A DNA stretch of 64,000 nucleotides. Source: Bdellovibrio sp. BCCA. GTDB lineage: Bacteria; Bdellovibrionota; Bdellovibrionia; Bdellovibrionales; Bdellovibrionaceae. Location of the stretch: assembly GCF_037996825.1 (NCBI RefSeq), contig NZ_JBBNAC010000001.1, positions 3,100,001-3,164,000 of the forward strand. The letters run 5' to 3'. Positions 1 through 64,000 of this stretch are shown here, piece by piece. The first letter of the stretch is position 1, and every line of letters starts with the position of its first letter. Under the pieces are notes generated by a model. The model had not been told where the DNA came from and ran no database searches. It worked only from the letters and a program-made list of their open reading frames with translations. A program made the position numbers and the translations under genes.

Positions 1-531
1 TCTCATCAAAAAGCCGTCAGTATTAACCTTGCGCGTGCCGGGACTTATCCGAGTCATATTTGTTATAACTTTCTGCATTTTGCTCTGCCCGCTCAGAACG
101 TTCGCCAAGATCATATTTTTGCAGCTCGGGTGACGAACAACAAAGACATGGTCACTGGAGCTGAGTTTGGCGGAATGAAAATCGGGGGCGACGTGCAAGG
201 GGCTCATGTGATTTTCCCGGACCCTATGGGGGCTACGGGGAACACCATGGTGACCGCCGTTTCCCACTATAAAACGCATATTCAGGGGCCTGCTAAGAAA
301 TTTATCGCCTTAAACCTGATCGTCACCCCTGAGTATTTGAAGAATGTTCTCACTGTGCACCCTGACGTCGTGATCTATGCCTTAAGACTTGACCGAGGGC
401 TATCGCCTCAGGCAGTTTTAGATGCAACTCCGGGCCAATATTGGGATCAAGAACGCGGTTTGAACGACAAACACTATATCGTTCCAGGCGGCGGTGGTTT
501 CGGTGAAATCATGAACAACTCTTTTGTGTAG
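1..531 (+). CDS. Uracil phosphoribosyltransferase-like protein (5' end outside window)
   Basis: The frame is open from the first base and ends at a TAG just before hpt, so only the C-terminal 176 codons are present. The product resembles uracil phosphoribosyltransferase: a PRPP-binding loop reads FPDPMGATGNTM, followed by a C-terminal PGGGGFGEIMN stretch of the kind that closes the uracil site in UPRTs. The expected reaction is uracil + PRPP to UMP in cytosolic pyrimidine salvage. It lies 16 bases upstream of a purine salvage phosphoribosyltransferase and is probably co-transcribed with it. A salvage pair suits a bacterium that takes bases from prey. The exact substrate is inferred from motif similarity; the sequence is not a close textbook Upp and may be a divergent subfamily. 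Confidence 0.75.
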   Translation, partial: SHQKAVSINLARAGTYPSHICYNFLHFALPAQNVRQDHIFAARVTNNKDMVTGAEFGGMKIGGDVQGAHVIFPDPMGATGNTMVTAVSHYKTHIQGPAKKFIALNLIVTPEYLKNVLTVHPDVVIYALRLDRGLSPQAVLDATPGQYWDQERGLNDKHYIVPGGGGFGEIMNNSFV

Positions 532-547
532 AGATGGAGACGTTACT

Positions 548-1078
548 ATGACAAATCTTTCACTTAAACCCTACATCACTGAAGAAAAAATTCAGCAAAA
601 GGTTAAAGAGTTGGGCGCGACTCTTTCAAAGAAATTTAAAAATGAAAAAGTCGTTGCAGTGTGCGTGCTGAAAGGCTCGTTCATGTTCTACTCTGATTTG
701 ATCCGCAACATCGACGCTGACATCACTTGCGAATTCTTCGGCGTTTCTTCTTACCACGGTGGAACTTCTTCTTCCGGCGAAGTGAAAGTGACTTTGGATT
801 TGGCAAGCCCGGTTGAAGGTTGCCACGTGATTCTTGTTGAAGACATCGTAGATACGGGTCTTACAATGAACTACCTAAAAAATTCTATCTTGTCTCGTAA
901 ACCTAAGAGCCTTACAACAATCGCTTTGCTTGAAAAGCCAGATGCTTTGAAAGTGAAATGCGATCTTGATCACGTGGGTTTCAAAATCCAAAATGAATTC
1001 GTAGTTGGTTACGGTTTGGATTACCAAGGTTACTACAGAAATCTTCCTTACATCGCGCAGGTTCAGAACTTCCAATAG
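548..1078 (+). CDS. hpt: Hypoxanthine phosphoribosyltransferase
   Basis: A 176-residue type I phosphoribosyltransferase. The PRPP loop is VILVEDIVDTGLTM, and the family hallmarks LKGSFMF near the N-terminus and VGYGLDYQGYYRNLPYIA near the C-terminus are those of HPRT. It converts hypoxanthine or guanine plus PRPP to IMP or GMP in the cytosol. The ATG at 548 is chosen because GGAG lies 8 bases upstream; a TTG eight codons earlier overlaps the preceding gene and has no such site. It follows the UPRT-like gene closely and ends before a strong terminator hairpin, so the two form a base-salvage operon. Confidence 0.93.
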   Translation: MTNLSLKPYITEEKIQQKVKELGATLSKKFKNEKVVAVCVLKGSFMFYSDLIRNIDADITCEFFGVSSYHGGTSSSGEVKVTLDLASPVEGCHVILVEDIVDTGLTMNYLKNSILSRKPKSLTTIALLEKPDALKVKCDLDHVGFKIQNEFVVGYGLDYQGYYRNLPYIAQVQNFQ

Positions 1079-1114
1079 TTCGATCGCTGCATTAGAAAAC
1101 TATTATCCAATAAC

Positions 1115-1148
1115 AAAAAACCGCTGCTTTAGAAGTCAGCGGTTTTTT
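1115..1148. terminator. Bidirectional rho-independent terminator
   Basis: CCGCTG and CAGCGG form a stem around a 10-base loop, flanked by AAAAAA on the left and TTTTTT on the right. It can end hpt transcription on the plus strand and the minus-strand gene that stops at 1202. Confidence 0.85.
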
Positions 1149-1201
1149 AACATTCTTCTGGCTAGTTATTTTTCAAATCATTCCGTAGGAACTAAATCAG
1201 C

Positions 1202-1744
1202 TTAATTTTCAGAATTTTTGCTTACGTTTTTGAGCTGTTCTTTCAAGGATAAGTTGCACGTATTTATTAATTCGACTAGTTCTTTTGAATTAATTTTTTC
1301 TAAATTTTTGAGACGATATTCTAATAAACTCTTTGTTCTTTTTTTGTATTCTCCTTCTGACATAGACTGATTTGCATAAGTTTCGATACTGGATTCGCAG
1401 ATTTTCTGAATAATTTTTATCGCCTCGGTCTTATCAATCCAACCGTCCAATATAATTTTAAGAGATTTATCTGGATTCTTTTCAATTGCGCTAGCGTATG
1501 CGATATCTAACTCGCTAGTCGGGCCAGCATCGCTAACCTTACGCAGGTTAACCCATGTTTTAAGCCAATTTATCTTACCTTGAGAGATATTACTAATATA
1601 CGTATTCCATCTTGTTGGATCCGAATACAAATATTCAAGGCACTTTTTTGGATTGGACAGCTTTGGTTTAACCTCACCAAGAGTCAAAGCCTCAGATGTT
1701 AAAGAGGCCGACATGATCAGCACTAAAACTAAATTTCTCAACAT
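1202..1744 (-). CDS. Secreted protein of unknown family, candidate RHS-linked accessory protein
   Basis: A 180-residue protein beginning with a clear signal peptide (MLRNLVLVLIMSASLTSEA). The mature part is Lys/Glu/Asn-rich and probably helical, with three cysteines. I do not recognise a family. It is the last gene of the minus-strand accessory block that starts with the fibre-like and RHS genes, about 90 bases below the neighbouring secreted protein. Its base composition is visibly AT-richer than the housekeeping genes nearby. Position downstream of an RHS protein and a HExxH domain makes a periplasmic immunity role possible, but nothing in the sequence proves it. Confidence 0.6.
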   Translation of the reverse strand: MLRNLVLVLIMSASLTSEALTLGEVKPKLSNPKKCLEYLYSDPTRWNTYISNISQGKINWLKTWVNLRKVSDAGPTSELDIAYASAIEKNPDKSLKIILDGWIDKTEAIKIIQKICESSIETYANQSMSEGEYKKRTKSLLEYRLKNLEKINSKELVELINTCNLSLKEQLKNVSKNSEN

Positions 1745-1832
1745 ATAATTCCTTTAAACCTACGGAGATAAGATTATCGTTTGCAATAACTCCTCAATAA
1801 GTATTGAAACATGCTAGCTCATGACAGCCTCG

Positions 1833-2330
1833 TCACATTTTTGATTCAGAACTTTTGCAAGTGGCAGTGTAAGTCACGGATTTACCATTCTCTACATGAA
1901 CTAACTCTGCCGATCTAACCAATCTAAAATCGGCATAAAGTTTTTCTTTTTTAAATAATTTACGAAAGAAACGTTCTAAGCCAAAGAACACATCGCCGAT
2001 ATTATCGTGGCACTCACCAACAATGAGTCCTTGTATCTCATTGTTGCCACCGATCTTTTCGCAAATATCTTTCGAAATTTTGACCAAATGCAATTTTTTT
2101 TCTCGAACTAGGTTCTCAAACACCTCGGATTGTTTCAATTTTGGATCAGAAAAGGTATACGATTGCACTTCTGCCATAAAATAACAGCTCTCGTCTTCTT
2201 TACGCTTTAAGCTATCTAAACGCAAACTTGCACACAGACTTGGCGCTCCGTAATCCCAACTGCGGCATCGGGCGCTAGCCGTCGATATCATTCCGCAGAG
2301 ACCAATAAATATTAATATTATGTTTTTCAA
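1833..2330 (-). CDS. Secreted cysteine-containing protein of unknown family
   Basis: A 165-residue protein with an N-terminal signal peptide (MKNIILIFIGLCGMISTASA) followed by a cysteine-bearing mature domain (six cysteines in the mature part, so disulfides are possible). Family not recognised. It starts 9 bases below the HExxH fragment, so it is co-transcribed with the RHS locus. Genes placed directly after an RHS tip domain often encode the cognate immunity protein; a periplasmic location would fit an exported toxin. That is a context-based guess only. Codon use is AT-rich like its neighbours in this block. Confidence 0.6.
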   Translation of the reverse strand: MKNIILIFIGLCGMISTASARCRSWDYGAPSLCASLRLDSLKRKEDESCYFMAEVQSYTFSDPKLKQSEVFENLVREKKLHLVKISKDICEKIGGNNEIQGLIVGECHDNIGDVFFGLERFFRKLFKKEKLYADFRLVRSAELVHVENGKSVTYTATCKSSESKM

Positions 2331-2339
2331 TTTATTCCC

Positions 2340-2648
2340 CTATTTTTTGTACTGTATTGATTCGCTAAATAGCTGATCCAATAACCTATTATCCGCATCT
2401 TCATTGTCGCCATTTTGAAAGAGCCGCTTGGTATTTTCTCTCGCGTGATTGAATTCGTGCAAAAATGTGTCTTCTAAATCTGTCAGCCCAGGACAGCGCT
2501 CCGATTTGCCCCGTTTTAATCCGTAAGCTACGTCGATATCAACTGTTTGATATAATGCATATGGACCGTAGCTGTTTGTTTGCCCGGCATCAATTACTGA
2601 GCTTCCACTTTTATCTCTAACAATAATTACCTGAATAGCAGCATCCAA
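2340..2648 (-). pseudogene. HExxH metallopeptidase-like C-terminal domain detached from the RHS protein by one stop codon
   Basis: This 102-codon stretch continues in exactly the same frame as the upstream RHS gene; only a TAG at 2649-2651 separates them. Its first codon is TTG with no Shine-Dalgarno sequence, so independent translation is doubtful. It contains LHEFNHARE, a HExxH zinc-peptidase motif at residues 64-68, with acidic residues downstream that could supply a third ligand. RHS proteins usually end in a variable effector tip after the DPTGL core end, and this segment sits just there. Either a nonsense mutation has disarmed the protein, the TAG is read through, or the fragment is made separately. 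Confidence 0.7.
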
Positions 2649-5600
2649 CTACCTATAGATTGGAGTATTTTTAATCCAAGCCGGAATTATTCCATCTGGG
2701 TCGTAAATCTTTAATCCCGTTGGATCAATCCAGTTCACAGGATCACTTTGCGTATATGAATACAAATTCGTATCCCCACCATTAAACAAGATGGGATCTT
2801 TACTCGTCCAACGTCCGATTTCCGGATCATAATCTCGCGCACCAAAGTGCAATAACTTTGTATCTTGATCTCTTAAACCACCGGCAAATCCGAATGGTTG
2901 AAAACAAGTATTGCTATCCAACGTAACGGTACCAAAAATATTGTAATCAATTCTTTGTACAATTGCTCCATCAGATATCCTCATCACCAAACGAACCGAC
3001 CCTAAATGGTCTTTTACAAGTTTATAAGTAATTCCATTTTTAATCATAAAATCAGGTGAGTGACGATTTGAGACATATACATACTGGGTTGTTATATTAC
3101 CAGCGCTATCGATTTCTCCGACGATGTTATATTTGCCGTCGTATAAGTAAGTACTCGTTGTAATTCCATTTTTCTTTCTTCCAACTCGTCGTCCTAGTCC
3201 GTCATAGACATAGCTAATTATATCACCCGACGGCAAAGTAACTTGCGTCAATGCTCCTAAGGAGTTGTATTGATAATTAGTTGCCATTCCAGTCGATGTA
3301 TTCTGGCGACTGATCATTTCTCCATTATCATTGTGTGAAAATGTATACTGGTTATAAGTTAAAATTCGATCTTGATTGTCATAGGTAGCAGTAGTGTTAA
3401 CAATTCCAACATTACCACCAGTTCGATTCCCGTTGTTATCAAAAATAAAATGTGCATATGCGGAACCATTCTTTGTAATGTCGGTCAGTCTGCCAGAAAG
3501 GTCGTAACTGTATGCATAAGTATCCGTAGTACCTTTAAGAGTTTCTTGTTTGGTTATAACTCGCCCCAGACTATCTCTGGTGTAGACTACTCCATAGATC
3601 GGGTTACTTGAATAACTAACTGATCGACCAGATAATTCACCGAATGAGTTATACGAAAAATTCTCAACGGAGCCACCCAGGGTCATCGTAGAAAGAAGAG
3701 GTGTCGCCGTTTGATAAGTATAAACTGCGGCTCCCGCGGACGTAATAAGACCGTCATTATCTCTTCCAAAGGTTATCGTCAAAGGAGAACCAGAAGCTCC
3801 TTGTACGGAGCTTCCCGTAACCCAGAAATTATTATCGTAAGACAAAGACAGCTTTCCTATTTGTACTCCGGAAACTGCATTAGTAAGGACGTCATCAGTT
3901 AAAAGAGATCCTTGGTATGAAAAAGTATTTTTTAAACCATCGTACGATTTTGAAGTTGTAAGCAACCCTTTCGTTGTTTCATATGTGAACTCAAATAGGC
4001 TGCCTGTAGAAACGGAAATTGAATCAAGGACACCGGTTAGAGAGCCATAATTAAAATAAACGGAAACGCCATCGGGACGGTCAGCCCGCGTCACCTGTTT
4101 ATCATTATTGTAAGAATACTCGGTTGGCTTGGAGATTCCCCCTAGAATAGGTGGAAGGTATTTCCTAAAAGTTTCTAAAGCCGAATAAAAGAAATTATGT
4201 TGAGGTCTCCCTGGCGGAGTTATACTTGTTACACGACCGTTGCCATCATAAGCGTAAGCGATCACGCGGTTATCGGGAAGTGTTACCGTAGTCACGCGGC
4301 CTGCAAGATCATAGCCATATGATGTAATCTGCAGAAGTGCGTTTTTCACCTGAGCAACAAACCCTTTTGAATCGTACGTATATTCTGTAGTACGACTTCC
4401 CTGGGTAGTCGAAACTAATCGTCCCCAACTATCATATTGTAGCGCTAACGGCGTTAGGTTGCCGATCTGAATACTCGTGGGTTTTTGGAAAATATCGACT
4501 GCGAGTGCAGTTGTCCTGCCTTCTGGCGTGGTGTTAGTCCAAGTCTTTGATGAGCCCGAAAAAACATTGCCATATGTACGTGAATTCACCGTCTGTTGAG
4601 TATTGAGAGTAATTATTGAAAATGGATCATTCACGTCGGAAAGACTCGCAGAGTGGGAAAAAGTCGCAGAGCGATTTAGAGTACCCATTTTTTGAATAAT
4701 CCCACTAGGCTGTCTTACCAAATCCCCAAAGCGCGGATCGTATGTGTATGAAATATCTAACTTCGTATCGCCTTTAGTGCGAACCACTTTCCCTGTAGGA
4801 CCGTAAGTCTCTTTAAGAGTCGTAACGCTGCCCAGTGAATTTACAATTTTAGTCGTTGTTGCAGTCATCGAATTAAGAACTTCGATATTTTGCTCGCGGC
4901 CCATGGCAGAAGTTCTGACATACATCTTACTTGATGCGAGAAGACTCTCCAAATAATTTAAAAATGCTCCGCCACTATGTGCATCCTTACTTAAATTCCC
5001 ATCTGAATCGGAATAAAAAGTGGTCACTTCACCTTCCGGTTTTGTAAACGTATACAGCATGCCAGATGTTGTATACGTCATAGAGTATACTTCGCTATTG
5101 GGATTTGTTATGGAAGCGAGATAGCCGTTGCCATTGATCGAGGCCGTCGTTACGACTCCATAAGGAGTTTGAATACCTGTGAATTGGCCTGCGCTGCGAA
5201 TGATACTTGTTGTCCTTCCGTAGGCATCAGTAAAGCCAGTAATCCGGCCTAATGAATCGTATGAAAAAGTATAAAGCACCTGCCCCGTTAACGCTGCCCA
5301 GGTTTGCAAATGTCTTCCTTGAGAGTTAAATACATAAATCTCCGAATTTGAATCTAGAGAAACGGCAACATTTCCTCCTCCTAAGTCTTCGTAATCTGCT
5401 TCGAAAACGGCTCCGCCTCCCAAATAAAGTCGTCCTACTTCAATGTCGTAAAAATGATTGTTGCTTAATGACCACCCTCCTAAACCTAATCGATCTACTT
5501 TCCAGTTTCCAAGCGGCAGTGAAAACTCTAAGGGAACGGAAGATGGTGAATATGTACCAAAATAAACTTTTATATTTGCGACCGCTCCGCCAGGAGTTGG

Positions 5601-6158
5601 TTGTGCGAGATTGTTTAATCCATCCCAAACCCAATCAAGATGATCATTTGTTGAAGTCGGTAACGAAAGCGAAATATTTCTCCCTGCGATTTGAATTTTA
5701 ATATCGAAAACCGAAATTGAAGTCGGAGGAGTTTCATAAAGAGGTAGACGAAGACGATAGTTATCAGTGCGACGCAACCCTCTATCACTACTAAATACCA
5801 AACTAACATCGCTTCCAACAATAGGTATCGATTCCGAAAATGTGTTAGATGTTTGATTAATAACTGAATGCCCAGGCTGGCAACTAGGTGCGCTTGTCGC
5901 GCGAATATTTGTCGGTAAAGATGAATAACCAGGGCCATCGCAACCAAAGAAATATACCGGATTTCCACTATTGAAACAACGAACACAAACTTCGTCTTCA
6001 CCTACCCAATCATCACACAAAAAAATCTTGTACGTGTATCCCTGCGATGAGCAAAAATTTACTTTCGAATCTACGCACGTAAGCCAAGCATCATCTGCCA
6101 ATGCACTTGCTGAAATAACAGCAATAAATAAAAAGGACATAATTTTTGTTAAAGTCAT
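2649..6158 (-). CDS. Secreted RHS/YD-repeat protein
   Basis: A 1169-residue protein with an N-terminal signal peptide (MTLTKIMSFLFIAVISASALA), a cysteine-rich N-terminal segment, then a long series of YD repeats (for example YGYDLAGRVTTV and YAYDGNGRVTSI) and an RHS-associated core near the C-terminus (YDPEIGRWTSKDP, then DPVNWIDPTGL). Such proteins form a hollow shell that can enclose a C-terminal effector. Here only about 22 residues follow the DPTGL before a TAG; the same frame then resumes in a HExxH domain. The ATG at 6158 is preferred over a GTG at 6164 because of spacing to AAGGG. The gene lies 76 bases below the fibre-like gene and is probably in its operon. The function (prey interaction or interbacterial antagonism) is inferred. 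Confidence 0.88.
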   Translation of the reverse strand: MTLTKIMSFLFIAVISASALADDAWLTCVDSKVNFCSSQGYTYKIFLCDDWVGEDEVCVRCFNSGNPVYFFGCDGPGYSSLPTNIRATSAPSCQPGHSVINQTSNTFSESIPIVGSDVSLVFSSDRGLRRTDNYRLRLPLYETPPTSISVFDIKIQIAGRNISLSLPTSTNDHLDWVWDGLNNLAQPTPGGAVANIKVYFGTYSPSSVPLEFSLPLGNWKVDRLGLGGWSLSNNHFYDIEVGRLYLGGGAVFEADYEDLGGGNVAVSLDSNSEIYVFNSQGRHLQTWAALTGQVLYTFSYDSLGRITGFTDAYGRTTSIIRSAGQFTGIQTPYGVVTTASINGNGYLASITNPNSEVYSMTYTTSGMLYTFTKPEGEVTTFYSDSDGNLSKDAHSGGAFLNYLESLLASSKMYVRTSAMGREQNIEVLNSMTATTTKIVNSLGSVTTLKETYGPTGKVVRTKGDTKLDISYTYDPRFGDLVRQPSGIIQKMGTLNRSATFSHSASLSDVNDPFSIITLNTQQTVNSRTYGNVFSGSSKTWTNTTPEGRTTALAVDIFQKPTSIQIGNLTPLALQYDSWGRLVSTTQGSRTTEYTYDSKGFVAQVKNALLQITSYGYDLAGRVTTVTLPDNRVIAYAYDGNGRVTSITPPGRPQHNFFYSALETFRKYLPPILGGISKPTEYSYNNDKQVTRADRPDGVSVYFNYGSLTGVLDSISVSTGSLFEFTYETTKGLLTTSKSYDGLKNTFSYQGSLLTDDVLTNAVSGVQIGKLSLSYDNNFWVTGSSVQGASGSPLTITFGRDNDGLITSAGAAVYTYQTATPLLSTMTLGGSVENFSYNSFGELSGRSVSYSSNPIYGVVYTRDSLGRVITKQETLKGTTDTYAYSYDLSGRLTDITKNGSAYAHFIFDNNGNRTGGNVGIVNTTATYDNQDRILTYNQYTFSHNDNGEMISRQNTSTGMATNYQYNSLGALTQVTLPSGDIISYVYDGLGRRVGRKKNGITTSTYLYDGKYNIVGEIDSAGNITTQYVYVSNRHSPDFMIKNGITYKLVKDHLGSVRLVMRISDGAIVQRIDYNIFGTVTLDSNTCFQPFGFAGGLRDQDTKLLHFGARDYDPEIGRWTSKDPILFNGGDTNLYSYTQSDPVNWIDPTGLKIYDPDGIIPAWIKNTPIYR

Positions 6159-6234
6159 AAACACCCTTCAACATAAAAGAAAAACTTATATGAAATTTAA
6201 AACGCCATTAATAAAATGTATTTTCACGGGGGCA

Positions 6235-8166
6235 CTATTGAATAAGATCAAGCGACAAAGTTGTAGCTGTTTGGCCTGCATTCACCGTGACCGTATTGGT
6301 GCCATTAAACCAAACATAACCCTCAACATAATCTGTGCTTCCGTTTAAATAAGCCAGCCCATCAACAAGAACAGTCTGAGTAAAGGAAGAGGTGTAGTTT
6401 ATTAAAGTACGAGTTATTTTATATGGATTTCCATTAATATAAATAGCAGCTCTCATAGAACCCGCTCCACTTCCAACAGTGCTCATTTCGGCGGCAAGAC
6501 TAATGCGATAGTAGCCTGATTTTAAAGGTATAAGTCTTGAGTCCGTATCATTAAAGGTTACATTCTGCAGGATATTCGTTGAGCCTGAAGGGTTTAATCC
6601 AAATGAAACTTTTGTCCATGTACTTGCAGCAGTAACAGAAGTCGCATTGTAAGCAGATATCATAGCGAATGTTGGACTACCCGTCGAACCGCCCGATGAG
6701 CTAGCAGCAGTCGTCTGCAAAGAGCCGTCCGGAAATCTAAATCCTCCTGATACCGATTGAATTTCACCTGCCACCGCAAGTTTGGTAGTCGGATTCGCGA
6801 CACCAATTCCCACATTTCCGGTCGGACGATTTATGTGCGATCCAGAGATTGTCCAAAGAGAATCGACAATAGAGCTCGACAAATCAGCTGTGGTGATCTT
6901 CCTGAAAGTTGCATTTCCAGCTACACCATCAGGAGACGCAAGAACTGTATTCGCAGATTGCGAACCTAAAGAAGCTGCCGTGAAAACGATATCAGAACAA
7001 CTCCATGCTCCCAAAGGTGATGAAAAAGTGAGGGATTGATTTGCACCACAGTTTGCGGGCATATTTGAGGCGTCGATCTTATTATTCAGCTGAACTGAAA
7101 GATTTGTTACGTCAGAAATTGCAACAGATTTATTAACCCAGCTTGTGCCATCAAAACTTAAAAATTGATCTGCTGATGGGGTAAATGCAGAAACATTTTT
7201 GCCTGCGATCTTACTTGCATTTATATCAGTTAAGTTCACACCGCTGACTGCTGGAAGTTGGGCGGAGCCATTAAGCTGAACAATTTTGTTTGCGGTTGTT
7301 CCGACATCAACAGAAAGAGTCCCGGATGTTGTAATCGGCCCCCCAAGAAGGCCCGTACCAGTATCGATATTCGTTACTGAGCCTGAACCTCCTCCAGTAC
7401 TCCACCCCGCAGAAATAGTCTTACAGTTTGCGCCACTGCGATCACAGATTTGATCCGTGCGAATAGTACCAAGAACGTCAAGCTCGGAGCCGGGGTTCTC
7501 AGTACCAACCCCAACGGTGCCACCGAAATAGTTTTTTGCCCCCTTTGAATAAATAGAAAAATTGTTTGTCGCCGCTGTCGGAGTATCAATATAAACACCG
7601 AAGTAGTTTGTGATTACTCCACCACCGGAATTAACAGGGACAGAAATTCCAACACCATAAGCATTCGTCACTACTCCTGAAGAAAGGTTACTCACTCCCG
7701 CTTGAAGTCCTGAAGCGTAAACAAGGGTTCCGGTTCCGGCATGATATACGTTCCCAGAGACGCCGTGAGCAGAGCTAATTGTCCCTGACTGTGAGGACCC
7801 AGTTGAAACTCGTCCTTGCACACCGGAAATAGTTCCTGTGTAGTTTGAAGCTGTATTGACAGTGGCTCCAGACTTAACGCTTACAAAACTATCGGCGGAG
7901 TTACCAGAGGGAACTCCGTAAACGGTATCCAACCTCGCAGCAGGAGAAAGAGTCCCAATTCCAACATGCCCATCCATCACCGTTAACGATGGATTCCCCG
8001 TTGGGTTCGTGATATTTACTGGCATTCCAAATTCATAACTGTTGCACATAAGAGGAGAAACTTTAGAAGCACCAAGAGGGCAATCAGCATGCGCCTGCGC
8101 AGAATAGAAAAATTGAGCGCCGACCAACAATAATAAAGACTTTTTCAATCCAGAATGTACTTCCAA
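6235..8166 (-). CDS. Secreted fibre-like protein with C1q/TNF-like C-terminal domain
   Basis: A 643-residue protein with a signal peptide (LLLLVGAQFFYSAQAHA). The body is Ser/Thr/Gly/Asn-rich and carries tail-fibre style modules such as GHVGIGTLSPAARLD, GNVGIGVANPTTKLAV and FRFPDGSLQTTAA. The last about 140 residues, rich in beta-strand, include LKSGYYRISLAAEMS and end SLDLIQ, resembling C1q-like trimeric jelly-rolls. It shares modules with the 1197-residue protein at 59918. The proposed start is TTG at 8166 with GGAGG four bases upstream, a short but usable spacing. Probably a cell-surface or secreted adhesin; its place ahead of the RHS gene suggests joint expression. Domain assignment is by eye. 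Confidence 0.75.
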   Translation of the reverse strand: MEVHSGLKKSLLLLVGAQFFYSAQAHADCPLGASKVSPLMCNSYEFGMPVNITNPTGNPSLTVMDGHVGIGTLSPAARLDTVYGVPSGNSADSFVSVKSGATVNTASNYTGTISGVQGRVSTGSSQSGTISSAHGVSGNVYHAGTGTLVYASGLQAGVSNLSSGVVTNAYGVGISVPVNSGGGVITNYFGVYIDTPTAATNNFSIYSKGAKNYFGGTVGVGTENPGSELDVLGTIRTDQICDRSGANCKTISAGWSTGGGSGSVTNIDTGTGLLGGPITTSGTLSVDVGTTANKIVQLNGSAQLPAVSGVNLTDINASKIAGKNVSAFTPSADQFLSFDGTSWVNKSVAISDVTNLSVQLNNKIDASNMPANCGANQSLTFSSPLGAWSCSDIVFTAASLGSQSANTVLASPDGVAGNATFRKITTADLSSSIVDSLWTISGSHINRPTGNVGIGVANPTTKLAVAGEIQSVSGGFRFPDGSLQTTAASSSGGSTGSPTFAMISAYNATSVTAASTWTKVSFGLNPSGSTNILQNVTFNDTDSRLIPLKSGYYRISLAAEMSTVGSGAGSMRAAIYINGNPYKITRTLINYTSSFTQTVLVDGLAYLNGSTDYVEGYVWFNGTNTVTVNAGQTATTLSLDLIQ

Positions 8167-8499
8167 GTGCCCTCCGTAAGCAAAGTATGTTTTTCCAACA
8201 CATCCATGTTTACAAATTGAAGCACAGAATTTATAAAAACAAAAACAAGATTATAAGGACAATGTGCATTTAGTAATGCAACTAGATTTTTCCTTTCAAC
8301 TATTAACGATTGTTCATCGAAACTTAAAAGGAATAGCCCCACAATCCTAATTTCATTTTATTATTTTAGAACAAGACAAAAAAATTTTTGAGATGGCCAC
8401 AAAATAATAAGTTAAAACAGCCCAGTTATAATGATTTAAGAAGGCAGAAAAAAATCCCCAGGCGAACATTTTTTCAAGACCAGGCTGCTTCATATGCTT
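8167..8499. other. AT-rich intergenic region, no gene seen
   Basis: About 330 bases between the fibre-like gene and the Mn exporter gene, both on the minus strand. It is very AT-rich and should contain the promoter for the fibre-RHS block. I see no convincing coding frame, RNA gene or strong terminator hairpin; short A-tracts (aaaaaaattttt near 8380) suggest bent DNA. Confidence 0.5.
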
Positions 8500-9051
8500 T
8501 TAACGCATCAAAATTCCAACACCGAAAATCATGTAGAGCAATGACGATCCGTAGTTGATCCATTTCATCGGGATTTTTTGCGTGAGTCTTTCCCCAAACA
8601 CCACAGCGAGTCCGTCAGAAAATAACATTCCCAAAGTTGTTCCCATCGTCACTAGTGTGAGGTTTTGATATTTCGCCGCCAACGCCACCGTTGAAAGCTG
8701 GGTCTTATCGCCGATCTCAGCAAAGAAAAACAGAACCGTCGTTGTCCAGAAAGCTCCCCAGCGCATATTGTCGGGATTGGAATCATCTTTGTCAGGAATT
8801 AAGATCCACAAAGCAAAACCGAAGAAGGTGATCGCCAAAGCCCAATCCAAATAATGCGAAGGCACCTGTGAGGAAATCCACTGTCCGAGCCACGCTGCGA
8901 GCGCGTGATTAAGAATGGTCGCAGCTAAAATACCACCCATCACGTGCCAGGGTTTTTTAAACTTCACAGCTAAAACTAAAGCTAAAAGTTGCGTTTTATC
9001 GCCCATCTCTGTGGCTGCGACTAACAAAAAAGAATTTAAAATTGCTTCCAT
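8500..9051 (-). CDS. GDT1/TMEM165 (UPF0016) family manganese exporter
   Basis: A 183-residue membrane protein with six predicted transmembrane segments arranged as two homologous halves. Each half contains the family signature E-x-G-D-K-T: ATEMGDKTQLLAL at residues 13-25 and AEIGDKTQLSTVAL in the second half, with a charged cytoplasmic linker (IPDKDDSNPDN). Known members export Mn2+ or act as cation/H+ exchangers. The assignment is strongly supported by a yybP-ykoY manganese riboswitch directly upstream. The ATG at 9051 has GAGGG about 8 bases upstream. It probably protects against manganese overload, for instance when prey contents are released. Confidence 0.92.
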   Translation of the reverse strand: MEAILNSFLLVAATEMGDKTQLLALVLAVKFKKPWHVMGGILAATILNHALAAWLGQWISSQVPSHYLDWALAITFFGFALWILIPDKDDSNPDNMRWGAFWTTTVLFFFAEIGDKTQLSTVALAAKYQNLTLVTMGTTLGMLFSDGLAVVFGERLTQKIPMKWINYGSSLLYMIFGVGILMR

Positions 9052-9065
9052 TCGGGAGCCCTCAC

Positions 9066-9109
9066 TTTGAAAAAACCGTGGGGCTCAAAAAGAAAACGAG
9101 ACCACACGG
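9066..9109 (-). terminator. Expression-platform hairpins downstream of the manganese riboswitch
   Basis: Reading the minus strand, CCGTGTGGTCTC (9098-9109) can pair with GAGCCCCACGG (9076-9086) and is followed by TTTTTT, a plausible intrinsic terminator. Alternatively GTCTCGT (9096-9102) can pair with ACGAGAC at the 3' edge of the aptamer (9137-9143), giving another hairpin followed by TTTTCTTTTT. These structures exclude each other, as expected for a switching platform. Confidence 0.6.
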
Positions 9110-9132
9110 TGTTTGTTGTTAAAAACACGCGT

Positions 9133-9233
9133 GTTAGTCTCGTCAACAAGGGGGACCTTGCACTTAAACCGGAGTTCATCACTCAGTATGTCGGCTTAAG
9201 TCAATTCGGAGAAATTGCGACTACTCCCTAACT
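9133..9233 (-). promoter_or_regulatory. yybP-ykoY (manganese) riboswitch aptamer
   Basis: On the minus strand the conserved blocks occur in order: AGGGAGTAG at the 5' side, GACATACT in the middle loop and GACGAGAC at the 3' side. GTTAG and CTAAC close the P1 stem. CTTAAGCC pairs with GGTTTAAG around an inner GAGT/ACTC hairpin, and CAAGG/CCTTG forms a further hairpin. This matches the yybP-ykoY architecture known to bind Mn2+. It is placed directly ahead of a GDT1-type Mn exporter, the classical target. Confidence 0.9.
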
Positions 9234-9401
9234 TGCTCTCAGGAATAAACAGTTATAGCGAACGAGTCAATAGCCCCACTACGAAAAGCACTGCAAAAAA
9301 TAGTAAATCGGCCATTTTTTCATTGTCTTAGCGAGGTATTTTCTGTTTTATGCAGCCTCAAGAGTCCCCCATCAAAAATTGTTTATCCTGGAGAGTCGCG
9401 A

Positions 9402-10226
9402 ATGTTCCGAGTTTCAGTGTGTACGCTTGTTTTGAGCCTTGGTCTTCTTGTTGGCAGTTTCGCTCACGCTGCCGCTATTTCTGACGACGATATTCATAAA
9501 AATGACTTCAAATGGTTCCAATTCAATTTGATGAGAAGTATCGACAACAAAATTCCGTTCGGAAACCAACAAGACACTTATTTCGAAATGGAATTCGGTG
9601 GACGTTCTGGAGTTTTGGATCTTTACGGTTACTTGGATGTCTTTGACGTTTTTGATTCTCAATCAGACAGCGACCGTCATGCGGGAGACAATTTCTTTTT
9701 TAAACTCGCTCCCCGTTTTTCATTGGACTACATGACTGGACATGATTTGTCTTTAGGACCTGTTCAGGAATGGTATCTTGCAACCCTTTTCAATGTGGGC
9801 GACAGAGCCCTTTTTGAACAGTACGTGGGTATCGGAACGGATATTCAGGTTCCATGGTTTGGCAAAGTTGGAGCTAATTTAATGGCTCGCTATGTTCGTG
9901 AGAATTTCGATGCTGCCAACGAAAGAGAATGGGATGGTTACATCCTTTCGACAAATTGGTTCACACCTTTTTATCATTTCGAAAACAGTTTTATCTCTTA
10001 TCAAGGCTATCTTGATTACAAGTTCGGTGCGAACAGACTCTCGGACTCTAAGAATTACTCTGACACATCGTTGGAGTGGTTTAACGGACTTTACTGGCAC
10101 TCCAAGCGCTATGCTGCCGGTTACGGTTTAAAACTTTATAAAGACATGGCCCTTCTTAAAGACGGCGGTTTCGCAGGCGAGACTTCCGGTGTGGGCCACT
10201 ACTTTTCATTAACGTACAAATTCTAG
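9402..10226 (+). CDS. Tsx-like outer-membrane nucleoside channel
   Basis: A 274-residue protein with signal peptide (ending SFAHAAA) and alternating aromatic beta-strands ending in a terminal phenylalanine (YFSLTYKF), typical of outer-membrane barrels. Features such as NDFKWFQFNLMRS, YFEMEFGGRSG, LYGYLDVFDV and the aromatic barrel strands match the nucleoside-specific channel Tsx family. It would admit nucleosides across the outer membrane. GGAG lies 8-9 bases upstream of the ATG. The gene is followed after 10 bases by a HAD-type phosphatase, suggesting an operon for nucleotide or nucleoside scavenging, consistent with feeding on prey nucleic acids. Confidence 0.82.
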   Translation: MFRVSVCTLVLSLGLLVGSFAHAAAISDDDIHKNDFKWFQFNLMRSIDNKIPFGNQQDTYFEMEFGGRSGVLDLYGYLDVFDVFDSQSDSDRHAGDNFFFKLAPRFSLDYMTGHDLSLGPVQEWYLATLFNVGDRALFEQYVGIGTDIQVPWFGKVGANLMARYVRENFDAANEREWDGYILSTNWFTPFYHFENSFISYQGYLDYKFGANRLSDSKNYSDTSLEWFNGLYWHSKRYAAGYGLKLYKDMALLKDGGFAGETSGVGHYFSLTYKF

Positions 10227-10236
10227 AGGAGGATTT

Positions 10237-11121
10237 ATGAAGTCAGCTTGGGTATTTCTTCTCAGTTTCGCGTTCCTGCTGCACTCTGAAGCGTCAGAAA
10301 AAGTGCAAATCAAAAGCATGCAAGAAGTCGTGCAAAAAGTGGAAGAGCTGAAAAAGCAATACACAGCTCAAGAGATTCTCGTTGTTTTTGATATCGACAA
10401 CACACTTCTGACGACAGAAACAGATCTAGGTGGCGACGCTTGGTTTTCTTGGCAGGAAGAGAAACTCAAAAACAATGACACTCAAGATTTGGTCGCGAAA
10501 GATTTCGATGGCCTTTTGCGTGTGCAAAGCTACTTGTACGCTTTAAGCCAAATGCGCGCACCTGAAACGATGTCACCAAATATGGTGCGCCTGTTTCAGC
10601 AACAAGGTCATCCGGTGTTCTTGCTGACGTCTCGCGGGCCTGAATACCAAAATTTCACGCAAAGAGAATTAGCGCGTGCGGGATACGATCCTTCGTTAAC
10701 TTCACCAGGTCCTGTCGGTGGCTACGTCAGCCGCTTTCTGCCGATTCAAACGGATAAGCCAGCAGAGTCTTGCTTAACTGCGGAAGAACTGACGACGTGG
10801 GGAATTAAAGATTCCAAACCTTCCGTTTATGAAGATGGTGTTTTCTATACGGCAGGACAACACAAAGGTGCGATGCTTCGCTCGATTCTTTGCAAAACTA
10901 AAAAATACTATCCGGTGATTGTATTCGTCGACGATACGGAAAAACACGTCGACCGTGTTTTGAAATCTTACGAGGCTTATAACGTGAACGTGATCTCTAT
11001 GCGCTATGGAGCGATGGATTCCCAGGTTCAGAATTTTAAAAACTCAGACAAGCGCGAAGTGATTGAAAATTGGGCCAAGATGAAATCCGTCTTGGAAGAT
11101 GTTTTCGGTCGTGCGTTCTAA
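10237..11121 (+). CDS. Secreted HAD-superfamily phosphatase-like protein (DUF2608 type)
   Basis: A 294-residue protein with signal peptide (MKSAWVFLLSFAFLLHSEAS). HAD motif I is FDIDNTLLTTE (nucleophile D in DxDNT), motif II is LLTSRGP, and a late acidic motif FVDDTEKHVD supplies the Mg2+-binding aspartates. This order fits the DUF2608 family of periplasmic HAD proteins. Acid phosphatase or nucleotidase activity in the periplasm is likely from the fold; the substrate is inferred from the Tsx-like gene 10 bases upstream. The start has GGAGG six bases upstream. Confidence 0.8.
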   Translation: MKSAWVFLLSFAFLLHSEASEKVQIKSMQEVVQKVEELKKQYTAQEILVVFDIDNTLLTTETDLGGDAWFSWQEEKLKNNDTQDLVAKDFDGLLRVQSYLYALSQMRAPETMSPNMVRLFQQQGHPVFLLTSRGPEYQNFTQRELARAGYDPSLTSPGPVGGYVSRFLPIQTDKPAESCLTAEELTTWGIKDSKPSVYEDGVFYTAGQHKGAMLRSILCKTKKYYPVIVFVDDTEKHVDRVLKSYEAYNVNVISMRYGAMDSQVQNFKNSDKREVIENWAKMKSVLEDVFGRAF

Positions 11122-11126
11122 ATGAA

Positions 11127-11148
11127 AAGAGCCCTTTTTAGGGCTCTT
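11127..11148. terminator. Bidirectional terminator hairpin
   Basis: AGAGCCC-TTTTTA-GGGCTCT is a perfect 7-bp stem between convergent genes. On the plus strand it ends the Tsx/HAD operon; the stop codon of the convergent minus-strand gene (11138) lies inside the loop. Confidence 0.75.
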
Positions 11149-11539
11149 CTCCTTTTTCCATCAGCCTGTTGGCGATCTTGATTTGATCTTCCAAACTCTT
11201 ACGAGCTTCCTTAGGAAGAGCGCCTAATGCCTCTTTAAATTCTTGTGGATATTCTTTTTGCATATCCGCCAGATAAGGTGCGAGTTCCTGACGGTCGTCG
11301 CTGTTTTCCATTAGTACCGCTGTTTTCACAATCACAGTCAGTTCTTGTTTGCGCACGGCCTTGTCTTTAGAAAGCTGAACTTGGCTGATCAGTTTGTTGA
11401 AATTATCATAAGCCTTTTTCTCGTCTTCTTCATAAGCCTTCGCCATTTTATCGACTTGCACGCAAACGTCGCAGGCCAAAGAAGCTTCCGCTCTTACGAA
11501 ACCCATCATAACTAAGAGGATAACAATCAATGATTTCAT
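11138..11539 (-). CDS. Small secreted helical protein of unknown family
   Basis: A 133-residue protein with signal peptide (MKSLIVILLVMMGFVRAEAS) and a CDVC pair right after the predicted cleavage site, then a charged, almost wholly alpha-helical domain. The family is not recognised. It starts one base after the stop of the upstream secreted cysteine-peptidase-like gene, so the two are co-transcribed and may act together in the periplasm. Its stop codon is embedded in the terminator hairpin shared with the convergent operon. Confidence 0.65.
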   Translation of the reverse strand: MKSLIVILLVMMGFVRAEASLACDVCVQVDKMAKAYEEDEKKAYDNFNKLISQVQLSKDKAVRKQELTVIVKTAVLMENSDDRQELAPYLADMQKEYPQEFKEALGALPKEARKSLEDQIKIANRLMEKGEEP

Positions 11540-11540
11540 A

Positions 11541-12218
11541 TTACTGGCTCCCTGATTTACTTCTAGAAGACGCTGGTCTTTGTGTTTTATAACTCACACT
11601 GCTATTGGGACACTGGCTTAGTGGAGCACTTCTAACTTTATCATAGTTAGGAACGTAACATCCCGTTAAGATTCTTCGTCCTGGCATGGAGTCGTCCATG
11701 GACATAGAACTTGAGTAAAATGAGTGAAACATACCTTCATCGCCGACGACTTCGATATGACCGTGAATGTCGCCTGGCAACTTTCTATATCCTGGAGCGC
11801 CTACACCTTTGTAAACACGAACGGCCCCTGCTTTGTTACAGCTCGACATGTCTTGGACAAATCCCATTCTCAAAAGATCTCCGCCCGCGTCTTTCGCTGA
11901 TCCCGATGAAAGGATACCGCGAACGCAAGCGAGGTCTTTCCCGAAAGCATCTGCAATGATTTGTTTGACGGCACGATAACAAAGAGAGCCTTTTTCTTTC
12001 AGGCGTCCTGCGCCTTCACTCGCACTTTGCGCAAGCTTCAACATATCTGTTGAAGGCTCTGAACTTGACGGCGTAAAAGAAGAGGTCGTGTTACCCTGAA
12101 CATAAGTGGTCTGAGGGTAATCAATCACGACAGGTTTTCTACGCGAGAACGCAAAAGTGTCGGTGGATAAAAAAGAACAAGCGATTAAGAATCCAAGTAA
12201 AATTCTAAAATGTGGCAT
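11541..12218 (-). CDS. Secreted protein with possible CHAP/NlpC-like cysteine-peptidase features
   Basis: A 225-residue protein with signal peptide (ending STDTFA), a Ser/Thr-rich linker to about residue 60, then a domain with SLCYRAVKQII (possible catalytic Cys) and GDIHGHIEVVG (possible catalytic His) in the order and spacing seen in CHAP or NlpC/P60 hydrolases. The C-terminus is Ser/Lys/Arg-rich. If the reading is right it would cleave peptidoglycan peptides in the periplasm or prey. This is a weak assignment because only the Cys and His blocks match. It forms an operon with the small helical protein downstream. Confidence 0.5.
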   Translation of the reverse strand: MPHFRILLGFLIACSFLSTDTFAFSRRKPVVIDYPQTTYVQGNTTSSFTPSSSEPSTDMLKLAQSASEGAGRLKEKGSLCYRAVKQIIADAFGKDLACVRGILSSGSAKDAGGDLLRMGFVQDMSSCNKAGAVRVYKGVGAPGYRKLPGDIHGHIEVVGDEGMFHSFYSSSMSMDDSMPGRRILTGCYVPNYDKVRSAPLSQCPNSSVSYKTQRPASSRSKSGSQ

Positions 12219-12345
12219 AAACCTATTTTAGAATGTGAGCACACAACTGTGTCCAGTGCATTTCGAAAAACTAACATTAGTCTAGTCGTGAAAGATCACT
12301 GGGTGGACTTCAGCGCGGAATTTCTTGGAATGATCTCAAAACGAG

Positions 12346-12370
12346 ACGAGGCCCTGACGAGCCTCATCTG
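12346..12370 (-). terminator. Probable terminator of the pirin gene
   Basis: On the minus strand GAGGC and GCCTC form a stem followed by GTCTCGTTTTG, just below the pirin stop codon. The T-tract is short, so the call is moderate. Confidence 0.45.
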
Positions 12371-12371
12371 T

Positions 12372-13073
12372 TTACTTCAAATCAAAAAGAAGGAATTCAG
12401 TTTCTTTGTTGGCTTTGAATCTTAGCAACTCTTCATCCTGAATTGCCATTCCATCGCCTGAGGACATCACTTTTCCATTCACCTCAAGTTCGCCCTCTGC
12501 CAACTGAACCCAGGCTCCACGGCCTTTGCGCAGTTTAAATTCTTTTTCCACACCTGGCTCAAGCACAGAAGCATAAAGATCCGTATCTTGATTGATCTTT
12601 TGACTGTCATCACGCCCGTCTTTTGAGACAAGAAGTTTCAATTGATTCAATTTTTGCTCACGGGTGAAAGATTGTTGCGTGTATCCAGGTTTTGCACCAC
12701 TCACGTCAGGCATGATCCAAATCTGGAATAATTGCAGGTCTTCATCCGGCGAAGGGTTGTATTCGCTATGACTGATGCCCGTGCCCGCGTGCATAGTTTG
12801 AACTTCGCCCGCCGTGATTTCACCTACATTACCAAGGCTGTCTTTGTGCGCGACTTTGCCTTTTAAAACATAAGTGATGATTTCCATATCACGGTGAGGA
12901 TGCGCCGGAAAGCCTGCTCCTTTAGCGATCCAGTCTTGATTGATCACACGTAAATCGCGAAATCCCATGAATTGAGGATCATAGTAATCGCTGAACGAAA
13001 ATGTGTGGCGTGATTTCAACCAACCACCAAACTCGGCATAACCTCTTTCGTCTGATTTACGTAGATACATCAT
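12372..13073 (-). CDS. Pirin family protein (YhhW-like)
   Basis: A 233-residue bicupin. The N-terminal cupin has the metal-site block FPAHPHRDMEIITYVLKG and later MHAGTGISHSEYN, matching pirin/YhhW proteins, some of which have quercetin 2,3-dioxygenase activity. The C-terminal cupin (AWVQLAEGELEVNG) lacks an obvious metal site, as usual. The ATG-ATG start at 13073 follows AAGGAAGAG. It is the second gene after a DoxX-like membrane protein, and a LysR regulator is transcribed divergently. Such pirin-DoxX pairs are usually linked to redox or electrophile stress; the substrate here is unknown. Confidence 0.9.
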   Translation of the reverse strand: MMYLRKSDERGYAEFGGWLKSRHTFSFSDYYDPQFMGFRDLRVINQDWIAKGAGFPAHPHRDMEIITYVLKGKVAHKDSLGNVGEITAGEVQTMHAGTGISHSEYNPSPDEDLQLFQIWIMPDVSGAKPGYTQQSFTREQKLNQLKLLVSKDGRDDSQKINQDTDLYASVLEPGVEKEFKLRKGRGAWVQLAEGELEVNGKVMSSGDGMAIQDEELLRFKANKETEFLLFDLK

Positions 13074-13084
13074 AAACTCTTCCT

Positions 13085-13462
13085 TTAACCTCGTTTTAAC
13101 AAAGGCTTGTAACTATCAAAGTAAGCAATTCCTAAGAATACATTGAGCACTAAAATTAAAATTGCAAGCCCTACGCCCGCCGGGTCAAGAACACCGTGAT
13201 AAAGCATGATGTTCAAGGTGATCGGCGCAATTATCACCAGTGCAAGAGGCACAGCGATGTTAAGCAGCAACAAGATTCCGACTGCAATCTCTGTCACCTT
13301 CATGAAAGGAAAAAAATACGGATTGGCCATCAAGCCCGAAAGGAACTTAAGCCCGGCTTCTGGTGGCGGAGGCTGCGGAAGAAAGTGGAAAAAGAAATTC
13401 AGCCCGAAGACCACCCATAAAAGACCGAAGATCAAACGTGCTGCTAGTTTTGCTTTGTTCAT
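13085..13462 (-). CDS. DoxX-like membrane protein
   Basis: A 125-residue protein with four predicted transmembrane helices and the short N-terminal KAKLAARLIFGLLWVVFGLN typical of the DoxX/DoxD-like superfamily. Its catalytic role is not established. AAGGAG lies at good spacing upstream of the ATG. It is the first gene of the operon with pirin, 11 bases apart, and shares its promoter region with the divergent LysR gene. Confidence 0.8.
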   Translation of the reverse strand: MNKAKLAARLIFGLLWVVFGLNFFFHFLPQPPPPEAGLKFLSGLMANPYFFPFMKVTEIAVGILLLLNIAVPLALVIIAPITLNIMLYHGVLDPAGVGLAILILVLNVFLGIAYFDSYKPLLKRG

Positions 13463-13516
13463 TGGAAAACTCCTTATTTGTTATTCCTTATGCCCCTTAG
13501 TATATAAAACTAGACG

Positions 13517-13564
13517 ATCTAAAAAAATTATAATTTTTCTATTAACATGATCTAATTTTTAGAT
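13517..13564. promoter_or_regulatory. LysR-type operator region
   Basis: A perfect inverted repeat ATCTAA-TTT-TTAGAT occupies 13550-13564 and contains the LysR-type T-N11-A pattern. A second half-site ATCTAAAAA lies at 13517-13525, 39 bases away, as in paired recognition and activation sites. It sits between lysR and the divergent DoxX-pirin operon and so probably serves both. Confidence 0.7.
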
Positions 13565-13577
13565 ATACTGTGAGGGT

Positions 13578-14453
13578 ATGACGTTAGATCAACTGCAAGT
13601 TCTGCAAACCATCGTGACCACCGGAAGCTTTCGAGCGGCTTCCCAGGAACTGCACCGCGCGCAAAGTGCTGTGAGTTATTCCATTCGTTCGTTGGAAAAC
13701 GAATTGGGATTTAAAATTTTCAATCGCGATCAGTACCGTCCGCAGCTCACCCCGCAGGGCCGTTCTTTTTTAAAGAAGGCGGATGATTTGATTTTTCAAT
13801 TCAATGAATTGGAAGAGACTGCTGAGTTTTTAAAAAGAGGACATGAACCGATTCTCCGTTTGGCCGTCAGCGCTCTGTGGCCCCTCCCGTCTTTGGTCAG
13901 CGCGCTGAAGGAATTCACCGCCCGGTTTCCCCAGACGGAGATCAAAATCATTCATGATATTCTTAGCAACGACGAACAACTTTTGGAGGATCGCGCGGAT
14001 TTAGCTCTGGGACATATCTACAACGATTCAAGTCTTTTGATCACAGAACCTCTGTTTGAAGTTTCTATGATCGCCTCTTGTGCCGCGACTCACCCCTTGG
14101 CTAAACCGCGAGGCAAAGCGACAGATGAAATGTTGGGGAAATATCCGCAGATCATCATGTCGACAACACTGCAAAGTTCAAAGCGCTCTGGCGGGATTGT
14201 GAATATGGATAACGTGATCAGCGTTCAGGATTACGCGACGAAAAAAGCGTTTCTCGTCGGTGGATTGGGCTGGGGATTGATGCCAGAGCACGTGATTCAC
14301 GAGGAAATCAAGGATAAAACTCTTGTGACGTTGCCGCAAAAGCAACATCGCTCCAAGGTTCACATTGCGCGTCACTCTCAGAGGGAGTTGGGCCCGTGCG
14401 GTAAATTCATCTGGGACTACTTTTCAAATAGACAAAAAAAGAAGCTCAAATAA
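13578..14453 (+). CDS. LysR family transcriptional regulator
   Basis: A 291-residue regulator with an N-terminal winged helix (MTLDQLQVLQTIVTTGSFRA, then SQELHRAQSAVSYSIRSLE) and a periplasmic-binding-protein-like effector domain (from about residue 92, LRLAVSALWPLP). It most likely controls the divergent DoxX-pirin operon and itself through the T-N11-A palindrome in the 115-base intergenic region. The effector is unknown. GAGGG precedes the ATG. Confidence 0.9.
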   Translation: MTLDQLQVLQTIVTTGSFRAASQELHRAQSAVSYSIRSLENELGFKIFNRDQYRPQLTPQGRSFLKKADDLIFQFNELEETAEFLKRGHEPILRLAVSALWPLPSLVSALKEFTARFPQTEIKIIHDILSNDEQLLEDRADLALGHIYNDSSLLITEPLFEVSMIASCAATHPLAKPRGKATDEMLGKYPQIIMSTTLQSSKRSGGIVNMDNVISVQDYATKKAFLVGGLGWGLMPEHVIHEEIKDKTLVTLPQKQHRSKVHIARHSQRELGPCGKFIWDYFSNRQKKKLK

Positions 14454-14489
14454 AATAACATTCATCTTACGTACCTCCCGAGGTGATCC

Positions 14490-15284
14490 ATGAAGCAATA
14501 CCATGATTTATTGAAAGCAGTTCTTGAGAACGGCGTGAAAAAAGAAGACCGCACTGGCACTGGCACGATTTCGATGTTTGGTTATCAGATGCGCTACAAC
14601 CTTCAAGAAGGTTTTCCTCTTTTAACGACTAAAAAATTGCATACACGCTCGATCTTTCATGAGCTTTTGTGGTTCTTAAAAGGCGATACCAACGTTAAAT
14701 ATCTTCACGACAACAAAGTGACGATTTGGGATGAGTGGGCTGACGAGAACGGCGACTTGGGTCCCGTTTACGGAAAACAATGGCGCTCTTGGGAAACAGC
14801 TGACGGTCGCACGATTGACCAAATCTCAAACGTGGTCGAACAGATTAAGAAAAATCCCAACTCTCGTCGTTTGTTGGTGGTGGCTTTCAATCCTGGAGAC
14901 GTGGATAAAATGGCTTTGCCTCCGTGCCACGCTTTCTTTCAATTTTATGTAGCTGATGGAAAACTTTCTTGTCAGCTGTATCAACGAAGCGCGGATATTT
15001 TCTTGGGCGTGCCGTTCAATATCGCAAGCTATGCGCTTCTTACACACATGATCGCGCAAGTTTGTGATTTGCAGGTTGGCGACTTTGTTCACACCTTGGG
15101 TGATGCGCATTTGTATTTGAACCATTTGGAGCAAGCGCAGTTGCAACTCACTCGTGACTTCCGCCCGCTTCCACAATTGAAGTTGAATCCGGATAAGAAA
15201 AATCTTTTTGATTTCACTTATGAAGATATTGAAATCGTCGGGTATGATCCGCACCCTGCAATCAAAGCTCCGGTGGCTGTATGA
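14490..15284 (+). CDS. thyA: Thymidylate synthase
   Basis: A 264-residue ThyA, the standard length of the short form. It has the N-terminal RTGTGT..MFG phosphate-binding loop, the catalytic cysteine in [12 protein letters not shown], and [19 protein letters not shown]. It makes dTMP from dUMP with methylene-tetrahydrofolate, producing dihydrofolate. The start follows GAGGTGATCC. It overlaps folA by four bases (ATGA), giving translational coupling with the enzyme that recycles its product. Confidence 0.97.
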
Positions 15285-15790
15285 TTTTAACTCATGTCGT
15301 AGCCTGCTCTAAAAATCATGTGATCGGGACCCAAGGAGGTCTTCCTTGGAATATTCCCGAGGACATGAAGTTTTTCAGAGACACCACAAAAGGCCACATC
15401 ATGATTATGGGAAGAAAGACGTTTGAATCTTTCAACGGTCGCGCTCTTCCCAACCGCTATCACATTGTGATCACGCGTGATCCAAAGTCACAAAGCTTTC
15501 CGTCGGCAGAATCAAGTCCCGTGGTCTTTGTCTCTTCCATTGATGAAGCCATCGCTCACGCCAAGCCTTTAACGGCGAAATGGGGCGACGAAGTGTTCGT
15601 GATCGGTGGTGGAGAGATCTACAAACAGATCATGGATAAGACCGACAAAATCTATCTAACCCTGATCCACAAAGAGTTTGCGGGCGATACCTATTATCCG
15701 CGGATTGACGAAAAGGTGTTCACTCTGACTGAACGTCGTGACGTGGAATCGACTGTTCCGTTTTCATTTCTCACGTACATTCGCAAGTAG
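15281..15790 (+). CDS. folA: Dihydrofolate reductase
   Basis: A 169-residue DHFR with [21 protein letters not shown] (Met20-like loop and substrate acid), [20 protein letters not shown] and [10 protein letters not shown] (NADPH site). It reduces dihydrofolate to tetrahydrofolate in the cytosol. ATGA overlap with thyA shows an operon. A long hairpin and T-tract follow the gene. Confidence 0.96.
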
Positions 15791-15852
15791 AGTCTAGATT
15801 TCAGTCTCATTCTGAGAAATCTACAGTTTAGACTCTACGAACGCGATTTTTT
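15787..15852 (+). terminator. Terminator after thyA-folA
   Basis: GTAGAGTCTA (15787-15796) pairs with TAGACTCTAC (15829-15838), with an inner GATTTC/GAAATC stem, followed by a run of eight or more T from about 15846. Confidence 0.65.
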
Positions 15853-15891
15853 TTCCGAGAATAGAGTCAAGACACGATCCTCGGAGTGAGT

Positions 15892-16197
15892 ATGAGCACA
15901 GCAAAGCGCTACAAAACCAAAGAAACCGCTCAGGTCGAAGTCTATGGCCACATCGGAATCCTTGTCGCCAATCTGAAAAACTTGTCTCAAACAGGTGCCT
16001 TCCTTGAAGTTTCTCAAGGCGATTACGTACCTCAAAAAGGCGATCTCTTAAACCTCACTGTCAATTTGACGTCTCTTCGCCGCACCCACAACGTGGCCGC
16101 AGAGGTTGTTTGGAGTAAGGGTTTGGGACTTGGCATTTGCTTTATCGGCAAAGATCAGGTTCTTGAAAGAATGATGGCAAAAGGGACCTCCTTCTAA
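15892..16197 (+). CDS. PilZ-domain protein with degenerate RxxxR
   Basis: A 101-residue single-domain protein. NLSQTGAFLEV matches the PilZ (D/N)xSxxG motif and LGICFIG the closing strand. The preceding arginine cluster that binds cyclic-di-GMP is not canonical: KRYKTKETAQ replaces RxxxR. It may be a non-binding PilZ or use a variant site. The ATG at 15892 has GGAG five bases upstream and is preferred to a GTG at 15886 that overlaps the SD. It lies 16 bases ahead of murB and may be co-transcribed. Confidence 0.8.
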   Translation: MSTAKRYKTKETAQVEVYGHIGILVANLKNLSQTGAFLEVSQGDYVPQKGDLLNLTVNLTSLRRTHNVAAEVVWSKGLGLGICFIGKDQVLERMMAKGTSF

Positions 16198-16213
16198 TAG
16201 AATCTGATCTGTC

Positions 16214-17227
16214 ATGCAGATTCACACAAACAAAGATCTTAGTTCATTAAACACTCTTCAACTGCGCTCTCAAGCAGAGCACTTCGCGGAACTGCATTCT
16301 GAACAAGACGTGCGTGATATTCTCAACGATTCTTCCCTGCGCAAACTTTCCTGGAATATTTTAGGCGGAGGAAGCAATCTCGTTTTACCTTCCACTGTTC
16401 GTGGACTTGTTTTAAAAGTTGCAAATCAGGGCCGCGAGTTGATCGGCGAAGACCACGAGGCTTGGTATGTGAAAGTTCAAGCCGGTGAAGTTTGGCATGA
16501 TTTTGTGCAATGGACTTTGCAACAAGGTTATTGGGGATTGGAGAATCTTTCTTTGATTCCCGGAACTGCCGGGGCCGCGCCGATTCAAAATATCGGTGCT
16601 TATGGCGTTGAGGTCAAAGACACCTTGTGGGAAGTTTCGTGCCTCGATTTACAATCTGGCGAAAACAAAGTTTTCTCTAATAAAGAATGCCACTTTGCTT
16701 ATCGCGATAGTTTCTTTAAGCAAGAAGGTGCGGGTCGTTATCTTGTGTGGAATATGACCTTCCGCTTACCTAAGAAAAATGTTTTGCATTTAGAATACGG
16801 CGACATTCGCAAAGAACTGGAACGCCAACAACTCGTTGCGGAACCACGCACGATTGCCAATGCGGTAATTCACATTCGCCAATCCAAACTTCCCGATCCT
16901 AAGGTCATTGGCAATGCCGGAAGTTTCTTTAAGAATCCCATTGTTTCAAAAGATATGCGCGACACTCTTTTACAGTCGCACACAGATCTTGTGAGCTTTC
17001 CTTATCAGAATACGCAATTTAAATTGGCAGCAGGCTGGTTGATTGATCGTGCCGGTTGGAAGGGTAAAAAACTAGGTCCCGTGGGAATGTATGAAAAACA
17101 AGCCTTGGTGCTGGTGAATCATGGTGGAGCTTCTGCGGATGACGTTTGGAAACTTGCGAATCAAGTTTCCCTCGACGTTAAAAATGCTTTTGGTGTTGAA
17201 ATCGAACCCGAACCTATTCGTTGGTAG
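16214..17227 (+). CDS. murB: UDP-N-acetylenolpyruvoylglucosamine reductase
   Basis: A 337-residue MurB of the longer type I (E. coli-like) class. FAD-binding blocks are NILGGGSNLVLP and SLIPGTAGAAPIQNIGAYG; the catalytic serine lies in GNAGSFFKNPIV, and the C-terminus ends EIEPEPIRW. It reduces UDP-GlcNAc-enolpyruvate to UDP-MurNAc in peptidoglycan precursor synthesis. It ends in a 14-base convergent overlap with the eroded TIGR02147 gene. Confidence 0.96.
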   Translation: MQIHTNKDLSSLNTLQLRSQAEHFAELHSEQDVRDILNDSSLRKLSWNILGGGSNLVLPSTVRGLVLKVANQGRELIGEDHEAWYVKVQAGEVWHDFVQWTLQQGYWGLENLSLIPGTAGAAPIQNIGAYGVEVKDTLWEVSCLDLQSGENKVFSNKECHFAYRDSFFKQEGAGRYLVWNMTFRLPKKNVLHLEYGDIRKELERQQLVAEPRTIANAVIHIRQSKLPDPKVIGNAGSFFKNPIVSKDMRDTLLQSHTDLVSFPYQNTQFKLAAGWLIDRAGWKGKKLGPVGMYEKQALVLVNHGGASADDVWKLANQVSLDVKNAFGVEIEPEPIRW

Positions 17228-17659
17228 ATTCTGAATCCCCCGCTCTGATCTCTGTGAGCGGAAATAAATTTATCGTCAAACTGTAGACTTCTTTTTTAGG
17301 ACCATCTTCTAAAAACTCCGCAAGCTTGCGACGTTCATGGTGAGACGTTGCACGGGTCGTTTTAACAACCACACGAGAAGAGGTGCGCTCCATGCTGCCA
17401 TCCTGCACACGGCTCAGAGAAATTCCCAAACGCTTGGCAATCCAATTCATATCAGGTTCAAAGTCGTCGGTGCGCATAAGATTTAAAATTGCCAAGTTTC
17501 CCAGCAACGCACATGCAATGCTATTCACCTGAACAAGCTCGTTCATTCTCCCGCCGAAATTCCCACCATGGCGGCAAAGGAACGCAAAGAGATCTGTGGA
17601 TTTTCTGTACGAAGTTCCGAGAATTTTACTTTTAAAAACTGCCCGACCATTTCAGCCAT
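17214..17659 (-). pseudogene. Eroded TIGR02147/DUF4423-type regulator in two small ORFs
   Basis: Two frames joined by an ATGA overlap at 17543-17546. The first (17543-17659, 38 residues) reads ENPQISLRSFAAMVGISAG, the N-terminal helix-turn-helix start of TIGR02147 proteins. The second (17214-17546, 110 residues) contains LGNLAILNLMRTDDFEPD and IAKRLGISLSRVQD, then jumps to the C-terminal end VYSLTINLFPLTE. Compared with the intact relative at 45941 (WEYFVILAVFKLENFE, YRVGVQLFPLSYD), about 60 residues in the middle and a long stretch before the C-terminus are missing. It is most likely a decayed gene, though two small coupled proteins cannot be excluded, since the first ATG has AGGGG upstream. 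Confidence 0.65.
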
Positions 17660-17775
17660 AAAAAACCCCTGGACTTTAGCCCTAACGTACTGACCTAAGA
17701 CTGTACGTCAACATGAATCCCCCTCAACATAAAATATTCCCTGACATTTGTCAGGACCCAAGGAGGGGTTTTTTT

Positions 17776-19014
17776 ATGAAAATCACCAAGCTTCTCGCTG
17801 TTGCGGGATTTCTGGCTTTAGGCTTCATGCCTATTCACAAGGCCTACACAGAAGACACGACACAATACTGGATGAAGATTCGCGCGGAGGATAAATTCCA
17901 AAGAACTCTGATCGCCAATACCGGTGTCTCTATTGAAACAACTCGCGAAGATTTCGTGGTCGGCATTGGAAGTCTTGAAGAAAAGAATAAGGTCGAAGCT
18001 TTGGGTCTTTTGGAAGTCAGCTTTCCTCTAACGGCAGAGATGGATTTCCCTTCTAAAGACGCCGCTTTTCATAACTATGCGGAGATGACCGACAAGCTTC
18101 GTTCTTTAACGAGCCAATACTCACAAATTGCGCAGATGTCTTCCATCGGAAAAACATATGAAGGACGCGATATCTGGGTTGTGCGTATTTCCGGAGATCT
18201 TGCTCATGCGGATTCTTTGCCTGCTGCGATCTTTATGGGTGGCCACCATGCTCGTGAACATCTTTCGATTGAACTTCCTCTTTATTATATTGAGTATCTT
18301 TTAACTGAATATGCGAAAGGAAATCCCCGCGTTCAGCGTCTTGTGAATGGCCGTGATATCCATATCATCCCTATGGTGAACGCAGACGGGGCTGAGTACG
18401 ATATCTCTACAGGCAGTTATAAATCGTGGAGAAAAAATCGCGCGAAAAACAATGACGGCACTTACGGTGTCGATCTAAATCGCAACTACGGCTACGGCTG
18501 GGGCGGCGGTGGCGCCAGCACAAGTCCTAACAGTGATACATTCCGTGGACCGAGTGCTTTCAGTGAGCCTGAAACTCAAGCAGTTAAAAAGTACATTGAG
18601 GATCACCAGAACATCACGATCCTGCTTTCATTCCACACGTTTTCTCAGTTGATCTTATACCCTTGGGGCCACGTTTACGACAGCATTGCCAACGCTCGTG
18701 ACAAACAAGTTCACGAAACAATGGCTAAAAAGATGGCCGAGTGGAATGGTTACACTCCAGAGCAATCTTCAGATCTTTACATTGCCAGCGGAGACACGAC
18801 AGATTGGTCTTACGGGGAGCATAAGATCATTTCCTTCACTTTCGAACTTGATCCCGCGAACAGTGGCTGGGGATCAGGCGGCTTCTATCCTGGCGCCCAG
18901 GTTATTCCTGAAGTTCAAAGAAAGAATTTAGAGCCTGTCCTTTATTTGATTGAGTACGCTGACAATCCTTATCGTGTTATCGACTCAGGTTCTGGACCTA
19001 TATTTAAACCCTAG
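17776..19014 (+). CDS. Secreted M14 zinc carboxypeptidase
   Basis: A 412-residue protein with signal peptide (MKITKLLAVAGFLALGFMP...), an N-terminal pro-region, then an M14 catalytic domain. Zinc ligands are in GGHHAREHLS (HxxE) and the later SFHTFSQL; substrate-binding residues appear in VDLNRNYG, and the catalytic glutamate in FTFELDP. It removes C-terminal residues from peptides outside the cytoplasm, probably in prey digestion. GGAGGGG lies at correct spacing for the ATG at 17776; upstream in-frame ATGs lack such a site. Confidence 0.93.
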   Translation: MKITKLLAVAGFLALGFMPIHKAYTEDTTQYWMKIRAEDKFQRTLIANTGVSIETTREDFVVGIGSLEEKNKVEALGLLEVSFPLTAEMDFPSKDAAFHNYAEMTDKLRSLTSQYSQIAQMSSIGKTYEGRDIWVVRISGDLAHADSLPAAIFMGGHHAREHLSIELPLYYIEYLLTEYAKGNPRVQRLVNGRDIHIIPMVNADGAEYDISTGSYKSWRKNRAKNNDGTYGVDLNRNYGYGWGGGGASTSPNSDTFRGPSAFSEPETQAVKKYIEDHQNITILLSFHTFSQLILYPWGHVYDSIANARDKQVHETMAKKMAEWNGYTPEQSSDLYIASGDTTDWSYGEHKIISFTFELDPANSGWGSGGFYPGAQVIPEVQRKNLEPVLYLIEYADNPYRVIDSGSGPIFKP

Positions 19015-19019
19015 TCCAC

Positions 19020-19046
19020 CTGGGGGGAGGATTTTTCCTCCCCCAG
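19020..19046 (+). terminator. Terminator hairpin after the carboxypeptidase
   Basis: CTGGGGGGAGG and CCTCCCCCAG form a strong GC-rich stem around ATTTTT. The following T-tract is weak (CTTATTTAAA), so it may act mainly as a transcript-stabilising hairpin. Confidence 0.55.
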
Positions 19047-19077
19047 CTTATTTAAACTTTGATCTTCTCACCAAACG

Positions 19078-19093
19078 TAGCACAACGGTGCTA
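19078..19093. promoter_or_regulatory. Palindrome ahead of the Crp/Fnr gene
   Basis: TAGCAC-AACG-GTGCTA is a perfect 6-bp inverted repeat 20 bases upstream of the ATG and abuts a TATATT box (19093-19098). It may be an operator; the protein that binds it is unknown. Confidence 0.4.
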
Positions 19094-19113
19094 TATTAAA
19101 AGGGGAGATCCAA

Positions 19114-19770
19114 ATGAAAGACAAACCCACCGACAACTGCCCTATTTGTTCTACTCAAGAAGAAAAAATCACAGAACAAATCATTCCTCTTTTACAGTTA
19201 AAAAAATTCCCTAAAGGCGCTTTGATCTTTGAACAAGAATATTCTTCTTCTGGTCTTTATCTGATTCGCAAGGGATCTGTGAAAATCTTCAAACTCTCCC
19301 CTGCCGGAAAAGAAATGTTGATTGAAATCCTAGGTCCGCAAAAAACGTTCGGTGAAGCGGGTCTTCTAGGACAAGATAAAAATACGGAAACCGCGATGAG
19401 CGCGGAAGAGTCCGAAGTATTTTTTATTCCTAAATCAGAACTGCAAAATGTTTTAAATAAAAATCCGCAGCTTTATCAATCCGTCGTTCAGGCCTTGATC
19501 AGATGGATGGACAAGCTTCACATGGTGATTGAAAACATCAGCTTATCTTCGGCGCGCGATCGTGTTTGGACTTATCTTTGCCGTCTTCAACAGGAACAGA
19601 ATCGTCCCATTATCCAACTCGGTGGGAAGAAACACGAGGTCGCTTTAATGCTGGGCCTGCGTCCTGAAACTTTCTCGCGCACATTGGCTGAGCTTGAAGC
19701 CGAAGGACTGATTAAAATGAATCACAAACAGATTCAATTCATCGACGCGACAGAAAAACACAACCTATAG
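19114..19770 (+). CDS. Crp/Fnr family transcriptional regulator
   Basis: A 218-residue regulator: cyclic-nucleotide-type beta-barrel (residues about 25-110, with LYLIRKGSVKIFKLS and KTFGEAGLLG), dimer helix and a C-terminal winged helix (HEVALMLGLRPETFSRTLAEL). The recognition helix keeps E-x-x-S-R, which in Fnr contacts TTGAT half-sites. The N-terminus has only CPIC, so it lacks the four-cysteine Fe-S arrangement of classical Fnr. It is directly upstream of nrdG-nrdD and may control them through the TGAT-N4-ATCA site at its own 3' end. The signal sensed cannot be read from the sequence. Confidence 0.88.
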   Translation: MKDKPTDNCPICSTQEEKITEQIIPLLQLKKFPKGALIFEQEYSSSGLYLIRKGSVKIFKLSPAGKEMLIEILGPQKTFGEAGLLGQDKNTETAMSAEESEVFFIPKSELQNVLNKNPQLYQSVVQALIRWMDKLHMVIENISLSSARDRVWTYLCRLQQEQNRPIIQLGGKKHEVALMLGLRPETFSRTLAELEAEGLIKMNHKQIQFIDATEKHNL

Positions 19771-19783
19771 TGATGCCGATCAT
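19770..19783. promoter_or_regulatory. FNR/DNR-type box upstream of nrdG
   Basis: GTGATGCCGATCAT has a perfect TGAT-N4-ATCA core and begins at the last base of the Crp/Fnr stop codon, 71 bases ahead of the nrdG ATG. It matches eight other sites in the window. Confidence 0.6.
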
Positions 19784-19830
19784 TCTTTCCTACAATATTT
19801 AGTGATCAATTCTGAAATAAAGCTACCGTC

Positions 19831-19855
19831 ATAGTTATCAAGGATTGATAACTAT
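19831..19855 (+). promoter_or_regulatory. Hairpin or operator covering the nrdG ribosome-binding site and start codon
   Basis: ATAGTTATCA and TGATAACTAT are a perfect 10-bp inverted repeat separated by AGGAT. The loop holds the Shine-Dalgarno core (AAGGA at 19840-19844) and the 3' arm includes the first two bases of the ATG at 19854. Confidence 0.65.
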
Positions 19856-20300
19856 GAACATCTATCGTTACGACATCGTCTTTCAGGAAGTTCCCAACCA
19901 TATCTCTTTGGCATTTTACGTCTGCGGATGTCCTCTACGATGTCCTGGTTGCCATTCTCCGGAACTTTGGACAGAGAAAACCGGTGTGCCACTGACCATG
20001 TCATTTTATCGAACTTTGCTTTTGCAATATCAAGGTAAGGCCGACTGCATCCTCTTCCTGGGTGGAGAATGGCATTCGCGTGAACTCGTTGAATTTTTAA
20101 AAGAAGCTCGCACTGCAGATTTCAAGACCGCTCTTTATACCGGTCTTGACGATGTAACGACAGAAATCAAATCCCATCTGACTTTCTTAAAAACAGGTCC
20201 TTGGCGCGCAAAGCTTGGTGGACTTTCTTCGCCCACCACCAATCAGGTCTTTCGAGATCTCACAACAAACACCGTTTTAAATCACTTATTTCAACCCTGA
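19854..20300 (+). CDS. nrdG: Anaerobic ribonucleotide reductase activating enzyme (radical SAM)
   Basis: A 148-residue protein from the ATG at 19854 with the radical-SAM cysteines in VCGCPLRCPGCHSPE (a Cx3CxxC set) and LFLGGEWH, the GGE motif. It uses SAM and a 4Fe-4S cluster to make the glycyl radical in NrdD, allowing dNTP synthesis without oxygen. It is followed by nrdD after 22 bases; the order nrdG-nrdD is the reverse of E. coli. Translation may be controlled by the hairpin over its start. Confidence 0.92.
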   Translation: MNIYRYDIVFQEVPNHISLAFYVCGCPLRCPGCHSPELWTEKTGVPLTMSFYRTLLLQYQGKADCILFLGGEWHSRELVEFLKEARTADFKTALYTGLDDVTTEIKSHLTFLKTGPWRAKLGGLSSPTTNQVFRDLTTNTVLNHLFQP

Positions 20301-20322
20301 ATTCAAACAAAGGAGCACACAC

Positions 20323-22227
20323 ATGATTCGTCTCAGCCCAGAGCAAATAAAAAATAAAATAGATTTTATCGAAGGTTATCTAAAAGCGCAGAATGCCGCA
20401 GAAGGTTCGCGCCTTGATGCCAATGCCAATGTCACTCATAAAAATATTGCGACTTTGGAGGCGGAAATAAATAAGGATATTAATATTCAGATCAATCGAG
20501 CTTTGGTTTCAAATAAGATTGCTGATTTATTTGGTTCTGACTTAGCGCGCGAATACATTCGTCAAATCGAGTCCCATGAAATCTATGTGCATGATGAAAC
20601 TTCTTTAAAACCTTATTGCGCTTCTATTTCAATGTACCCTCTCTTGCTAGAAGGATTGAAAGGTCTCGGCGGTGAATCCAAAGCCCCACAACATCTAGAA
20701 AGTTTTTGCGGGTGTTTCGTAAATTTAGTCTTTGCCGTTTCCGCGCAATTTGCCGGAGCCGTAGCAACAGTCGAGTGGCTCATGTATTTTGATCACTTTG
20801 CCCGCAAGGATTACGGTCCCGAGTATTTGAAAACTCACACGAAAATTATCAACAATCACTTGCAGCACGTTGTTTATGCTTTGAATCAGCCAGCAGCGGC
20901 CCGTGGCTACCAGTCTGTTTTTTGGAATATTTCAGCATATGACGAATATTATTTTAAATCACTCTTTGGCGACTTCGTATTTCCAGATGGCGAAGTTCCT
21001 TCTTGGGAACGCGTGAAGGCTTTGCAAGCTCACTTTATGCATTGGTTTAATGACGAAAGAAAGAAAGCTGTTTTGACCTTTCCCGTGGTGACGGCGGGAA
21101 TGCTGATTGAAAACGACGAACCTAAAGACAAAGAATTTGCGATGATGTGTGCAAGGGAACTTAGCGAAGGCAATAGCTTCTTTATGTATATGAGCGAATC
21201 CGCAGACAGTCTTGCTAGCTGTTGTCGTTTGCGCAATGAAATTTCAGACAATACATTTAGTTACTCGTTAGGTGCCGGGGGAGTCGCCACAGGGTCCATC
21301 AATGTCATCACCATTAATATGAATCGACTTGTGCAAAAAGGTCTTGATCTGAAAGATACGGTTCAGAAAGTGCAAAAGTATCAAGTCGCTTATCGCACTT
21401 TGATGCAGGAGTATCTCGAAGCGGGAATGCTCAGTGCGTATTCATCCGGATTTATCACCTTAGATAAACAGTTTCTCACTATCGGAATTAACGGCATGAC
21501 GGAAGCGGCAGAGTCGCAGGGTTTACGCGTGCAGAATAGCGCCGAGTACAAAGACTTTGTTCGCGAAAAGCTCAAAGTCATTTACGACGAAAATCGTAAA
21601 GCTCGCGAAACATATGGCTATATGTTCAATACCGAATTTGTTCCAGCTGAAAATCTGGGTGTTAAAAACGCCCAGTGGGACCGCAAAGAGGGACTTTTTG
21701 TTCCACGCGATTGCTACAATTCGTATTTTTATGTGGTTGAAGATATGAGTATCAACGCTCTTGATAAAATGGAATTGCACGGAAAAGAGATGATGCAATA
21801 TCTTGATGGCGGATCGGCTTTGCATTTGAACTTAGAAGAAAAATTAAGTGCGGAAGGATTTTACAAACTTTTGAAAGTCGCGGCTCGATCCGGTTGCAAC
21901 TACTGGTGCGTGAATGTGAAAATCACTATCTGTAATGAGTGTGACTTTATTGATAAGCGGACTTTGTATCGCTGCCCCGAATGTCACAGTGAAAATGTCG
22001 ATCATGCAACACGAGTGATCGGCTACTTAAAAAGAATTTCAGCCTTCAGTGCCGCCCGCCAAAAGGAAGCAGCACAGAGGTACTACCATACTAAGGATTC
22101 TTCACTCGCAAAATCTTCGGCAAGAAAAGATAGCCCCACACCAAAAGCCCCAACGTCCATGTATAAGCCGCATACAAAAGATGGGATTGATAGATATGCG
22201 GAGCAAAACCCGCCGACAAGCGTGTGA
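20323..22227 (+). CDS. nrdD: Anaerobic (class III) ribonucleoside-triphosphate reductase, no ATP-cone
   Basis: A 634-residue glycyl-radical enzyme. The catalytic cysteine region is LASCCRLRNE, the zinc site is ICNECDFIDK...RCPECHSENV, and the radical glycine is in ATRVIGYLKRISAF. It reduces NTPs to dNTPs under anoxia. It is shorter than the about 710-residue E. coli type and starts directly with the catalytic domain, with no N-terminal ATP-cone, so dATP control is probably missing. The last about 45 residues (after RYYH) form a low-complexity tail encoded antisense to the end of nnrS, giving a 137-base convergent overlap. AAAGGAG precedes the ATG. Confidence 0.93.
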   Translation: MIRLSPEQIKNKIDFIEGYLKAQNAAEGSRLDANANVTHKNIATLEAEINKDINIQINRALVSNKIADLFGSDLAREYIRQIESHEIYVHDETSLKPYCASISMYPLLLEGLKGLGGESKAPQHLESFCGCFVNLVFAVSAQFAGAVATVEWLMYFDHFARKDYGPEYLKTHTKIINNHLQHVVYALNQPAAARGYQSVFWNISAYDEYYFKSLFGDFVFPDGEVPSWERVKALQAHFMHWFNDERKKAVLTFPVVTAGMLIENDEPKDKEFAMMCARELSEGNSFFMYMSESADSLASCCRLRNEISDNTFSYSLGAGGVATGSINVITINMNRLVQKGLDLKDTVQKVQKYQVAYRTLMQEYLEAGMLSAYSSGFITLDKQFLTIGINGMTEAAESQGLRVQNSAEYKDFVREKLKVIYDENRKARETYGYMFNTEFVPAENLGVKNAQWDRKEGLFVPRDCYNSYFYVVEDMSINALDKMELHGKEMMQYLDGGSALHLNLEEKLSAEGFYKLLKVAARSGCNYWCVNVKITICNECDFIDKRTLYRCPECHSENVDHATRVIGYLKRISAFSAARQKEAAQRYYHTKDSSLAKSSARKDSPTPKAPTSMYKPHTKDGIDRYAEQNPPTSV

Positions 22228-23227
22228 GTCCCGCGAATGCAATCAACAGAGCTCCAAGGAAAAGACCCTTGGAGTTCTGCTCCAACTGCAGACCGTGATG
22301 GCCGTGAGATAAGCTGACTCGAACCGCCACCATGAATGTCATCAGTGCAAGACCCGAGACGTACACAACGTGAAGCAAGTGAATACGATAGTCAGGGAAA
22401 AAGGCAATTCCCCACTGCGCCACAACGATGAACCACGCTGAACCCCAAAGCCACCAACTTTGGAAAGCACGGCGTTTAGGAAACTTATAAATCTTCCAGA
22501 AAAAGAATGCGATAAAAGTAATAACGCCTGCTCGCAAAAACTGCGCAATAACGTTCATACCCGTGACTTCCAGAACATAACTACCCAGAAATAATACCGC
22601 CAAGGAAACAAATAGTTTAATCCGCGGGGCCACTTTCTTTTGCTCGGTAGGTAGCGGCGCCCACCCCAACAAAGCCGGAATCAAACGACTTCCTACTCCT
22701 AAGACAAGGCATAATACGTAAGCTTGAAGAGACAACAAACGAGCAAATGTATAAAAATCGCTGTGAATATTTATAACTTCGCCCAACATCAAGATAACAC
22801 TTCCAAGAAGACCGGCGCCTAATCCGAACCCGACGAACAAAAAGGAATCCGGAGGATTGCTTTTACGTGCAAAAAAACGGCGGGCCATATACGAAATTAA
22901 AAAAACAAAAACCGCAACCACGGCTGTATAAAAATAAAATTTACTGCGCGGCAGGAGGCTTAAAAACAAAGTACTGATCAAGGCCAGTGAAATTCTTTGA
23001 TCCCATTTTGTCGGACCAAAACTAGCCGTGAACTTAGGGGCCGCAGTCATTAAAAATCCGCAGACGAAACAAAGAAAAAAACCTCCAGTCATAATTTCCG
23101 GATGACGAAGTCCCGGGTACGAAACCATATTCCACGGAAAAAGAATCCACAAAAAAACTCCCCATACTCCAAAAGCCCAGCCCGCAGGGAAAAAGTATCT
23201 ATAGCCGTCTATCTGAGTTGTATTCAT
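22091..23227 (-). CDS. nnrS: NnrS family haem-copper membrane protein
   Basis: A 378-residue integral membrane protein with about twelve hydrophobic segments. The start region (YRYFFPAGWAFGVWGVFLW) and the GWAPLPTEQK and HLLHVVYVSGLALMTF blocks match NnrS, a haem/Cu-containing protein linked to relief of nitric oxide stress in denitrifiers. The ATG at 23227 with GAGGT upstream is chosen over an earlier in-frame start. A perfect TTGAT-N4-ATCAA box lies 59 bases upstream. It overlaps the 3' end of nrdD on the other strand. Confidence 0.9.
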   Translation of the reverse strand: MNTTQIDGYRYFFPAGWAFGVWGVFLWILFPWNMVSYPGLRHPEIMTGGFFLCFVCGFLMTAAPKFTASFGPTKWDQRISLALISTLFLSLLPRSKFYFYTAVVAVFVFLISYMARRFFARKSNPPDSFLFVGFGLGAGLLGSVILMLGEVINIHSDFYTFARLLSLQAYVLCLVLGVGSRLIPALLGWAPLPTEQKKVAPRIKLFVSLAVLFLGSYVLEVTGMNVIAQFLRAGVITFIAFFFWKIYKFPKRRAFQSWWLWGSAWFIVVAQWGIAFFPDYRIHLLHVVYVSGLALMTFMVAVRVSLSHGHHGLQLEQNSKGLFLGALLIAFAGLTRLSAGFAPHIYQSHLLYAAYTWTLGLLVWGYLFLPKILRVKNP

Positions 23228-23285
23228 AATGACCTCGCATCTATTCGTCCTTTTACAACATAGCAGGCTCCTTCCTAGTTCGTCT

Positions 23286-23299
23286 TTGATCAAGATCAA
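23286..23299. promoter_or_regulatory. FNR/DNR box of nnrS
   Basis: TTGATCAAGATCAA is a perfect TTGAT-N4-ATCAA palindrome, 59 bases upstream of the nnrS ATG on the minus strand. Confidence 0.85.
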
Positions 23300-23401
23300 G
23301 AAATAAAAACTCCTCCACCTCCCTGGCGGATTTTAGGATGCCTCCCTTGCACTCTGACAAGCGTCCCCTTAAAACTACCTGCCTATTAATGGAGGCCAAC
23401 C

Positions 23402-24661
23402 ATGACTCCCGAGTTGCTAATGCCCGCGGGTTCGCTTGAAAAATTAAAATACGCCTTTCACTATGGCGCTGATGCCGTTTACGTGGGCGTACCTTTATTC
23501 AGTCTGCGCGCTCGAGAAAACGAGATGACGTTCGAAGACCTTCAGCGCGGCATCCAGTTTGCCCGCGAAAATGGGAAACAAATTTATGTCACGGCCAATA
23601 TTTTCGCGAGAAATTTGAAACTGAAATCATTTCGAGAGAATTTTAAAAAATGGGTCGACCTAAAACCCGATGCTTTTATTATGAGCGATCCGGGACTTAT
23701 GATGATTGCCAAGGAAACAGATCCCAACGTCAATATTCATTTGAGCGTTCAAGCCAACTGTATGAATTGGCAAAGTGTGAAGTTCTGGCAGCAACAAGGA
23801 GCCTCACGAATCATTCTTAGCCGCGAACTCCGTCTTGAAGAGATCAAAGAAATCCATGAACGAGTTCCTGATATTGAACTGGAAGCATTCGTACACGGTT
23901 CTATTTGTATCGCCTACTCAGGCCGCTGTTTGCTTTCTCATTACATGAGTTACCGTGATGCCAATCAGGGCGTATGCGACAACAGTTGCCGCTACGGCTA
24001 CAATATCCATAAAGCGGAAACAAGTAAAGAAGACGAATATTACCTCGAAGATCTGCGCAACAAAGGACAGTTTTATCAAATTGATGAAGACGAAAATGGC
24101 ACCTACATTATGAACGCCAAGGATCTTTGTGTGATCGAACATCTTCGCGAACTGCGTGATGCGGGCATCTGCTCCTTCAAAGTGGAAGGGCGAACTAAAT
24201 CTCTTTATTATGCTTCGATGGTTGCAAAAATTTATCGTCAGGCCATTGACGACATGGCCGCCGGAAAGGACTTCGACCGGAATCTTTTGCTCGAACTTTC
24301 AAAAATTCCCAATCGCGGTTATCACAAAGGATTTGTCACCGGCAATCTAAGTCATCACTCTCAGGAATACCGTCATTCAACGTCACGTCACTACACGCAA
24401 AGATTTGCCGGGATTGTTCTTGGTAAATCTGAAAATTCAAATTTTCTAAAAGTTGAAACCCGACACCGGTTGCGCACCGGTGATGAAGTGGAAGTTATTT
24501 CTCCTTTAAAAACACAGAAAGCCGTGGTCGGAAAAATTCTAAATGCGAATAAAGAACTTGTTCCACAGGCCGGTGGAGGCGGATTGGTCTTTCATCTGGA
24601 ACTTCCTGTGGAAGCTGCCCCGAATTCTTTAGTCAGTCTAATTGAGCACTCAGGGGGATGA
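23402..24661 (+). CDS. trhP: Peptidase U32 family tRNA hydroxylation protein (TrhP/YegQ type)
   Basis: A 419-residue U32-family protein. It has the family start ELLMPAGSLEKLKYAFHYGADAVYVG and the signature block EAFVHGSICIAYSGRCLLS followed by GVCDNSCRYGY with the conserved cysteines. Overall length and motifs fit YegQ/TrhP, which with prephenate-derived chemistry hydroxylates U34 in tRNAs to ho5U. The older label is U32 peptidase. GGAGG precedes the ATG. It is not obviously connected to the surrounding denitrification genes; it simply sits between nnrS and pseudoazurin. Confidence 0.85.
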   Translation: MTPELLMPAGSLEKLKYAFHYGADAVYVGVPLFSLRARENEMTFEDLQRGIQFARENGKQIYVTANIFARNLKLKSFRENFKKWVDLKPDAFIMSDPGLMMIAKETDPNVNIHLSVQANCMNWQSVKFWQQQGASRIILSRELRLEEIKEIHERVPDIELEAFVHGSICIAYSGRCLLSHYMSYRDANQGVCDNSCRYGYNIHKAETSKEDEYYLEDLRNKGQFYQIDEDENGTYIMNAKDLCVIEHLRELRDAGICSFKVEGRTKSLYYASMVAKIYRQAIDDMAAGKDFDRNLLLELSKIPNRGYHKGFVTGNLSHHSQEYRHSTSRHYTQRFAGIVLGKSENSNFLKVETRHRLRTGDEVEVISPLKTQKAVVGKILNANKELVPQAGGGGLVFHLELPVEAAPNSLVSLIEHSGG

Positions 24662-24664
24662 GGC

Positions 24665-24701
24665 AATCCCACCTGAGCGCCTCCCGCACGGGATTTTATT
24701 T
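24665..24701 (+). terminator. Possible terminator between trhP and pseudoazurin
   Basis: AATCCC and GGGATT can pair across a 19-base loop, followed by TTATTTT. It is modest in strength and lies between convergent genes. Confidence 0.4.
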
Positions 24702-25136
24702 TGCCTGCGCAAGATACTTATCAAGACGATCTTTGTTCATTGCAAACTGCTTAGACATTTCTTGGGCTTTCGTTTTTACTTTGTCTAAGTTTTTCGGACT
24801 GCCAACTTGAACGACACCGACCATAGCCATCGGAAGATGGGCTTTACATTCATATAAGTAAAGGCCTTCTTCTTTCATTTGCACCGTGAACGGTTTTCCC
24901 GAAGGACTGCTCCATGGCTTGATTCCTTGCGGAGTTTCAACAGACGAAACATCGTGACCCACATCAGTTGGTATAAACTTAATGCTGTCCCCTTTATTAA
25001 CTTTCAAATAGCCCGGCTCAAAAACCATGATGCCGTCTTTACCGTTATTAAGCATTTTAACTTCGTGAACGGCTGCGGATGCCCAAGATCCGGAAAATAA
25101 AATTGCTGCTAATACTACTTTTTTTAATTCAGTCAT
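24696..25136 (-). CDS. Pseudoazurin-like blue copper protein
   Basis: A 146-residue cupredoxin with signal peptide (MTELKKVVLAAILFSGSWASA). Type 1 copper ligands are visible: His in DVGHDVSS, Cys and His in LYECKAHLPM and Met in AMVGVVQVG, and the C-terminal helical extension is that of pseudoazurins. It carries electrons in the periplasm, most likely to NirK encoded 11 kb away. AAGGAG precedes the ATG at 25136. A TGAC-N4-GTCA palindrome like the one ahead of nirK lies 84 bases upstream. Confidence 0.9.
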   Translation of the reverse strand: MTELKKVVLAAILFSGSWASAAVHEVKMLNNGKDGIMVFEPGYLKVNKGDSIKFIPTDVGHDVSSVETPQGIKPWSSPSGKPFTVQMKEEGLYLYECKAHLPMAMVGVVQVGSPKNLDKVKTKAQEMSKQFAMNKDRLDKYLAQAK

Positions 25137-25219
25137 AAATGACTCCTTATATCTGCATGTCATGCGACTCATGATCTCTGCTTTGTTAAATAAATTATCA
25201 ACGAATCATTTCTTAGAAT

Positions 25220-25233
25220 ATGACGTCTGTCAT
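25220..25233. promoter_or_regulatory. Variant FNR-type palindrome upstream of pseudoazurin
   Basis: ATGACGTCTGTCAT is a perfect ATGAC-N4-GTCAT inverted repeat, 84 bases upstream of the pseudoazurin ATG. It shares the TGAC-N4-GTCA core with the site ahead of nirK. Confidence 0.55.
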
Positions 25234-25240
25234 GAATGAC

Positions 25241-27007
25241 TCAGGCTCCCTCCACAAGACCGGTCAAACCAATCGCTAGATGTTCTATGCTGTCGGTTTG
25301 CTGCCTCATTTGTCCTGCAAAAGCGGAAACTTCTTCGGCGGCTGAAGCATTCTGTTGCGTCGACGAATCAAGCTCGTTCATAGCTTTACTAATTTGTTGA
25401 ATGCCAACCGCCTGCTCTGAGCTTGCTGCCGCGATTTCGGTATTAATCTGAGAAATGTCGGATATGATTTTAACAATCGTCTCTATCGATTCACGACTGA
25501 GTATCGCTCGATGAACTCCGTCTTGAACCTTCACGGAACTTTCTTTTATAAGCGTTGTAATGTCCTTTGCAGCGGAGGAACTGCGCAATGCCAGCGCGCG
25601 TACTGCGTCGGCGACAACGGCGAAACTCTTTCCTTGTTCGCCGGCTCTTGCAGCCTCCACGGCGGCATTCAAGGCCAACAAGTTTGTTTGAAAAGCAATA
25701 TCCTCGATGACGTTAATGATTTCTTCAATCCTGTTAGAACTTTTAGAAATGTCTTCCATCGTCAGAACAAGAGTTGCCACTTGGGCTTTTCCGTTTTCAG
25801 CGGCCTTAAATCCCTCTCCTGAGATATTTGCCGCATGCTGAGCCTTTTGTTCATTTTGCGTCACAATGCTGTTGATCTCTTCAATAGATGCAACCACCTC
25901 TTCAAGAGCACTCGCGGAGTGGACAGAGCCGTTGGCCACCTGTTGGCTTGCGGCATTTAACTGTTGTCCTCCAGAAGCGATGGTCTCTGCCGCATGCGAA
26001 AGGTCTTCCACGGCGGAGTGAAGAGATGTTGTTAGGTTTCGAATGATAATCACGCCCAAAATTGAAATTAAAATAACAAGTCCCAAAAGAAGGGCCAGCG
26101 TAAGAAAGAACAAATGAGAGGCCGAAGACCTAAGATCTTCAACTTTTTTATTAACGCTATCGACTTCAAAGGAGACAACAGCACCCAGAGAATTTAGCGA
26201 CGAAGTTATAGATTCATAGAATTGAGCGGGATCTTCTCCGAAGTGACCTTCCGCAGCCCGACTGACGACTTTGGCGTAGGTTTGCTCCACATGCAGCCAG
26301 GCAGTGGATTTACGAAAATCATCAAGTTGAGTGCGTGCGGCTTCAGAGACAACCAGGTTCGGGGCGTCTAAATTGACGCTGATTCCGCTTCGTAAGGATT
26401 CCAACTTGGAAATATCTTGGATCGTTATTGGGCCATCCGCTGCCAGAATATTTAAAAGATTGGCTCTTAATCTCCCGCCATATTCTTTGGCCATTTCCAG
26501 AATCGTAAGACTCAGAAAATTCATTTCAACGCCATTTAAAGACTGATCTGTAGCGACTAAAACATCCAGTTTGATGAGGAGGCTGATCAGTCCGGTAATT
26601 TCTTTTGTGGCCTCAGCGGCACTAATAGACTTGGTACTTACTGAGCTTCGCAGTTTCTCCAACCCCGCTCTGGTTTCTTCCAACACGGACTGAGATGGAT
26701 CTTGGGACTGAATTTTAGCGACTTGCTCTTGAACTGCACGCCACTTTGAATCGACAATTTCAATTTGACTGTTCAACTCATCCTGATGAATTTTACCTGC
26801 TAAAAACAAAGAATTCTTGGCTCTTTCAAGTTGCACCTGATGCAGAAGCTCTGAATTTTTCTTTATCAAGGTTCCATTTTCAGTAATAGCTTGTGCTTCT
26901 TTAAATGTTCGCCAATGGGAATTTAAATAAAATGCACCATAAACAATACAGGCAAGCATAGGAATAAGAACAAGTCCGATTATTTTTAATCTCAAACTGA
27001 ATTTCAT
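25241..27007 (-). CDS. Methyl-accepting chemotaxis protein with NIT-like sensor domain
   Basis: A 588-residue chemoreceptor. One N-terminal transmembrane helix (IIGLVLIPMLACIVYGAFYL) is followed by an about 280-residue periplasmic domain with LLHQVQLERAKNSLFLAG and ILEMAKEYGGRLRANLLN, which resemble the two hallmark helices of the NIT nitrate/nitrite-sensing domain. A second transmembrane helix and a short linker lead to a typical signalling domain with hairpin tip [21 protein letters not shown]. The ATG at 27007 follows the 45-residue ORF by five bases. Placement in the denitrification island and the box at 27202 support a nitrate or nitrite receptor, but the NIT call is by eye. Confidence 0.85.
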   Translation of the reverse strand: MKFSLRLKIIGLVLIPMLACIVYGAFYLNSHWRTFKEAQAITENGTLIKKNSELLHQVQLERAKNSLFLAGKIHQDELNSQIEIVDSKWRAVQEQVAKIQSQDPSQSVLEETRAGLEKLRSSVSTKSISAAEATKEITGLISLLIKLDVLVATDQSLNGVEMNFLSLTILEMAKEYGGRLRANLLNILAADGPITIQDISKLESLRSGISVNLDAPNLVVSEAARTQLDDFRKSTAWLHVEQTYAKVVSRAAEGHFGEDPAQFYESITSSLNSLGAVVSFEVDSVNKKVEDLRSSASHLFFLTLALLLGLVILISILGVIIIRNLTTSLHSAVEDLSHAAETIASGGQQLNAASQQVANGSVHSASALEEVVASIEEINSIVTQNEQKAQHAANISGEGFKAAENGKAQVATLVLTMEDISKSSNRIEEIINVIEDIAFQTNLLALNAAVEAARAGEQGKSFAVVADAVRALALRSSSAAKDITTLIKESSVKVQDGVHRAILSRESIETIVKIISDISQINTEIAAASSEQAVGIQQISKAMNELDSSTQQNASAAEEVSAFAGQMRQQTDSIEHLAIGLTGLVEGA

Positions 27008-27012
27008 ATCTA

Positions 27013-27150
27013 CTAACCGCCAACTAATATAAGACCTATGGCACAAGCCCCACAAATAACCATAGAACTACCCACAATTCCAATAGCAGCGCCCGCTACC
27101 ATCACGGCTCCCAGAACATTTCCTACAATGACATTTTTAAACGTTTCCAT
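27013..27150 (-). CDS. 45-residue membrane protein of unknown function
   Basis: A short frame METFKNVIVGNVLGAVMVAG... ending LILVGG, almost wholly hydrophobic and Gly/Ala/Val/Ile-rich, with two cysteines in VICGACAIG; one or two transmembrane helices are expected. It is supported by a good ribosome-binding site (AAGGAG six bases before the ATG at 27150), by its position five bases ahead of the chemoreceptor start, and by an FNR-type box 52 bases upstream. I do not recognise a family. It would be the first gene of the chemoreceptor operon. Confidence 0.6.
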   Translation of the reverse strand: METFKNVIVGNVLGAVMVAGAAIGIVGSSMVICGACAIGLILVGG

Positions 27151-27201
27151 TTTGTCTCCTTAAAACTCTCTCTATTTAATCTTCCAAGCTGAATGAGAAA
27201 C

Positions 27202-27215
27202 ATGATCTGAATCAA
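27202..27215. promoter_or_regulatory. FNR/DNR box for the small ORF-chemoreceptor operon
   Basis: ATGATCTGAATCAA; on the minus strand TTGATTCAGATCAT, nearly identical to the dnr box TTGATCCAGATCAT. It lies 52 bases upstream of the 45-residue ORF. Confidence 0.7.
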
Positions 27216-27250
27216 AAACACGACTGTCCCCGCTAATGTTTTTATTTTTC

Positions 27251-27264
27251 ATGATCTCCGTCAT
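27251..27264. promoter_or_regulatory. FNR-type box for norEF
   Basis: ATGATCTCCGTCAT, a nearly symmetrical ATGAT-N4-GTCAT site 55 bases upstream of the norE ATG. Confidence 0.55.
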
Positions 27265-27318
27265 GCAGACGCAGAATAAGACTTTCCACCCCCATTTCAT
27301 TTTTGCGATAGTCGTCCC

Positions 27319-27927
27319 ATGGAAACTTCCGACTCTCTCGACAAAAAATTTTCTTTTGAAGAAATTCTCAATCCTCCCGGTGGATTTTTGATGTGGCTGG
27401 TTGTCCTCATGGAAATCTTTATGTTCGGCGCTCTTATCACGATTGTTGCCAGGTACCGGCACTTCAACTTATCAATCTTTCAGGCAGAGACGGGACATTT
27501 GCATTTACGCGATGGTTTGATATTCACCCTGAGCCTTTTACTCAGTGGATTTCTTGCAGCTGAAGGAGTGCGATTTTATTTCTCTAATCAACGCCGCAAA
27601 AGCTTTTTCTACTTTATTGCCAGCACCGTATTTGGTCTGAGTTTTTTAGTTCTCAAGATTTTAGATTTTGTAAGCAAGTCTGAACTGGGCCTGGGAATCG
27701 AGAAAAACGATTTTTGGCAATATTATTGGCTCTTGATGGGATTTCACTTTTTGCACGTCATGGTGGGGGTCTTTATTCTTTTATCCATCTGTCTTGGAAT
27801 TTATAAAAACAAATTTGAAGATGCGGAGTTTTCCGTCCGTGGCGGAGTTCTTTTCTGGCATATGTGTGACATTGTCTGGTTGATTATTTTTCCACTTTTC
27901 TATTTAGGAGGAATCCTCCATGAATAA
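27319..27927 (+). CDS. norE: NorE-like haem-copper oxidase subunit III family protein
   Basis: A 202-residue membrane protein with five or six transmembrane helices. FHFLHVMVGVFILL and FWHMCDIVWLIIFPLFYL are characteristic of cytochrome oxidase subunit III relatives, and the size and neighbourhood fit NorE, an accessory factor for nitric oxide reductase. The ATG at 27319 has no clear Shine-Dalgarno sequence; none of the nearby alternatives is better. It overlaps norF by eight bases. Confidence 0.85.
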   Translation: METSDSLDKKFSFEEILNPPGGFLMWLVVLMEIFMFGALITIVARYRHFNLSIFQAETGHLHLRDGLIFTLSLLLSGFLAAEGVRFYFSNQRRKSFFYFIASTVFGLSFLVLKILDFVSKSELGLGIEKNDFWQYYWLLMGFHFLHVMVGVFILLSICLGIYKNKFEDAEFSVRGGVLFWHMCDIVWLIIFPLFYLGGILHE

Positions 27928-28129
27928 AATCGTCTTTGCTCTCTTGTTGCTTCTTCTAGGAGTTGGGCTCCTTTTTCCCACGGTGAAATTCGTCTTGTTT
28001 CTTGCTTTGATCAAAGTTCTTTTAGTAGCGTTTTTTTACATGGAGCTACTTCATGCTCACGTTGCGTGGAAGCTTGCAAGTACGGGATTATTACTTGTCA
28101 CCTTCGCCGGCTTGTTTCTTTTTATCTGA
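27920..28129 (+). CDS. norF: NorF-like small membrane protein (subunit IV type)
   Basis: A 69-residue protein with two to three hydrophobic helices and the family-like sequence ALIKVLLVAFFYMELLHAH. It resembles NorF and prokaryotic cytochrome oxidase subunit IV. It starts inside the end of norE. Its GGAGG ribosome-binding site (27907-27911) can pair with CCTCC (27915-27919), so its translation may depend on ribosomes finishing norE. Confidence 0.8.
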   Translation: MNKIVFALLLLLLGVGLLFPTVKFVLFLALIKVLLVAFFYMELLHAHVAWKLASTGLLLVTFAGLFLFI

Positions 28130-28161
28130 AATCTTAAGTCGCATTCTGTCTTACCTTTCAT

Positions 28162-30099
28162 TTAATGAAGCAGTGGCAACAAAAGCGTCGTCAACGCTTG
28201 AGGAAGTTTATGAGGGTTGGGTAAGATTTGAATGTGTCCGAGCCCAAACATTTGCGGCAGATAAAACTTGGCCTTTTCTTCGATCGCCAAACATTTAATA
28301 AGAACATTTTGTTGTTGAGCTTCTCGCACGGCTTGCCTGATGTCTTCCATTCCATAACGGCCTTCATACTGATCGTAATCGGACGCCTTGCCATCGCTCA
28401 ACAAAACGATAAGCTTATGTCGGGCTGGAGAATCTTTCAGAATTTCTAAACTGTGCCGCAAAGCGGGACCGATCCTGGTGTAACCGACGGGCTCTAGCGT
28501 ATTTAACTTTCTTTTAAACTCAGGCCAAGACTCTTCGAAATTTTTGAGTTCTTCAAAAACACACTGATGCCTGGTATTGCTATGAAAGGCTGCGACACTT
28601 AAACACTCTGGCTCTTTTGGAAAGGCATCGCCAATCAAACACACGCTGTTTTTTATAACATCCAAAATTCTTTCATTGGCGACCCAAGAGTCCGTTGAAA
28701 GACTGCTATCAATTAAAAAAAGGCACTGCCAGTCTTTGTGATGTTTTTTACTGCGAATGTAAAAGCGGTCTTCTCCGGAATTTCCACTTTTTAGATCCGC
28801 ATGTCGAGTGACTAAGGCATCAATATCAAGCTCTTCCCCTTCGCGCTGCCTTTTTTTCCACAGGGGTTTGGAGCGAACCTGTTGAAAGAGTTTTTCAATT
28901 TCTTTCTTTTCTTTAGTGTAGGATTCAGCCAGCTGAAAGGGTGTACCTGCGCCGGGAATGCGGGCCTCAACCCGACACCAATTTTCTTTATAGCTTTTTT
29001 TCTTAAAATCCCACTCGGGATAAAAATGCACACGAGGCGAAACTGGTAAATCTTCCTTGCTTAGAAGATCCGGAGCCACACTATGCATCCGTACATCCGC
29101 TTTATAAAGCGACTGCGTCCTTTCCCGGCTTCGGGTCACCTCGCGCATATTTAACTCTTCCAGAGCCTCCGCATGATCTTGCAAATCGTCGTCGCCGTCC
29201 TGGGTGCGCATTCCCCCTTGATACTCCTCTAAAGTTTCAGCTTTTTCAAAGGAATGGGTCACAGGATTATTGGTATCTCTTTGCTCCTCAAGATGCACCT
29301 GCACAATGTCTTCACGATTTTTTCCCTGCACTTCCGTTCCATTAGCTAATGCCTCGGTGGTCGTTTCTTCATCTGTCTTTTCTGTCTCTTCAGAGAAGGA
29401 ATTCGGAGACATAAGAAGACCCCAGAGTACAAAGGCTTCTTCTGCCACCGCAGGACCTAGAGGAAGTGAGGCAAAATGAGTTTTATAAACAGCGTCAGCG
29501 AACTTCCAAAAACTGAAAGTACTTTTATGGGTGTTATACAAAATACTTTTCCAAGAGCTGTCTTTGGGGCTTTCGCACAAAAGATCATAAATCCACTGGG
29601 CGAGAATACCATTTTGTGAATTTCGATCTTGGCCTGAGAGAGATTGCAGTTCCGCCAAGGTTCCTTGTCTTAAAGTCTCAATCACTTGAATTGTGCCTGG
29701 AAACTCCAAGGTAATAACCTTATAGATTTGGTGAACCGCCAAACAGGTGTAAACTTTCTTTTCAATTTCCGAAAGCTCGCGCGGCGGCAGACAAAATCCT
29801 AACTGTTTAGCGGAACAATAAAACAGCGTTCTTTGAATGTAGAGCAATTCATTAAGGCGTTTTGACGAAAGAGGACATAATGATTTCGGATAATAAAAAT
29901 GCACTCCAGAATAGCCGCCAATTTTCTCTGCCTCGTGAATTTGTATCGGTTCGCCGCAAAGAGATTTGGCAATAACTTGAAGGCGAGTCTCCAGTTCTTT
30001 TAAATCAGCCTTTTGCCCATAGTGCGGTGGCATAGGATCCGCCGAGATTTTTTTAAAAAGTCTGTAACCAAAAGAAAAAAACTTTTCATCTAGGCCCAT
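28162..30099 (-). CDS. norD: Nitric oxide reductase activation protein NorD (VWA domain)
   Basis: A 645-residue protein. The middle is acidic and low-complexity; the C-terminal about 200 residues form a von Willebrand A domain with the MIDAS motif FLIDSSLSTDSW, a TRIGPALRHSLE threonine and the VLLSDGKASD aspartate. NorD works with the AAA+ ATPase NorQ to insert the catalytic non-haem iron in NorB. It is the last gene of norCBQD, three bases below norQ. Confidence 0.92.
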   Translation of the reverse strand: MGLDEKFFSFGYRLFKKISADPMPPHYGQKADLKELETRLQVIAKSLCGEPIQIHEAEKIGGYSGVHFYYPKSLCPLSSKRLNELLYIQRTLFYCSAKQLGFCLPPRELSEIEKKVYTCLAVHQIYKVITLEFPGTIQVIETLRQGTLAELQSLSGQDRNSQNGILAQWIYDLLCESPKDSSWKSILYNTHKSTFSFWKFADAVYKTHFASLPLGPAVAEEAFVLWGLLMSPNSFSEETEKTDEETTTEALANGTEVQGKNREDIVQVHLEEQRDTNNPVTHSFEKAETLEEYQGGMRTQDGDDDLQDHAEALEELNMREVTRSRERTQSLYKADVRMHSVAPDLLSKEDLPVSPRVHFYPEWDFKKKSYKENWCRVEARIPGAGTPFQLAESYTKEKKEIEKLFQQVRSKPLWKKRQREGEELDIDALVTRHADLKSGNSGEDRFYIRSKKHHKDWQCLFLIDSSLSTDSWVANERILDVIKNSVCLIGDAFPKEPECLSVAAFHSNTRHQCVFEELKNFEESWPEFKRKLNTLEPVGYTRIGPALRHSLEILKDSPARHKLIVLLSDGKASDYDQYEGRYGMEDIRQAVREAQQQNVLIKCLAIEEKAKFYLPQMFGLGHIQILPNPHKLPQALTTLLLPLLH

Positions 30100-30102
30100 A
30101 AT

Positions 30103-30891
30103 CTAAAAAATCATGGCGGCCACATCTTGTAAGGCCGTCATAATATCTCCGTCATCCGTGAGAGGTTGAACAATAGCGACGTCACATGAACGACGAGGCT
30201 CCAATCCATCACGTATTAACTTCGCCGCATCGACAAGAAGCCGAGTTGATGCCGTTTCCGCCAAACCCAACTCTTTGAGATTGCGAATTTTTCCCGCAAA
30301 GCGAACCAGCTTTTGCGCCACTTCCAAAGAGCATTGAGATTCCGCTTTTACAATTTCAGATTCGAGTTCGGGACGAGGATAATCAAAATGCATGGCCACA
30401 AATCTTTGTCTTGTGGAAGGTTTCAATTCCTTGAGTCCTCGTTGATATCCCGGATTAAAACTCACGACGAGCATAAACTCCGGCGAGGCTTTGATTTCTT
30501 CATTGAGTTTATCCAACGTGATGGCACGACGGTGATCAGTCAAAGGATGAAGGACTACAATCACGTCTTCGCGAGCTTCAGCGATTTCATCCAAGTAAAG
30601 AATTGCACCTTCGCGCAAGGCGCGCGTGACCGGGCCGTCTTGCCAAATGGTGTCTCCACCTTTGACAATAAATCGTCCCAATAAGTCTGTCGCCGAGGTG
30701 TCTTCATTGCAGGCGACAGTAATCAGAGGACGCCCTCTGCGAGCCGCCATGGATTCAATGAAGCGGGACTTTCCGCATCCTGTAGGCCCTTTCAACATCA
30801 AGGGCAATTGATTGCGATAAGCGCTGTCGAAGATTTCTTCTTCATCTGCGACAGCTTGATAAAAAGGTCCTTTAATTGTGGGCGCCAGCAT
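30103..30891 (-). CDS. norQ: Nitric oxide reductase activating AAA+ ATPase NorQ
   Basis: A 262-residue MoxR-type AAA+ protein. Walker A is LKGPTGCGKSRF, Walker B is LYLDEIAEA and sensor 1 lies in LVVSFNPGYQRG; STRQRFVAMHF carries the arginine finger. With NorD it remodels NorCB during metal-centre assembly. It overlaps norB by 20 bases and is followed by norD, an order typical of the nor operon. Confidence 0.94.
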   Translation of the reverse strand: MLAPTIKGPFYQAVADEEEIFDSAYRNQLPLMLKGPTGCGKSRFIESMAARRGRPLITVACNEDTSATDLLGRFIVKGGDTIWQDGPVTRALREGAILYLDEIAEAREDVIVVLHPLTDHRRAITLDKLNEEIKASPEFMLVVSFNPGYQRGLKELKPSTRQRFVAMHFDYPRPELESEIVKAESQCSLEVAQKLVRFAGKIRNLKELGLAETASTRLLVDAAKLIRDGLEPRRSCDVAIVQPLTDDGDIMTALQDVAAMIF

Positions 30892-32215
30892 TTTCTACCT
30901 TCCCTTTGGGCAATCCGTACTTAATAAAGATCCAAATAAAGGCGAAAATTCCAAGACTGAATAAAGCGGCGGCAAGGACGAGGCCCAAGAAATGCACTTC
31001 AATTTCTTTTTGTACTAAAAGAAAATCCATGCCCATTTTTCTTTCCAAGTAGACTTGCGCGACACCTGCGATTCCGAAGGCGACCGTCATTGCAGTCATG
31101 CCGATGTTAGAAGTCCAAAAAGCGAAAGAACTCCAACCGCTGTCATAAAGTTTTCGGCCTGTAAGGTTCGGCATCGCATAAGCGATCATTGCAAAAACCA
31201 ACATGGCGTAAGCACCCCAGAATGCAAGATGCCCGTGCATAGCCGTCACCAGCGTTCCGTGCGTGTAAATATTGACTTGAGGGAGTGTGTGCGCAAAGCC
31301 CAGAAAACCAGCTCCAACGAATGACATCACGGCACACCCAATGGTCCATGTTAAGGCCAAACGATTGGGATGTTGGCGTCCTCCCTTTTTCGCCATGGCA
31401 ATGGCGTAAATCGCCATTCCTAAAAAGGCCACTGGCTCAAGAGCACTGAAGAGCCCGCCGATCATCAACCAGTAACGAGGAGTCCCGATAAAATAATAGT
31501 GGTGTCCTGTCCCTAAGATTCCCGAAAGAAACGTAAAGCCGACAATGACGTAAAGCCATTTTTCAATAACCTCGCGATCTACACCCGTGAGCTTGATCAA
31601 AAGGAAACTGAGGATAGCCCCCATAATCAATTCCCATACACCTTCAACCCACAAGTGAACAACCCACCATCTCCAGTAAGAGTCCATTGTTTGATTGACA
31701 GTCGGAATCATGCCCGGAAGATAAAGCAAGGCCGCACTTAGCAAGCCGAAGAAGAGAACCATGTTCGTCGTGCTATATCTTCGACCTTTCCAGATCGTTC
31801 CTCCAATAAGGAAAATAAAAAGGAGAACATCGACAACAACAAGATAATCCAGCGGTCGCGGAATTTCTAAAAACTTTCTTCCTTCCCACCAATTAAAATG
31901 AAAGCCAATAATTGCCGTCACGCCCACCGCCACGAACGCTCCCAATTGCACGTAGGCAAGTTGCGGAAGAATCAACTCACGATTTGATTCCTCCGGTGTG
32001 ATGTAATAAGCGGCACCCATAAATCCCGCCAGCAGCCACATCACCAATAAGTTCGTGTGGGTGGCGCGTGCCGTGTGAAAAGGAATGACACTGTGTAAGC
32101 CGTCGTATCCCATATGGGCAAAGCCCATGATAAATCCGTAAACAATCTGCAAAGATAAAAGAAGCATGCACACGGCAAAGAAGTAGTAGGCTATTTTCTG
32201 TGTTTTAAATTTCAT
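30872..32215 (-). CDS. norB: Nitric oxide reductase catalytic subunit (cNOR type)
   Basis: A 447-residue, 12-helix membrane protein of the haem-copper oxidase superfamily. The length and short N-terminus identify the cytochrome c-dependent form rather than the quinol-dependent qNOR. Histidine blocks include FHTARATHTNLLVMWLL (low-spin haem), VVHLWVEGVWELIMGA with the NOR-specific glutamate near the FeB site, GTGHHYYFIG and AMHGHLAFWGAYAML. It reduces two NO to N2O at the cytoplasmic membrane. AAGGA precedes the ATG. Confidence 0.95.
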   Translation of the reverse strand: MKFKTQKIAYYFFAVCMLLLSLQIVYGFIMGFAHMGYDGLHSVIPFHTARATHTNLLVMWLLAGFMGAAYYITPEESNRELILPQLAYVQLGAFVAVGVTAIIGFHFNWWEGRKFLEIPRPLDYLVVVDVLLFIFLIGGTIWKGRRYSTTNMVLFFGLLSAALLYLPGMIPTVNQTMDSYWRWWVVHLWVEGVWELIMGAILSFLLIKLTGVDREVIEKWLYVIVGFTFLSGILGTGHHYYFIGTPRYWLMIGGLFSALEPVAFLGMAIYAIAMAKKGGRQHPNRLALTWTIGCAVMSFVGAGFLGFAHTLPQVNIYTHGTLVTAMHGHLAFWGAYAMLVFAMIAYAMPNLTGRKLYDSGWSSFAFWTSNIGMTAMTVAFGIAGVAQVYLERKMGMDFLLVQKEIEVHFLGLVLAAALFSLGIFAFIWIFIKYGLPKGKVENAGAHN

Positions 32216-32225
32216 AACAGAATCC

Positions 32226-32921
32226 TTATTTCAACAATGAAAGATAACTTGCGAGTTCTTGAACTTGTTCGTCGGTTAAAGGCAGTTTTGGCATTTTAGA
32301 ATCTGCCTTCACCGCGACGGGGTCGCGCAACCAGGAGACAAAAAAGGCATGTTCTTTACGGCTGCCCACACCATCCAACGCCGGTCCCACAGAGCCTCCC
32401 TTTCCTTGCAACATATGGCATGCAACACAAACCTGATCAAAAACTGCAGGACGTGGCGGAAGAGAAGACTGCGTCAGAGTCGTCGGCACTGGAGCCGGTG
32501 CCGGCGCGAGATCAGGCTTTGCAGGAAAACCGTTAAGATCCGTCTCTCCGATCCATTTTAGGAACGCCACCAGAGAATTGATTTCTTCCTCTGTAAAATT
32601 ATATTTCTGCATCTTTCTTTGGCCTGGATACATTGCCGCCGGATCTTTAAGCATGGATTTAATGAAGGCTTCTCCCCGGCGTTCATAAACTTTGGTGAGT
32701 TCGGGAGCATAATAAGCTCCTTCTCCCATGATCGTGTGACACCCCATACAGTTGTTGTGGTCCCACAAATCTTTGCCGTGAATGACTTCGGGAGTGATAT
32801 TCTCTGAGTGCGTTTGTTTAGGCACTCGTTGAATTGTATCTATCGTTAAAATAACAAAACACCCGGAACAGACAATGGTACCGATGAGAAAAAACTTCTT
32901 AGCGGCCGACTTTGATAACAT
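32226..32921 (-). CDS. norC: Nitric oxide reductase subunit C with an extra C-terminal cytochrome c domain
   Basis: A 231-residue protein. Residues 11-30 form the membrane anchor, and CMGCH (58-62) with a MQKY methionine is the usual NorC haem domain. A proline/alanine-rich linker (about 134-158) leads to a second cytochrome c domain with CVACH (165-169) and a likely Met ligand in KMPKLPL. Ordinary NorC is about 150 residues with one haem. The extra domain may accept electrons from periplasmic donors directly. AAAGGAG precedes the ATG; an FNR-type box lies 57 bases upstream. Confidence 0.93.
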   Translation of the reverse strand: MLSKSAAKKFFLIGTIVCSGCFVILTIDTIQRVPKQTHSENITPEVIHGKDLWDHNNCMGCHTIMGEGAYYAPELTKVYERRGEAFIKSMLKDPAAMYPGQRKMQKYNFTEEEINSLVAFLKWIGETDLNGFPAKPDLAPAPAPVPTTLTQSSLPPRPAVFDQVCVACHMLQGKGGSVGPALDGVGSRKEHAFFVSWLRDPVAVKADSKMPKLPLTDEQVQELASYLSLLK

Positions 32922-32977
32922 GAAAACTCCTTTGACCTTAACAACGTCATCCTAAACAAAGAAGTTTTCTTGAAATA

Positions 32978-32991
32978 TGATCCGGATCAAG
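32978..32991. promoter_or_regulatory. FNR/DNR box of norCBQD
   Basis: ATGATCCGGATCAA matches TTGAT-N4-ATCAA at nine of ten positions, 57 bases upstream of norC. Confidence 0.78.
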
Positions 32992-33051
32992 AACCGCTTC
33001 AAATACATACAGTTCCACCCCCGGGGTTGAATTGAATCGACCGAAAGAAAC

Positions 33052-33065
33052 TTGATCCAGATCAT
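33052..33065. promoter_or_regulatory. FNR/DNR box of the dnr-like gene
   Basis: TTGATCCAGATCAT matches at nine of ten positions, 44 bases upstream of the regulator ATG; autoregulation is possible. Confidence 0.78.
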
Positions 33066-33108
33066 AGAAAGCGCGGCATAGACATGAGAACTTCATTTTG
33101 AGGTTGCT

Positions 33109-33849
33109 ATGTTAGACGTAACTCAAAGACTCAAAAGCTTGGATTCATTCAACCCTCTTGGTGAAACATCATTGAAAGAATTGTCATCCCATTTTGAAAT
33201 CGTTTATGTCAAAAACAGGGAAATTCTTTTCAAAGAAGATACTCCGATACAGGATCTCTATATCGTTCTTTATGGATCTTTTAAAATTCAAAAGAAGGGT
33301 TCTAATTCCTCTCCGGTTATACTCAATTTCCTAAATCGCGGAGAATTTCTAGGGATCGCGATGGCAGGACTCACCTACCCGGTTTATCCGGCCACTGCTG
33401 TCGCCAATGAAGATGCAGCACTTCTGCGGTTCTCAAGAAATTATTTTTTAAATGTTCTTATGAAGATCGACAGCGTTCGCGCCACCGTCACGAGACAAAT
33501 CAGTGAACGCTTCCTTGAATTCCAGCATGACCGTTGTATGGAAAACGTGCGCACTCATCAAAGGGTCGCCGATCTTTTGCTTCGACTTCTGGATCGACAA
33601 GGTGAAAAAAGCGGATCGCAGATCCTCATACCACTGACCCGCAAAGATATCGCGCAACGGGTGGGAACCAAAGCGGAAACTGTCATTCGAATCCTTAGTA
33701 TCTGGAATAAAAAGGGGTGGATTAAAACCGTGGACCGGCACATCGCCATCATCAACTATCAACAGCTTAAGGAGGTTCGCGATGAAAGAACTCCTGAATA
33801 CACTCAGATTGCAACATCAGACGATTTTGAAGATGTTGAACCAGCCTGA
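33109..33849 (+). CDS. DNR/NnrR-type Crp/Fnr regulator
   Basis: A 246-residue regulator with an N-terminal effector barrel (DLYIVLYGSFKIQKKG), a dimer helix and a winged helix (LTRKDIAQRVGTKAETVIRIL), whose recognition helix keeps E and R at the Fnr contact positions. No N-terminal iron-sulfur cysteines are present, as in DNR/NnrR proteins that sense NO, probably through haem. Placed between norCBQD and nirK operons, it is the likely master regulator of the island. The last 22 codons overlap the hemerythrin-like gene in another frame. Confidence 0.88.
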   Translation: MLDVTQRLKSLDSFNPLGETSLKELSSHFEIVYVKNREILFKEDTPIQDLYIVLYGSFKIQKKGSNSSPVILNFLNRGEFLGIAMAGLTYPVYPATAVANEDAALLRFSRNYFLNVLMKIDSVRATVTRQISERFLEFQHDRCMENVRTHQRVADLLLRLLDRQGEKSGSQILIPLTRKDIAQRVGTKAETVIRILSIWNKKGWIKTVDRHIAIINYQQLKEVRDERTPEYTQIATSDDFEDVEPA

Positions 33850-34297
33850 ACGGGTTCGTGATCTCATTCACTTTGTCGAGCAAGAACATCATCCGCTCGA
33901 AGAATTGGAACTGTTTCCGTTTCTGCAAACTCAGCGCTGCCTTCATGAAGGAGGTCCTCGCTGCACTTTTTTTATGGGTATAAGGTTGGAGCTAAATCCT
34001 CTGAGCGACATGCAGAAACATTTAAAAACTTTTTATACAAAAACGTCCTTTCGCCCCAAGGACTATCCTGTGCCTGACTGGCTGACTCCGCAAAGTCCTT
34101 TAAGCATTCCTTTTGAAGAACATGTGATAGGGGCGGATCTGGCGCAAAGTATTCTTTTTCTTTTGGAACCGGAGAACGCTCATCTCCATCAAGAATTTTT
34201 CAAACTTCTTTATGACGATTACTGCCGTCTTTTAAAAATGCACATTGATAAAGAGGACGGATGCCTCTTTATCATGTGCGAGAGAGTTCTGACTTAG
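33782..34297 (+). CDS. Hemerythrin-like (HHE) protein
   Basis: A 171-residue protein with the histidine/acid pattern of hemerythrin-like four-helix bundles: LRLQHQTIL, VEQEHHPLEELELFP, FEEHVIGADL and KMHIDKEDGCLF. A di-iron centre that binds O2 or NO is expected. It starts inside the regulator gene with a strong AAGGAGG and overlaps it by 68 bases, so it is translationally linked. The convergent DUF2249 gene overlaps its stop by four bases; the two families often occur together near NO-related genes. Confidence 0.75.
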   Translation: MKELLNTLRLQHQTILKMLNQPERVRDLIHFVEQEHHPLEELELFPFLQTQRCLHEGGPRCTFFMGIRLELNPLSDMQKHLKTFYTKTSFRPKDYPVPDWLTPQSPLSIPFEEHVIGADLAQSILFLLEPENAHLHQEFFKLLYDDYCRLLKMHIDKEDGCLFIMCERVLT

Positions 34298-34554
34298 TCT
34301 CCACAGAACCCGCAACATCCTTCTTTTTTCTTCTTAGTGATTTTTAATCTCCACGTCTGAGGGCCTTGCTCCAGATATTCATGTTCAAACTGGCCGCCTT
34401 TTAAATCGTTAAACTGTCTTAAAAGCGGGATTGGATCATGAGTATTTACGATCACTAGACTTTCTCCACCTTCCAAATTGTCGAAACTTTGAAAAATAAA
34501 GGCGTGTCTTTCGGGGCCTGGAATCTTTTGGGCTTCAATGACGAAATCGGTCAT
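34294..34554 (-). CDS. DUF2249 protein
   Basis: An 86-residue protein with GERHAFIFQ-like start (PGPERHAFIFQSFDNLEGGE) and VIVNTHDPIPLLRQF, the signature of DUF2249, a small fold often found with denitrification and hemerythrin-like genes. The C-terminus GCCGFCGD could bind metal or form disulfides. A perfect TTGAT-N4-ATCAA box lies 54 bases upstream. The exact function is unknown. Confidence 0.85.
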   Translation of the reverse strand: MTDFVIEAQKIPGPERHAFIFQSFDNLEGGESLVIVNTHDPIPLLRQFNDLKGGQFEHEYLEQGPQTWRLKITKKKKEGCCGFCGD

Positions 34555-34607
34555 AAGAGAATCTCCTTTTTCTTAATTCAAATTAAGAGATTCTCTTTGG
34601 GAAAACA

Positions 34608-34621
34608 TTGATCGATATCAA
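34608..34621. promoter_or_regulatory. FNR/DNR box of the DUF2249 gene
   Basis: TTGATCGATATCAA is a perfect consensus palindrome; it overlaps the sco stop codon and lies 54 bases upstream of the DUF2249 ATG. Confidence 0.85.
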
Positions 34622-35229
34622 TTCTTTAAAAATTTTATTAATTCTTTAGGTTCTTTATCCGCGCCAATCTGCTGGCCGCGAATCACGCCCTCTTTGTCGA
34701 GAACAGTGACGATGAAAGAGTGGTCGTAATCGTTGCCTTCCATCTTTTTATATTTAATTCCCAGTAAATTGGCGATTTCACGCGGTGTTTTATCGGAGGA
34801 AGAAGTATAAAGGCTCCAACGGGAACTGAGCTTTCTTTTCTCTGCATATTTCTTCATCACAGAAGGAGTGTCTACCTTCGGATCAAAACTTACGATCACA
34901 AATCGCGCCTTTAAACCCTGGGCATCCACTTCTTTTTCCAGTTGTTGCATCTGAGAGATAATCAAAGGACAGGCATAAGCGCAGCTTGTATAAGCCATGG
35001 AAATAACCACCGGTTGTCCTTTTAAAGAAACAATAGAAACTTTTTTCCCATTCGAATCTAAAAGTTCTGAACCTAAGTTATAGATAGACTCCTCACTGAG
35101 CTTTGCCGGTTCCACAGCTTCAGAGGTTTCGTTCTTGTCGTGATGCTCGTGCTCATGGGCTTGAACCGCTGAGGCAGATAGAGCAGAAACCAGACTCGCT
35201 ATTAACACAAACTCTCTTAGGTAAGACAT
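34618..35229 (-). CDS. SCO1/SenC-type copper chaperone
   Basis: A 203-residue protein with signal peptide and a His-rich stretch (HEHEHHDKNE) just after it, then a thioredoxin-like fold with the copper-binding CAYAC motif and a distal His in DYDHSFIV. SCO proteins deliver copper to periplasmic cuproenzymes; here NirK, encoded two genes upstream, is the likely client. The ATG at 35229, with AAGGAG six bases upstream, begins two bases after the nirV stop. Confidence 0.9.
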   Translation of the reverse strand: MSYLREFVLIASLVSALSASAVQAHEHEHHDKNETSEAVEPAKLSEESIYNLGSELLDSNGKKVSIVSLKGQPVVISMAYTSCAYACPLIISQMQQLEKEVDAQGLKARFVIVSFDPKVDTPSVMKKYAEKRKLSSRWSLYTSSSDKTPREIANLLGIKYKKMEGNDYDHSFIVTVLDKEGVIRGQQIGADKEPKELIKFLKN

Positions 35230-35231
35230 AA

Positions 35232-35996
35232 TCACTCCTTGTTTTTTACACAGCGAAATCCAAGATTTCTGACTGTGTATTTTGCCTGCAAGCTGCTACG
35301 AAAAGCATAGCGCATGAAGGCCGCATAATCGGCAGGATCCGCAGCGGAGGCCGCACCTCCGCCACAAAATAAATTTCTATCTAAAGCGACATCGGCCCGC
35401 GATTCTCCAGTCACCATGGAGGAATTAAAATCCTCCACCCATTCCCAAATAAGCCCATGCATGTCGTAAACACCGTCGTTATTGGATGCACCAGATCTGA
35501 CAGCAGGCAAAGGCCACTCGGCACTTTTTCCGTACCACTCTAAAATCACAGACTTCAGATCTTTTTTGTCTTTGTAAGGAACAAGTCCGACATATTCCCA
35601 CTCATCAATACTCGCCAGACGTTTACCAAGACTGTCGCAATAAGCGCGAGCCGCATACCAACTGATGCGCACGACAGGGGAAGAAGCCATTGAAGCTTCT
35701 CCAAAGTTGAGATCTTCTTGCCAGTATTCCAAATAATTATTGTCAGAGAATATTTTTTTTACTTTGCTTTTACGCCATTCCGGATGAGTTTTCACGAACT
35801 CCAGATATTCCGCATTAGTGACAGGATTTCTATCAATATAAAACGCGGAAACTTTATGAACGGTTTTATCAAGAAGCGCCGGCATTCGAAACGAACCTGC
35901 GGGGATAAGGATCATGTCCGCTCCCCAGCCAGGCAAAGACATAAGCATCCCAAGAATCAGAATGACTTTGCATGCGGATTTCTTGAGATGCTTCAT
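35232..35996 (-). CDS. nirV: NirV-like formylglycine-generating-enzyme fold protein
   Basis: A 254-residue secreted protein with signal peptide and an FGE-sulfatase (SUMF1) fold: ILIPAGSFRMP, YIDRNPVTNAEYLEFVK, RISWYAARAYCDSLGKRL, MHGLIWEWVEDF and NLGFRCVK. In denitrifiers such a gene downstream of nirK is called nirV; its exact role is not settled. The spacing to nirK is seven bases, and to sco two, giving a nirK-nirV-sco operon. Confidence 0.85.
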   Translation of the reverse strand: MKHLKKSACKVILILGMLMSLPGWGADMILIPAGSFRMPALLDKTVHKVSAFYIDRNPVTNAEYLEFVKTHPEWRKSKVKKIFSDNNYLEYWQEDLNFGEASMASSPVVRISWYAARAYCDSLGKRLASIDEWEYVGLVPYKDKKDLKSVILEWYGKSAEWPLPAVRSGASNNDGVYDMHGLIWEWVEDFNSSMVTGESRADVALDRNLFCGGGAASAADPADYAAFMRYAFRSSLQAKYTVRNLGFRCVKNKE

Positions 35997-36003
35997 AACA
36001 GAC

Positions 36004-37422
36004 CTACTTTTTACCTGAAGCGCGAATTGCTTTCACTTCTTCAGGAGTTACTTTTTTCTTTGAATTACCCCAAGCGCTGTAAACATAGTTCAACACGTTA
36101 GCAGCTTCTTCATCAGAAAGAACTTGGGCAGGCATAATGGAGTTGTACTCTTTGCCATTTACAGTGATTTTTCCTTCTAAACCATGCACGACTGCTGAGA
36201 TGGCTTTGTCTTTATTGTTATTAAGGAAGTCCGACTTCGCAAGAGGAGGGAATGCTCCCGGTACACCTTGACCATTTGCCTGATGGCAGGCAAAGCAAGA
36301 CGACTCGAAAATTCTTTTTCCGCGAACAATACTTTCTTCAATAGTCTTCGCTGGAATTAATTTTGGAGCACCATCACCCACTTCTTGGATCACACCGCCC
36401 TCAGGAAGATAAATACCGTCTTCAGTTTTACCTGAGTAAACTTCCTTATCGGCGTCACCTTCCACTTTGATCATTCCTAAAGCACCTTTATTAAAGGCGC
36501 GGAAGATCGAGTGATCGACAAGAATGAAAGTCCCAGTAGTCTGCAACTTAAAGTCCACGATGGCAGATCCGCCGGCAGGAATCAAAGTAGTTTGCACGTT
36601 TTCATTTACTAACTTTCCGCCTTCGACATAAACCTTATCAAAGATCTCCCCGATGACGTGGAATGAAGACACGAGGTTAGGACCGCCGTTTCCGACAAAT
36701 AAGCGCACAGTCTCGCCAGTTTTTGCTTTCATCGCTTTGTCGCCGACCAGAGCGCCTACGTTTCCGTTAAAGACGACGTAGTCAGGTTTTTCTTCAACAG
36801 CTTTAGTCATACTAAACGGCTGAAGTCCCGCAGCTCCGTATTTTCCTTTAGTGTAGAACTCACTTTGCATGACATAAAATTCGCGATCCACTTTAGGTAA
36901 ACCTTCTTTAGGTTCAACCAAAATCAAACCGTACATACCGTTAGCTATATGCATACCCACAGGTGCAGTTGCACAGTGATAAACATAGAGTCCCGGATTC
37001 AACGCTTTAAAGTTGAAAGTTGAGCTGTGGCCCGGAGCTGTGAAGGAACCTTCCGCTCCCCCGCCCTGCCCTGTAACAGCATGCAAGTCGATATTATGTG
37101 GCAATTTGCTGGAAGGATGATTGTGCAAATGGAACTGCACGTGGTCTCCCTCACGAATGCGGATGAATTTGCCTGGAACCTTTCCACCGAATGTCCAGAA
37201 AGTGTAATCCACTCCGTCAGCGAGACGCATTTTCACTTCTTTTGTTTCAAGATTTACAATGACTTTTGTTGGGTACTTACGAGTGATAGGTGGTGGAACT
37301 TCAGGCGCGTCAGTTAATACCGCGACTTCTTCACCTTTAATTTTTTCTTCGGCGTTTGCAACAACGGCTAATAGACATGCCGCCAAAACCGCAAGAGGCT
37401 TTTTAACAATTGAGTATTTCAT
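36004..37422 (-). CDS. nirK: Copper nitrite reductase with C-terminal cytochrome c domain
   Basis: A 472-residue periplasmic protein with signal peptide (ending AVVANA). Two cupredoxin domains carry the type 1 and type 2 copper ligands: [10 protein letters not shown] (with catalytic Asp), [25 protein letters not shown] and LVDHSIF. After about residue 360 a cytochrome c domain follows, with CFACH and a Met in NSIMPAQV. It reduces nitrite to NO; the fused haem domain should feed electrons to the copper site. AAGGAG precedes the ATG at 37422. A variant FNR-type palindrome lies 58 bases upstream. Confidence 0.95.
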
Positions 37423-37479
37423 CTTAGTCTCCTTGCTGATGACTCCATTTAATCCTATGAGGAGTTTCGCGTCCATAAC

Positions 37480-37493
37480 ATGACGGTGGTCAA
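37480..37493. promoter_or_regulatory. Variant FNR-type box of nirK-nirV-sco
   Basis: ATGACGGTGGTCAA has a TGAC-N4-GTCA core, 58 bases upstream of nirK, like the pseudoazurin site. Confidence 0.6.
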
Positions 37494-37634
37494 CTTTGTG
37501 GTCTAGAAGAATATAAATCCATTCCGGGGGTGGAGAGGGCGGACCTTTTTGGGTGAGTGTTTCAAAGTTAGACAGGACCAAATGCCTAAAAACAAATAAA
37601 AAGGGGGCTTACAAAGTCTCTTTTTTGCACTTTA

Positions 37635-38102
37635 ATGCCGTCGATGAAGACACGTATGCACAAGCTGATGTTGGCGGTATTAATTCTATGCACTTTTTCT
37701 GTGACGACAGTCCATGCTCAGGGGCTTTGCTACGTTCCCGTTAAGAACAGCCGCCTCGCCATGGATCAACGAGATGATCAGCGCATGAAATGTTTGAAGC
37801 ACAAGAAAGGGCAAATCAACGTCACTCAGTGTTTGAATATTGCAAAGTCTATGGAGTATTCAACCAACGCTGAAGATGCACGTTTAGTGTGTCTGTACGA
37901 TCTTCGCCCAACTTTGAAAGAGTGTTTTGCGATTTCAAAATCAATGGAGTATCCTGATTCAGGAGATGAAGCTCGTTGGGAATGTCTTCGCCGTTTCAAT
38001 AAAACGATCACGGTAAAACAGTGCAAAAAAATCGCAGACAGCATGAGCTATCCTGCCAACACAGACCGAGCAACTCAGTATTGCTCTTCTGAGTTACAAT
38101 AA
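37635..38102 (+). CDS. Secreted cysteine-repeat protein of unknown family
   Basis: A 155-residue protein with signal peptide (ending TTVHAQG). The mature part contains three tandem copies of a unit of about 40 residues: CLNIAKSMEYSTNAEDARLV, CFAISKSMEYPDSGDEARWE and CKKIADSMSYPANTDRATQY, each with paired cysteines and a helix-turn-helix-like spacing. The family is not recognised. Upstream ribosome-binding sequence is weak; an in-frame ATG at 37644 is an alternative start. It is transcribed away from nirK. Confidence 0.7.
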   Translation: MPSMKTRMHKLMLAVLILCTFSVTTVHAQGLCYVPVKNSRLAMDQRDDQRMKCLKHKKGQINVTQCLNIAKSMEYSTNAEDARLVCLYDLRPTLKECFAISKSMEYPDSGDEARWECLRRFNKTITVKQCKKIADSMSYPANTDRATQYCSSELQ

Positions 38103-38177
38103 TTTTTTCGCGGAATCTAATCTCACTCGCATTCTAGACTTTAGTGTCATTTATTACAAATTTGCAAAAAACCAGAC

Positions 38178-38219
38178 TTGCCGTTGTAATGGATGGTCCC
38201 TATTCTGTCCTCATAGGAC
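38178..38219 (+). promoter_or_regulatory. Sigma70-like promoter and possible operator of the TetR gene
   Basis: TTGCCG (38178-38183) and TATTCT (38201-38206) are separated by 17 bases. Immediately downstream GTCCT-CAT-AGGAC is a perfect inverted repeat (38207-38219) that could be an autoregulatory operator. Confidence 0.45.
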
Positions 38220-38250
38220 TCGTTAATCCTAGAAAGGGATAGCTCTTATC

Positions 38251-38937
38251 ATGACTCAATCTATGGAAGAAAAAGCGAAGAAGACTAAGATTATTGTTAA
38301 AGCACCAACTCAGGAACGTTCTCGTCAAACAGTCGCAACCATCTTAGATGCCTGTTCTCGTTTGCTGATTTCTGAAGGGTTCTATTCAATCACCACAGAT
38401 AAAATTGCCAAAGAAGCCGGCGTGAGCATCGGTTCTCTTTATCAATTTTTCGGAAACAAAGAGTCTGTTGTTCAAGCTGTTGTTAAAAATATCATTGAAG
38501 AAGACAAGCGTTTGATCAGCGAAAAAATGCGCGCCATCTCTCCCCTTCCTCCGGAACAACGCGTGAAAGGCATGATCGAACTTGCCGTGGAAACAATCCG
38601 CCGCAACTCAGAGCTTCGTGCCAAGCTAACGACGATCCAATATTACGTGGCGGACGCTGCTTATATCTCTGAATCTATCCGCTTCTTCCAAGAAGTGGTT
38701 CGATACAATCTTCCGCAAATCCCAGGTCGCGACATGGATAAGGTTTCTTATCTTGTTGTAAATGCGTTTATCGGACTTGTGAACACAATGTCGATCGATA
38801 AGCCGGAAGCCATCCATGATCAAGGTATCGTGAATGAAATCACTCAATTGTTCTTTAAATATCTAGATATTGAAAATCCAGTAGCAACGGCCACCGTCGG
38901 CGCTTCTGCAACTCGCGCAAAGGGCGACTTTATCTAA
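38251..38937 (+). CDS. TetR family transcriptional regulator
   Basis: A 228-residue regulator. The N-terminal helix-turn-helix reads RSRQTVATILDACSRLLISEG, then TTDKIAKEAGVSIGSLYQFFG, typical of TetR. The C-terminal ligand domain (about residues 85-205) is not assignable to a subtype. No divergent target gene is adjacent, so its regulon is unknown; autoregulation via the downstream-of-promoter repeat is plausible. Confidence 0.9.
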   Translation: MTQSMEEKAKKTKIIVKAPTQERSRQTVATILDACSRLLISEGFYSITTDKIAKEAGVSIGSLYQFFGNKESVVQAVVKNIIEEDKRLISEKMRAISPLPPEQRVKGMIELAVETIRRNSELRAKLTTIQYYVADAAYISESIRFFQEVVRYNLPQIPGRDMDKVSYLVVNAFIGLVNTMSIDKPEAIHDQGIVNEITQLFFKYLDIENPVATATVGASATRAKGDFI

Positions 38938-38962
38938 ACCTTTTTTAGTCCGGACTCTGTTG

Positions 38963-38998
38963 GGGGCCTCGATCGAAGGATTGAAGCCCCTTTTTTAT
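38963..38998 (+). terminator. Terminator of the TetR gene
   Basis: GGGGCCTCGATC and GATTGAAGCCCC form an imperfect 12-bp stem around GAAG, followed by TTTTTTATTT. Its 3' half is also the left arm of a larger inverted repeat. Confidence 0.8.
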
Positions 38999-39126
38999 TT
39001 GTGGCCTCCGCTGCGGTCGGCACGCCATCCGGGCTCAGTCGCCGCCGCACGTTGTGCGGTTCGCGCCATCGTGGCGCCGACGAAGGCCTCTCTTCGGGAG
39101 GTCACAAATAAAAAAGGATCTTCAAT
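38980..39126. repeat. GC-rich palindromic intergenic element with 30-bp imperfect inverted arms
   Basis: The arms at 38980-39009 and 39097-39126 match at 27 of 30 positions. The 87-base core is much richer in GC than the surroundings and contains nested hairpins (CCGCAC-GTT-GTGCGG and GCGCCA-TCG-TGGCGC). No reading frame is evident. It could be a REP/MITE-like element or a structured RNA. Confidence 0.6.
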
Positions 39127-39200
39127 CTTTGATAAAATTCATAGAATGGCTTAAAAAGGTTTTTGGATAACTGCGTATTGTGAATGCAGGATTCCGGAAA

Positions 39201-39233
39201 TAAAAAAAGCCTCCGTTTGGAGGCTTTTTTTTT
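39201..39233. terminator. Bidirectional terminator
   Basis: AGCCTCC-GTTT-GGAGGCT with A-tract before and T-tract after; it ends the minus-strand lytic transglycosylase gene. Confidence 0.85.
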
Positions 39234-39238
39234 GAGAG

Positions 39239-40429
39239 CTATCTTGGGCTCTTTTTGTTATCTTCCATCGCGACGGTTCTATTCTTTCTCGCGAGAGAAA
39301 TGAGTGCGATGTTGTATTTGTCTTTCGGAATCGCGATCACTGTGTGGGCTGGAATCGGAGTTCCTTTGCGGGCTTTTTGCGTCAAGTGTGGGTTGTACAT
39401 TTGCGCTTTTTCATCGTCGCCGTCAAACCAGCTTACGATCTCTTTGTATTTTACGGACACTGGCAATTTCAGATCTTGAGAGTTAAAAGGCTTTGACCAT
39501 ACAACAGAGCCGAAGTATTTGCCTGCGTTCTTTTCTACTTCAAGAGCGGCTAGGAAACTGGCGTAGAAGTTTCTAGAGGCAAAGCCGAAGCTCTTACGAG
39601 ACTTCACATTTTGCACAAGTTCTCCCAATTCACGAGTTTCATAGCTCTTTGTCATTTTCAAAACGCCTGTCGGTCCATGGTTGTAACCAGTGACCGCTAA
39701 AGGCCAAGAATCAAGCATATTGTAGTTTTGGCGCAAAAGTTTTGCCGCCAATTTAGTCGCCTCTAGCGGGTGATTTCTTTTATCCACCACCGGAGAAATC
39801 ATTCTATACGGACGAGCCGTGTACGGCATGATTTGCCAGATACCGCTCGCGCCCACTTTCGATCTTGCCATGATGTTGAAAGAACTTTCCACAAACGCCA
39901 AACGAGTCAATTCGATCGGCATATTGGCATCGCGGAAGATTTTTTCCATATCTTCTATGTAACGGCCCGAATAGAAAATTGCGTCTTGCATGCGGTCTTT
40001 TTGACCCAGTTGAAAACGCAAACGATCTTTTTCTTCTTTAGTGAGCTTCAAACCGATGATGCTTTTAACTTCATCGACTTTCTTTTGTTTTTCACGCTCT
40101 GTCGTTAGACCTGTGAGATCCACAACTTCATACACAGTCTCTACATTTTCGGCGTCATGGATGACACCTTGGTTTGTAGAATATTTGGTATAGATATCAA
40201 TCCAGAATTGAACCTGTTTTTCCATTCCTTTAGGAATAGCAAACGCGTCTTCTTTGTAACCCAAAGCCGAATTCTGGTCTTTAAATACAGGCGCGCGCCA
40301 TGGACGACTTTCTTCAGGGCTGCGACCGAGAACTTGTGGAACGACTTGACCTGCAATATCGTTCTGCGCAAATGCCACTGGAGAAATCAAAAGACCCGCG
40401 TATAAAATTGAGACAGTGATTTTCTTCAT
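39239..40429 (-). CDS. Secreted lytic transglycosylase (SLT domain, MltD-like)
   Basis: A 396-residue protein with signal peptide (ending SPVAFA). The SLT domain holds the catalytic glutamate in LAFVESSFNIMARSKVGASG, followed by IWQIMPYTARPY and AVTGYNHGPTGV. A C-terminal segment (about residues 330-390) may be a degenerate LysM-like part. It cleaves glycan strands with formation of anhydro-MurNAc in the periplasm, for cell-wall growth or prey wall remodelling. AAGGTGA precedes the ATG. Confidence 0.9.
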   Translation of the reverse strand: MKKITVSILYAGLLISPVAFAQNDIAGQVVPQVLGRSPEESRPWRAPVFKDQNSALGYKEDAFAIPKGMEKQVQFWIDIYTKYSTNQGVIHDAENVETVYEVVDLTGLTTEREKQKKVDEVKSIIGLKLTKEEKDRLRFQLGQKDRMQDAIFYSGRYIEDMEKIFRDANMPIELTRLAFVESSFNIMARSKVGASGIWQIMPYTARPYRMISPVVDKRNHPLEATKLAAKLLRQNYNMLDSWPLAVTGYNHGPTGVLKMTKSYETRELGELVQNVKSRKSFGFASRNFYASFLAALEVEKNAGKYFGSVVWSKPFNSQDLKLPVSVKYKEIVSWFDGDDEKAQMYNPHLTQKARKGTPIPAHTVIAIPKDKYNIALISLARKNRTVAMEDNKKSPR

Positions 40430-40460
40430 CTAACGTTCACCTTCCAGTCACTTCATCGGC

Positions 40461-41891
40461 TTATTTTACAAGATAGATAAGCAAATTATCAAAAAACGAA
40501 CGAATCTTCGCCTCATCCGTAGACCCGTTGTAAATAAATGAAAAAGTGATCACATTTCCATCTTCAATACCCGCGTATCCAGCCAGAGAAACGACGTTCG
40601 TCAAGAATCCCGTTTTAGCACGAACCCAACGTTCCGCTTTGGAGTTCTTCATGCGCTTTTTGAGCGTGCCATCAATACCCGCGATGGGCAAGGATGTGAG
40701 GAACTCCGGCTGGACTTGAAAATCATTGCGCAAATGTTGCAACACTTTCCACATCGCAAACGGTGACATTTTATTTTCACGCGTCAAACCTGATGGCGAT
40801 TCCAAGCGGTATTGATCCGCGGGAACCCCCAGACTTTGCATGTGCTCATTGATAACTTGCATTCCATCCGCAAGACTTGCGCCCTTTGTTTTTTTTACGG
40901 CTCCTAGGTTTTTTGTCAGCATCTCGGCCACATAGTTGTTGGAAAACTTATTCATGTCCGCCACAACTTGCTCAATGGCCTTGCTTTCAGACTCAGCAAG
41001 AACATCGGCCTTTTCTGGTGTGACACCGTTCTTGATAGAACCGGTGAGTTGAACACCCCTTTGCGCTAAAAAAGATTTCAAATTATAACCTGCCCAAAGG
41101 TCGGGTTGCGTGATGTTCTTAAAGATCACCACTTCTTTAAGTCCCTGTCCGATGGAACCACCGACATGGATGACGTCACCTTCGAATTTCTTATCTTCCT
41201 GACGATCCGCAAGGAGTTTATTATCTGATCCCGCCACTGTTTTTGCTTTATTCACCAAGCGGATGTAGTCGTTTTGCGGATCAATGAAAACCTCGGCCCC
41301 ATTGCCTTTGCCGTTGGAGCGCACAAAAATATTCACAGAATTCCAGTTAAAACTCATCGCTCCTGTTGGTGCATCATAAGCGCGGTCCACACGCTCTTTT
41401 TGGCGGCTGACGTCATAACGGACTTTGTCGAATAAAGAGTCATCCACCACAACGTCGCCTTCGATTCTTGTAATTCCGTTGCGCAGGAAGGCGTTTACTA
41501 AATACCACATGTTTTCAGAAACAAACGAAGGATCACCGCCCCCTTTTAGATACAGATTTCCTTTAAGAACTCCGTTCTTAGGTTCTGCACTCGCAAGCAA
41601 CTGTGTTTTAAATTTATGACCGGGAGGAAAATGCGCCAATGCCGCGGAAGCCGTTGCGACTTTTGAAATCGATGCCGGGATCATCGTTTTTTTCCCGTTT
41701 ATATCCAGAAGAACTTTCATATCCTGGCCTTCACCCACCGTGGCGTACATACCAACATCTGAAAGCTGCACTCCGAATTTTTTAGCCAACGCTTGGAACT
41801 CTTTTTCCACATCCGCAAACTTATTTGCTTCAACGGGCTGGGCATGTACGGACAACGAGAACAACAGGACGGCGGCAATAATAAATTTCAC
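40461..41891 (-). CDS. dacB: D-alanyl-D-alanine carboxypeptidase/endopeptidase (PBP4 family)
   Basis: A 476-residue penicillin-binding protein of the PBP4/DacB (S13) family with signal peptide. Active-site motifs are SISKVA (SxxK), SNNYVAEML (SxN) and RAKTGFL (KTG). It hydrolyses D-Ala-D-Ala and cross-links in the periplasm. The start is GTG at 41891 with GAGGAA upstream. In Bdellovibrio, DacB enzymes are known to act on the prey wall during invasion; whether this copy does is not visible from sequence. Confidence 0.93.
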   Translation of the reverse strand: MKFIIAAVLLFSLSVHAQPVEANKFADVEKEFQALAKKFGVQLSDVGMYATVGEGQDMKVLLDINGKKTMIPASISKVATASAALAHFPPGHKFKTQLLASAEPKNGVLKGNLYLKGGGDPSFVSENMWYLVNAFLRNGITRIEGDVVVDDSLFDKVRYDVSRQKERVDRAYDAPTGAMSFNWNSVNIFVRSNGKGNGAEVFIDPQNDYIRLVNKAKTVAGSDNKLLADRQEDKKFEGDVIHVGGSIGQGLKEVVIFKNITQPDLWAGYNLKSFLAQRGVQLTGSIKNGVTPEKADVLAESESKAIEQVVADMNKFSNNYVAEMLTKNLGAVKKTKGASLADGMQVINEHMQSLGVPADQYRLESPSGLTRENKMSPFAMWKVLQHLRNDFQVQPEFLTSLPIAGIDGTLKKRMKNSKAERWVRAKTGFLTNVVSLAGYAGIEDGNVITFSFIYNGSTDEAKIRSFFDNLLIYLVK

Positions 41892-42010
41892 GATACTATT
41901 CCTCTGTGGTTAGAGCGCGTGCTCTTAGGACTAAGTCTAGGAGTCTAGCCTATGTTAATTGTTATAGTTTTTCTTCGCAAGAACCAGAGTGAATTGTTAG
42001 ACTGAAGTTC

Positions 42011-42943
42011 ATGAAAAAACGTGAATGGCTCATCGTGATTCTTCCTCTATTGGCGACGTGGTCTTTGGACCGCGTCACTAAACTGTGGGCGACAGGAATC
42101 ACTCAGTTGCAATCTTTTGGTCCTGTCCACTTCGTTCTGCACCACAATCACGGTGCCATGTTAGGTCTTTTCTCGGATCTTCCATCGGTCTTGCGTATCG
42201 TGTCTTTGTCTACGGGCGGGGCTTTTCTTCTTTGCACTTACGCTTTGATTCAATATCTTTTGCCCATCAAGTCCCTGACTTTGCGCACGGGCTTATCGAT
42301 TTTGATTGGTGGTATTATCGGCAACGTCACCGATCGTATCGTCTGGGGTTATGTTGTCGACTTCATTGTTGTCGGAACTCCTTCTCTTTCAAGTCCTGCC
42401 TTTAACATCGCCGATGCTTTGCAATGGGTGGGTTATGCATTGATCGTTTATGCAATCATTCGCGAGGGCGAACTTCTTTGGCCCGAAAACAATGTGCGCA
42501 AACAATACTGGGTCAATATGCCTTTCCAATTGAAGTATTGTTTTATTCTGATGGCGGTGGGATTAAGTCTGACGCTTATTTGTTTGGTGTTCTCTTACAC
42601 CTATATGCGCGTGACGATTCAAGAGCTTGTGGGCAATAACGCCTTCTTGGTGAACAAGTTCCTTGTTCCCTATGTGATCACCTTCGTGATTATCTGTGTG
42701 GCCTTTTGCGCGATCTTGTTTGCCGTGGGACGCGTGATTTCTCACCGAATCGCCGGACCTCTTTACGCCTTTGAACGTTTTTTAAAAATGTCATTGGACG
42801 GGACATCCACGCCGCTCAAACTCCGTGCGGGAGACGAATTTAAACATCTGGAAGAACTGGCAGAACAAGTCAATGAGCGCTTAAATCAGATTAAAAAAGA
42901 GCGCACCGTTCAGGTGATCGAATATTCAGAAGACGAAAATTAA
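42011..42943 (+). CDS. lspA: Lipoprotein signal peptidase II fused to a membrane HAMP module
   Basis: A 310-residue protein, twice the usual LspA length. Residues 1-155 form a signal peptidase II with catalytic aspartates in GNVTDR (D108) and FNIADA (D135). Two further transmembrane helices (about 173-197 and 215-242) bracket a short loop and lead to a HAMP-like domain (about 243-295: RIAGPLYAFERFLKM, then RAGDEFKHLEELAEQ). The C-terminus is a charged coiled coil. The first part cleaves prolipoproteins in the inner membrane; the role of the second part is unknown. No strong Shine-Dalgarno sequence is seen. Confidence 0.88.
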   Translation: MKKREWLIVILPLLATWSLDRVTKLWATGITQLQSFGPVHFVLHHNHGAMLGLFSDLPSVLRIVSLSTGGAFLLCTYALIQYLLPIKSLTLRTGLSILIGGIIGNVTDRIVWGYVVDFIVVGTPSLSSPAFNIADALQWVGYALIVYAIIREGELLWPENNVRKQYWVNMPFQLKYCFILMAVGLSLTLICLVFSYTYMRVTIQELVGNNAFLVNKFLVPYVITFVIICVAFCAILFAVGRVISHRIAGPLYAFERFLKMSLDGTSTPLKLRAGDEFKHLEELAEQVNERLNQIKKERTVQVIEYSEDEN

Positions 42944-42962
42944 AAAAACCGGGAAGGAAATG

Positions 42963-42990
42963 CTCCGATCGTGATGATCGGAGTTTCTAT
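42963..42990 (+). terminator. Terminator after lspA
   Basis: CTCCGATC-GTGAT-GATCGGAG is a perfect 8-bp stem followed by TTTCTATTT; it lies between convergent genes. Confidence 0.75.
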
Positions 42991-45659
42991 TTACTTGTTC
43001 CAAGGCTCACTGCAGGAAGGGCGTCGCCCATTTCTCCGGCGCCATCGCCTAAGTTATTTGTATGACCTTGACCGAGTTGACCATTGATATTGTATCCCCA
43101 GCACTTCACCATCGAATTATCAAGAAGAGCACATGTGTGATTTTGACCCGTGTAAATTTGCACCGCTGTTCGCCCCGTTCCTAAGCTCACCGAAGGAAGC
43201 GAATCTCCCATCTCGCCAGCACCATCTCCCATGGAATTTGTATTGCCTTGACCCAACTGACCATAGTTATTGTACCCCCAGCACTTCACTGTCGAATTAT
43301 CTAAAAGAGCACACGTATGATTGTTACCCGCTGAAATCTGCACAGCAGTTCGCCCCGCTCCTAAACTAATCGCCGGTAATGAATCCCCCATCTCGCCAGC
43401 ACCATCTCCCAAAAAATTTGTATGCCCTTGACCCAATTGACCCACGCCATTGACTCCCCAGCACTTTACTGTCGAATTATCTAAAAGAGCACAGGTATGA
43501 AAGATGCCCGCAGAAATTTGTAAGGCGGTTCGTCCCGTTCCTAAATTGATCGCAGATAATGAGTCCCCCATCTCGCCAGCACCGTCTCCCAGTCTATTTG
43601 TATGACCCTGACCCAATTGACCATAAGTATTGTAACCCCAGCACTTCACTGTCGAATTATCTAAAAGAGCACAAGCATGAGAATCACCCGCAGAAATTTG
43701 AACGGCAGTTCGTCCCGTTCCTAAACTAACCGTCGGCAACGAATCCCCCATCTCTCCAGCGCCATCTCCTAAATTATTTATGTGACCTTGACCCAATTGA
43801 CCATAGTTATTGTACCCCCAGCACTTCACTGTTGAATTATCGAGAAGGGCACAGGTGAAATGCGACCCCGTTGAAATTTGCACGGCAGTTCGTCCCGTTC
43901 CTAAATTGATCGCCGGTAATGAATCCCCCATCTCGCCAGCACCATCTCCTAAATCATTTGTATGACCTTGACCCAATTGACCAACGCTGTTGGAGCCCCA
44001 ACACTTCACTGTTGCATTATCGAGAAGGGCACAGCTGTGATAATAACCCGCCGAAACTTGCACGGCGGTTCGCCCCGTTCCTAAACTAATCGGAGGTAAC
44101 GAATCCCCCATCTCTCCAGCGCCATCTCCTAAATTATTTATATGCCCCTGCCCTAATTGCCCATAGGTATTGTTGCCCCAGCACTTCACAGTTGAATTAT
44201 CGAGAATAGCACAAGTGTGATTGTTACCCGCCGCCATCTGCTTAAATCGTCGTGCTCGTATTAATTCCGGATCTTGAACTTTCACCAAACGCGAAGGAGA
44301 GGTTCCAAATTTAAGCGCAGGAAGAGCGTTACCCATTTCTCCGGCAGCGTCGCCTAGGTAATTCATATTCCCCTGACCCAGTTGCCCCCAACCATTGAAG
44401 CCCCAACACTTTGCCGTCGAATTGTCTAACAGAGCACAACTATGATTTATGCCAGCGGAAACTTGAAGAACCGTTCGCCCCGTTCCTAAATCGACTGCCG
44501 GTAACGAGTCTCCCATTTCCCCAGCCCCATCACCCAAACTATTTGTATGACCTTGTCCTAACCGACCGTTGCCATTGTAACCCCAACACTTCACGGTGGA
44601 GTTATCTAAGAGGGCGCAAGTGTGATTACCACCAACAGAAATCTGTACCGCCGTGCGACCGGTTCCTAAATCAACCGCTGGCAAAGCGTCGCCCATTTCT
44701 CCAGCGCCATCTCCTAAGACAGTGGTATTGCCAATTCCAAGATTACCATTGGAGTTATTTCCCCAGCATTTGACGGAAAAATTATCTAGAATAGCACACG
44801 TGTGGTTATTCCCGGCGGCTACCTGACGGGCAGTACGCCCCGTACCCAAATTAATCGCAGGCAAAGAGTCACCCATTTCACCTGCGCTATCTCCAAGCGA
44901 TGCCGTACTCCCCTGACCTAATTGACCGTTGTTATTGTATCCCCAACACTTCAAAGTAAAATTATCCAAAAGTGCACACGTATGATCGCTGCCTGTCGCA
45001 ATTTGCAATGCTGTTCGGCCCGTTCCTAAATTCACTGCGGGTAGTGCGTCACCCATTTCACCTGCGCCATCTCCTATTTTATTGATGTGACCTTGCCCTA
45101 GGTGTCCTGCTGAGTTTAATCCCCAACACTTCACCGTAGAGTTATCCAACAGAGCGCAAGTGTGGTTGTTTCCCGCAGCCAGTTGTCGAGCCGTGCGGCC
45201 TGTTCCCAAGTCGATCGCAGATAATGAATCTCCCATTTGTCCGGAAGTATCTCCGATGTTATTCGTATGTCCCTGTCCTAATTGACCCTGTAGATTGCCG
45301 CCCCAACACTTCACAGTGGAGTTATCCAAGAGTGCACAGGTATGAAGGCCACCGGCTACGATCTGCACGGCAGTACGATTTGTTCCTAAATTTACTGTTG
45401 GCAAGGAGTCACCCATTTCGCCTGAACCATCACCTAGATTATTCGTATTGCCAACCCCTAGCTGACCGGAGCCATTACCACCCCAACATCTCACTGTTGA
45501 GTTATCTAAAATTGCACAAGTATGATTTTGCCCGCCCACAACCTGCTTCACCTTCACCGAATTCTTCTGCGACCACATTGCTGTCGGCAACATGCCTCCG
45601 GCGAAGACAGAACTCGCCGTCCCGAAAAATATAAAAAGAGAAAAAATAAAACTATTCAT
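42987..45659 (-). CDS. Secreted RCC1-like double beta-propeller
   Basis: An 890-residue protein with signal peptide (MNSFIFSLFIFFGTASSVFA). It holds 14 repeats of about 60 residues, each with KCWG, GQLGQGHTN, GEMGDSLP, LGTGRTA and HTCALLDNST. An extra 15-residue insert (around FGTSPSRLVKVQDPELIRAR) splits the array into two sets of seven, suggesting two seven-bladed propellers. Two cysteines per repeat (TCALLDN and KCWG) could give a disulfide in each blade. The ATG at 45659 follows GGGAG. It is probably a surface or periplasmic binding protein; the partner is unknown. Confidence 0.88.
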   Translation of the reverse strand: MNSFIFSLFIFFGTASSVFAGGMLPTAMWSQKNSVKVKQVVGGQNHTCAILDNSTVRCWGGNGSGQLGVGNTNNLGDGSGEMGDSLPTVNLGTNRTAVQIVAGGLHTCALLDNSTVKCWGGNLQGQLGQGHTNNIGDTSGQMGDSLSAIDLGTGRTARQLAAGNNHTCALLDNSTVKCWGLNSAGHLGQGHINKIGDGAGEMGDALPAVNLGTGRTALQIATGSDHTCALLDNFTLKCWGYNNNGQLGQGSTASLGDSAGEMGDSLPAINLGTGRTARQVAAGNNHTCAILDNFSVKCWGNNSNGNLGIGNTTVLGDGAGEMGDALPAVDLGTGRTAVQISVGGNHTCALLDNSTVKCWGYNGNGRLGQGHTNSLGDGAGEMGDSLPAVDLGTGRTVLQVSAGINHSCALLDNSTAKCWGFNGWGQLGQGNMNYLGDAAGEMGNALPALKFGTSPSRLVKVQDPELIRARRFKQMAAGNNHTCAILDNSTVKCWGNNTYGQLGQGHINNLGDGAGEMGDSLPPISLGTGRTAVQVSAGYYHSCALLDNATVKCWGSNSVGQLGQGHTNDLGDGAGEMGDSLPAINLGTGRTAVQISTGSHFTCALLDNSTVKCWGYNNYGQLGQGHINNLGDGAGEMGDSLPTVSLGTGRTAVQISAGDSHACALLDNSTVKCWGYNTYGQLGQGHTNRLGDGAGEMGDSLSAINLGTGRTALQISAGIFHTCALLDNSTVKCWGVNGVGQLGQGHTNFLGDGAGEMGDSLPAISLGAGRTAVQISAGNNHTCALLDNSTVKCWGYNNYGQLGQGNTNSMGDGAGEMGDSLPSVSLGTGRTAVQIYTGQNHTCALLDNSMVKCWGYNINGQLGQGHTNNLGDGAGEMGDALPAVSLGTSK
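42990..45530 (-). repeat. Tandem DNA repeats of about 180 bp
   Basis: The coding repeats are also conserved at DNA level: for example ccccagcacttcac recurs every 180 bases. Near-identity of neighbouring units suggests recent duplication or gene conversion. Confidence 0.85.
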
Positions 45660-45940
45660 CTTAAGTCTCCCTGATACGCAGCCCTCCTCTTGTATCGGGA
45701 ACTTCAATTTTTCGCTGGATATTGAGACATTAATTTGTGCTGCAGGTCGATCAATAAATGCAGCGATTTTTGAATGAAAACCTCTATGACTCCTGACAAA
45801 CACTTTTGATGTTGCCAACGATAATTCAGCAACACTATTTGCGCTACTTCCAGTCACTGTAAGCTAAAAAAGCCCTACGCATATTGTAACAAATTGAATG
45901 TCGAACCAAGTATCCTATACGTTCTTTACTAATTAAAAAA

Positions 45941-46726
45941 ATGGAACTGTCATTGAAAAAAAGTACGGCTTCTCTTACTGACCAATTTTATACTTCAAAA
46001 CTCCTGGAGGAGTTTCATCGCAGGAAAGATAAAAACCCACGCTACTCTTTAAGATCCTACGCTCATTTTTTAGGCCTTAACTCCGGTACGCTGTCTTCGA
46101 TTCTGCAAGGAAAAAGACCTTTGCCCCAGAAAGACATCGAAACCGTTGTGCATAAATTGAAACTCGCCGCTACTGAAAAACGACTCTTCATTGAAAGTGT
46201 TAACAAAAAAAACTCTGCTATCACACCCAAAGAATCTTTCTATCTTAACCCCGACCAACTTCAGATCATTTTTAATGAGTGGGAATACTTTGTAATTTTA
46301 GCCGTTTTTAAACTTGAGAACTTTGAATGCTCCGCGAAGTGGATTCATCGAAAAACAAAAATACCCATCGACCGGGTTCAGATATGTCTCGATGTTCTTT
46401 TGTCTTCAGGTCTTATCAGGCGAAATGAATTTGGACACCTTGTGCGCAGTCAAAAAGCTCTTCACACCTCACATGGGGTGCCATCGGAGGCGATTCGTCG
46501 TGCCCATAAAAACAATCTTCGTATGTCTCTAGAAAAACTGGAACAAATACCTGTTGAAGAAAGAGATTTTAACTTCTTCACGGTGGCTTTAGATAAGACT
46601 CGTTATAATAAATTAAAAAAGGCCATTCTAAAATTTAGAGATGAATTATCCCGATTGGATGATCTTTCTAAAAAACACCGCGTTTACAGAGTCGGTGTTC
46701 AGCTCTTTCCCCTATCCTATGATTAA
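45941..46726 (+). CDS. TIGR02147/DUF4423 family regulator-like protein
   Basis: A 261-residue protein. The N-terminal helix-turn-helix (NPRYSLRSYAHFLGLNSGTL, then ILQGKRPLP) and the central and C-terminal blocks (WEYFVILAVFKLENFE, FFTVALDKTRYN, YRVGVQLFPLSYD) identify the TIGR02147 family, which is expanded in Bdellovibrio and Fibrobacter. It is thought to bind DNA; targets are unknown. It is divergent from the RCC1-like gene and followed directly by a secreted protein, so it may control either. Confidence 0.85.
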   Translation: MELSLKKSTASLTDQFYTSKLLEEFHRRKDKNPRYSLRSYAHFLGLNSGTLSSILQGKRPLPQKDIETVVHKLKLAATEKRLFIESVNKKNSAITPKESFYLNPDQLQIIFNEWEYFVILAVFKLENFECSAKWIHRKTKIPIDRVQICLDVLLSSGLIRRNEFGHLVRSQKALHTSHGVPSEAIRRAHKNNLRMSLEKLEQIPVEERDFNFFTVALDKTRYNKLKKAILKFRDELSRLDDLSKKHRVYRVGVQLFPLSYD

Positions 46727-46736
46727 AAGGATGCCG

Positions 46737-47612
46737 ATGATTTCTTTCTTTATTTCTCTATTTCTTCTTTCCCCGCAGAGCCGAGCTTCTACAGACTGGG
46801 TCGGTAATGGTGGAAACCTCATTGAATGTCAGAATCCGTACCGCCTTAAGCTTCTCGATTATTATGAAGGTCAATACAGAAGAAATCTTACGATGGACCT
46901 GGGTCCGGCCGATTCGGTTAATGAAAAGGTTCTGTCCGTTTTGAATCGCCTAGAAAAGATCAACCCTTCAAGAGCCCAAATTTATAAAATGTGGTTCCGC
47001 GAATTCCATAAAGAGGTTGAATTCTTCCAAGGGCATAAGTTTGTCCCCACTCCAGATACAGGCACTCTAATAATACCGAACAATTGCGAAATTATACAGA
47101 TTGGCGCTCAGAGACCTGACAACCAAATTATGCCGGGAGACTCCCGTTACTTAATTAGCGAAGACTTATGGAAACGAACAAGCTCTGAAGATCGTGCGGG
47201 ACTTATTTTACATGAACTCATCTATCGCGAAGGAATCGGCCTCGAGCAAACGACGTCTACACGTGTAAGATATTTCAATCAAATTATCAGCTCTAGAGAA
47301 TTTGAAACTTACGACAGTATTAAAATGCTTAAACTGATACAAGCCGTGGGATTTAGATACGTCGATTATTATGGAGTTCCCATTGATCTAGAGCATGCCG
47401 GATATTATCCAAGCGGAGCTGTCCACAGGGCCTTTGCGACAGGCGGCGAATATATCCAAGGGCAGAACAGAATTTCTCTGAAAAGTGAATGGGTTGTCTT
47501 TAACGAGGATGGGACCATTCAGTCTATTCAAAAACGAGAATCAGCTATTACAGAAGACGCGGCCGAGAATTCCCACAGAAAGAAAAATAAGAAAGTAAAG
47601 GGCACTTTTTAG
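46737..47612 (+). CDS. Secreted protein with HELIY motif, unknown family
   Basis: A 291-residue protein with signal peptide (MISFFISLFLLSPQSRAS). LILHELIYREGIGLEQ resembles the start of a zinc-peptidase helix but has Tyr where HExxH needs His, so it may be an inactive relative. STDWVGNGGNLIECQ near the mature N-terminus is seen in secreted Bdellovibrio proteins. The ATG at 46737 has AAGG six bases upstream; earlier in-frame ATGs overlap the preceding gene. It is in an operon with the TIGR02147 regulator. Confidence 0.65.
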   Translation: MISFFISLFLLSPQSRASTDWVGNGGNLIECQNPYRLKLLDYYEGQYRRNLTMDLGPADSVNEKVLSVLNRLEKINPSRAQIYKMWFREFHKEVEFFQGHKFVPTPDTGTLIIPNNCEIIQIGAQRPDNQIMPGDSRYLISEDLWKRTSSEDRAGLILHELIYREGIGLEQTTSTRVRYFNQIISSREFETYDSIKMLKLIQAVGFRYVDYYGVPIDLEHAGYYPSGAVHRAFATGGEYIQGQNRISLKSEWVVFNEDGTIQSIQKRESAITEDAAENSHRKKNKKVKGTF

Positions 47613-47631
47613 GTGCCCTTTTTTATTTTAG
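47597..47631 (+). terminator. Terminator after the secreted HELIY protein
   Basis: AAGGGCAC and GTGCCCTT form an 8-bp stem around TTTTTAG, which includes the stop codon, then TTTTTTATTTT. It lies between convergent genes. Confidence 0.8.
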
Positions 47632-49184
47632 CTCGCAGTATTGAGCGGCAATAAGTCTTCATTAATTGAAACCGCGGTTTTGGCAGGAACTGCCGCAACC
47701 TTCGCCGGTTTCTTAGCAAAAGACTTTGCTACAGGCGCAGCCGACTGATGAGGATGGGCCCCTTCACCTTTAATGACTTCAACCAATGTTGAAATCACAT
47801 TGCTCATGCTCTCAGCCTGAGCCGATAATTCTTCTGCTGAAGCCGCCGCTTCTTCCGAAGAAGCCGCATTGATTTGCGTGACCTGATCCAACTGATTCAT
47901 CGCTTTACTGATTTGCGTGATACCATTGGCTTGCTCCGTACTTGCCGAAGCAATTTCATTATTAATCTGAGTCACTTTTTTAACGGATGTCAAAATATCA
48001 CCCAAGACAGTTCCACTGCGTTCCGCCTGTTCACTGCCTGTTTCGATTCTTTCCACGCTGGTCTTAATCAACTCCGTAATGTCTTTCGCCGCAGAAGAAC
48101 TGCGTTGCGCAAGACTGCGAACGGCTTCCGCCACAACCGCAAAACCTTTACCTTGCTCTCCGGCGCGAGCTGCTTCTACTGCTGCATTCAAGGCCAAAAG
48201 ATTGGTTTGGAAAGCGATATCATCAATCACGTTGATGATCTCAGCAATTCGTTTTGAATCATTCGAAATATTTCCCATGGAAGAAACCAAAGCGCGGATT
48301 TCTTGCTCACCACGAGAGGCAATTTCGCTTGTTTCATTCGACAACTGCGCCGCTTGGCTGGCGTTCTCAGAATTCACCTTCACCATGGAAGAAAGTTCTT
48401 CGATGGTTGCTACCGTTTCTTCAAGTGAAGATGCCTGCTCTGTCGTCGCCTGAGAAAGCTCTTCAGAAGAAGATGCAATTTGCTGAGCCGCACTCGACAC
48501 TTGATCTGAAGCGCTTGTCAGATTCTCGATCACGCTGTTGATAGCTTTACCCAAAGAAATCAACACGAAACTTGCAAACGAAACTCCCAAGAGAATTGCA
48601 ATGCCGCTGGTAAGAAGAACCAAAAAGTGGGCTTGCTTATAGTCAGCAGCCGCTTGCTCTGCATCTTCCACCATGCGCTTTTCATTGCGATCTACAGTCG
48701 AGTTGATAATTTCTTCGCCGATTTTTCTAAGCGGAGATCCTTTTTCGTGACTTAAAGTGATCGCGCGTTTGTTATCCCCGTCCGTAGAAATTTTGCGAAC
48801 CTGTTCCGTAAGACTCCACCAAGCTTGGTAGTTTTCACGAAACTTGGTCATCTCTTCTTTTCCAGCTTCCGTGGAAATTTCATAAAGACCGTCGATCTTT
48901 TTTAGCATTTCGTCATGGCGCTTGTCCATCAATTGACCAATCGCCTGCATACCTTCGTTTGTTTCTTCCAGAACAAAGGTTCGCTCATTCATCATTTGCA
49001 AATAGAACAAAGCTTTGATGTCTTTCACAAGCGACACACGGGCACTGCGTTCTTTCACAATGCGATCCAGCGTTGCGTTGAGCATTTCCATGCGACTTAA
49101 ACCGATTCCTGCGATGACGGCAGAACCCAAAATAAGAATCCCCATCACTAACGCCAACTTAAAATTGAGACTTCGTTTTTTCAT
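47628..49184 (-). CDS. Methyl-accepting chemotaxis protein (four-helix-bundle sensor)
   Basis: A 518-residue chemoreceptor: N-terminal transmembrane helix ([20 protein letters not shown]), a helical periplasmic domain of the 4HB type ([18 protein letters not shown]...), a second transmembrane helix ([21 protein letters not shown]), and a signalling domain with tip [22 protein letters not shown] Lys/Ala/Pro-rich tail (about residues 470-518) follows. Ligand unknown. The signalling tip matches that of the receptor at 25241, so both probably join the same array. Confidence 0.93.
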
Positions 49185-49280
49185 TTACACCTCCGCAATA
49201 TATCTCAAAATATTTTTCAAAATTTAAATAATAAAATGCCTTTAGCCCTCCAAGGACTTTCAAACTTCAAAAATCATAAA

Positions 49281-49306
49281 TAAAAAGCCGTGCAGAGTTG
49301 CACAGC
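49281..49306 (-). terminator. Terminator of the XRE gene
   Basis: On the minus strand GCTGTGCA-ACTC-TGCACGGC is followed by TTTTTATTTATG. Confidence 0.65.
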
Positions 49307-49377
49307 ATCCGGAATTATTTTCTAGTAAACAAACTTAACTTAGTTTCGGAAAAATATTTTAGAACTTAAGCACATTA

Positions 49378-49698
49378 CTAATTTGTATCTCCAGAAATTT
49401 TCACGGGACGCAAGATAACTTCATAAATTCCCGCGTGAAGATCTTGTTTCAGATCACTCACGTCAATTTGTATCACGGGCTTCACCGCTTGCTGTTGTGT
49501 CGTCTGACGTCCATACAAACTATCAATTGAGATTTGCAAAGCATCACACACACTGAAAACTTGTTCGATGTTGCGTGGCTTTTGCCCTCCCATCCAATGA
49601 TAGAGTGTCTTTCTGGAAACTTTCGAACGGCGCTCTAGATCTGCAACAGACAATCCACGCTCCAACATTACTCGTTTTAGATTTTTCGCCATGTTCAT
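49378..49698 (-). CDS. XRE family helix-turn-helix protein
   Basis: A 106-residue protein. The N-terminal Cro/CI-type helix-turn-helix spans about residues 5-62 (ERGLSVADLERRSKVSRKTL, then YHWMGGQKPRNIEQVFSVCD). The C-terminal part (residues 70-106) is short and hydrophobic-acidic, without a known effector fold. GAGGAA precedes the ATG at 49698. Target unknown; it stands alone between a chemoreceptor and an exonuclease gene. Confidence 0.85.
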   Translation of the reverse strand: MNMAKNLKRVMLERGLSVADLERRSKVSRKTLYHWMGGQKPRNIEQVFSVCDALQISIDSLYGRQTTQQQAVKPVIQIDVSDLKQDLHAGIYEVILRPVKISGDTN

Positions 49699-49858
49699 AT
49701 TTTATTCCTCGGAATAAATAATTAAAAGTTTGACCACTTTCTCTGTGCCGAGCCAGCAGTCTCACATAAGAGAATTTTTTCCCTCTTCAAGGAATTATTA
49801 GAGTGATGAATAATTTTAGGAAAAAAGTGATAATGCTCGTCGTTTCACAAAGGGAAAT

Positions 49859-50686
49859 TTAAAAAACAATCGCAACGTCACTAATGCGAGTGAGATAATA
49901 TCTTTTTGCAGTTTGATCTTTATGACAAAAAGCCTGCAAATAATCTCCGTCGGGATTTCTCACAATACCGATCGGAGTAAGTCGGCGGGTTTCGCCTTTC
50001 GCGGAACCGCCTTGATAAATCATATCGATGTCTTTTTTGTTTTGAGTGGCTTCGATAAGATTTTTCAACTGATTGTCCGTGGAAAACATCAATGAATAGT
50101 CTTTCCACCAAAGATTTTTTCCCTGGCTTTTGATAGCCCCGGCTAAGGTCATTTCCTCGCCCATTTTTTGAAAACATCCCAGCGCTACATGCAAACATGC
50201 TTTGGCATCATCGTACGCGCGGTGAGCTTGTCCACCATCAATCGCCATATGCTTAACCAATGTTTGCAGTTTATGGTTTTCAACCCCATGAATCCACTTT
50301 CGCGAAAGCAGGCTGGTGCAAAGCGCGGGCTCTGACGGCAACGGCAATCGCGCTTTTTCAAAATCAATGGAAACAAATCCCATATCAAAGGGAGCATGGT
50401 GAGCCATGACGACAGAATCTTTAAAGAAGGCATGAATCTCGTGAATTTTTTCAGACATCAACGGTGCGTCTTTCACCATCTCGTTGGAAATCCCATGAAT
50501 GCCGATGATGAAATCGCTCATCAATTCGCGCGGTTTTAATAAGAACTGTAAACGGTCGACCTCTTTACCCTTGTACCATTTCACCGCGCCAAACTCGACA
50601 ATGTCATAACCAATGGGATAAGCTCCGCTGGTTTCCGTATCAAAGGCAACGTATGTATATTCGTTCAAAGGAAGATCTAGATTCAT
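49859..50686 (-). CDS. DEDDh exonuclease fused to a WYL-like domain
   Basis: A 275-residue protein. Residues 1-175 form a DnaQ/RNase T-type 3'-5' exonuclease: AFDTETSG, HHAPFDMGF and HRAYDDAKA supply the DEDDh acids and histidine. Residues about 205-275 resemble a WYL domain: IDMIYQGGSAKGETRRLTPI, then GDYLQAFCHKDQTAKRYYL. WYL domains bind nucleic acids or nucleotides and regulate defence and repair proteins. A repair or phage-defence role is possible. No clear Shine-Dalgarno sequence precedes the ATG. Confidence 0.82.
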   Translation of the reverse strand: MNLDLPLNEYTYVAFDTETSGAYPIGYDIVEFGAVKWYKGKEVDRLQFLLKPRELMSDFIIGIHGISNEMVKDAPLMSEKIHEIHAFFKDSVVMAHHAPFDMGFVSIDFEKARLPLPSEPALCTSLLSRKWIHGVENHKLQTLVKHMAIDGGQAHRAYDDAKACLHVALGCFQKMGEEMTLAGAIKSQGKNLWWKDYSLMFSTDNQLKNLIEATQNKKDIDMIYQGGSAKGETRRLTPIGIVRNPDGDYLQAFCHKDQTAKRYYLTRISDVAIVF

Positions 50687-50780
50687 AAGCTTCAGAATTT
50701 ATACTGATCTGGGCTTTTGGTCCAGTTCCTCCGAGGTCTCTTCAGCGAAATCTTTGTTTTTCGCTTATGAATGGTTCACA

Positions 50781-51479
50781 ATGAAACGACTATCTATGCG
50801 AAGATACATTGCTTTTATCATTATTCTATTCTCTTCATTGCGAGTTTTTGCCGCCGAGGGCAACACCTCTCCCACCTTTCAGCTTTCGGGAGACGTGAGT
50901 CTTCTTTCTCATTATGTCGAGTACGGGCTTTCGCAGTCGGATAAGTCACCGGCCTTGCAAGGATCTTTTTGGTTTAACTTTGGCCCGCAGTTTCGTTTGG
51001 GACTTTGGGGTTCTAATACAAACTTCGAGCATAGCGATGATCACTTCAACTTGCGCATGAATGCTGACATCAAGGTGTCGTTCTCTGCGACAACACATTT
51101 GATTATCACTTACAGTAAAAGTCAGTACTATAATGGCGGCGATCACAACGGTGATTTATTGGGCGGTCATTTTCATTTTGGCGACTATAGAATTCTTTAC
51201 GACAACAACAGCAACTGGGAAGGCACGGATCACCGTTCTTCCCGTTATGCTTTCGGAAAAGTTTCGACGGTTTTCGGTTCTTGGAAATGGGATAACGAAA
51301 TCGGTTACAACACTCCCAGCGTCGACAATATCAATCCTTACTTTGATGCTCGAACGGGATTGGGAACAAAATGGGGTGTGATCTTTTTTGAAGGAGCCCT
51401 CACTGGAACTAGCGAGAGCTCTCAATTTAATGGCGCGGGAGATTTCTTTTTTATTCTGTCTGCGTCGACGGATCTTTAA
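50781..51479 (+). CDS. TorF/TIGR02001 (Gcw_chp) family putative outer-membrane protein
   Basis: A protein of about 232 residues with signal peptide (ending RVFAAE) and beta-barrel-like strands. [20 protein letters not shown] followed by [20 protein letters not shown] matches the TIGR02001/Gcw_chp pattern of putative porins. Start is uncertain; ATG 50781 is favoured over 50754 because the hydrophobic core then begins about 15 residues in, but no strong Shine-Dalgarno sequence is seen. Its last 29 bases overlap the end of motB on the other strand. Confidence 0.78.
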
Positions 51480-52410
51480 TTCCCGTCTCTTCTTTGAGTT
51501 CCTGATCAACTTGTTTTTTCAAATCTTTCGGGGCTTCCGCTTTTTTGCGGTTGCTGATTTGATTCACGAAGTTGTCATACACAGACATATCCACACGTGA
51601 CGGACCAAAAAGGGCTTCGAGCTTGCGCGGTTTACGACCGTCAGAAGTCAGCTCTTTTTGCGCGATCTTTACACGGATAAAACCAATCAATTTTGCCGGA
51701 TCAATCTCACCACGTTTTTCTTTCACGCTGATACCGCCAACAACACTCACCGTGTTGCTTTCCAGTGAAGCCAGAATCTTGTTGCGAACAATATCAAATC
51801 TTTCTGACGCCACTTTATTCGCGGACATCACGCTGCCGTCTGGAACCGCTTGAACGAAAAGTCCCGATGTGATTTTGATGTCAGCATCTTTAAGACCGCC
51901 CGTCACCCCTTTGATTTTATCCATGACTTTAACAAAGTTGGCGTTCGGTTGCGCCGTGCCTCTTTCAAAAAGCATGTAATCAGGAATATCAAAGTCATAA
52001 CCTTCCGGAGTTACAACCACGTTTTTCGCCACATCATTCATTTGATCAGCCAAATACGCAGCAACAACTTTTGTTGAACCCATATCCAAAAGATTTGGAG
52101 TTTTATCAACGGGCTCCATAAAACTTTGGAATGCTTTTAAAGGCTCATTCAAAATATCCAAGAATAATTTTTCCAACGTCAGTTCTGCACCGAAGTTTTG
52201 GAAATTGTATTCAATCACGGACGGCGTCGAGAAATAATCCGACACGGCTTTCTTCGTCTCTTCAGATTGACCCAGGAGCCACATCACGAGGAAGAAGGCC
52301 ATCAAAGCTGTCATGAAGTCGGCAAGGGCGACCTTCCAGGATCCGCCGTGGCCACCGCCTCCAGAGACAATGATTTTTTTGATGACTATCGTTTGTTTCT
52401 TTTCAGCCAT
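51451..52410 (-). CDS. motB: Flagellar stator protein MotB
   Basis: A 319-residue protein with short cytoplasmic N-terminus, one transmembrane helix carrying the proton-binding aspartate ([20 protein letters not shown]31), a plug segment and a C-terminal OmpA-like peptidoglycan-binding domain (about 145-285). With MotA it forms the ion-driven stator of the flagellum. It lies 23 bases below motA. Confidence 0.93.
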
Positions 52411-52433
52411 TTTTAATCAGTCCAGTTCCGCGA

Positions 52434-53300
52434 TTAAGCGGCTTTCTTAATTTCTTTAGTTGCTTTATCAATTTCCGCAAATGACGGACGCTCTTCTGGC
52501 ATGATCGAACGACGAGCGTACTCGATACATACGATCGGAGGAGCACCTCTTTGCAATGCGACTAGTGCCGCTTTAATACATGTTAAGTAACGTCCTTCCG
52601 ATTCAATATCCGCTGCCATTTTTGTTGCCGTCGGTTCAATCAAACCGTAAGCGCAAAATACCCCTAACATCGTTCCAACCAGGGCGTGGGCAACGCTGGC
52701 ACCGATAACTTCCGTACCTTCACTCAACTTACCCATCGTTTTAACGATACCCAAAACGGCGGCAACGATACCTAGACCCGGGAAACCACCGGCAACCGCA
52801 GTCACCGCGTGTTGCGCCAGATGTTCTTCGGCGTGGATACCTTTGATATCGGCATCCAAAAGATCATCGACATCGTAAGGACTTAGCTCCGCAGATAGAG
52901 TTACTTTCATTGTGTCGCACAGAAAATCAACAGCGTGATGGTTGTGCATGAAACCAGGATACGCTTTGAAGAGTTCACTCTTTTCTGGTTCCTCGATGTG
53001 TTTCTCAACCCCTTGAGGTCCTTCCTTACGGAAAAGTTGGAAGAGTTGGAAAAGCATTTGAAGAAGTTCGACGTAATCAGGTTTTTGCGGTCCTTTGGAA
53101 GTCATCGCTTTGATGGAGAGTTTGATCCCCATCTTTACGATCTTCATTGGATTGGCGATCACGTATGCACCGAATGCGGCACCACCGATAATCACCATCT
53201 CGCCGAGAGCCGCATGCAAGATCACTCCCATGCTTCCGCCACCGGCCGCGAACGTACCGAAGACACACGCAAATACAATTATTATACCTACAAAACCCAT
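52434..53300 (-). CDS. motA: Flagellar stator protein MotA
   Basis: A 288-residue protein with four transmembrane helices: two N-terminal (MGFVGIIIVFACVFGTFAAG, then MVIIGGAAFGAYVIAN) and two after the large cytoplasmic loop (AVTAVAGGFPGLGIVAAVLG, and VAHALVGTMLGVFCAYG). It forms the MotA5B2 stator. It is in an operon with motB; GAGAGG precedes the ATG. Bdellovibrio genomes carry several motAB pairs, so this is probably one of them. Confidence 0.94.
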   Translation of the reverse strand: MGFVGIIIVFACVFGTFAAGGGSMGVILHAALGEMVIIGGAAFGAYVIANPMKIVKMGIKLSIKAMTSKGPQKPDYVELLQMLFQLFQLFRKEGPQGVEKHIEEPEKSELFKAYPGFMHNHHAVDFLCDTMKVTLSAELSPYDVDDLLDADIKGIHAEEHLAQHAVTAVAGGFPGLGIVAAVLGIVKTMGKLSEGTEVIGASVAHALVGTMLGVFCAYGLIEPTATKMAADIESEGRYLTCIKAALVALQRGAPPIVCIEYARRSIMPEERPSFAEIDKATKEIKKAA

Positions 53301-53404
53301 ATGATATGACCTCTCAGTTTCTCTATCGGAGTGAAGTGTGTTAATATTGAGTCATTGCCGAATAAACTTGCCCATGGTCGAGAGTGGGACTAAGAGGAAA
53401 AGGT

Positions 53405-55210
53405 ATGAAACTCAGCTTGAAGTACATTTTGGTATTCGCTCTTCTTCTTTGCGCAAGTCCAAGGTCTTGGGCCGTCGCCAACCCGGATGATACAGATCCC
53501 CTGCTTGCTGAAACCAAGGTGCTTCCTTATGAATGGAGTCCAGGCCAAGGCGGCAATATCGAAATCAAAATGAAATTGCCGGAAGGTTATCACGCTTACG
53601 AAGATAAATTCAGCGTTGTGATTTTAGAACCGGATGGATTTCAAGTAGCGCCTTTCAAAATCACGCCCACAAAAAAATGGTATGATAAGTTTTCAAAAAA
53701 AGAGCGCACGGGAGTTGAAAAAACATCAACCCTCACCGCGCACATTGAAGCTCCTTCGCGTTTTTTAAAAAAATACGACAAGATGAAATTGGAATTGGTC
53801 TATCAAGCTTGTTCTGACCAGTTTTGTTTGTTCCCGACAACCAAAGTGATCGAAGTTCCGATCATGGTCACCATGGTCGAAGGCGAACCGCGAGTTGAAA
53901 AAGCTCCTCAAGAAGTGATGAGCAATCCTTCTTCTTTTTTCGACACAGCTAATTTTAATAAATACCTCGGCTCGGGAATGCTTGCAGGACTCCTGTTTGT
54001 TTTCCTCGCGGGTATCTTCACAAGTTTCACGCCGTGCATTTTTCCGATGATTCCTATTACGCTTGCGGTTTTAGGAAATCACTCCAATGAAAGAAGCCGC
54101 CTGCTCAACTTTATCACAAGCTGTGTGTACGTTTTGGGAATTGCGACAACCTATTCCATTTTAGGCCTGGCAGCCGCTTCCAGTGGTGGAGTCTTTGGTG
54201 CGACGTTAGGAAACCCTTACGTGCTAACCGTCGTGTGTTTGATTTTCCTGGCAATGGCTTTAAGCATGTACGGACTTTATGAATTGCAAGTGCCTGCGTT
54301 TATTCGCAATCGCCTCGGCACTGGCAAACAAAAGCAAGGGCTCGGTGGCGCTTATCTGACAGGTCTTTTTGCAGGAATTGTTGCAAGTCCTTGTGTTGGT
54401 CCTGTGCTTGTAGCAATTTTGACTTACGTGGCTTCCACACAGAATAAACTTTTAGGATTTTTATATCTCTTCGTTTATGCACTGGGATTGGGTTTGATCT
54501 TTATTGCTTTGGGACTTTCAAACCAATTGGTGAAGGCATTGCCTCGCTCGGGCGCGTGGATGAATTCATTTAAATTTATCTTAGGCACTTTGATGTTGAG
54601 TGCTTTTTATTATTACCTGGATCTTTTGCTTCCGGCTCGTTGGTTTGACGCTGCTTTAGGTGCGGGACTGGTTGTTCTCGCCAGCGTTTACGGCGCCTTT
54701 CTTCCTGCGAAAGGGATGCCTGCGATAAAGCATATTCAAAAAGGAATTATGCAGGCCGTTCTTATTGTGGGAATTGGCTACGTGGTCATTGCGGCATTTG
54801 ATTTGCGTCCCATGATTCGCGGGAACATGATGGCTGGCAATAGCTTAAATCAAATTAAGAAAATGAATTGGCAACCGTATTCGGAGGCTGCACTTGCACA
54901 AGCCGCAAAAGATCAAAAGCCCGTCATCATTGATTTCTGGGCTGATTGGTGTGCGGCTTGCCATGAACTTGAAGAGCAAACTTTCGCGGATGCTCGCGTG
55001 CGTGCCATGGCCGAAAATTTTGTCTTATTAAAGTTTGATGCGACGAAAGATTCTGAAGAGCTTAGGGCTCTTAAAAAGAAATACAATATCCAAGGACTTC
55101 CGACGGTGGTGTTTATCAATCCGCACGGTGTTTGGATTGATGCTCTCACTTTGACTCAATTTGAAAAACCGGAAGCATTCCTTAAGAGAATGGAAAAAGG
55201 GGCTCAGTAG
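53405..55210 (+). CDS. dsbD: Thiol:disulfide interchange protein DsbD
   Basis: A 601-residue protein with signal peptide, then the periplasmic alpha domain (YQACSDQFCLFP), a multi-helix membrane beta domain with the redox cysteines in FTPCIFPMIPIT and ASPCVGPVLV, and a C-terminal thioredoxin-like gamma domain (FWADWCAACHELE). It moves reducing power from cytoplasmic thioredoxin to the periplasm, for disulfide isomerisation and cytochrome c maturation. This fits the many haem c and copper proteins in the window. AGGAAAAGG precedes the ATG at 53405. Confidence 0.95.
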   Translation: MKLSLKYILVFALLLCASPRSWAVANPDDTDPLLAETKVLPYEWSPGQGGNIEIKMKLPEGYHAYEDKFSVVILEPDGFQVAPFKITPTKKWYDKFSKKERTGVEKTSTLTAHIEAPSRFLKKYDKMKLELVYQACSDQFCLFPTTKVIEVPIMVTMVEGEPRVEKAPQEVMSNPSSFFDTANFNKYLGSGMLAGLLFVFLAGIFTSFTPCIFPMIPITLAVLGNHSNERSRLLNFITSCVYVLGIATTYSILGLAAASSGGVFGATLGNPYVLTVVCLIFLAMALSMYGLYELQVPAFIRNRLGTGKQKQGLGGAYLTGLFAGIVASPCVGPVLVAILTYVASTQNKLLGFLYLFVYALGLGLIFIALGLSNQLVKALPRSGAWMNSFKFILGTLMLSAFYYYLDLLLPARWFDAALGAGLVVLASVYGAFLPAKGMPAIKHIQKGIMQAVLIVGIGYVVIAAFDLRPMIRGNMMAGNSLNQIKKMNWQPYSEAALAQAAKDQKPVIIDFWADWCAACHELEEQTFADARVRAMAENFVLLKFDATKDSEELRALKKKYNIQGLPTVVFINPHGVWIDALTLTQFEKPEAFLKRMEKGAQ

Positions 55211-55306
55211 CCTTTTTTAAAAGTTAATTCACATCTCATTGTGATTTTCTTACCAACTGCCGAACTGTGACTTGCGCCATCGTCGGGCCCGTGTTTAATA
55301 GAAGAC

Positions 55307-56374
55307 ATGAGCACACAAAATATTTCGATCCAACGCACGTCTGCGCCTAAACAAAAACCTTCTGTTGATTCTTTGGGATTTGGTCGCTTTTTTACCGACC
55401 ATATGTTCACAGCTTTTTATTCCAAGAAGAATGGTTGGCATGATGCGAAGATCACACCTTATCAACCGTTGCCGTTGGATCCTGGCGCAAGTGTCTTGCA
55501 CTACGGCCAAGCGCTGTTTGAAGGCATGAAAGCGTTTGCTCATGAAGACGGAAAATGTGTGATGTTCCGTCCTGAGTTTAACTGGCAGCGTATGGTCGAT
55601 GGCGCCGAGCGCCTGTGCATGCAAGCTCCTCCAAAAGAACTTTTTCTTCAAGGTATCAGCGAATTGATCCGTGTCGATAAAGACTGGATTCCTCGTGAAA
55701 AAGGCAGCGCTCTTTACATCCGCCCTACTCTGATCGGAACCGAAGCGTTCTTAGGCGTGCGCCCTGCTGATGAATACTTGTTCTTCACTATTCTGTCTCC
55801 GGTGGGTTCTTACTATGGCAATGACAACAAGCCTGTGAAAATCTGGGTTGAAGAAGAACTTGTGCGCGCAGCTCCGGGTGGGTTGGGTGCAACGAAAGCC
55901 GCTGCGAATTATGCAGCCAGCTTGAAAGCCGCTCTGGATGCAAAAAAGAATTCTTACTCACAAGTTTTGTGGCTGGATGTGAACCGTGAATACGTGGAAG
56001 AAGTTGGCACAATGAACGTCTTCTTTGTTTTCGACAATGAAATCGTCACACCTGCTTTAGGTGGAACGATCTTAGGTGGCGGCACAAGAAATTCCATCAT
56101 CACTCTTTTGAAAAATCAGGGTAAGAACATCACGGAAAGAAAATTGAGCCTTCAAGAAATTCGTGAAAGTGCGAAGTCCGGCCGTTTGAAAGAAATCTTT
56201 GGAACAGGCACTGCGGCTGTGATCAGCCCTGTTGGTGAACTTGCTGCAAAAGACTGGAAGATTGTTGTGAATAACGGTGAAGTGGGACCTGTTGCGAGTT
56301 CTCTTTACGAAGAACTCACAGGCATTCAACAAGGTCTAAAGCCAGACACTCACGGCTGGCTTTACCATATTTAA
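55307..56374 (+). CDS. ilvE: Branched-chain amino acid aminotransferase
   Basis: A 355-residue class IV aminotransferase of the longer eukaryote-like BCAT type: LHYGQALFEGMKAFAHEDG, IRPTLIGTEAFLGV, and the lysine region GGLGATKAAANYAASLKA, followed by EEVGTMNVFFVFD and FGTGTAAVISPVG. It is PLP-dependent and transfers the amino group between Leu, Ile or Val and 2-oxoglutarate. Confidence 0.94.
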   Translation: MSTQNISIQRTSAPKQKPSVDSLGFGRFFTDHMFTAFYSKKNGWHDAKITPYQPLPLDPGASVLHYGQALFEGMKAFAHEDGKCVMFRPEFNWQRMVDGAERLCMQAPPKELFLQGISELIRVDKDWIPREKGSALYIRPTLIGTEAFLGVRPADEYLFFTILSPVGSYYGNDNKPVKIWVEEELVRAAPGGLGATKAAANYAASLKAALDAKKNSYSQVLWLDVNREYVEEVGTMNVFFVFDNEIVTPALGGTILGGGTRNSIITLLKNQGKNITERKLSLQEIRESAKSGRLKEIFGTGTAAVISPVGELAAKDWKIVVNNGEVGPVASSLYEELTGIQQGLKPDTHGWLYHI

Positions 56375-56379
56375 TTTTT

Positions 56380-56883
56380 TTAAAGACGTTTCAAACGCGC
56401 GATTTCCATTTTCGCTTCGTTCAAAGCCGCTTGCGCAGAAATCATCTGCGCTTCTTTTTCGGCCAAAAGTTTTTGCAAGTGGTTCATGCGCACTTCAAAA
56501 CTTTTGATCACGTTGTTGTGACGATCGACCATTTCTTGAACTTTTAAATCCAAGCTTTTACGTTCGTTCACTCTTTGTGCAAGTTGCGTGATTTTTTGAC
56601 CGGCTTCTGTCGCAAGCCCATTGTGGCTTTGCTCAAGACGGCTTAAAAGCTGGCTTTGTTTTTCAAATTTGATGTTGGAAGTTTTAATAAGCTCATTCAC
56701 TGTTCCAACGACTTTGTTCAATTGGTCCGCAAGTGCTTGGTTTTGGGCTTTGAGTTCGAAAATCTGGCGATCTGTGTTCAAATAGCTGTTTGCAGTTGTG
56801 CCTAGATTTGCCGGGCTTTCCATCATGGAACTTTTAGCGACTTTCTTTTCCCCAAAGAGTTCCGGATTTAATTCTTTATGCAT
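56380..56883 (-). CDS. Coiled-coil protein of unknown function
   Basis: A 167-residue protein without signal peptide. From about residue 37 it is a long amphipathic coiled coil (ELKAQNQALADQLNKVVGTV, later EKEAQMISAQAALNEAKMEI). No enzymatic motif. GGAGGGG precedes the ATG. It is convergent with ilvE, five bases apart, and divergent from the gene at 57051 across a palindromic element. A scaffold or cell-division role is conceivable but unproven. Confidence 0.7.
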   Translation of the reverse strand: MHKELNPELFGEKKVAKSSMMESPANLGTTANSYLNTDRQIFELKAQNQALADQLNKVVGTVNELIKTSNIKFEKQSQLLSRLEQSHNGLATEAGQKITQLAQRVNERKSLDLKVQEMVDRHNNVIKSFEVRMNHLQKLLAEKEAQMISAQAALNEAKMEIARLKRL

Positions 56884-56907
56884 GTTGTGCCCCTCCTAGG
56901 ACTTTCC

Positions 56908-56988
56908 GTTGGTACGGACTTACTTTTGGTAGCAGCAGTGCAGCCACCTGTGGCGCGCCGCTGCTACCAAAAGTAAGTCCGTACCAAC
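56908..56988. repeat. Perfect 29-bp inverted repeat (REP/MITE-like element)
   Basis: The arms 56908-56936 and 56960-56988 are perfect complements (GTTGGTACGGACTTAC... and ...GTAAGTCCGTACCAAC). The 23-base centre contains GCCAC-CT-GTGGC. No T-tract follows, so it is not a usual terminator. It lies between two divergent genes, where it could form a cruciform. Confidence 0.8.
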
Positions 56989-57050
56989 ATCATATTTTCT
57001 CTGGACTAAAATTTCAAATGTTCATACTTTATGCCTCGAAGGAGGCAGTT

Positions 57051-58100
57051 TTGCTAAAAGTCGGACAGCTTTTAAAATTTGTTTCGGATCTCAATCCGCA
57101 AAACACGCCTACGCGTTTGTCCTTCTATAACTTCTTGCGAGGTTTTCCTCACCCTGAGGACGTTCTCACTCCTGAATTGATCGAGATGTTTTTCAATTAC
57201 TGCATGGACTACCCGCACTGGGCGTCGAATAAGCAGCAATTGGGTCACGAAGTTCAGTTTTTGTTGGAGAATTTCAATAGCTTCTACCAGCAGAAGTTTG
57301 ATCTGAGTCCGATCCGTTTTCCGCAAAACATGCAGCTTATTGAGATCGAACATTTCTCTGATCTTGTTGACGCAGTGGGCTCATACGTTAAGACTCTCTG
57401 CGGCGAAAATGATAAGTTCCGTATTTTGCCAGATCAAAATAAGCGCGCGGTGGCGATTGTTCTTCGCGCCGATAAAACTCTGGAAGTCCGCACCTTTGAT
57501 CGTAAGTTCACGATCCGCAATGGTCAGTTGGAACCTTTGCGCAATGATTTAGTTCTTTACTACTCTTCAGAACTTGAACTCAGCAATCACCACACGCACA
57601 AAATCGAGGTGGCTCCTTACATCACAGCTCAATTCCGTGTTGTCGGCGAAAAGGTGACGGGTTCGCTTCTAAGAGGTTACGTTTTCCAAAAACTTCAAGA
57701 GATGAAGAACGAGCCTTTGCAAGAGCAGACGCGCGTTCTTTTCCCAATCAAGCGTTTGGAGCAGTTCTTTGTCGATCGTCGCACAGATCCTTACTATCAG
57801 GATCTCGTAAGCCAGCTTGAAAGAACGTGTGCTCTAATTCAACAGGGCGACTCTGAAGCTTTGAAATGGTCTTCGATCATTCTTAATAAGGCTGAAACCG
57901 CTGTAGATAACGTGTTTTTAGGAGATAAGCTCATGACTTTGCTTGTGCGCGACCTCCGCCACGCTATTGGCGAGTACAGCCGCAAGAATCTCTCCTCTTC
58001 TGCCCTCAGTGGTGATATATTGACCACTCAACACCTAGCTGAGGCTGATGAAGAATGTCTGAAAATAACTCCTCTCAAAGAGTTCGACTTAACAAATTAA
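57051..58100 (+). CDS. Conserved-looking protein of unknown family
   Basis: A 349-residue cytosolic protein if the TTG at 57051 is the start; GGAGG lies five bases upstream, better than the site for an in-frame ATG at 57018. It is mixed alpha/beta, with an N-terminal helical part (LRGFPHPEDVLTPELIEMFF), a central beta-rich segment (ILPDQNKRAVAIVLRADKTL, then VRTFDRKFTIRNGQ) and a helical C-terminus. I do not recognise it. It overlaps the rluB-like gene by 46 bases in another frame, which implies coupled translation. Confidence 0.65.
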   Translation: MLKVGQLLKFVSDLNPQNTPTRLSFYNFLRGFPHPEDVLTPELIEMFFNYCMDYPHWASNKQQLGHEVQFLLENFNSFYQQKFDLSPIRFPQNMQLIEIEHFSDLVDAVGSYVKTLCGENDKFRILPDQNKRAVAIVLRADKTLEVRTFDRKFTIRNGQLEPLRNDLVLYYSSELELSNHHTHKIEVAPYITAQFRVVGEKVTGSLLRGYVFQKLQEMKNEPLQEQTRVLFPIKRLEQFFVDRRTDPYYQDLVSQLERTCALIQQGDSEALKWSSIILNKAETAVDNVFLGDKLMTLLVRDLRHAIGEYSRKNLSSSALSGDILTTQHLAEADEECLKITPLKEFDLTN

Positions 58101-58915
58101 TCGCTGATAGCGGCCTTGCTTCTCGTCGCCATGCAGATCGCATGATTGAAGAAGGCCAAGTCACAGTGAACGGCAAACGCGTTTACGAATTGGGTATCAA
58201 AGTAGATCCTCAAGCCGATCGTATTCTTATCGACGGAAAGCCTTTGCGCAAACCTTTGACTCAAAAATTGTATCTTGTGATGAACAAACCTAAAGGTGTT
58301 CTAACGACGATGGATGATCCGCATGGACGTCCGACAATCGCTGATTACCTTGGTGAAGTTCCTGCGCGCGTGTTCCCCGTGGGACGTCTGGATTGGGATT
58401 CTGAAGGCATGCTTCTTTTGACGAACGATGGTGATTTCGCCAATAAAGTGATGCATCCAAAAGCAGAAGTCACAAAAACTTATCTTGTGAAGCTGGATGG
58501 TCAACCGCAACCTCATCACATTGAAAAACTCAAAAAAGGTGTTTCGATCATCGGCGGTAAAGTTTCTGCCCGTCATATCGAAAGAATCAAAAAATCCGGC
58601 GACAATAAATCCGACAAGTATGAATGGTACAAGATTGTGATCACAGAAGGTAAAAATCGTCAGATCCGTCAGATGTTTGCGAAAGTGGGCTTTGACGTTT
58701 TGAAACTCCAACGTGTGGCTGTGGGCCGCTTGCGTTTAGGAGCTTTGAAAACAGGAGAGTTGATTTTCCTCAATGAAAGCGCGATTGACCGCGTGTTCTT
58801 GCCGGATGATCCAGAAGAAGTAAAAACAAAACGCACTTATAAAGGTCGCGCCACTTCTGTAAAGAAAACGGCGAAACCCGCATCTCGCGTTCGAGTTAAA
58901 AAACCAAGAGGCTAA
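58055..58915 (+). CDS. rluB: RluB/RsuA-family pseudouridine synthase
   Basis: A 286-residue protein: N-terminal S4 RNA-binding domain (VRLNKLIADSGLASRRHADR), then the catalytic domain with the aspartate in FPVGRLDWDSEGMLLLTNDG and the ITEGKNRQIRQMF block. The C-terminal tail is Lys/Arg-rich (TYKGRATSVKKTAK). It isomerises a uridine in rRNA, probably 23S U2605 if RluB; the exact site is inferred. It starts inside the preceding gene. Confidence 0.88.
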   Translation: MSENNSSQRVRLNKLIADSGLASRRHADRMIEEGQVTVNGKRVYELGIKVDPQADRILIDGKPLRKPLTQKLYLVMNKPKGVLTTMDDPHGRPTIADYLGEVPARVFPVGRLDWDSEGMLLLTNDGDFANKVMHPKAEVTKTYLVKLDGQPQPHHIEKLKKGVSIIGGKVSARHIERIKKSGDNKSDKYEWYKIVITEGKNRQIRQMFAKVGFDVLKLQRVAVGRLRLGALKTGELIFLNESAIDRVFLPDDPEEVKTKRTYKGRATSVKKTAKPASRVRVKKPRG

Positions 58916-58918
58916 TTG

Positions 58919-59812
58919 ATGGCTTCCATGAACCCCCGCTTAAGAGGAACTATTGAAATTTCCATCGCCAGCGCGGGTTTTGGTTTTTTAGGGATCTTTG
59001 GAAAATGGGCCTTTCAATCAGGCCTTTCCGTCGGTGAATTTCTTTCTTACCGCTTCACCCTGGCAGCCCTCCTTCTTTGGATATTTCTGCTGCTCTTTAA
59101 ACCTGAATGGGTGAAGCTCAACAAACGCCAAACTTTGATTGCGGCTCTTCTGGGAATTTTCGGTTACGCATTTTTCTCCACACTTTATTTTGAAGCGATC
59201 AAAGGTGTGAGTGTTACGCTGGCAGCTTTGCTTCTTTATACTTATCCGTTTTGGGTGAATATTTTTTCGCACTTTTTTACTCACGATAAGATTTCTAAGA
59301 AAGAGGCCTTATGCCTGGTGGCGGCTTCGGCAGGTTTGGTTCTTTTGCTTTGGGGTCATATCGAAGTAAAAAATATTTGGGCGATTGCTGCTGGACTTGG
59401 AGCTGCGATCAGTTATGCGATTTATGTTTTGCTTTCAGGCCGTCTGCAAAAAGACGTGCGTCCGATTTCTTCGGCTTTGTATGTGATCACTTTCGGTGCG
59501 ATTGCCTTGTCGCTCTTTCACCGTCCTGATTTTGGGTCTGTGCAAAACCTTTCCAGCTTTCAAGCCAGTTGCATTTTCGGTATTGCCTTGATCTGCACCA
59601 TCTTGCCATTGAGTTTGGAACTCGCAGCTTTGCAAAAATTAAAAAGTTCTGAAGTGGCTCTTTTGATGATGATTGAGCCTCTGACGGCGGCGATTATGGG
59701 TGCGATGATCTTCCACGAAAGTCTTAGTCTTCGTCAGCTTTTAGGTGCCTTAGTGATTGCCACGGCCCTGATTGTGAATACTTTTTCGAAAAATCAGATC
59801 AAAGCAGCTTAA
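58919..59812 (+). CDS. EamA/DMT superfamily transporter
   Basis: A 297-residue membrane protein with ten predicted helices in two EamA repeats (FGFLGIFGKWAFQSGLSVGE at the start; EVALLMMIEPLTAAIMGAM in the second half). These drug/metabolite transporters export or import small metabolites; the substrate is unknown. The ATG at 58919, with GAGG seven bases upstream, lies just after the rluB stop, indicating an operon. Confidence 0.88.
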   Translation: MASMNPRLRGTIEISIASAGFGFLGIFGKWAFQSGLSVGEFLSYRFTLAALLLWIFLLLFKPEWVKLNKRQTLIAALLGIFGYAFFSTLYFEAIKGVSVTLAALLLYTYPFWVNIFSHFFTHDKISKKEALCLVAASAGLVLLLWGHIEVKNIWAIAAGLGAAISYAIYVLLSGRLQKDVRPISSALYVITFGAIALSLFHRPDFGSVQNLSSFQASCIFGIALICTILPLSLELAALQKLKSSEVALLMMIEPLTAAIMGAMIFHESLSLRQLLGALVIATALIVNTFSKNQIKAA

Positions 59813-59903
59813 GGCTGGCCCCGACTTTGTACTAATTTAGGACGAAGTTTCCCTTCATGACCAAATAGTCACGGTCATCTCCTTCAAAGAACGGTTAAGA
59901 AAA

Positions 59904-59911
59904 CCGATAAG
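59904..59911 (+). promoter_or_regulatory. CCGATAAG element seven bases before the fibre gene start
   Basis: CCGATAAG ends six bases before the ATG; the same octamer lies at the same distance before the paralog (63573-63580). It resembles the -10 of sigma28 promoters, with TCAAAG (59884-59889) about 14 bases upstream. Confidence 0.35.
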
Positions 59912-59917
59912 TTCGTC

Positions 59918-62900
59918 ATGAGAACTTGTACGTACCTCTTCTCATTTCTGGTTTTTCTATTTAGTTCGCTAGTCTTAGCGTCGCCCAATTCATTTACTTA
60001 TCAAGGACGTATTCTTAAAACAGACGGAACTCCGCTGGAATATGCACACGTCAGCTTTCTTTTTGAAATCACAAATCCCACTGGATCTTGCGTGATTTAT
60101 CGTGAGCAAGTCGACGATGTGAATATGGTGAATTCCAAAGGGGTTTTCGATGTGCCGATCGGCTCTGGCACTAAACTTTTCCCGGCGGCTCCCACTTTTA
60201 AACTTTTAGATGCATTTAAAAACTCCACTACACAAAACTGTTCTGGAGGTTCTACTTACACCGCCGCTTCCGGAGACACCCGTCTTTTGAAAGTTCAGTT
60301 CCACGATGGCAGTGGTTGGAAAATTATTTCTCCGTCGAATGAAATTCGCTCCGTTCCTTTTTCTGCGTTTTCTTTATCCGCGGAAACGTTGGGAGATAAA
60401 TCGGCTTCGGATTTCGTTTTAAAAACCGGAGTTCCGACTTGCGCTGCCAATGAGTTTCTAAGTTGGAATGGTACTGCGATGGTCTGTGCTCCTGTGACGG
60501 GCGCTAGTGGCGGAACAGTAACTGATGTTACTTCTGCCAATGGTTACATCACAATTGCCAATGGCACTTCGACCCCTGTTGTGACATTGAATGTTGGCAC
60601 GACGGCAGGAACTGTAGCTGCGGGGAATGATGCGCGCTTTAGTGATGCTCGTGTTCCAACAGGTGCTGCTGGTGGAGATTTGTCTGGGACTTATCCGAGT
60701 CCTTCTGTGTCTAAGATTCAAAATGTTGCAGTTTCTAATGCGGCTCCAACGAACGGGAATTTTTTGAAGTTTGATGGCACTCAGTGGATTGGTGCTGCTA
60801 TTGGGATGAGTGATGTTACTAATTTGAATTCTTCTTTAAGCAACTATCATACGGTGGCTGCATTTAATTCTGCTGTTGGTAGTGCGAACTGTGCTGCTCA
60901 CCAAACGCCTTATTGGAATTCTGTTTCTGGGTCTTTCCAATGTCAGTCTATCAATGTTTCTGTTGCGGGTGACGTGAGTGGAACTATTGGTGCTGTTTCT
61001 GTAAATAAAATTAAGGGTGTTGATGTCGATACAACCGGATTAACCTCGGGCCAAGTTCTTAAGTACGATGGAACTAAATGGGCTCCTGCTAATGATTCAA
61101 ATGCTGGTGGTACCGTTACTAATATCGCGACTGGCACTGGTTTAACTGGCGGTCCAATTACTTCTACTGGAACTATTTCATTAGCAAATACAGCTGTGAC
61201 GGCAGGATCTTATACTCGTGCAAATATCACAGTCGATGCTCAAGGTCGTTTGACTGCTGCAAGCAATGGTGCGGCTGTAAACTTAGCAACTGAAGTCACT
61301 GGCACTTTACCGATTGCAAATGGCGGTACGGGACAAACTACAGCCACTGCTGCCTTCAACGGTCTTTCACCAAGCACAACAAAAGGTGACTTGATTGTTC
61401 ATGATGGTACGAATGACATTCGTTTGCCCGTTGGTGCAAATGGACAAGTATTGTCAGCAAACTCTGCGCAAGCTTCAGGTCTTCAATGGATCACGCCGAC
61501 AAATGGAACTGTGACTAACGTCACAGGAACTGCTCCCATCGTTGTTGCAACAGGTTCAACAACTCCCGCAATTTCAATTAACGATGCAACCACTTCAGCA
61601 AAAGGTGCCGTGCAAGTCGGCGCTGGTATCGCTGTCACATCAGGAACTATCAGTGCTGATCCGGCAAACTTCCCTTCTGCTGTACCGGTTTCAAAAGGTG
61701 GTACGGGAGCCACATCGATTACTGCTAACAGACTTTTGGCTTCGAACGGAACTGGCTCTGCTGTAGCGACATTTAGCTGTGGCGTCGGACAAATCGTGAC
61801 GTTCGATGCTGCGGGTGTCATGGGTTGCACCAACTATTCTGCCTCGGGAGTTTTCGCTAATGGTGGAAATAGTTTTGGTGCCGACGCGACTTTAGGAACC
61901 AACGATGCTTATGCATTGAACTTTGAAACGAGCAATACTCCTCGCATGACCATTTCTTCTGGAGGAAATGTTGGTATCGGAACGACCTCTCCAAGTTTTC
62001 CGCTGGACGTGCAAAGTTCCGGCTCTTTTCAAGCAAGGCTTTGGCACTCTTCTAACAATCAATATGATGGTTCCGCATTGATGATGACTCGCACACGCGG
62101 GACGTTGGCATCGAATACGGCAGTCACATCAGGTGATACCATTGGCGGAATTTATTTCCGTGCGCACGATGGTTCAGGCACAGGAACAACGAACTCTTCT
62201 GTTGAAGTCAGTGCCGGAGAAAATCATTCAGGAACCAACCGCGGAACTTATATGATTTTCGAAACGACAACAAATGGAAGTGCGACACGTTCAGAAAAAA
62301 TGCGCATTCATTCCAACGGCAATGTCGGTATCGGGACAACGACTCCGACTTATCCTCTTTCAATCTATCGTTCTGCTGCCAGTACCACTCTCAATGTTGA
62401 AAGCGGTAGCAATGGCTCCGCAGCCCAATCACGTTATGCGGGGCTCACTACAGGTGGTGCCGCTCAGGTTTATGGAGCCGGTGTTAATATCTCCAATGGC
62501 AATGCTGGATACGAAGTTTACGATTACACGGCTGGCGCTAGCCGACTTTACCTCAGCCCTGTAGGTCAATTCGGGATCGGCACCGCTTCTCCCTCTGTTC
62601 GTTTGACTGTTCAGGGAGCCAGCGGCCAACAGGCTCTCATGCAAATTCAAAACAGTGATTTCGTTGCAGGGACAACAGGGGCGGGTTCTTACTTTGGTAC
62701 CGTGTCCCCCTCAGGCAATGTCGGTTCCTTACTTCAGGCTTTCTACAATGGCAATACAACTGCGGCTCCACTCTATTTGAACCCTTATACAGGAAATGTG
62801 GGCGTAGGAGTCGGCACTGGCGCAACGATAGACAAACAATTTACCGTGAATGGTGACGCTGCGGTTGGATTAACCAAAACTGCAGGCACGCAAGGATACG

Positions 62901-63511
62901 GCAATGCACTTTGGTTCCGTGGCACCGAAAGTAGTACCGACGAAGTCTGGATGGCTAAGTACGTAAATGCCACGGACCAAACGTATCTGCGTGTTAACGT
63001 CGGTGATGAAGGCAGTGATTATTTCGTTGTAGGTTACACAATCGGAGGAGCCCCAGGAGGAACATTCAATAATGCTTTTTGGGTAAAAACGGATGGTACT
63101 GGATGGATGGCAGGAACACTGACTCAGGCTTCGGATGCACGTCTCAAAAAGAACGTTCGTCCTCTTGAAAATTCATTGGAAAAAATCTTGCGCTTGGACG
63201 GAGTTACCTATAACTGGATTGATCCACGCAAACCTGCTTCTTTACAAATGGGACTGATCGCTCAAGAGGTGGAAAAAGAATTTCCGGAAGTAGTTGCTAA
63301 CAATGTGGATGGATACAAATCAATCGCTTATCAAAATTTGGTGGCTCCAATTATTAACGCCATCAAAGAGCTTTATACCAAAGTCGTGGATATTGATTCC
63401 CGCGTTGAATCTCTTGAGAAAAAGAACGTGGCGTTGGAACAGCAAAACAGGGAGCTTAAAGAAGCCCTATGCGAGATGAATCCTAAAGCGAAAATCTGTG
63501 TCTCAAAATAA
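59918..63511 (+). CDS. Large secreted tail-fibre-like protein with peptidase S74 chaperone domain
   Basis: A 1197-residue protein with signal peptide (ending SSLVLAS), a conserved N-terminal module (FTYQGRILKTDGTPLEYAHV), many Gly/Ser/Thr-rich fibre modules (GTGLTGGPITSTGTISL, GGNVGIGTTSPSFPLDV) and a C-terminal S74 intramolecular chaperone (QASDARLKKNVRPLENSLEK, MGLIAQEVEKEFPEVV) followed by a coiled coil. In phage fibres S74 domains trimerise and then cleave themselves off. A trimeric surface adhesin is likely. A tandem paralog begins 75 bases downstream. Confidence 0.88.
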   Translation: MRTCTYLFSFLVFLFSSLVLASPNSFTYQGRILKTDGTPLEYAHVSFLFEITNPTGSCVIYREQVDDVNMVNSKGVFDVPIGSGTKLFPAAPTFKLLDAFKNSTTQNCSGGSTYTAASGDTRLLKVQFHDGSGWKIISPSNEIRSVPFSAFSLSAETLGDKSASDFVLKTGVPTCAANEFLSWNGTAMVCAPVTGASGGTVTDVTSANGYITIANGTSTPVVTLNVGTTAGTVAAGNDARFSDARVPTGAAGGDLSGTYPSPSVSKIQNVAVSNAAPTNGNFLKFDGTQWIGAAIGMSDVTNLNSSLSNYHTVAAFNSAVGSANCAAHQTPYWNSVSGSFQCQSINVSVAGDVSGTIGAVSVNKIKGVDVDTTGLTSGQVLKYDGTKWAPANDSNAGGTVTNIATGTGLTGGPITSTGTISLANTAVTAGSYTRANITVDAQGRLTAASNGAAVNLATEVTGTLPIANGGTGQTTATAAFNGLSPSTTKGDLIVHDGTNDIRLPVGANGQVLSANSAQASGLQWITPTNGTVTNVTGTAPIVVATGSTTPAISINDATTSAKGAVQVGAGIAVTSGTISADPANFPSAVPVSKGGTGATSITANRLLASNGTGSAVATFSCGVGQIVTFDAAGVMGCTNYSASGVFANGGNSFGADATLGTNDAYALNFETSNTPRMTISSGGNVGIGTTSPSFPLDVQSSGSFQARLWHSSNNQYDGSALMMTRTRGTLASNTAVTSGDTIGGIYFRAHDGSGTGTTNSSVEVSAGENHSGTNRGTYMIFETTTNGSATRSEKMRIHSNGNVGIGTTTPTYPLSIYRSAASTTLNVESGSNGSAAQSRYAGLTTGGAAQVYGAGVNISNGNAGYEVYDYTAGASRLYLSPVGQFGIGTASPSVRLTVQGASGQQALMQIQNSDFVAGTTGAGSYFGTVSPSGNVGSLLQAFYNGNTTAAPLYLNPYTGNVGVGVGTGATIDKQFTVNGDAAVGLTKTAGTQGYGNALWFRGTESSTDEVWMAKYVNATDQTYLRVNVGDEGSDYFVVGYTIGGAPGGTFNNAFWVKTDGTGWMAGTLTQASDARLKKNVRPLENSLEKILRLDGVTYNWIDPRKPASLQMGLIAQEVEKEFPEVVANNVDGYKSIAYQNLVAPIINAIKELYTKVVDIDSRVESLEKKNVALEQQNRELKEALCEMNPKAKICVSK

Positions 63512-63572
63512 AACGCGACCTTTATTCGTCAGCAATTAAGGGGTATTTAACTTTACCTCCGCTGTTAAAATT

Positions 63573-63580
63573 CCGATAAG
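63573..63580 (+). promoter_or_regulatory. CCGATAAG element before the second fibre gene
   Basis: The same octamer as at 59904, again six bases before the ATG, although the flanking sequence differs. It could be a promoter -10 element or part of a translation-initiation region. Confidence 0.35.
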
Positions 63581-63586
63581 AAATAT

Positions 63587-64000
63587 ATGAGATACGGCAC
63601 GTACCTGCTTCAAATTCTCATTTTATTTATTGGCGCGCTTGCGTTTGCGGCTCCGAGTTCTTTCACATATCAAGGTCGCATTCTTAAAACAGACGGCACT
63701 CCATTAGAATACGCTCATGTTAGCTTTTTATTCGAGATCACGAATCCTGCTGGAACTTGCGTTATCTATCGCGAGCAAGTTGATGACGTAAACATGCAAA
63801 ACTCAAAAGGGGTTTTTGACGTACCGATCGGATCAGGCACAAAAATATTTCCAACAGATCCTACTTTTAAATTATTAGATGCTTTTAAAAATTCCATCAC
63901 TCAAAACTGCTCTGGTGGATCAACCTACATGGCTTCTTCTGGTGACACGCGCCTGTTGAAAGTTCAGTTTCATGACGGTGTTGGTTGGAAAGTCATTTCC
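63587..64000 (+). CDS. Second tail-fibre-like paralog (3' end outside window)
   Basis: The first 138 codons of a gene whose product begins MRYGTYLLQILILFIGALAF (signal peptide) and continues with FTYQGRILKTDGTPLEYAHV, nearly identical to the N-terminal module of the protein at 59918. DNA divergence at third positions is considerable while the protein is conserved, so the pair is not a very recent duplication and is under selection. The C-terminal fibre type cannot be seen. Confidence 0.88.
   Translation, partial: MRYGTYLLQILILFIGALAFAAPSSFTYQGRILKTDGTPLEYAHVSFLFEITNPAGTCVIYREQVDDVNMQNSKGVFDVPIGSGTKIFPTDPTFKLLDAFKNSITQNCSGGSTYMASSGDTRLLKVQFHDGVGWKVIS

Follow-up and report, generated by a model that had tools for sequence, protein, structure and literature searches.

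The gene at 42011-42943 on the forward strand of the window (the whole stretch of 64,000 nucleotides of Bdellovibrio sp. BCCA DNA that was analysed) joins a signal peptidase II (LspA) domain to two further transmembrane (TM) helices and a HAMP-like domain in a single protein. The LspA-2TM-HAMP arrangement is genuine, old and conserved. Judged from sequence, the best-supported reading, to which we give a probability of about 0.5, is that the fusion acts as an additional, catalytically competent signal peptidase II for one or a few lipoproteins, with a C-terminal two-helix HAMP module that would control its assembly or activity. The features of the gene and of its near neighbours are as follows.

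39239-40429, reverse strand: lytic-transglycosylase-like gene, named from sequence resemblance alone
40461-41891, reverse strand: divergent DacB-like gene
42011-42943, forward strand: LspA-2TM-HAMP fusion gene, one uninterrupted frame encoding 310 residues
42011-42475, forward strand: LspA (signal peptidase II, Peptidase_A8) domain, residues 1-155
42359-42361, forward strand: codon of catalytic Asp117
42413-42415, forward strand: codon of catalytic Asp135
42530-42598, forward strand: TM5, residues about 174-196 (hydropathy core 177-195)
42599-42667, forward strand: short stretch of about 23 residues, predicted to be periplasmic from the model, hydropathy and LspA topology
42668-42730, forward strand: TM6, residues about 220-240 (hydropathy core 222-240)
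42725-42910, forward strand: HAMP-like domain, residues 239-300, with the motifs SHRxAGP and LRxxDxF

The LspA domain and its C-terminal extension

Residues 15-150 match Pfam Peptidase_A8/LspA (PF01252) with 82.8 bits against a cut-off of 25. The closest PDB sequence to the fusion is that of the LspA 6ryo (E 7e-10 in a PDB sequence search), and the AlphaFold2 model of the fusion matches the LspA structures 5dir, 6ryp and 6ryo in Foldseek with E values from 7e-8 to 2e-6. For S. aureus LspA, 14 residues are listed as highly conserved (PMC6952399), and the fusion has every one of them (D20, K24, N46, G48, G101, N105, D108, R109, V115, D117, F131, N132, A134 and D135); D117 and D135 are equivalent to Asp118 and Asp136, the catalytic aspartates of the S. 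aureus enzyme (PMC6952399). The claim of an earlier note on this DNA that both catalytic aspartates are kept is therefore correct. Of 119 distinct fused proteins extracted from the fetched loci, 93 have all 14 residues and 112 at least 13, and D117 and D135 are each retained in 118. The fusion thus resembles LspA (PF01252; 6ryo, 5dir) in fold, with a four-helix domain and a beta-cradle, and in its conserved residues, but it is twice as long and carries two more TM helices and the HAMP-like domain. With NCBIfam TIGR00077, the model for the canonical LspA equivalog, it scored 46.8 bits, below the cut-off of 73.95, and so it is not classed as a canonical equivalog.

Both termini of LspA are cytoplasmic, which would place the HAMP-like C-terminal part of the fusion in the cytoplasm as well. 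Two strongly hydrophobic helices follow residue 158, and in the whole-protein AlphaFold2 model the region beyond the LspA domain consists of helix 170-207, which includes TM5, helix 211-262, which includes TM6, a 16-residue connector and helix 279-308, and the protein ends 10 residues past the HAMP-like domain. A sensor domain would not fit into the roughly 23 residues between TM5 and TM6. The additional TM pair and HAMP-like domain described in the earlier note are borne out by the frame, hydropathy and models. The coiled coil that it listed with the HAMP-like domain is just the second HAMP helix with a short tail, and its suggestion of a link to a membrane sensor array is not supported, as, going by Pfam and segment lengths, the protein contains no sensor domain of any size and no MCP domain, kinase domain or array component.

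Pfam HAMP (PF00672) gave no match in the fusion or in 22 homologues even at E<=10 (23 sequences), and nothing significant was found with Pfam or NCBIfam over the C-terminal part of the fused form, so the HAMP label rests on profile-profile and structural evidence. An alignment of residues 239-300 from the 119 homologues was compared by hhalign with 11 accepted HAMP domains from the same genome, and this gave a probability of 92% and an E value of 5.4e-7. The stand-alone relatives described below gave 98% and 1.2e-13 in the same comparison, and in both cases none of 200 column shuffles came near. When the C-terminal part was modelled alone from 45 sequences, the same helix-connector-helix order was obtained as a monomer model with a mean pLDDT of 93.9. 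The HAMP receptors WalK and McpB were the top two PDB structures matched to this model, with weak Foldseek E values of 0.35 and 3.7. Matches of the C-terminal profiles to chloride-channel and designed-protein PDB sequences look like hydrophobic-helix noise and were set aside. Within the tail, Q173, S244 and F254 are present in 119 of 119 homologues and G249, P250, R272 and D275 in 118. Like HAMP domains (PF00672) in histidine kinases and chemoreceptors, the domain follows a TM helix and has the helix-connector-helix order, the AS1 proline, the AS2 DE(F)xxL pattern and a profile-profile match. Unlike them, it lies below Pfam detection, has its own motifs and is neither followed by a kinase or MCP output nor preceded by a periplasmic sensor. 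From these profiles and models we conclude that the C-terminal domain represents a divergent HAMP subfamily with the motifs SHRxAGP and LRxxDxF. A failing HAMP profile, which the earlier note had named as evidence against its proposal, is literally what Pfam returned, but that result is overridden by the hhalign test.

The fused homologues are full-length with a continuous frame, and four linker residues, W157, P158, R163 and W167, do not vary among 23 aligned sequences. Separate translation of the C-terminal part from an internal start, the other observation that the earlier note had named as refuting, is extremely improbable: an in-frame ATG at codon 170 and the existence of stand-alone 2TM-HAMP proteins in the same genome would allow it, but internal starts are not conserved, Met is not found at codon 170 in most homologues, the internal starts of the fusion gene lack a Shine-Dalgarno-like sequence in front of them, and the continuous frame and invariant linker argue against it. 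Among the close relatives L001, L003, L004 and L005, nonsynonymous divergence was 0.04-0.06 for the LspA part, 0.05-0.08 for the 2TM part and 0.10-0.16 for the HAMP part, with synonymous sites near saturation. All three parts are under purifying selection.

Distribution of the fusion and of the stand-alone module

Fusions of this kind occur across Bdellovibrionota, where the earlier note had advised a search for LspA-HAMP architectures, and are present in further families of the phylum as well. In another phylum one fusion (L225) was found in a sample of 237 genomes. When fused and stand-alone forms are counted together, the C-terminal module occurs in 134 of the 144 genomes searched in the class and, across the phylum, in 344 of 369. 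Tree building placed all 46 fused LspA domains that were sampled in one group with a support of 0.84, away from the 16 canonical and 8 other LspAs included, so the fused domains form a clade distinct from the canonical LspA that these genomes also encode. This single clade points to one old fusion event as the probable origin. A third, non-fused LspA type, which is separate from both the canonical and the fused type in the tree, was seen in several genomes of the class (L216, L217, L218, L219, L162, L220 and L221). A 487-residue version of the fusion (L188 1424-2884, reverse strand) has an extra C-terminal AhpC-TSA/redoxin domain (Pfam, 39 bits).

An LspA match was found in all 144 genomes of the class that were searched, with two or more in most. 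Elsewhere in the window genome a canonical LspA of 173 residues is encoded (G000:C1:3280460-3280888); the fusion is thus a second LspA, and lipoprotein maturation in general would not have to rely on the fusion. Replacement of the canonical enzyme by the fusion was considered and rejected, as no complete genome with only the weaker-scoring type was noted among these 144. The window genome also has two Lgt-family genes (G000:C1:3287700-3288410 and G000:C1:1028695-1029660), which is the usual number in the phylum sample.

Many of these genomes additionally encode the module as a stand-alone protein of about 140-240 residues without LspA, and in a second phylum the module is common and nearly always lacks LspA. 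Pfam HAMP came near its cut-off on these stand-alone proteins but stayed below threshold. Their homology to the fusion spans the two helices as well as the HAMP-like domain (L039 and L041 in Bdellovibrionota, L243 in the second phylum), and they differ from it in having no LspA domain. The window genome has one such protein of 140 residues (L039 1483-1905, forward strand); a more distant relative of the module, with 236 residues, is also encoded there (L040 1279-1989, reverse strand). In all three genomes of family f11 (L041 2181-4709, reverse strand; L042; L203) the stand-alone gene directly follows canonical lspA and two lgt genes, in the order ileS - lspA - lgt - lgt - module (ileS was read in L041), with genes that overlap or nearly do so. 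Even an unfused HAMP-like module is thus linked with genes for lipoprotein maturation in family f11. A linkage of module and lgt as a general rule was not adopted, as it was seen in this family only.

Gene neighbourhood and joint decay with a solute-binding protein

The divergent DacB-like gene adjoins the fusion in 83 of 119 loci, which probably reflects a shared location rather than a shared function, and the lytic-transglycosylase-like gene is near the fusion in 49 loci. An exonuclease-like gene is convergent to the fusion in 78 of 119 loci. In the window, the site that this gene has in most relatives is occupied by a convergent gene (42987-45857, reverse strand) for a 956-residue protein of many HTCALLDNSTVKCWG-type repeats, RCC1-like in appearance.

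In other families of the class, a gene for a solute-binding protein (SBP_bac_5) lies upstream of the fusion on the same strand in 36 loci, directly in 27 and with a REC-GGDEF gene between the two in 8, as in L144. A REC-GGDEF gene is found at most 130 bp upstream of the fusion in 17 loci from families f1, f5, f7 and f9. Regular-expression matches and inspection placed a Cys at the end of the signal sequence of the neighbouring solute-binding protein in 33 of 37 loci. Most of these proteins have an ordinary G, A or S before the Cys, and the idea of an altered lipobox specificity was dropped. A different lipoprotein-like gene is located 1-12 bp before the fusion in some other families (L187, L188, L190 and L191), and in L184, L196 and L199 the upstream gene is not lipoprotein-like. 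This neighbourhood of solute-binding lipoproteins and REC-GGDEF proteins in relatives is consistent with a connection between signalling and the handling of lipoproteins. In the window genome no close homologue of the solute-binding protein was found (best match 26% identity), and the best REC-GGDEF match lies away from the fusion. The absence of both linkages in Bdellovibrio suggests that something else maintains the fusion there.

The solute-binding proteins without a lipobox Cys are exactly those of the four loci with the most degraded LspA, in which 6-7 of the 14 residues remain (L052, L159, L160 and L161). This association has a Fisher's test value of 1.5e-5, which shared descent may reduce to one event, and the joint decay is possibly a single evolutionary event. 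The four loci come from two small-genome genera, and a canonical LspA is still present in three of the four genomes. The joint loss of active site and neighbouring lipobox is the strongest lead obtained and points to the solute-binding protein as the client of the fusion in those lineages. Additionally, the 2TM-HAMP part is retained in all four despite the decay of LspA, which suggests that it may contribute something besides cleavage.

Possible functions of the fusion

A dedicated peptidase that is dimerised, and probably controlled, by way of HAMP is the best-supported reading, suggested by the intact set of LspA residues, purifying selection, the profile-profile HAMP match, the single clade and the separate canonical LspA, and also by the linkage to SBP_bac_5 and REC-GGDEF genes, the joint decay and the f11 gene order. 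Counted against it are the missed TIGR00077 and Pfam HAMP thresholds, the weak Foldseek values for HAMP receptors, the restriction of joint decay to two small-genome genera and the missing SBP and REC-GGDEF linkage in Bdellovibrio. If this reading is right, the LspA part would be catalytically active, and the HAMP helices would pair in the cytoplasm as a parallel dimer that brings two LspA domains together. The hold of the LspA groove on its client, or the cleavage of that client, could then be altered when TM5 and TM6 pack differently or when a cytoplasmic partner makes contact. The client would be the adjacent solute-binding lipoprotein where the operon exists.

A possible, though less probable, account is that the fusion is a constitutively active second LspA whose 2TM-HAMP-like tail just dimerises or positions the enzyme with no control by a signal. 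The intact active site, the lack of a sensor or output domain and a tail that is conserved although no signalling gene lies beside the fusion in Bdellovibrio are all consistent with it. However, the highly specific tail residues listed above and the 17 loci with REC-GGDEF linkage suggest more than anchoring.

It is doubtful whether LspA-HAMP could be a transmembrane receptor built from a protease. A cognate solute-binding lipoprotein would be captured by its lipobox anchor, which the LspA groove would recognise and normally cleave, and the ligand state of this lipoprotein would be relayed through TM5, TM6 and HAMP to a REC-GGDEF partner in the cytoplasm, with peptidase activity being secondary. 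The gene order SBP - REC-GGDEF - LspA-HAMP in 8 loci agrees with this, as does the fact that 2TM-HAMP outlasts LspA where the adjoining solute-binding protein turns into an uncleaved-looking, membrane-anchored protein. Pure capture would not require an active site that is strictly conserved in nearly all homologues, however, and Bdellovibrio lacks the SBP and REC-GGDEF neighbours. If this were true, lipoprotein maturation and cyclic-dinucleotide signalling would be one machine.

A copy conferring tolerance to globomycin- or myxovirescin-type antibiotics, as proposed for the extra lspA genes of producers such as Myxococcus xanthus, is very unlikely, as biosynthesis genes are absent from the conserved neighbourhood, the conserved residues that contact the inhibitors are unchanged and the HAMP module would be left unexplained. 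M. xanthus is likewise a predatory bacterium with multiple lspA copies, namely four, two of them in the myxovirescin cluster; the portion of the source used here, from which the paralogues are compared by description, mentions no HAMP part (PMC8689077).

In Gram-negative bacteria LspA has a housekeeping role, and it is a target of antibiotics. One review and one structure paper mention no regulated form of it, and no description of an LspA-HAMP fusion, or of LspA in Bdellovibrio, was found in an open-access library. LspA, HAMP and multiple lspA copies are each known, whereas their combination in LspA-HAMP and its phylum-wide conservation appear to be undescribed. If the reading of a dedicated, regulated peptidase is true, an LspA with a signalling-type module, conserved across a phylum and linked in many genomes to one particular lipoprotein and a gene of the diguanylate-cyclase type, would show that lipoproteins can be processed in a client-specific and signal-dependent way, and the fusion would offer a defined handle on regulated lipoprotein processing in a predator whose life cycle needs envelope remodelling.
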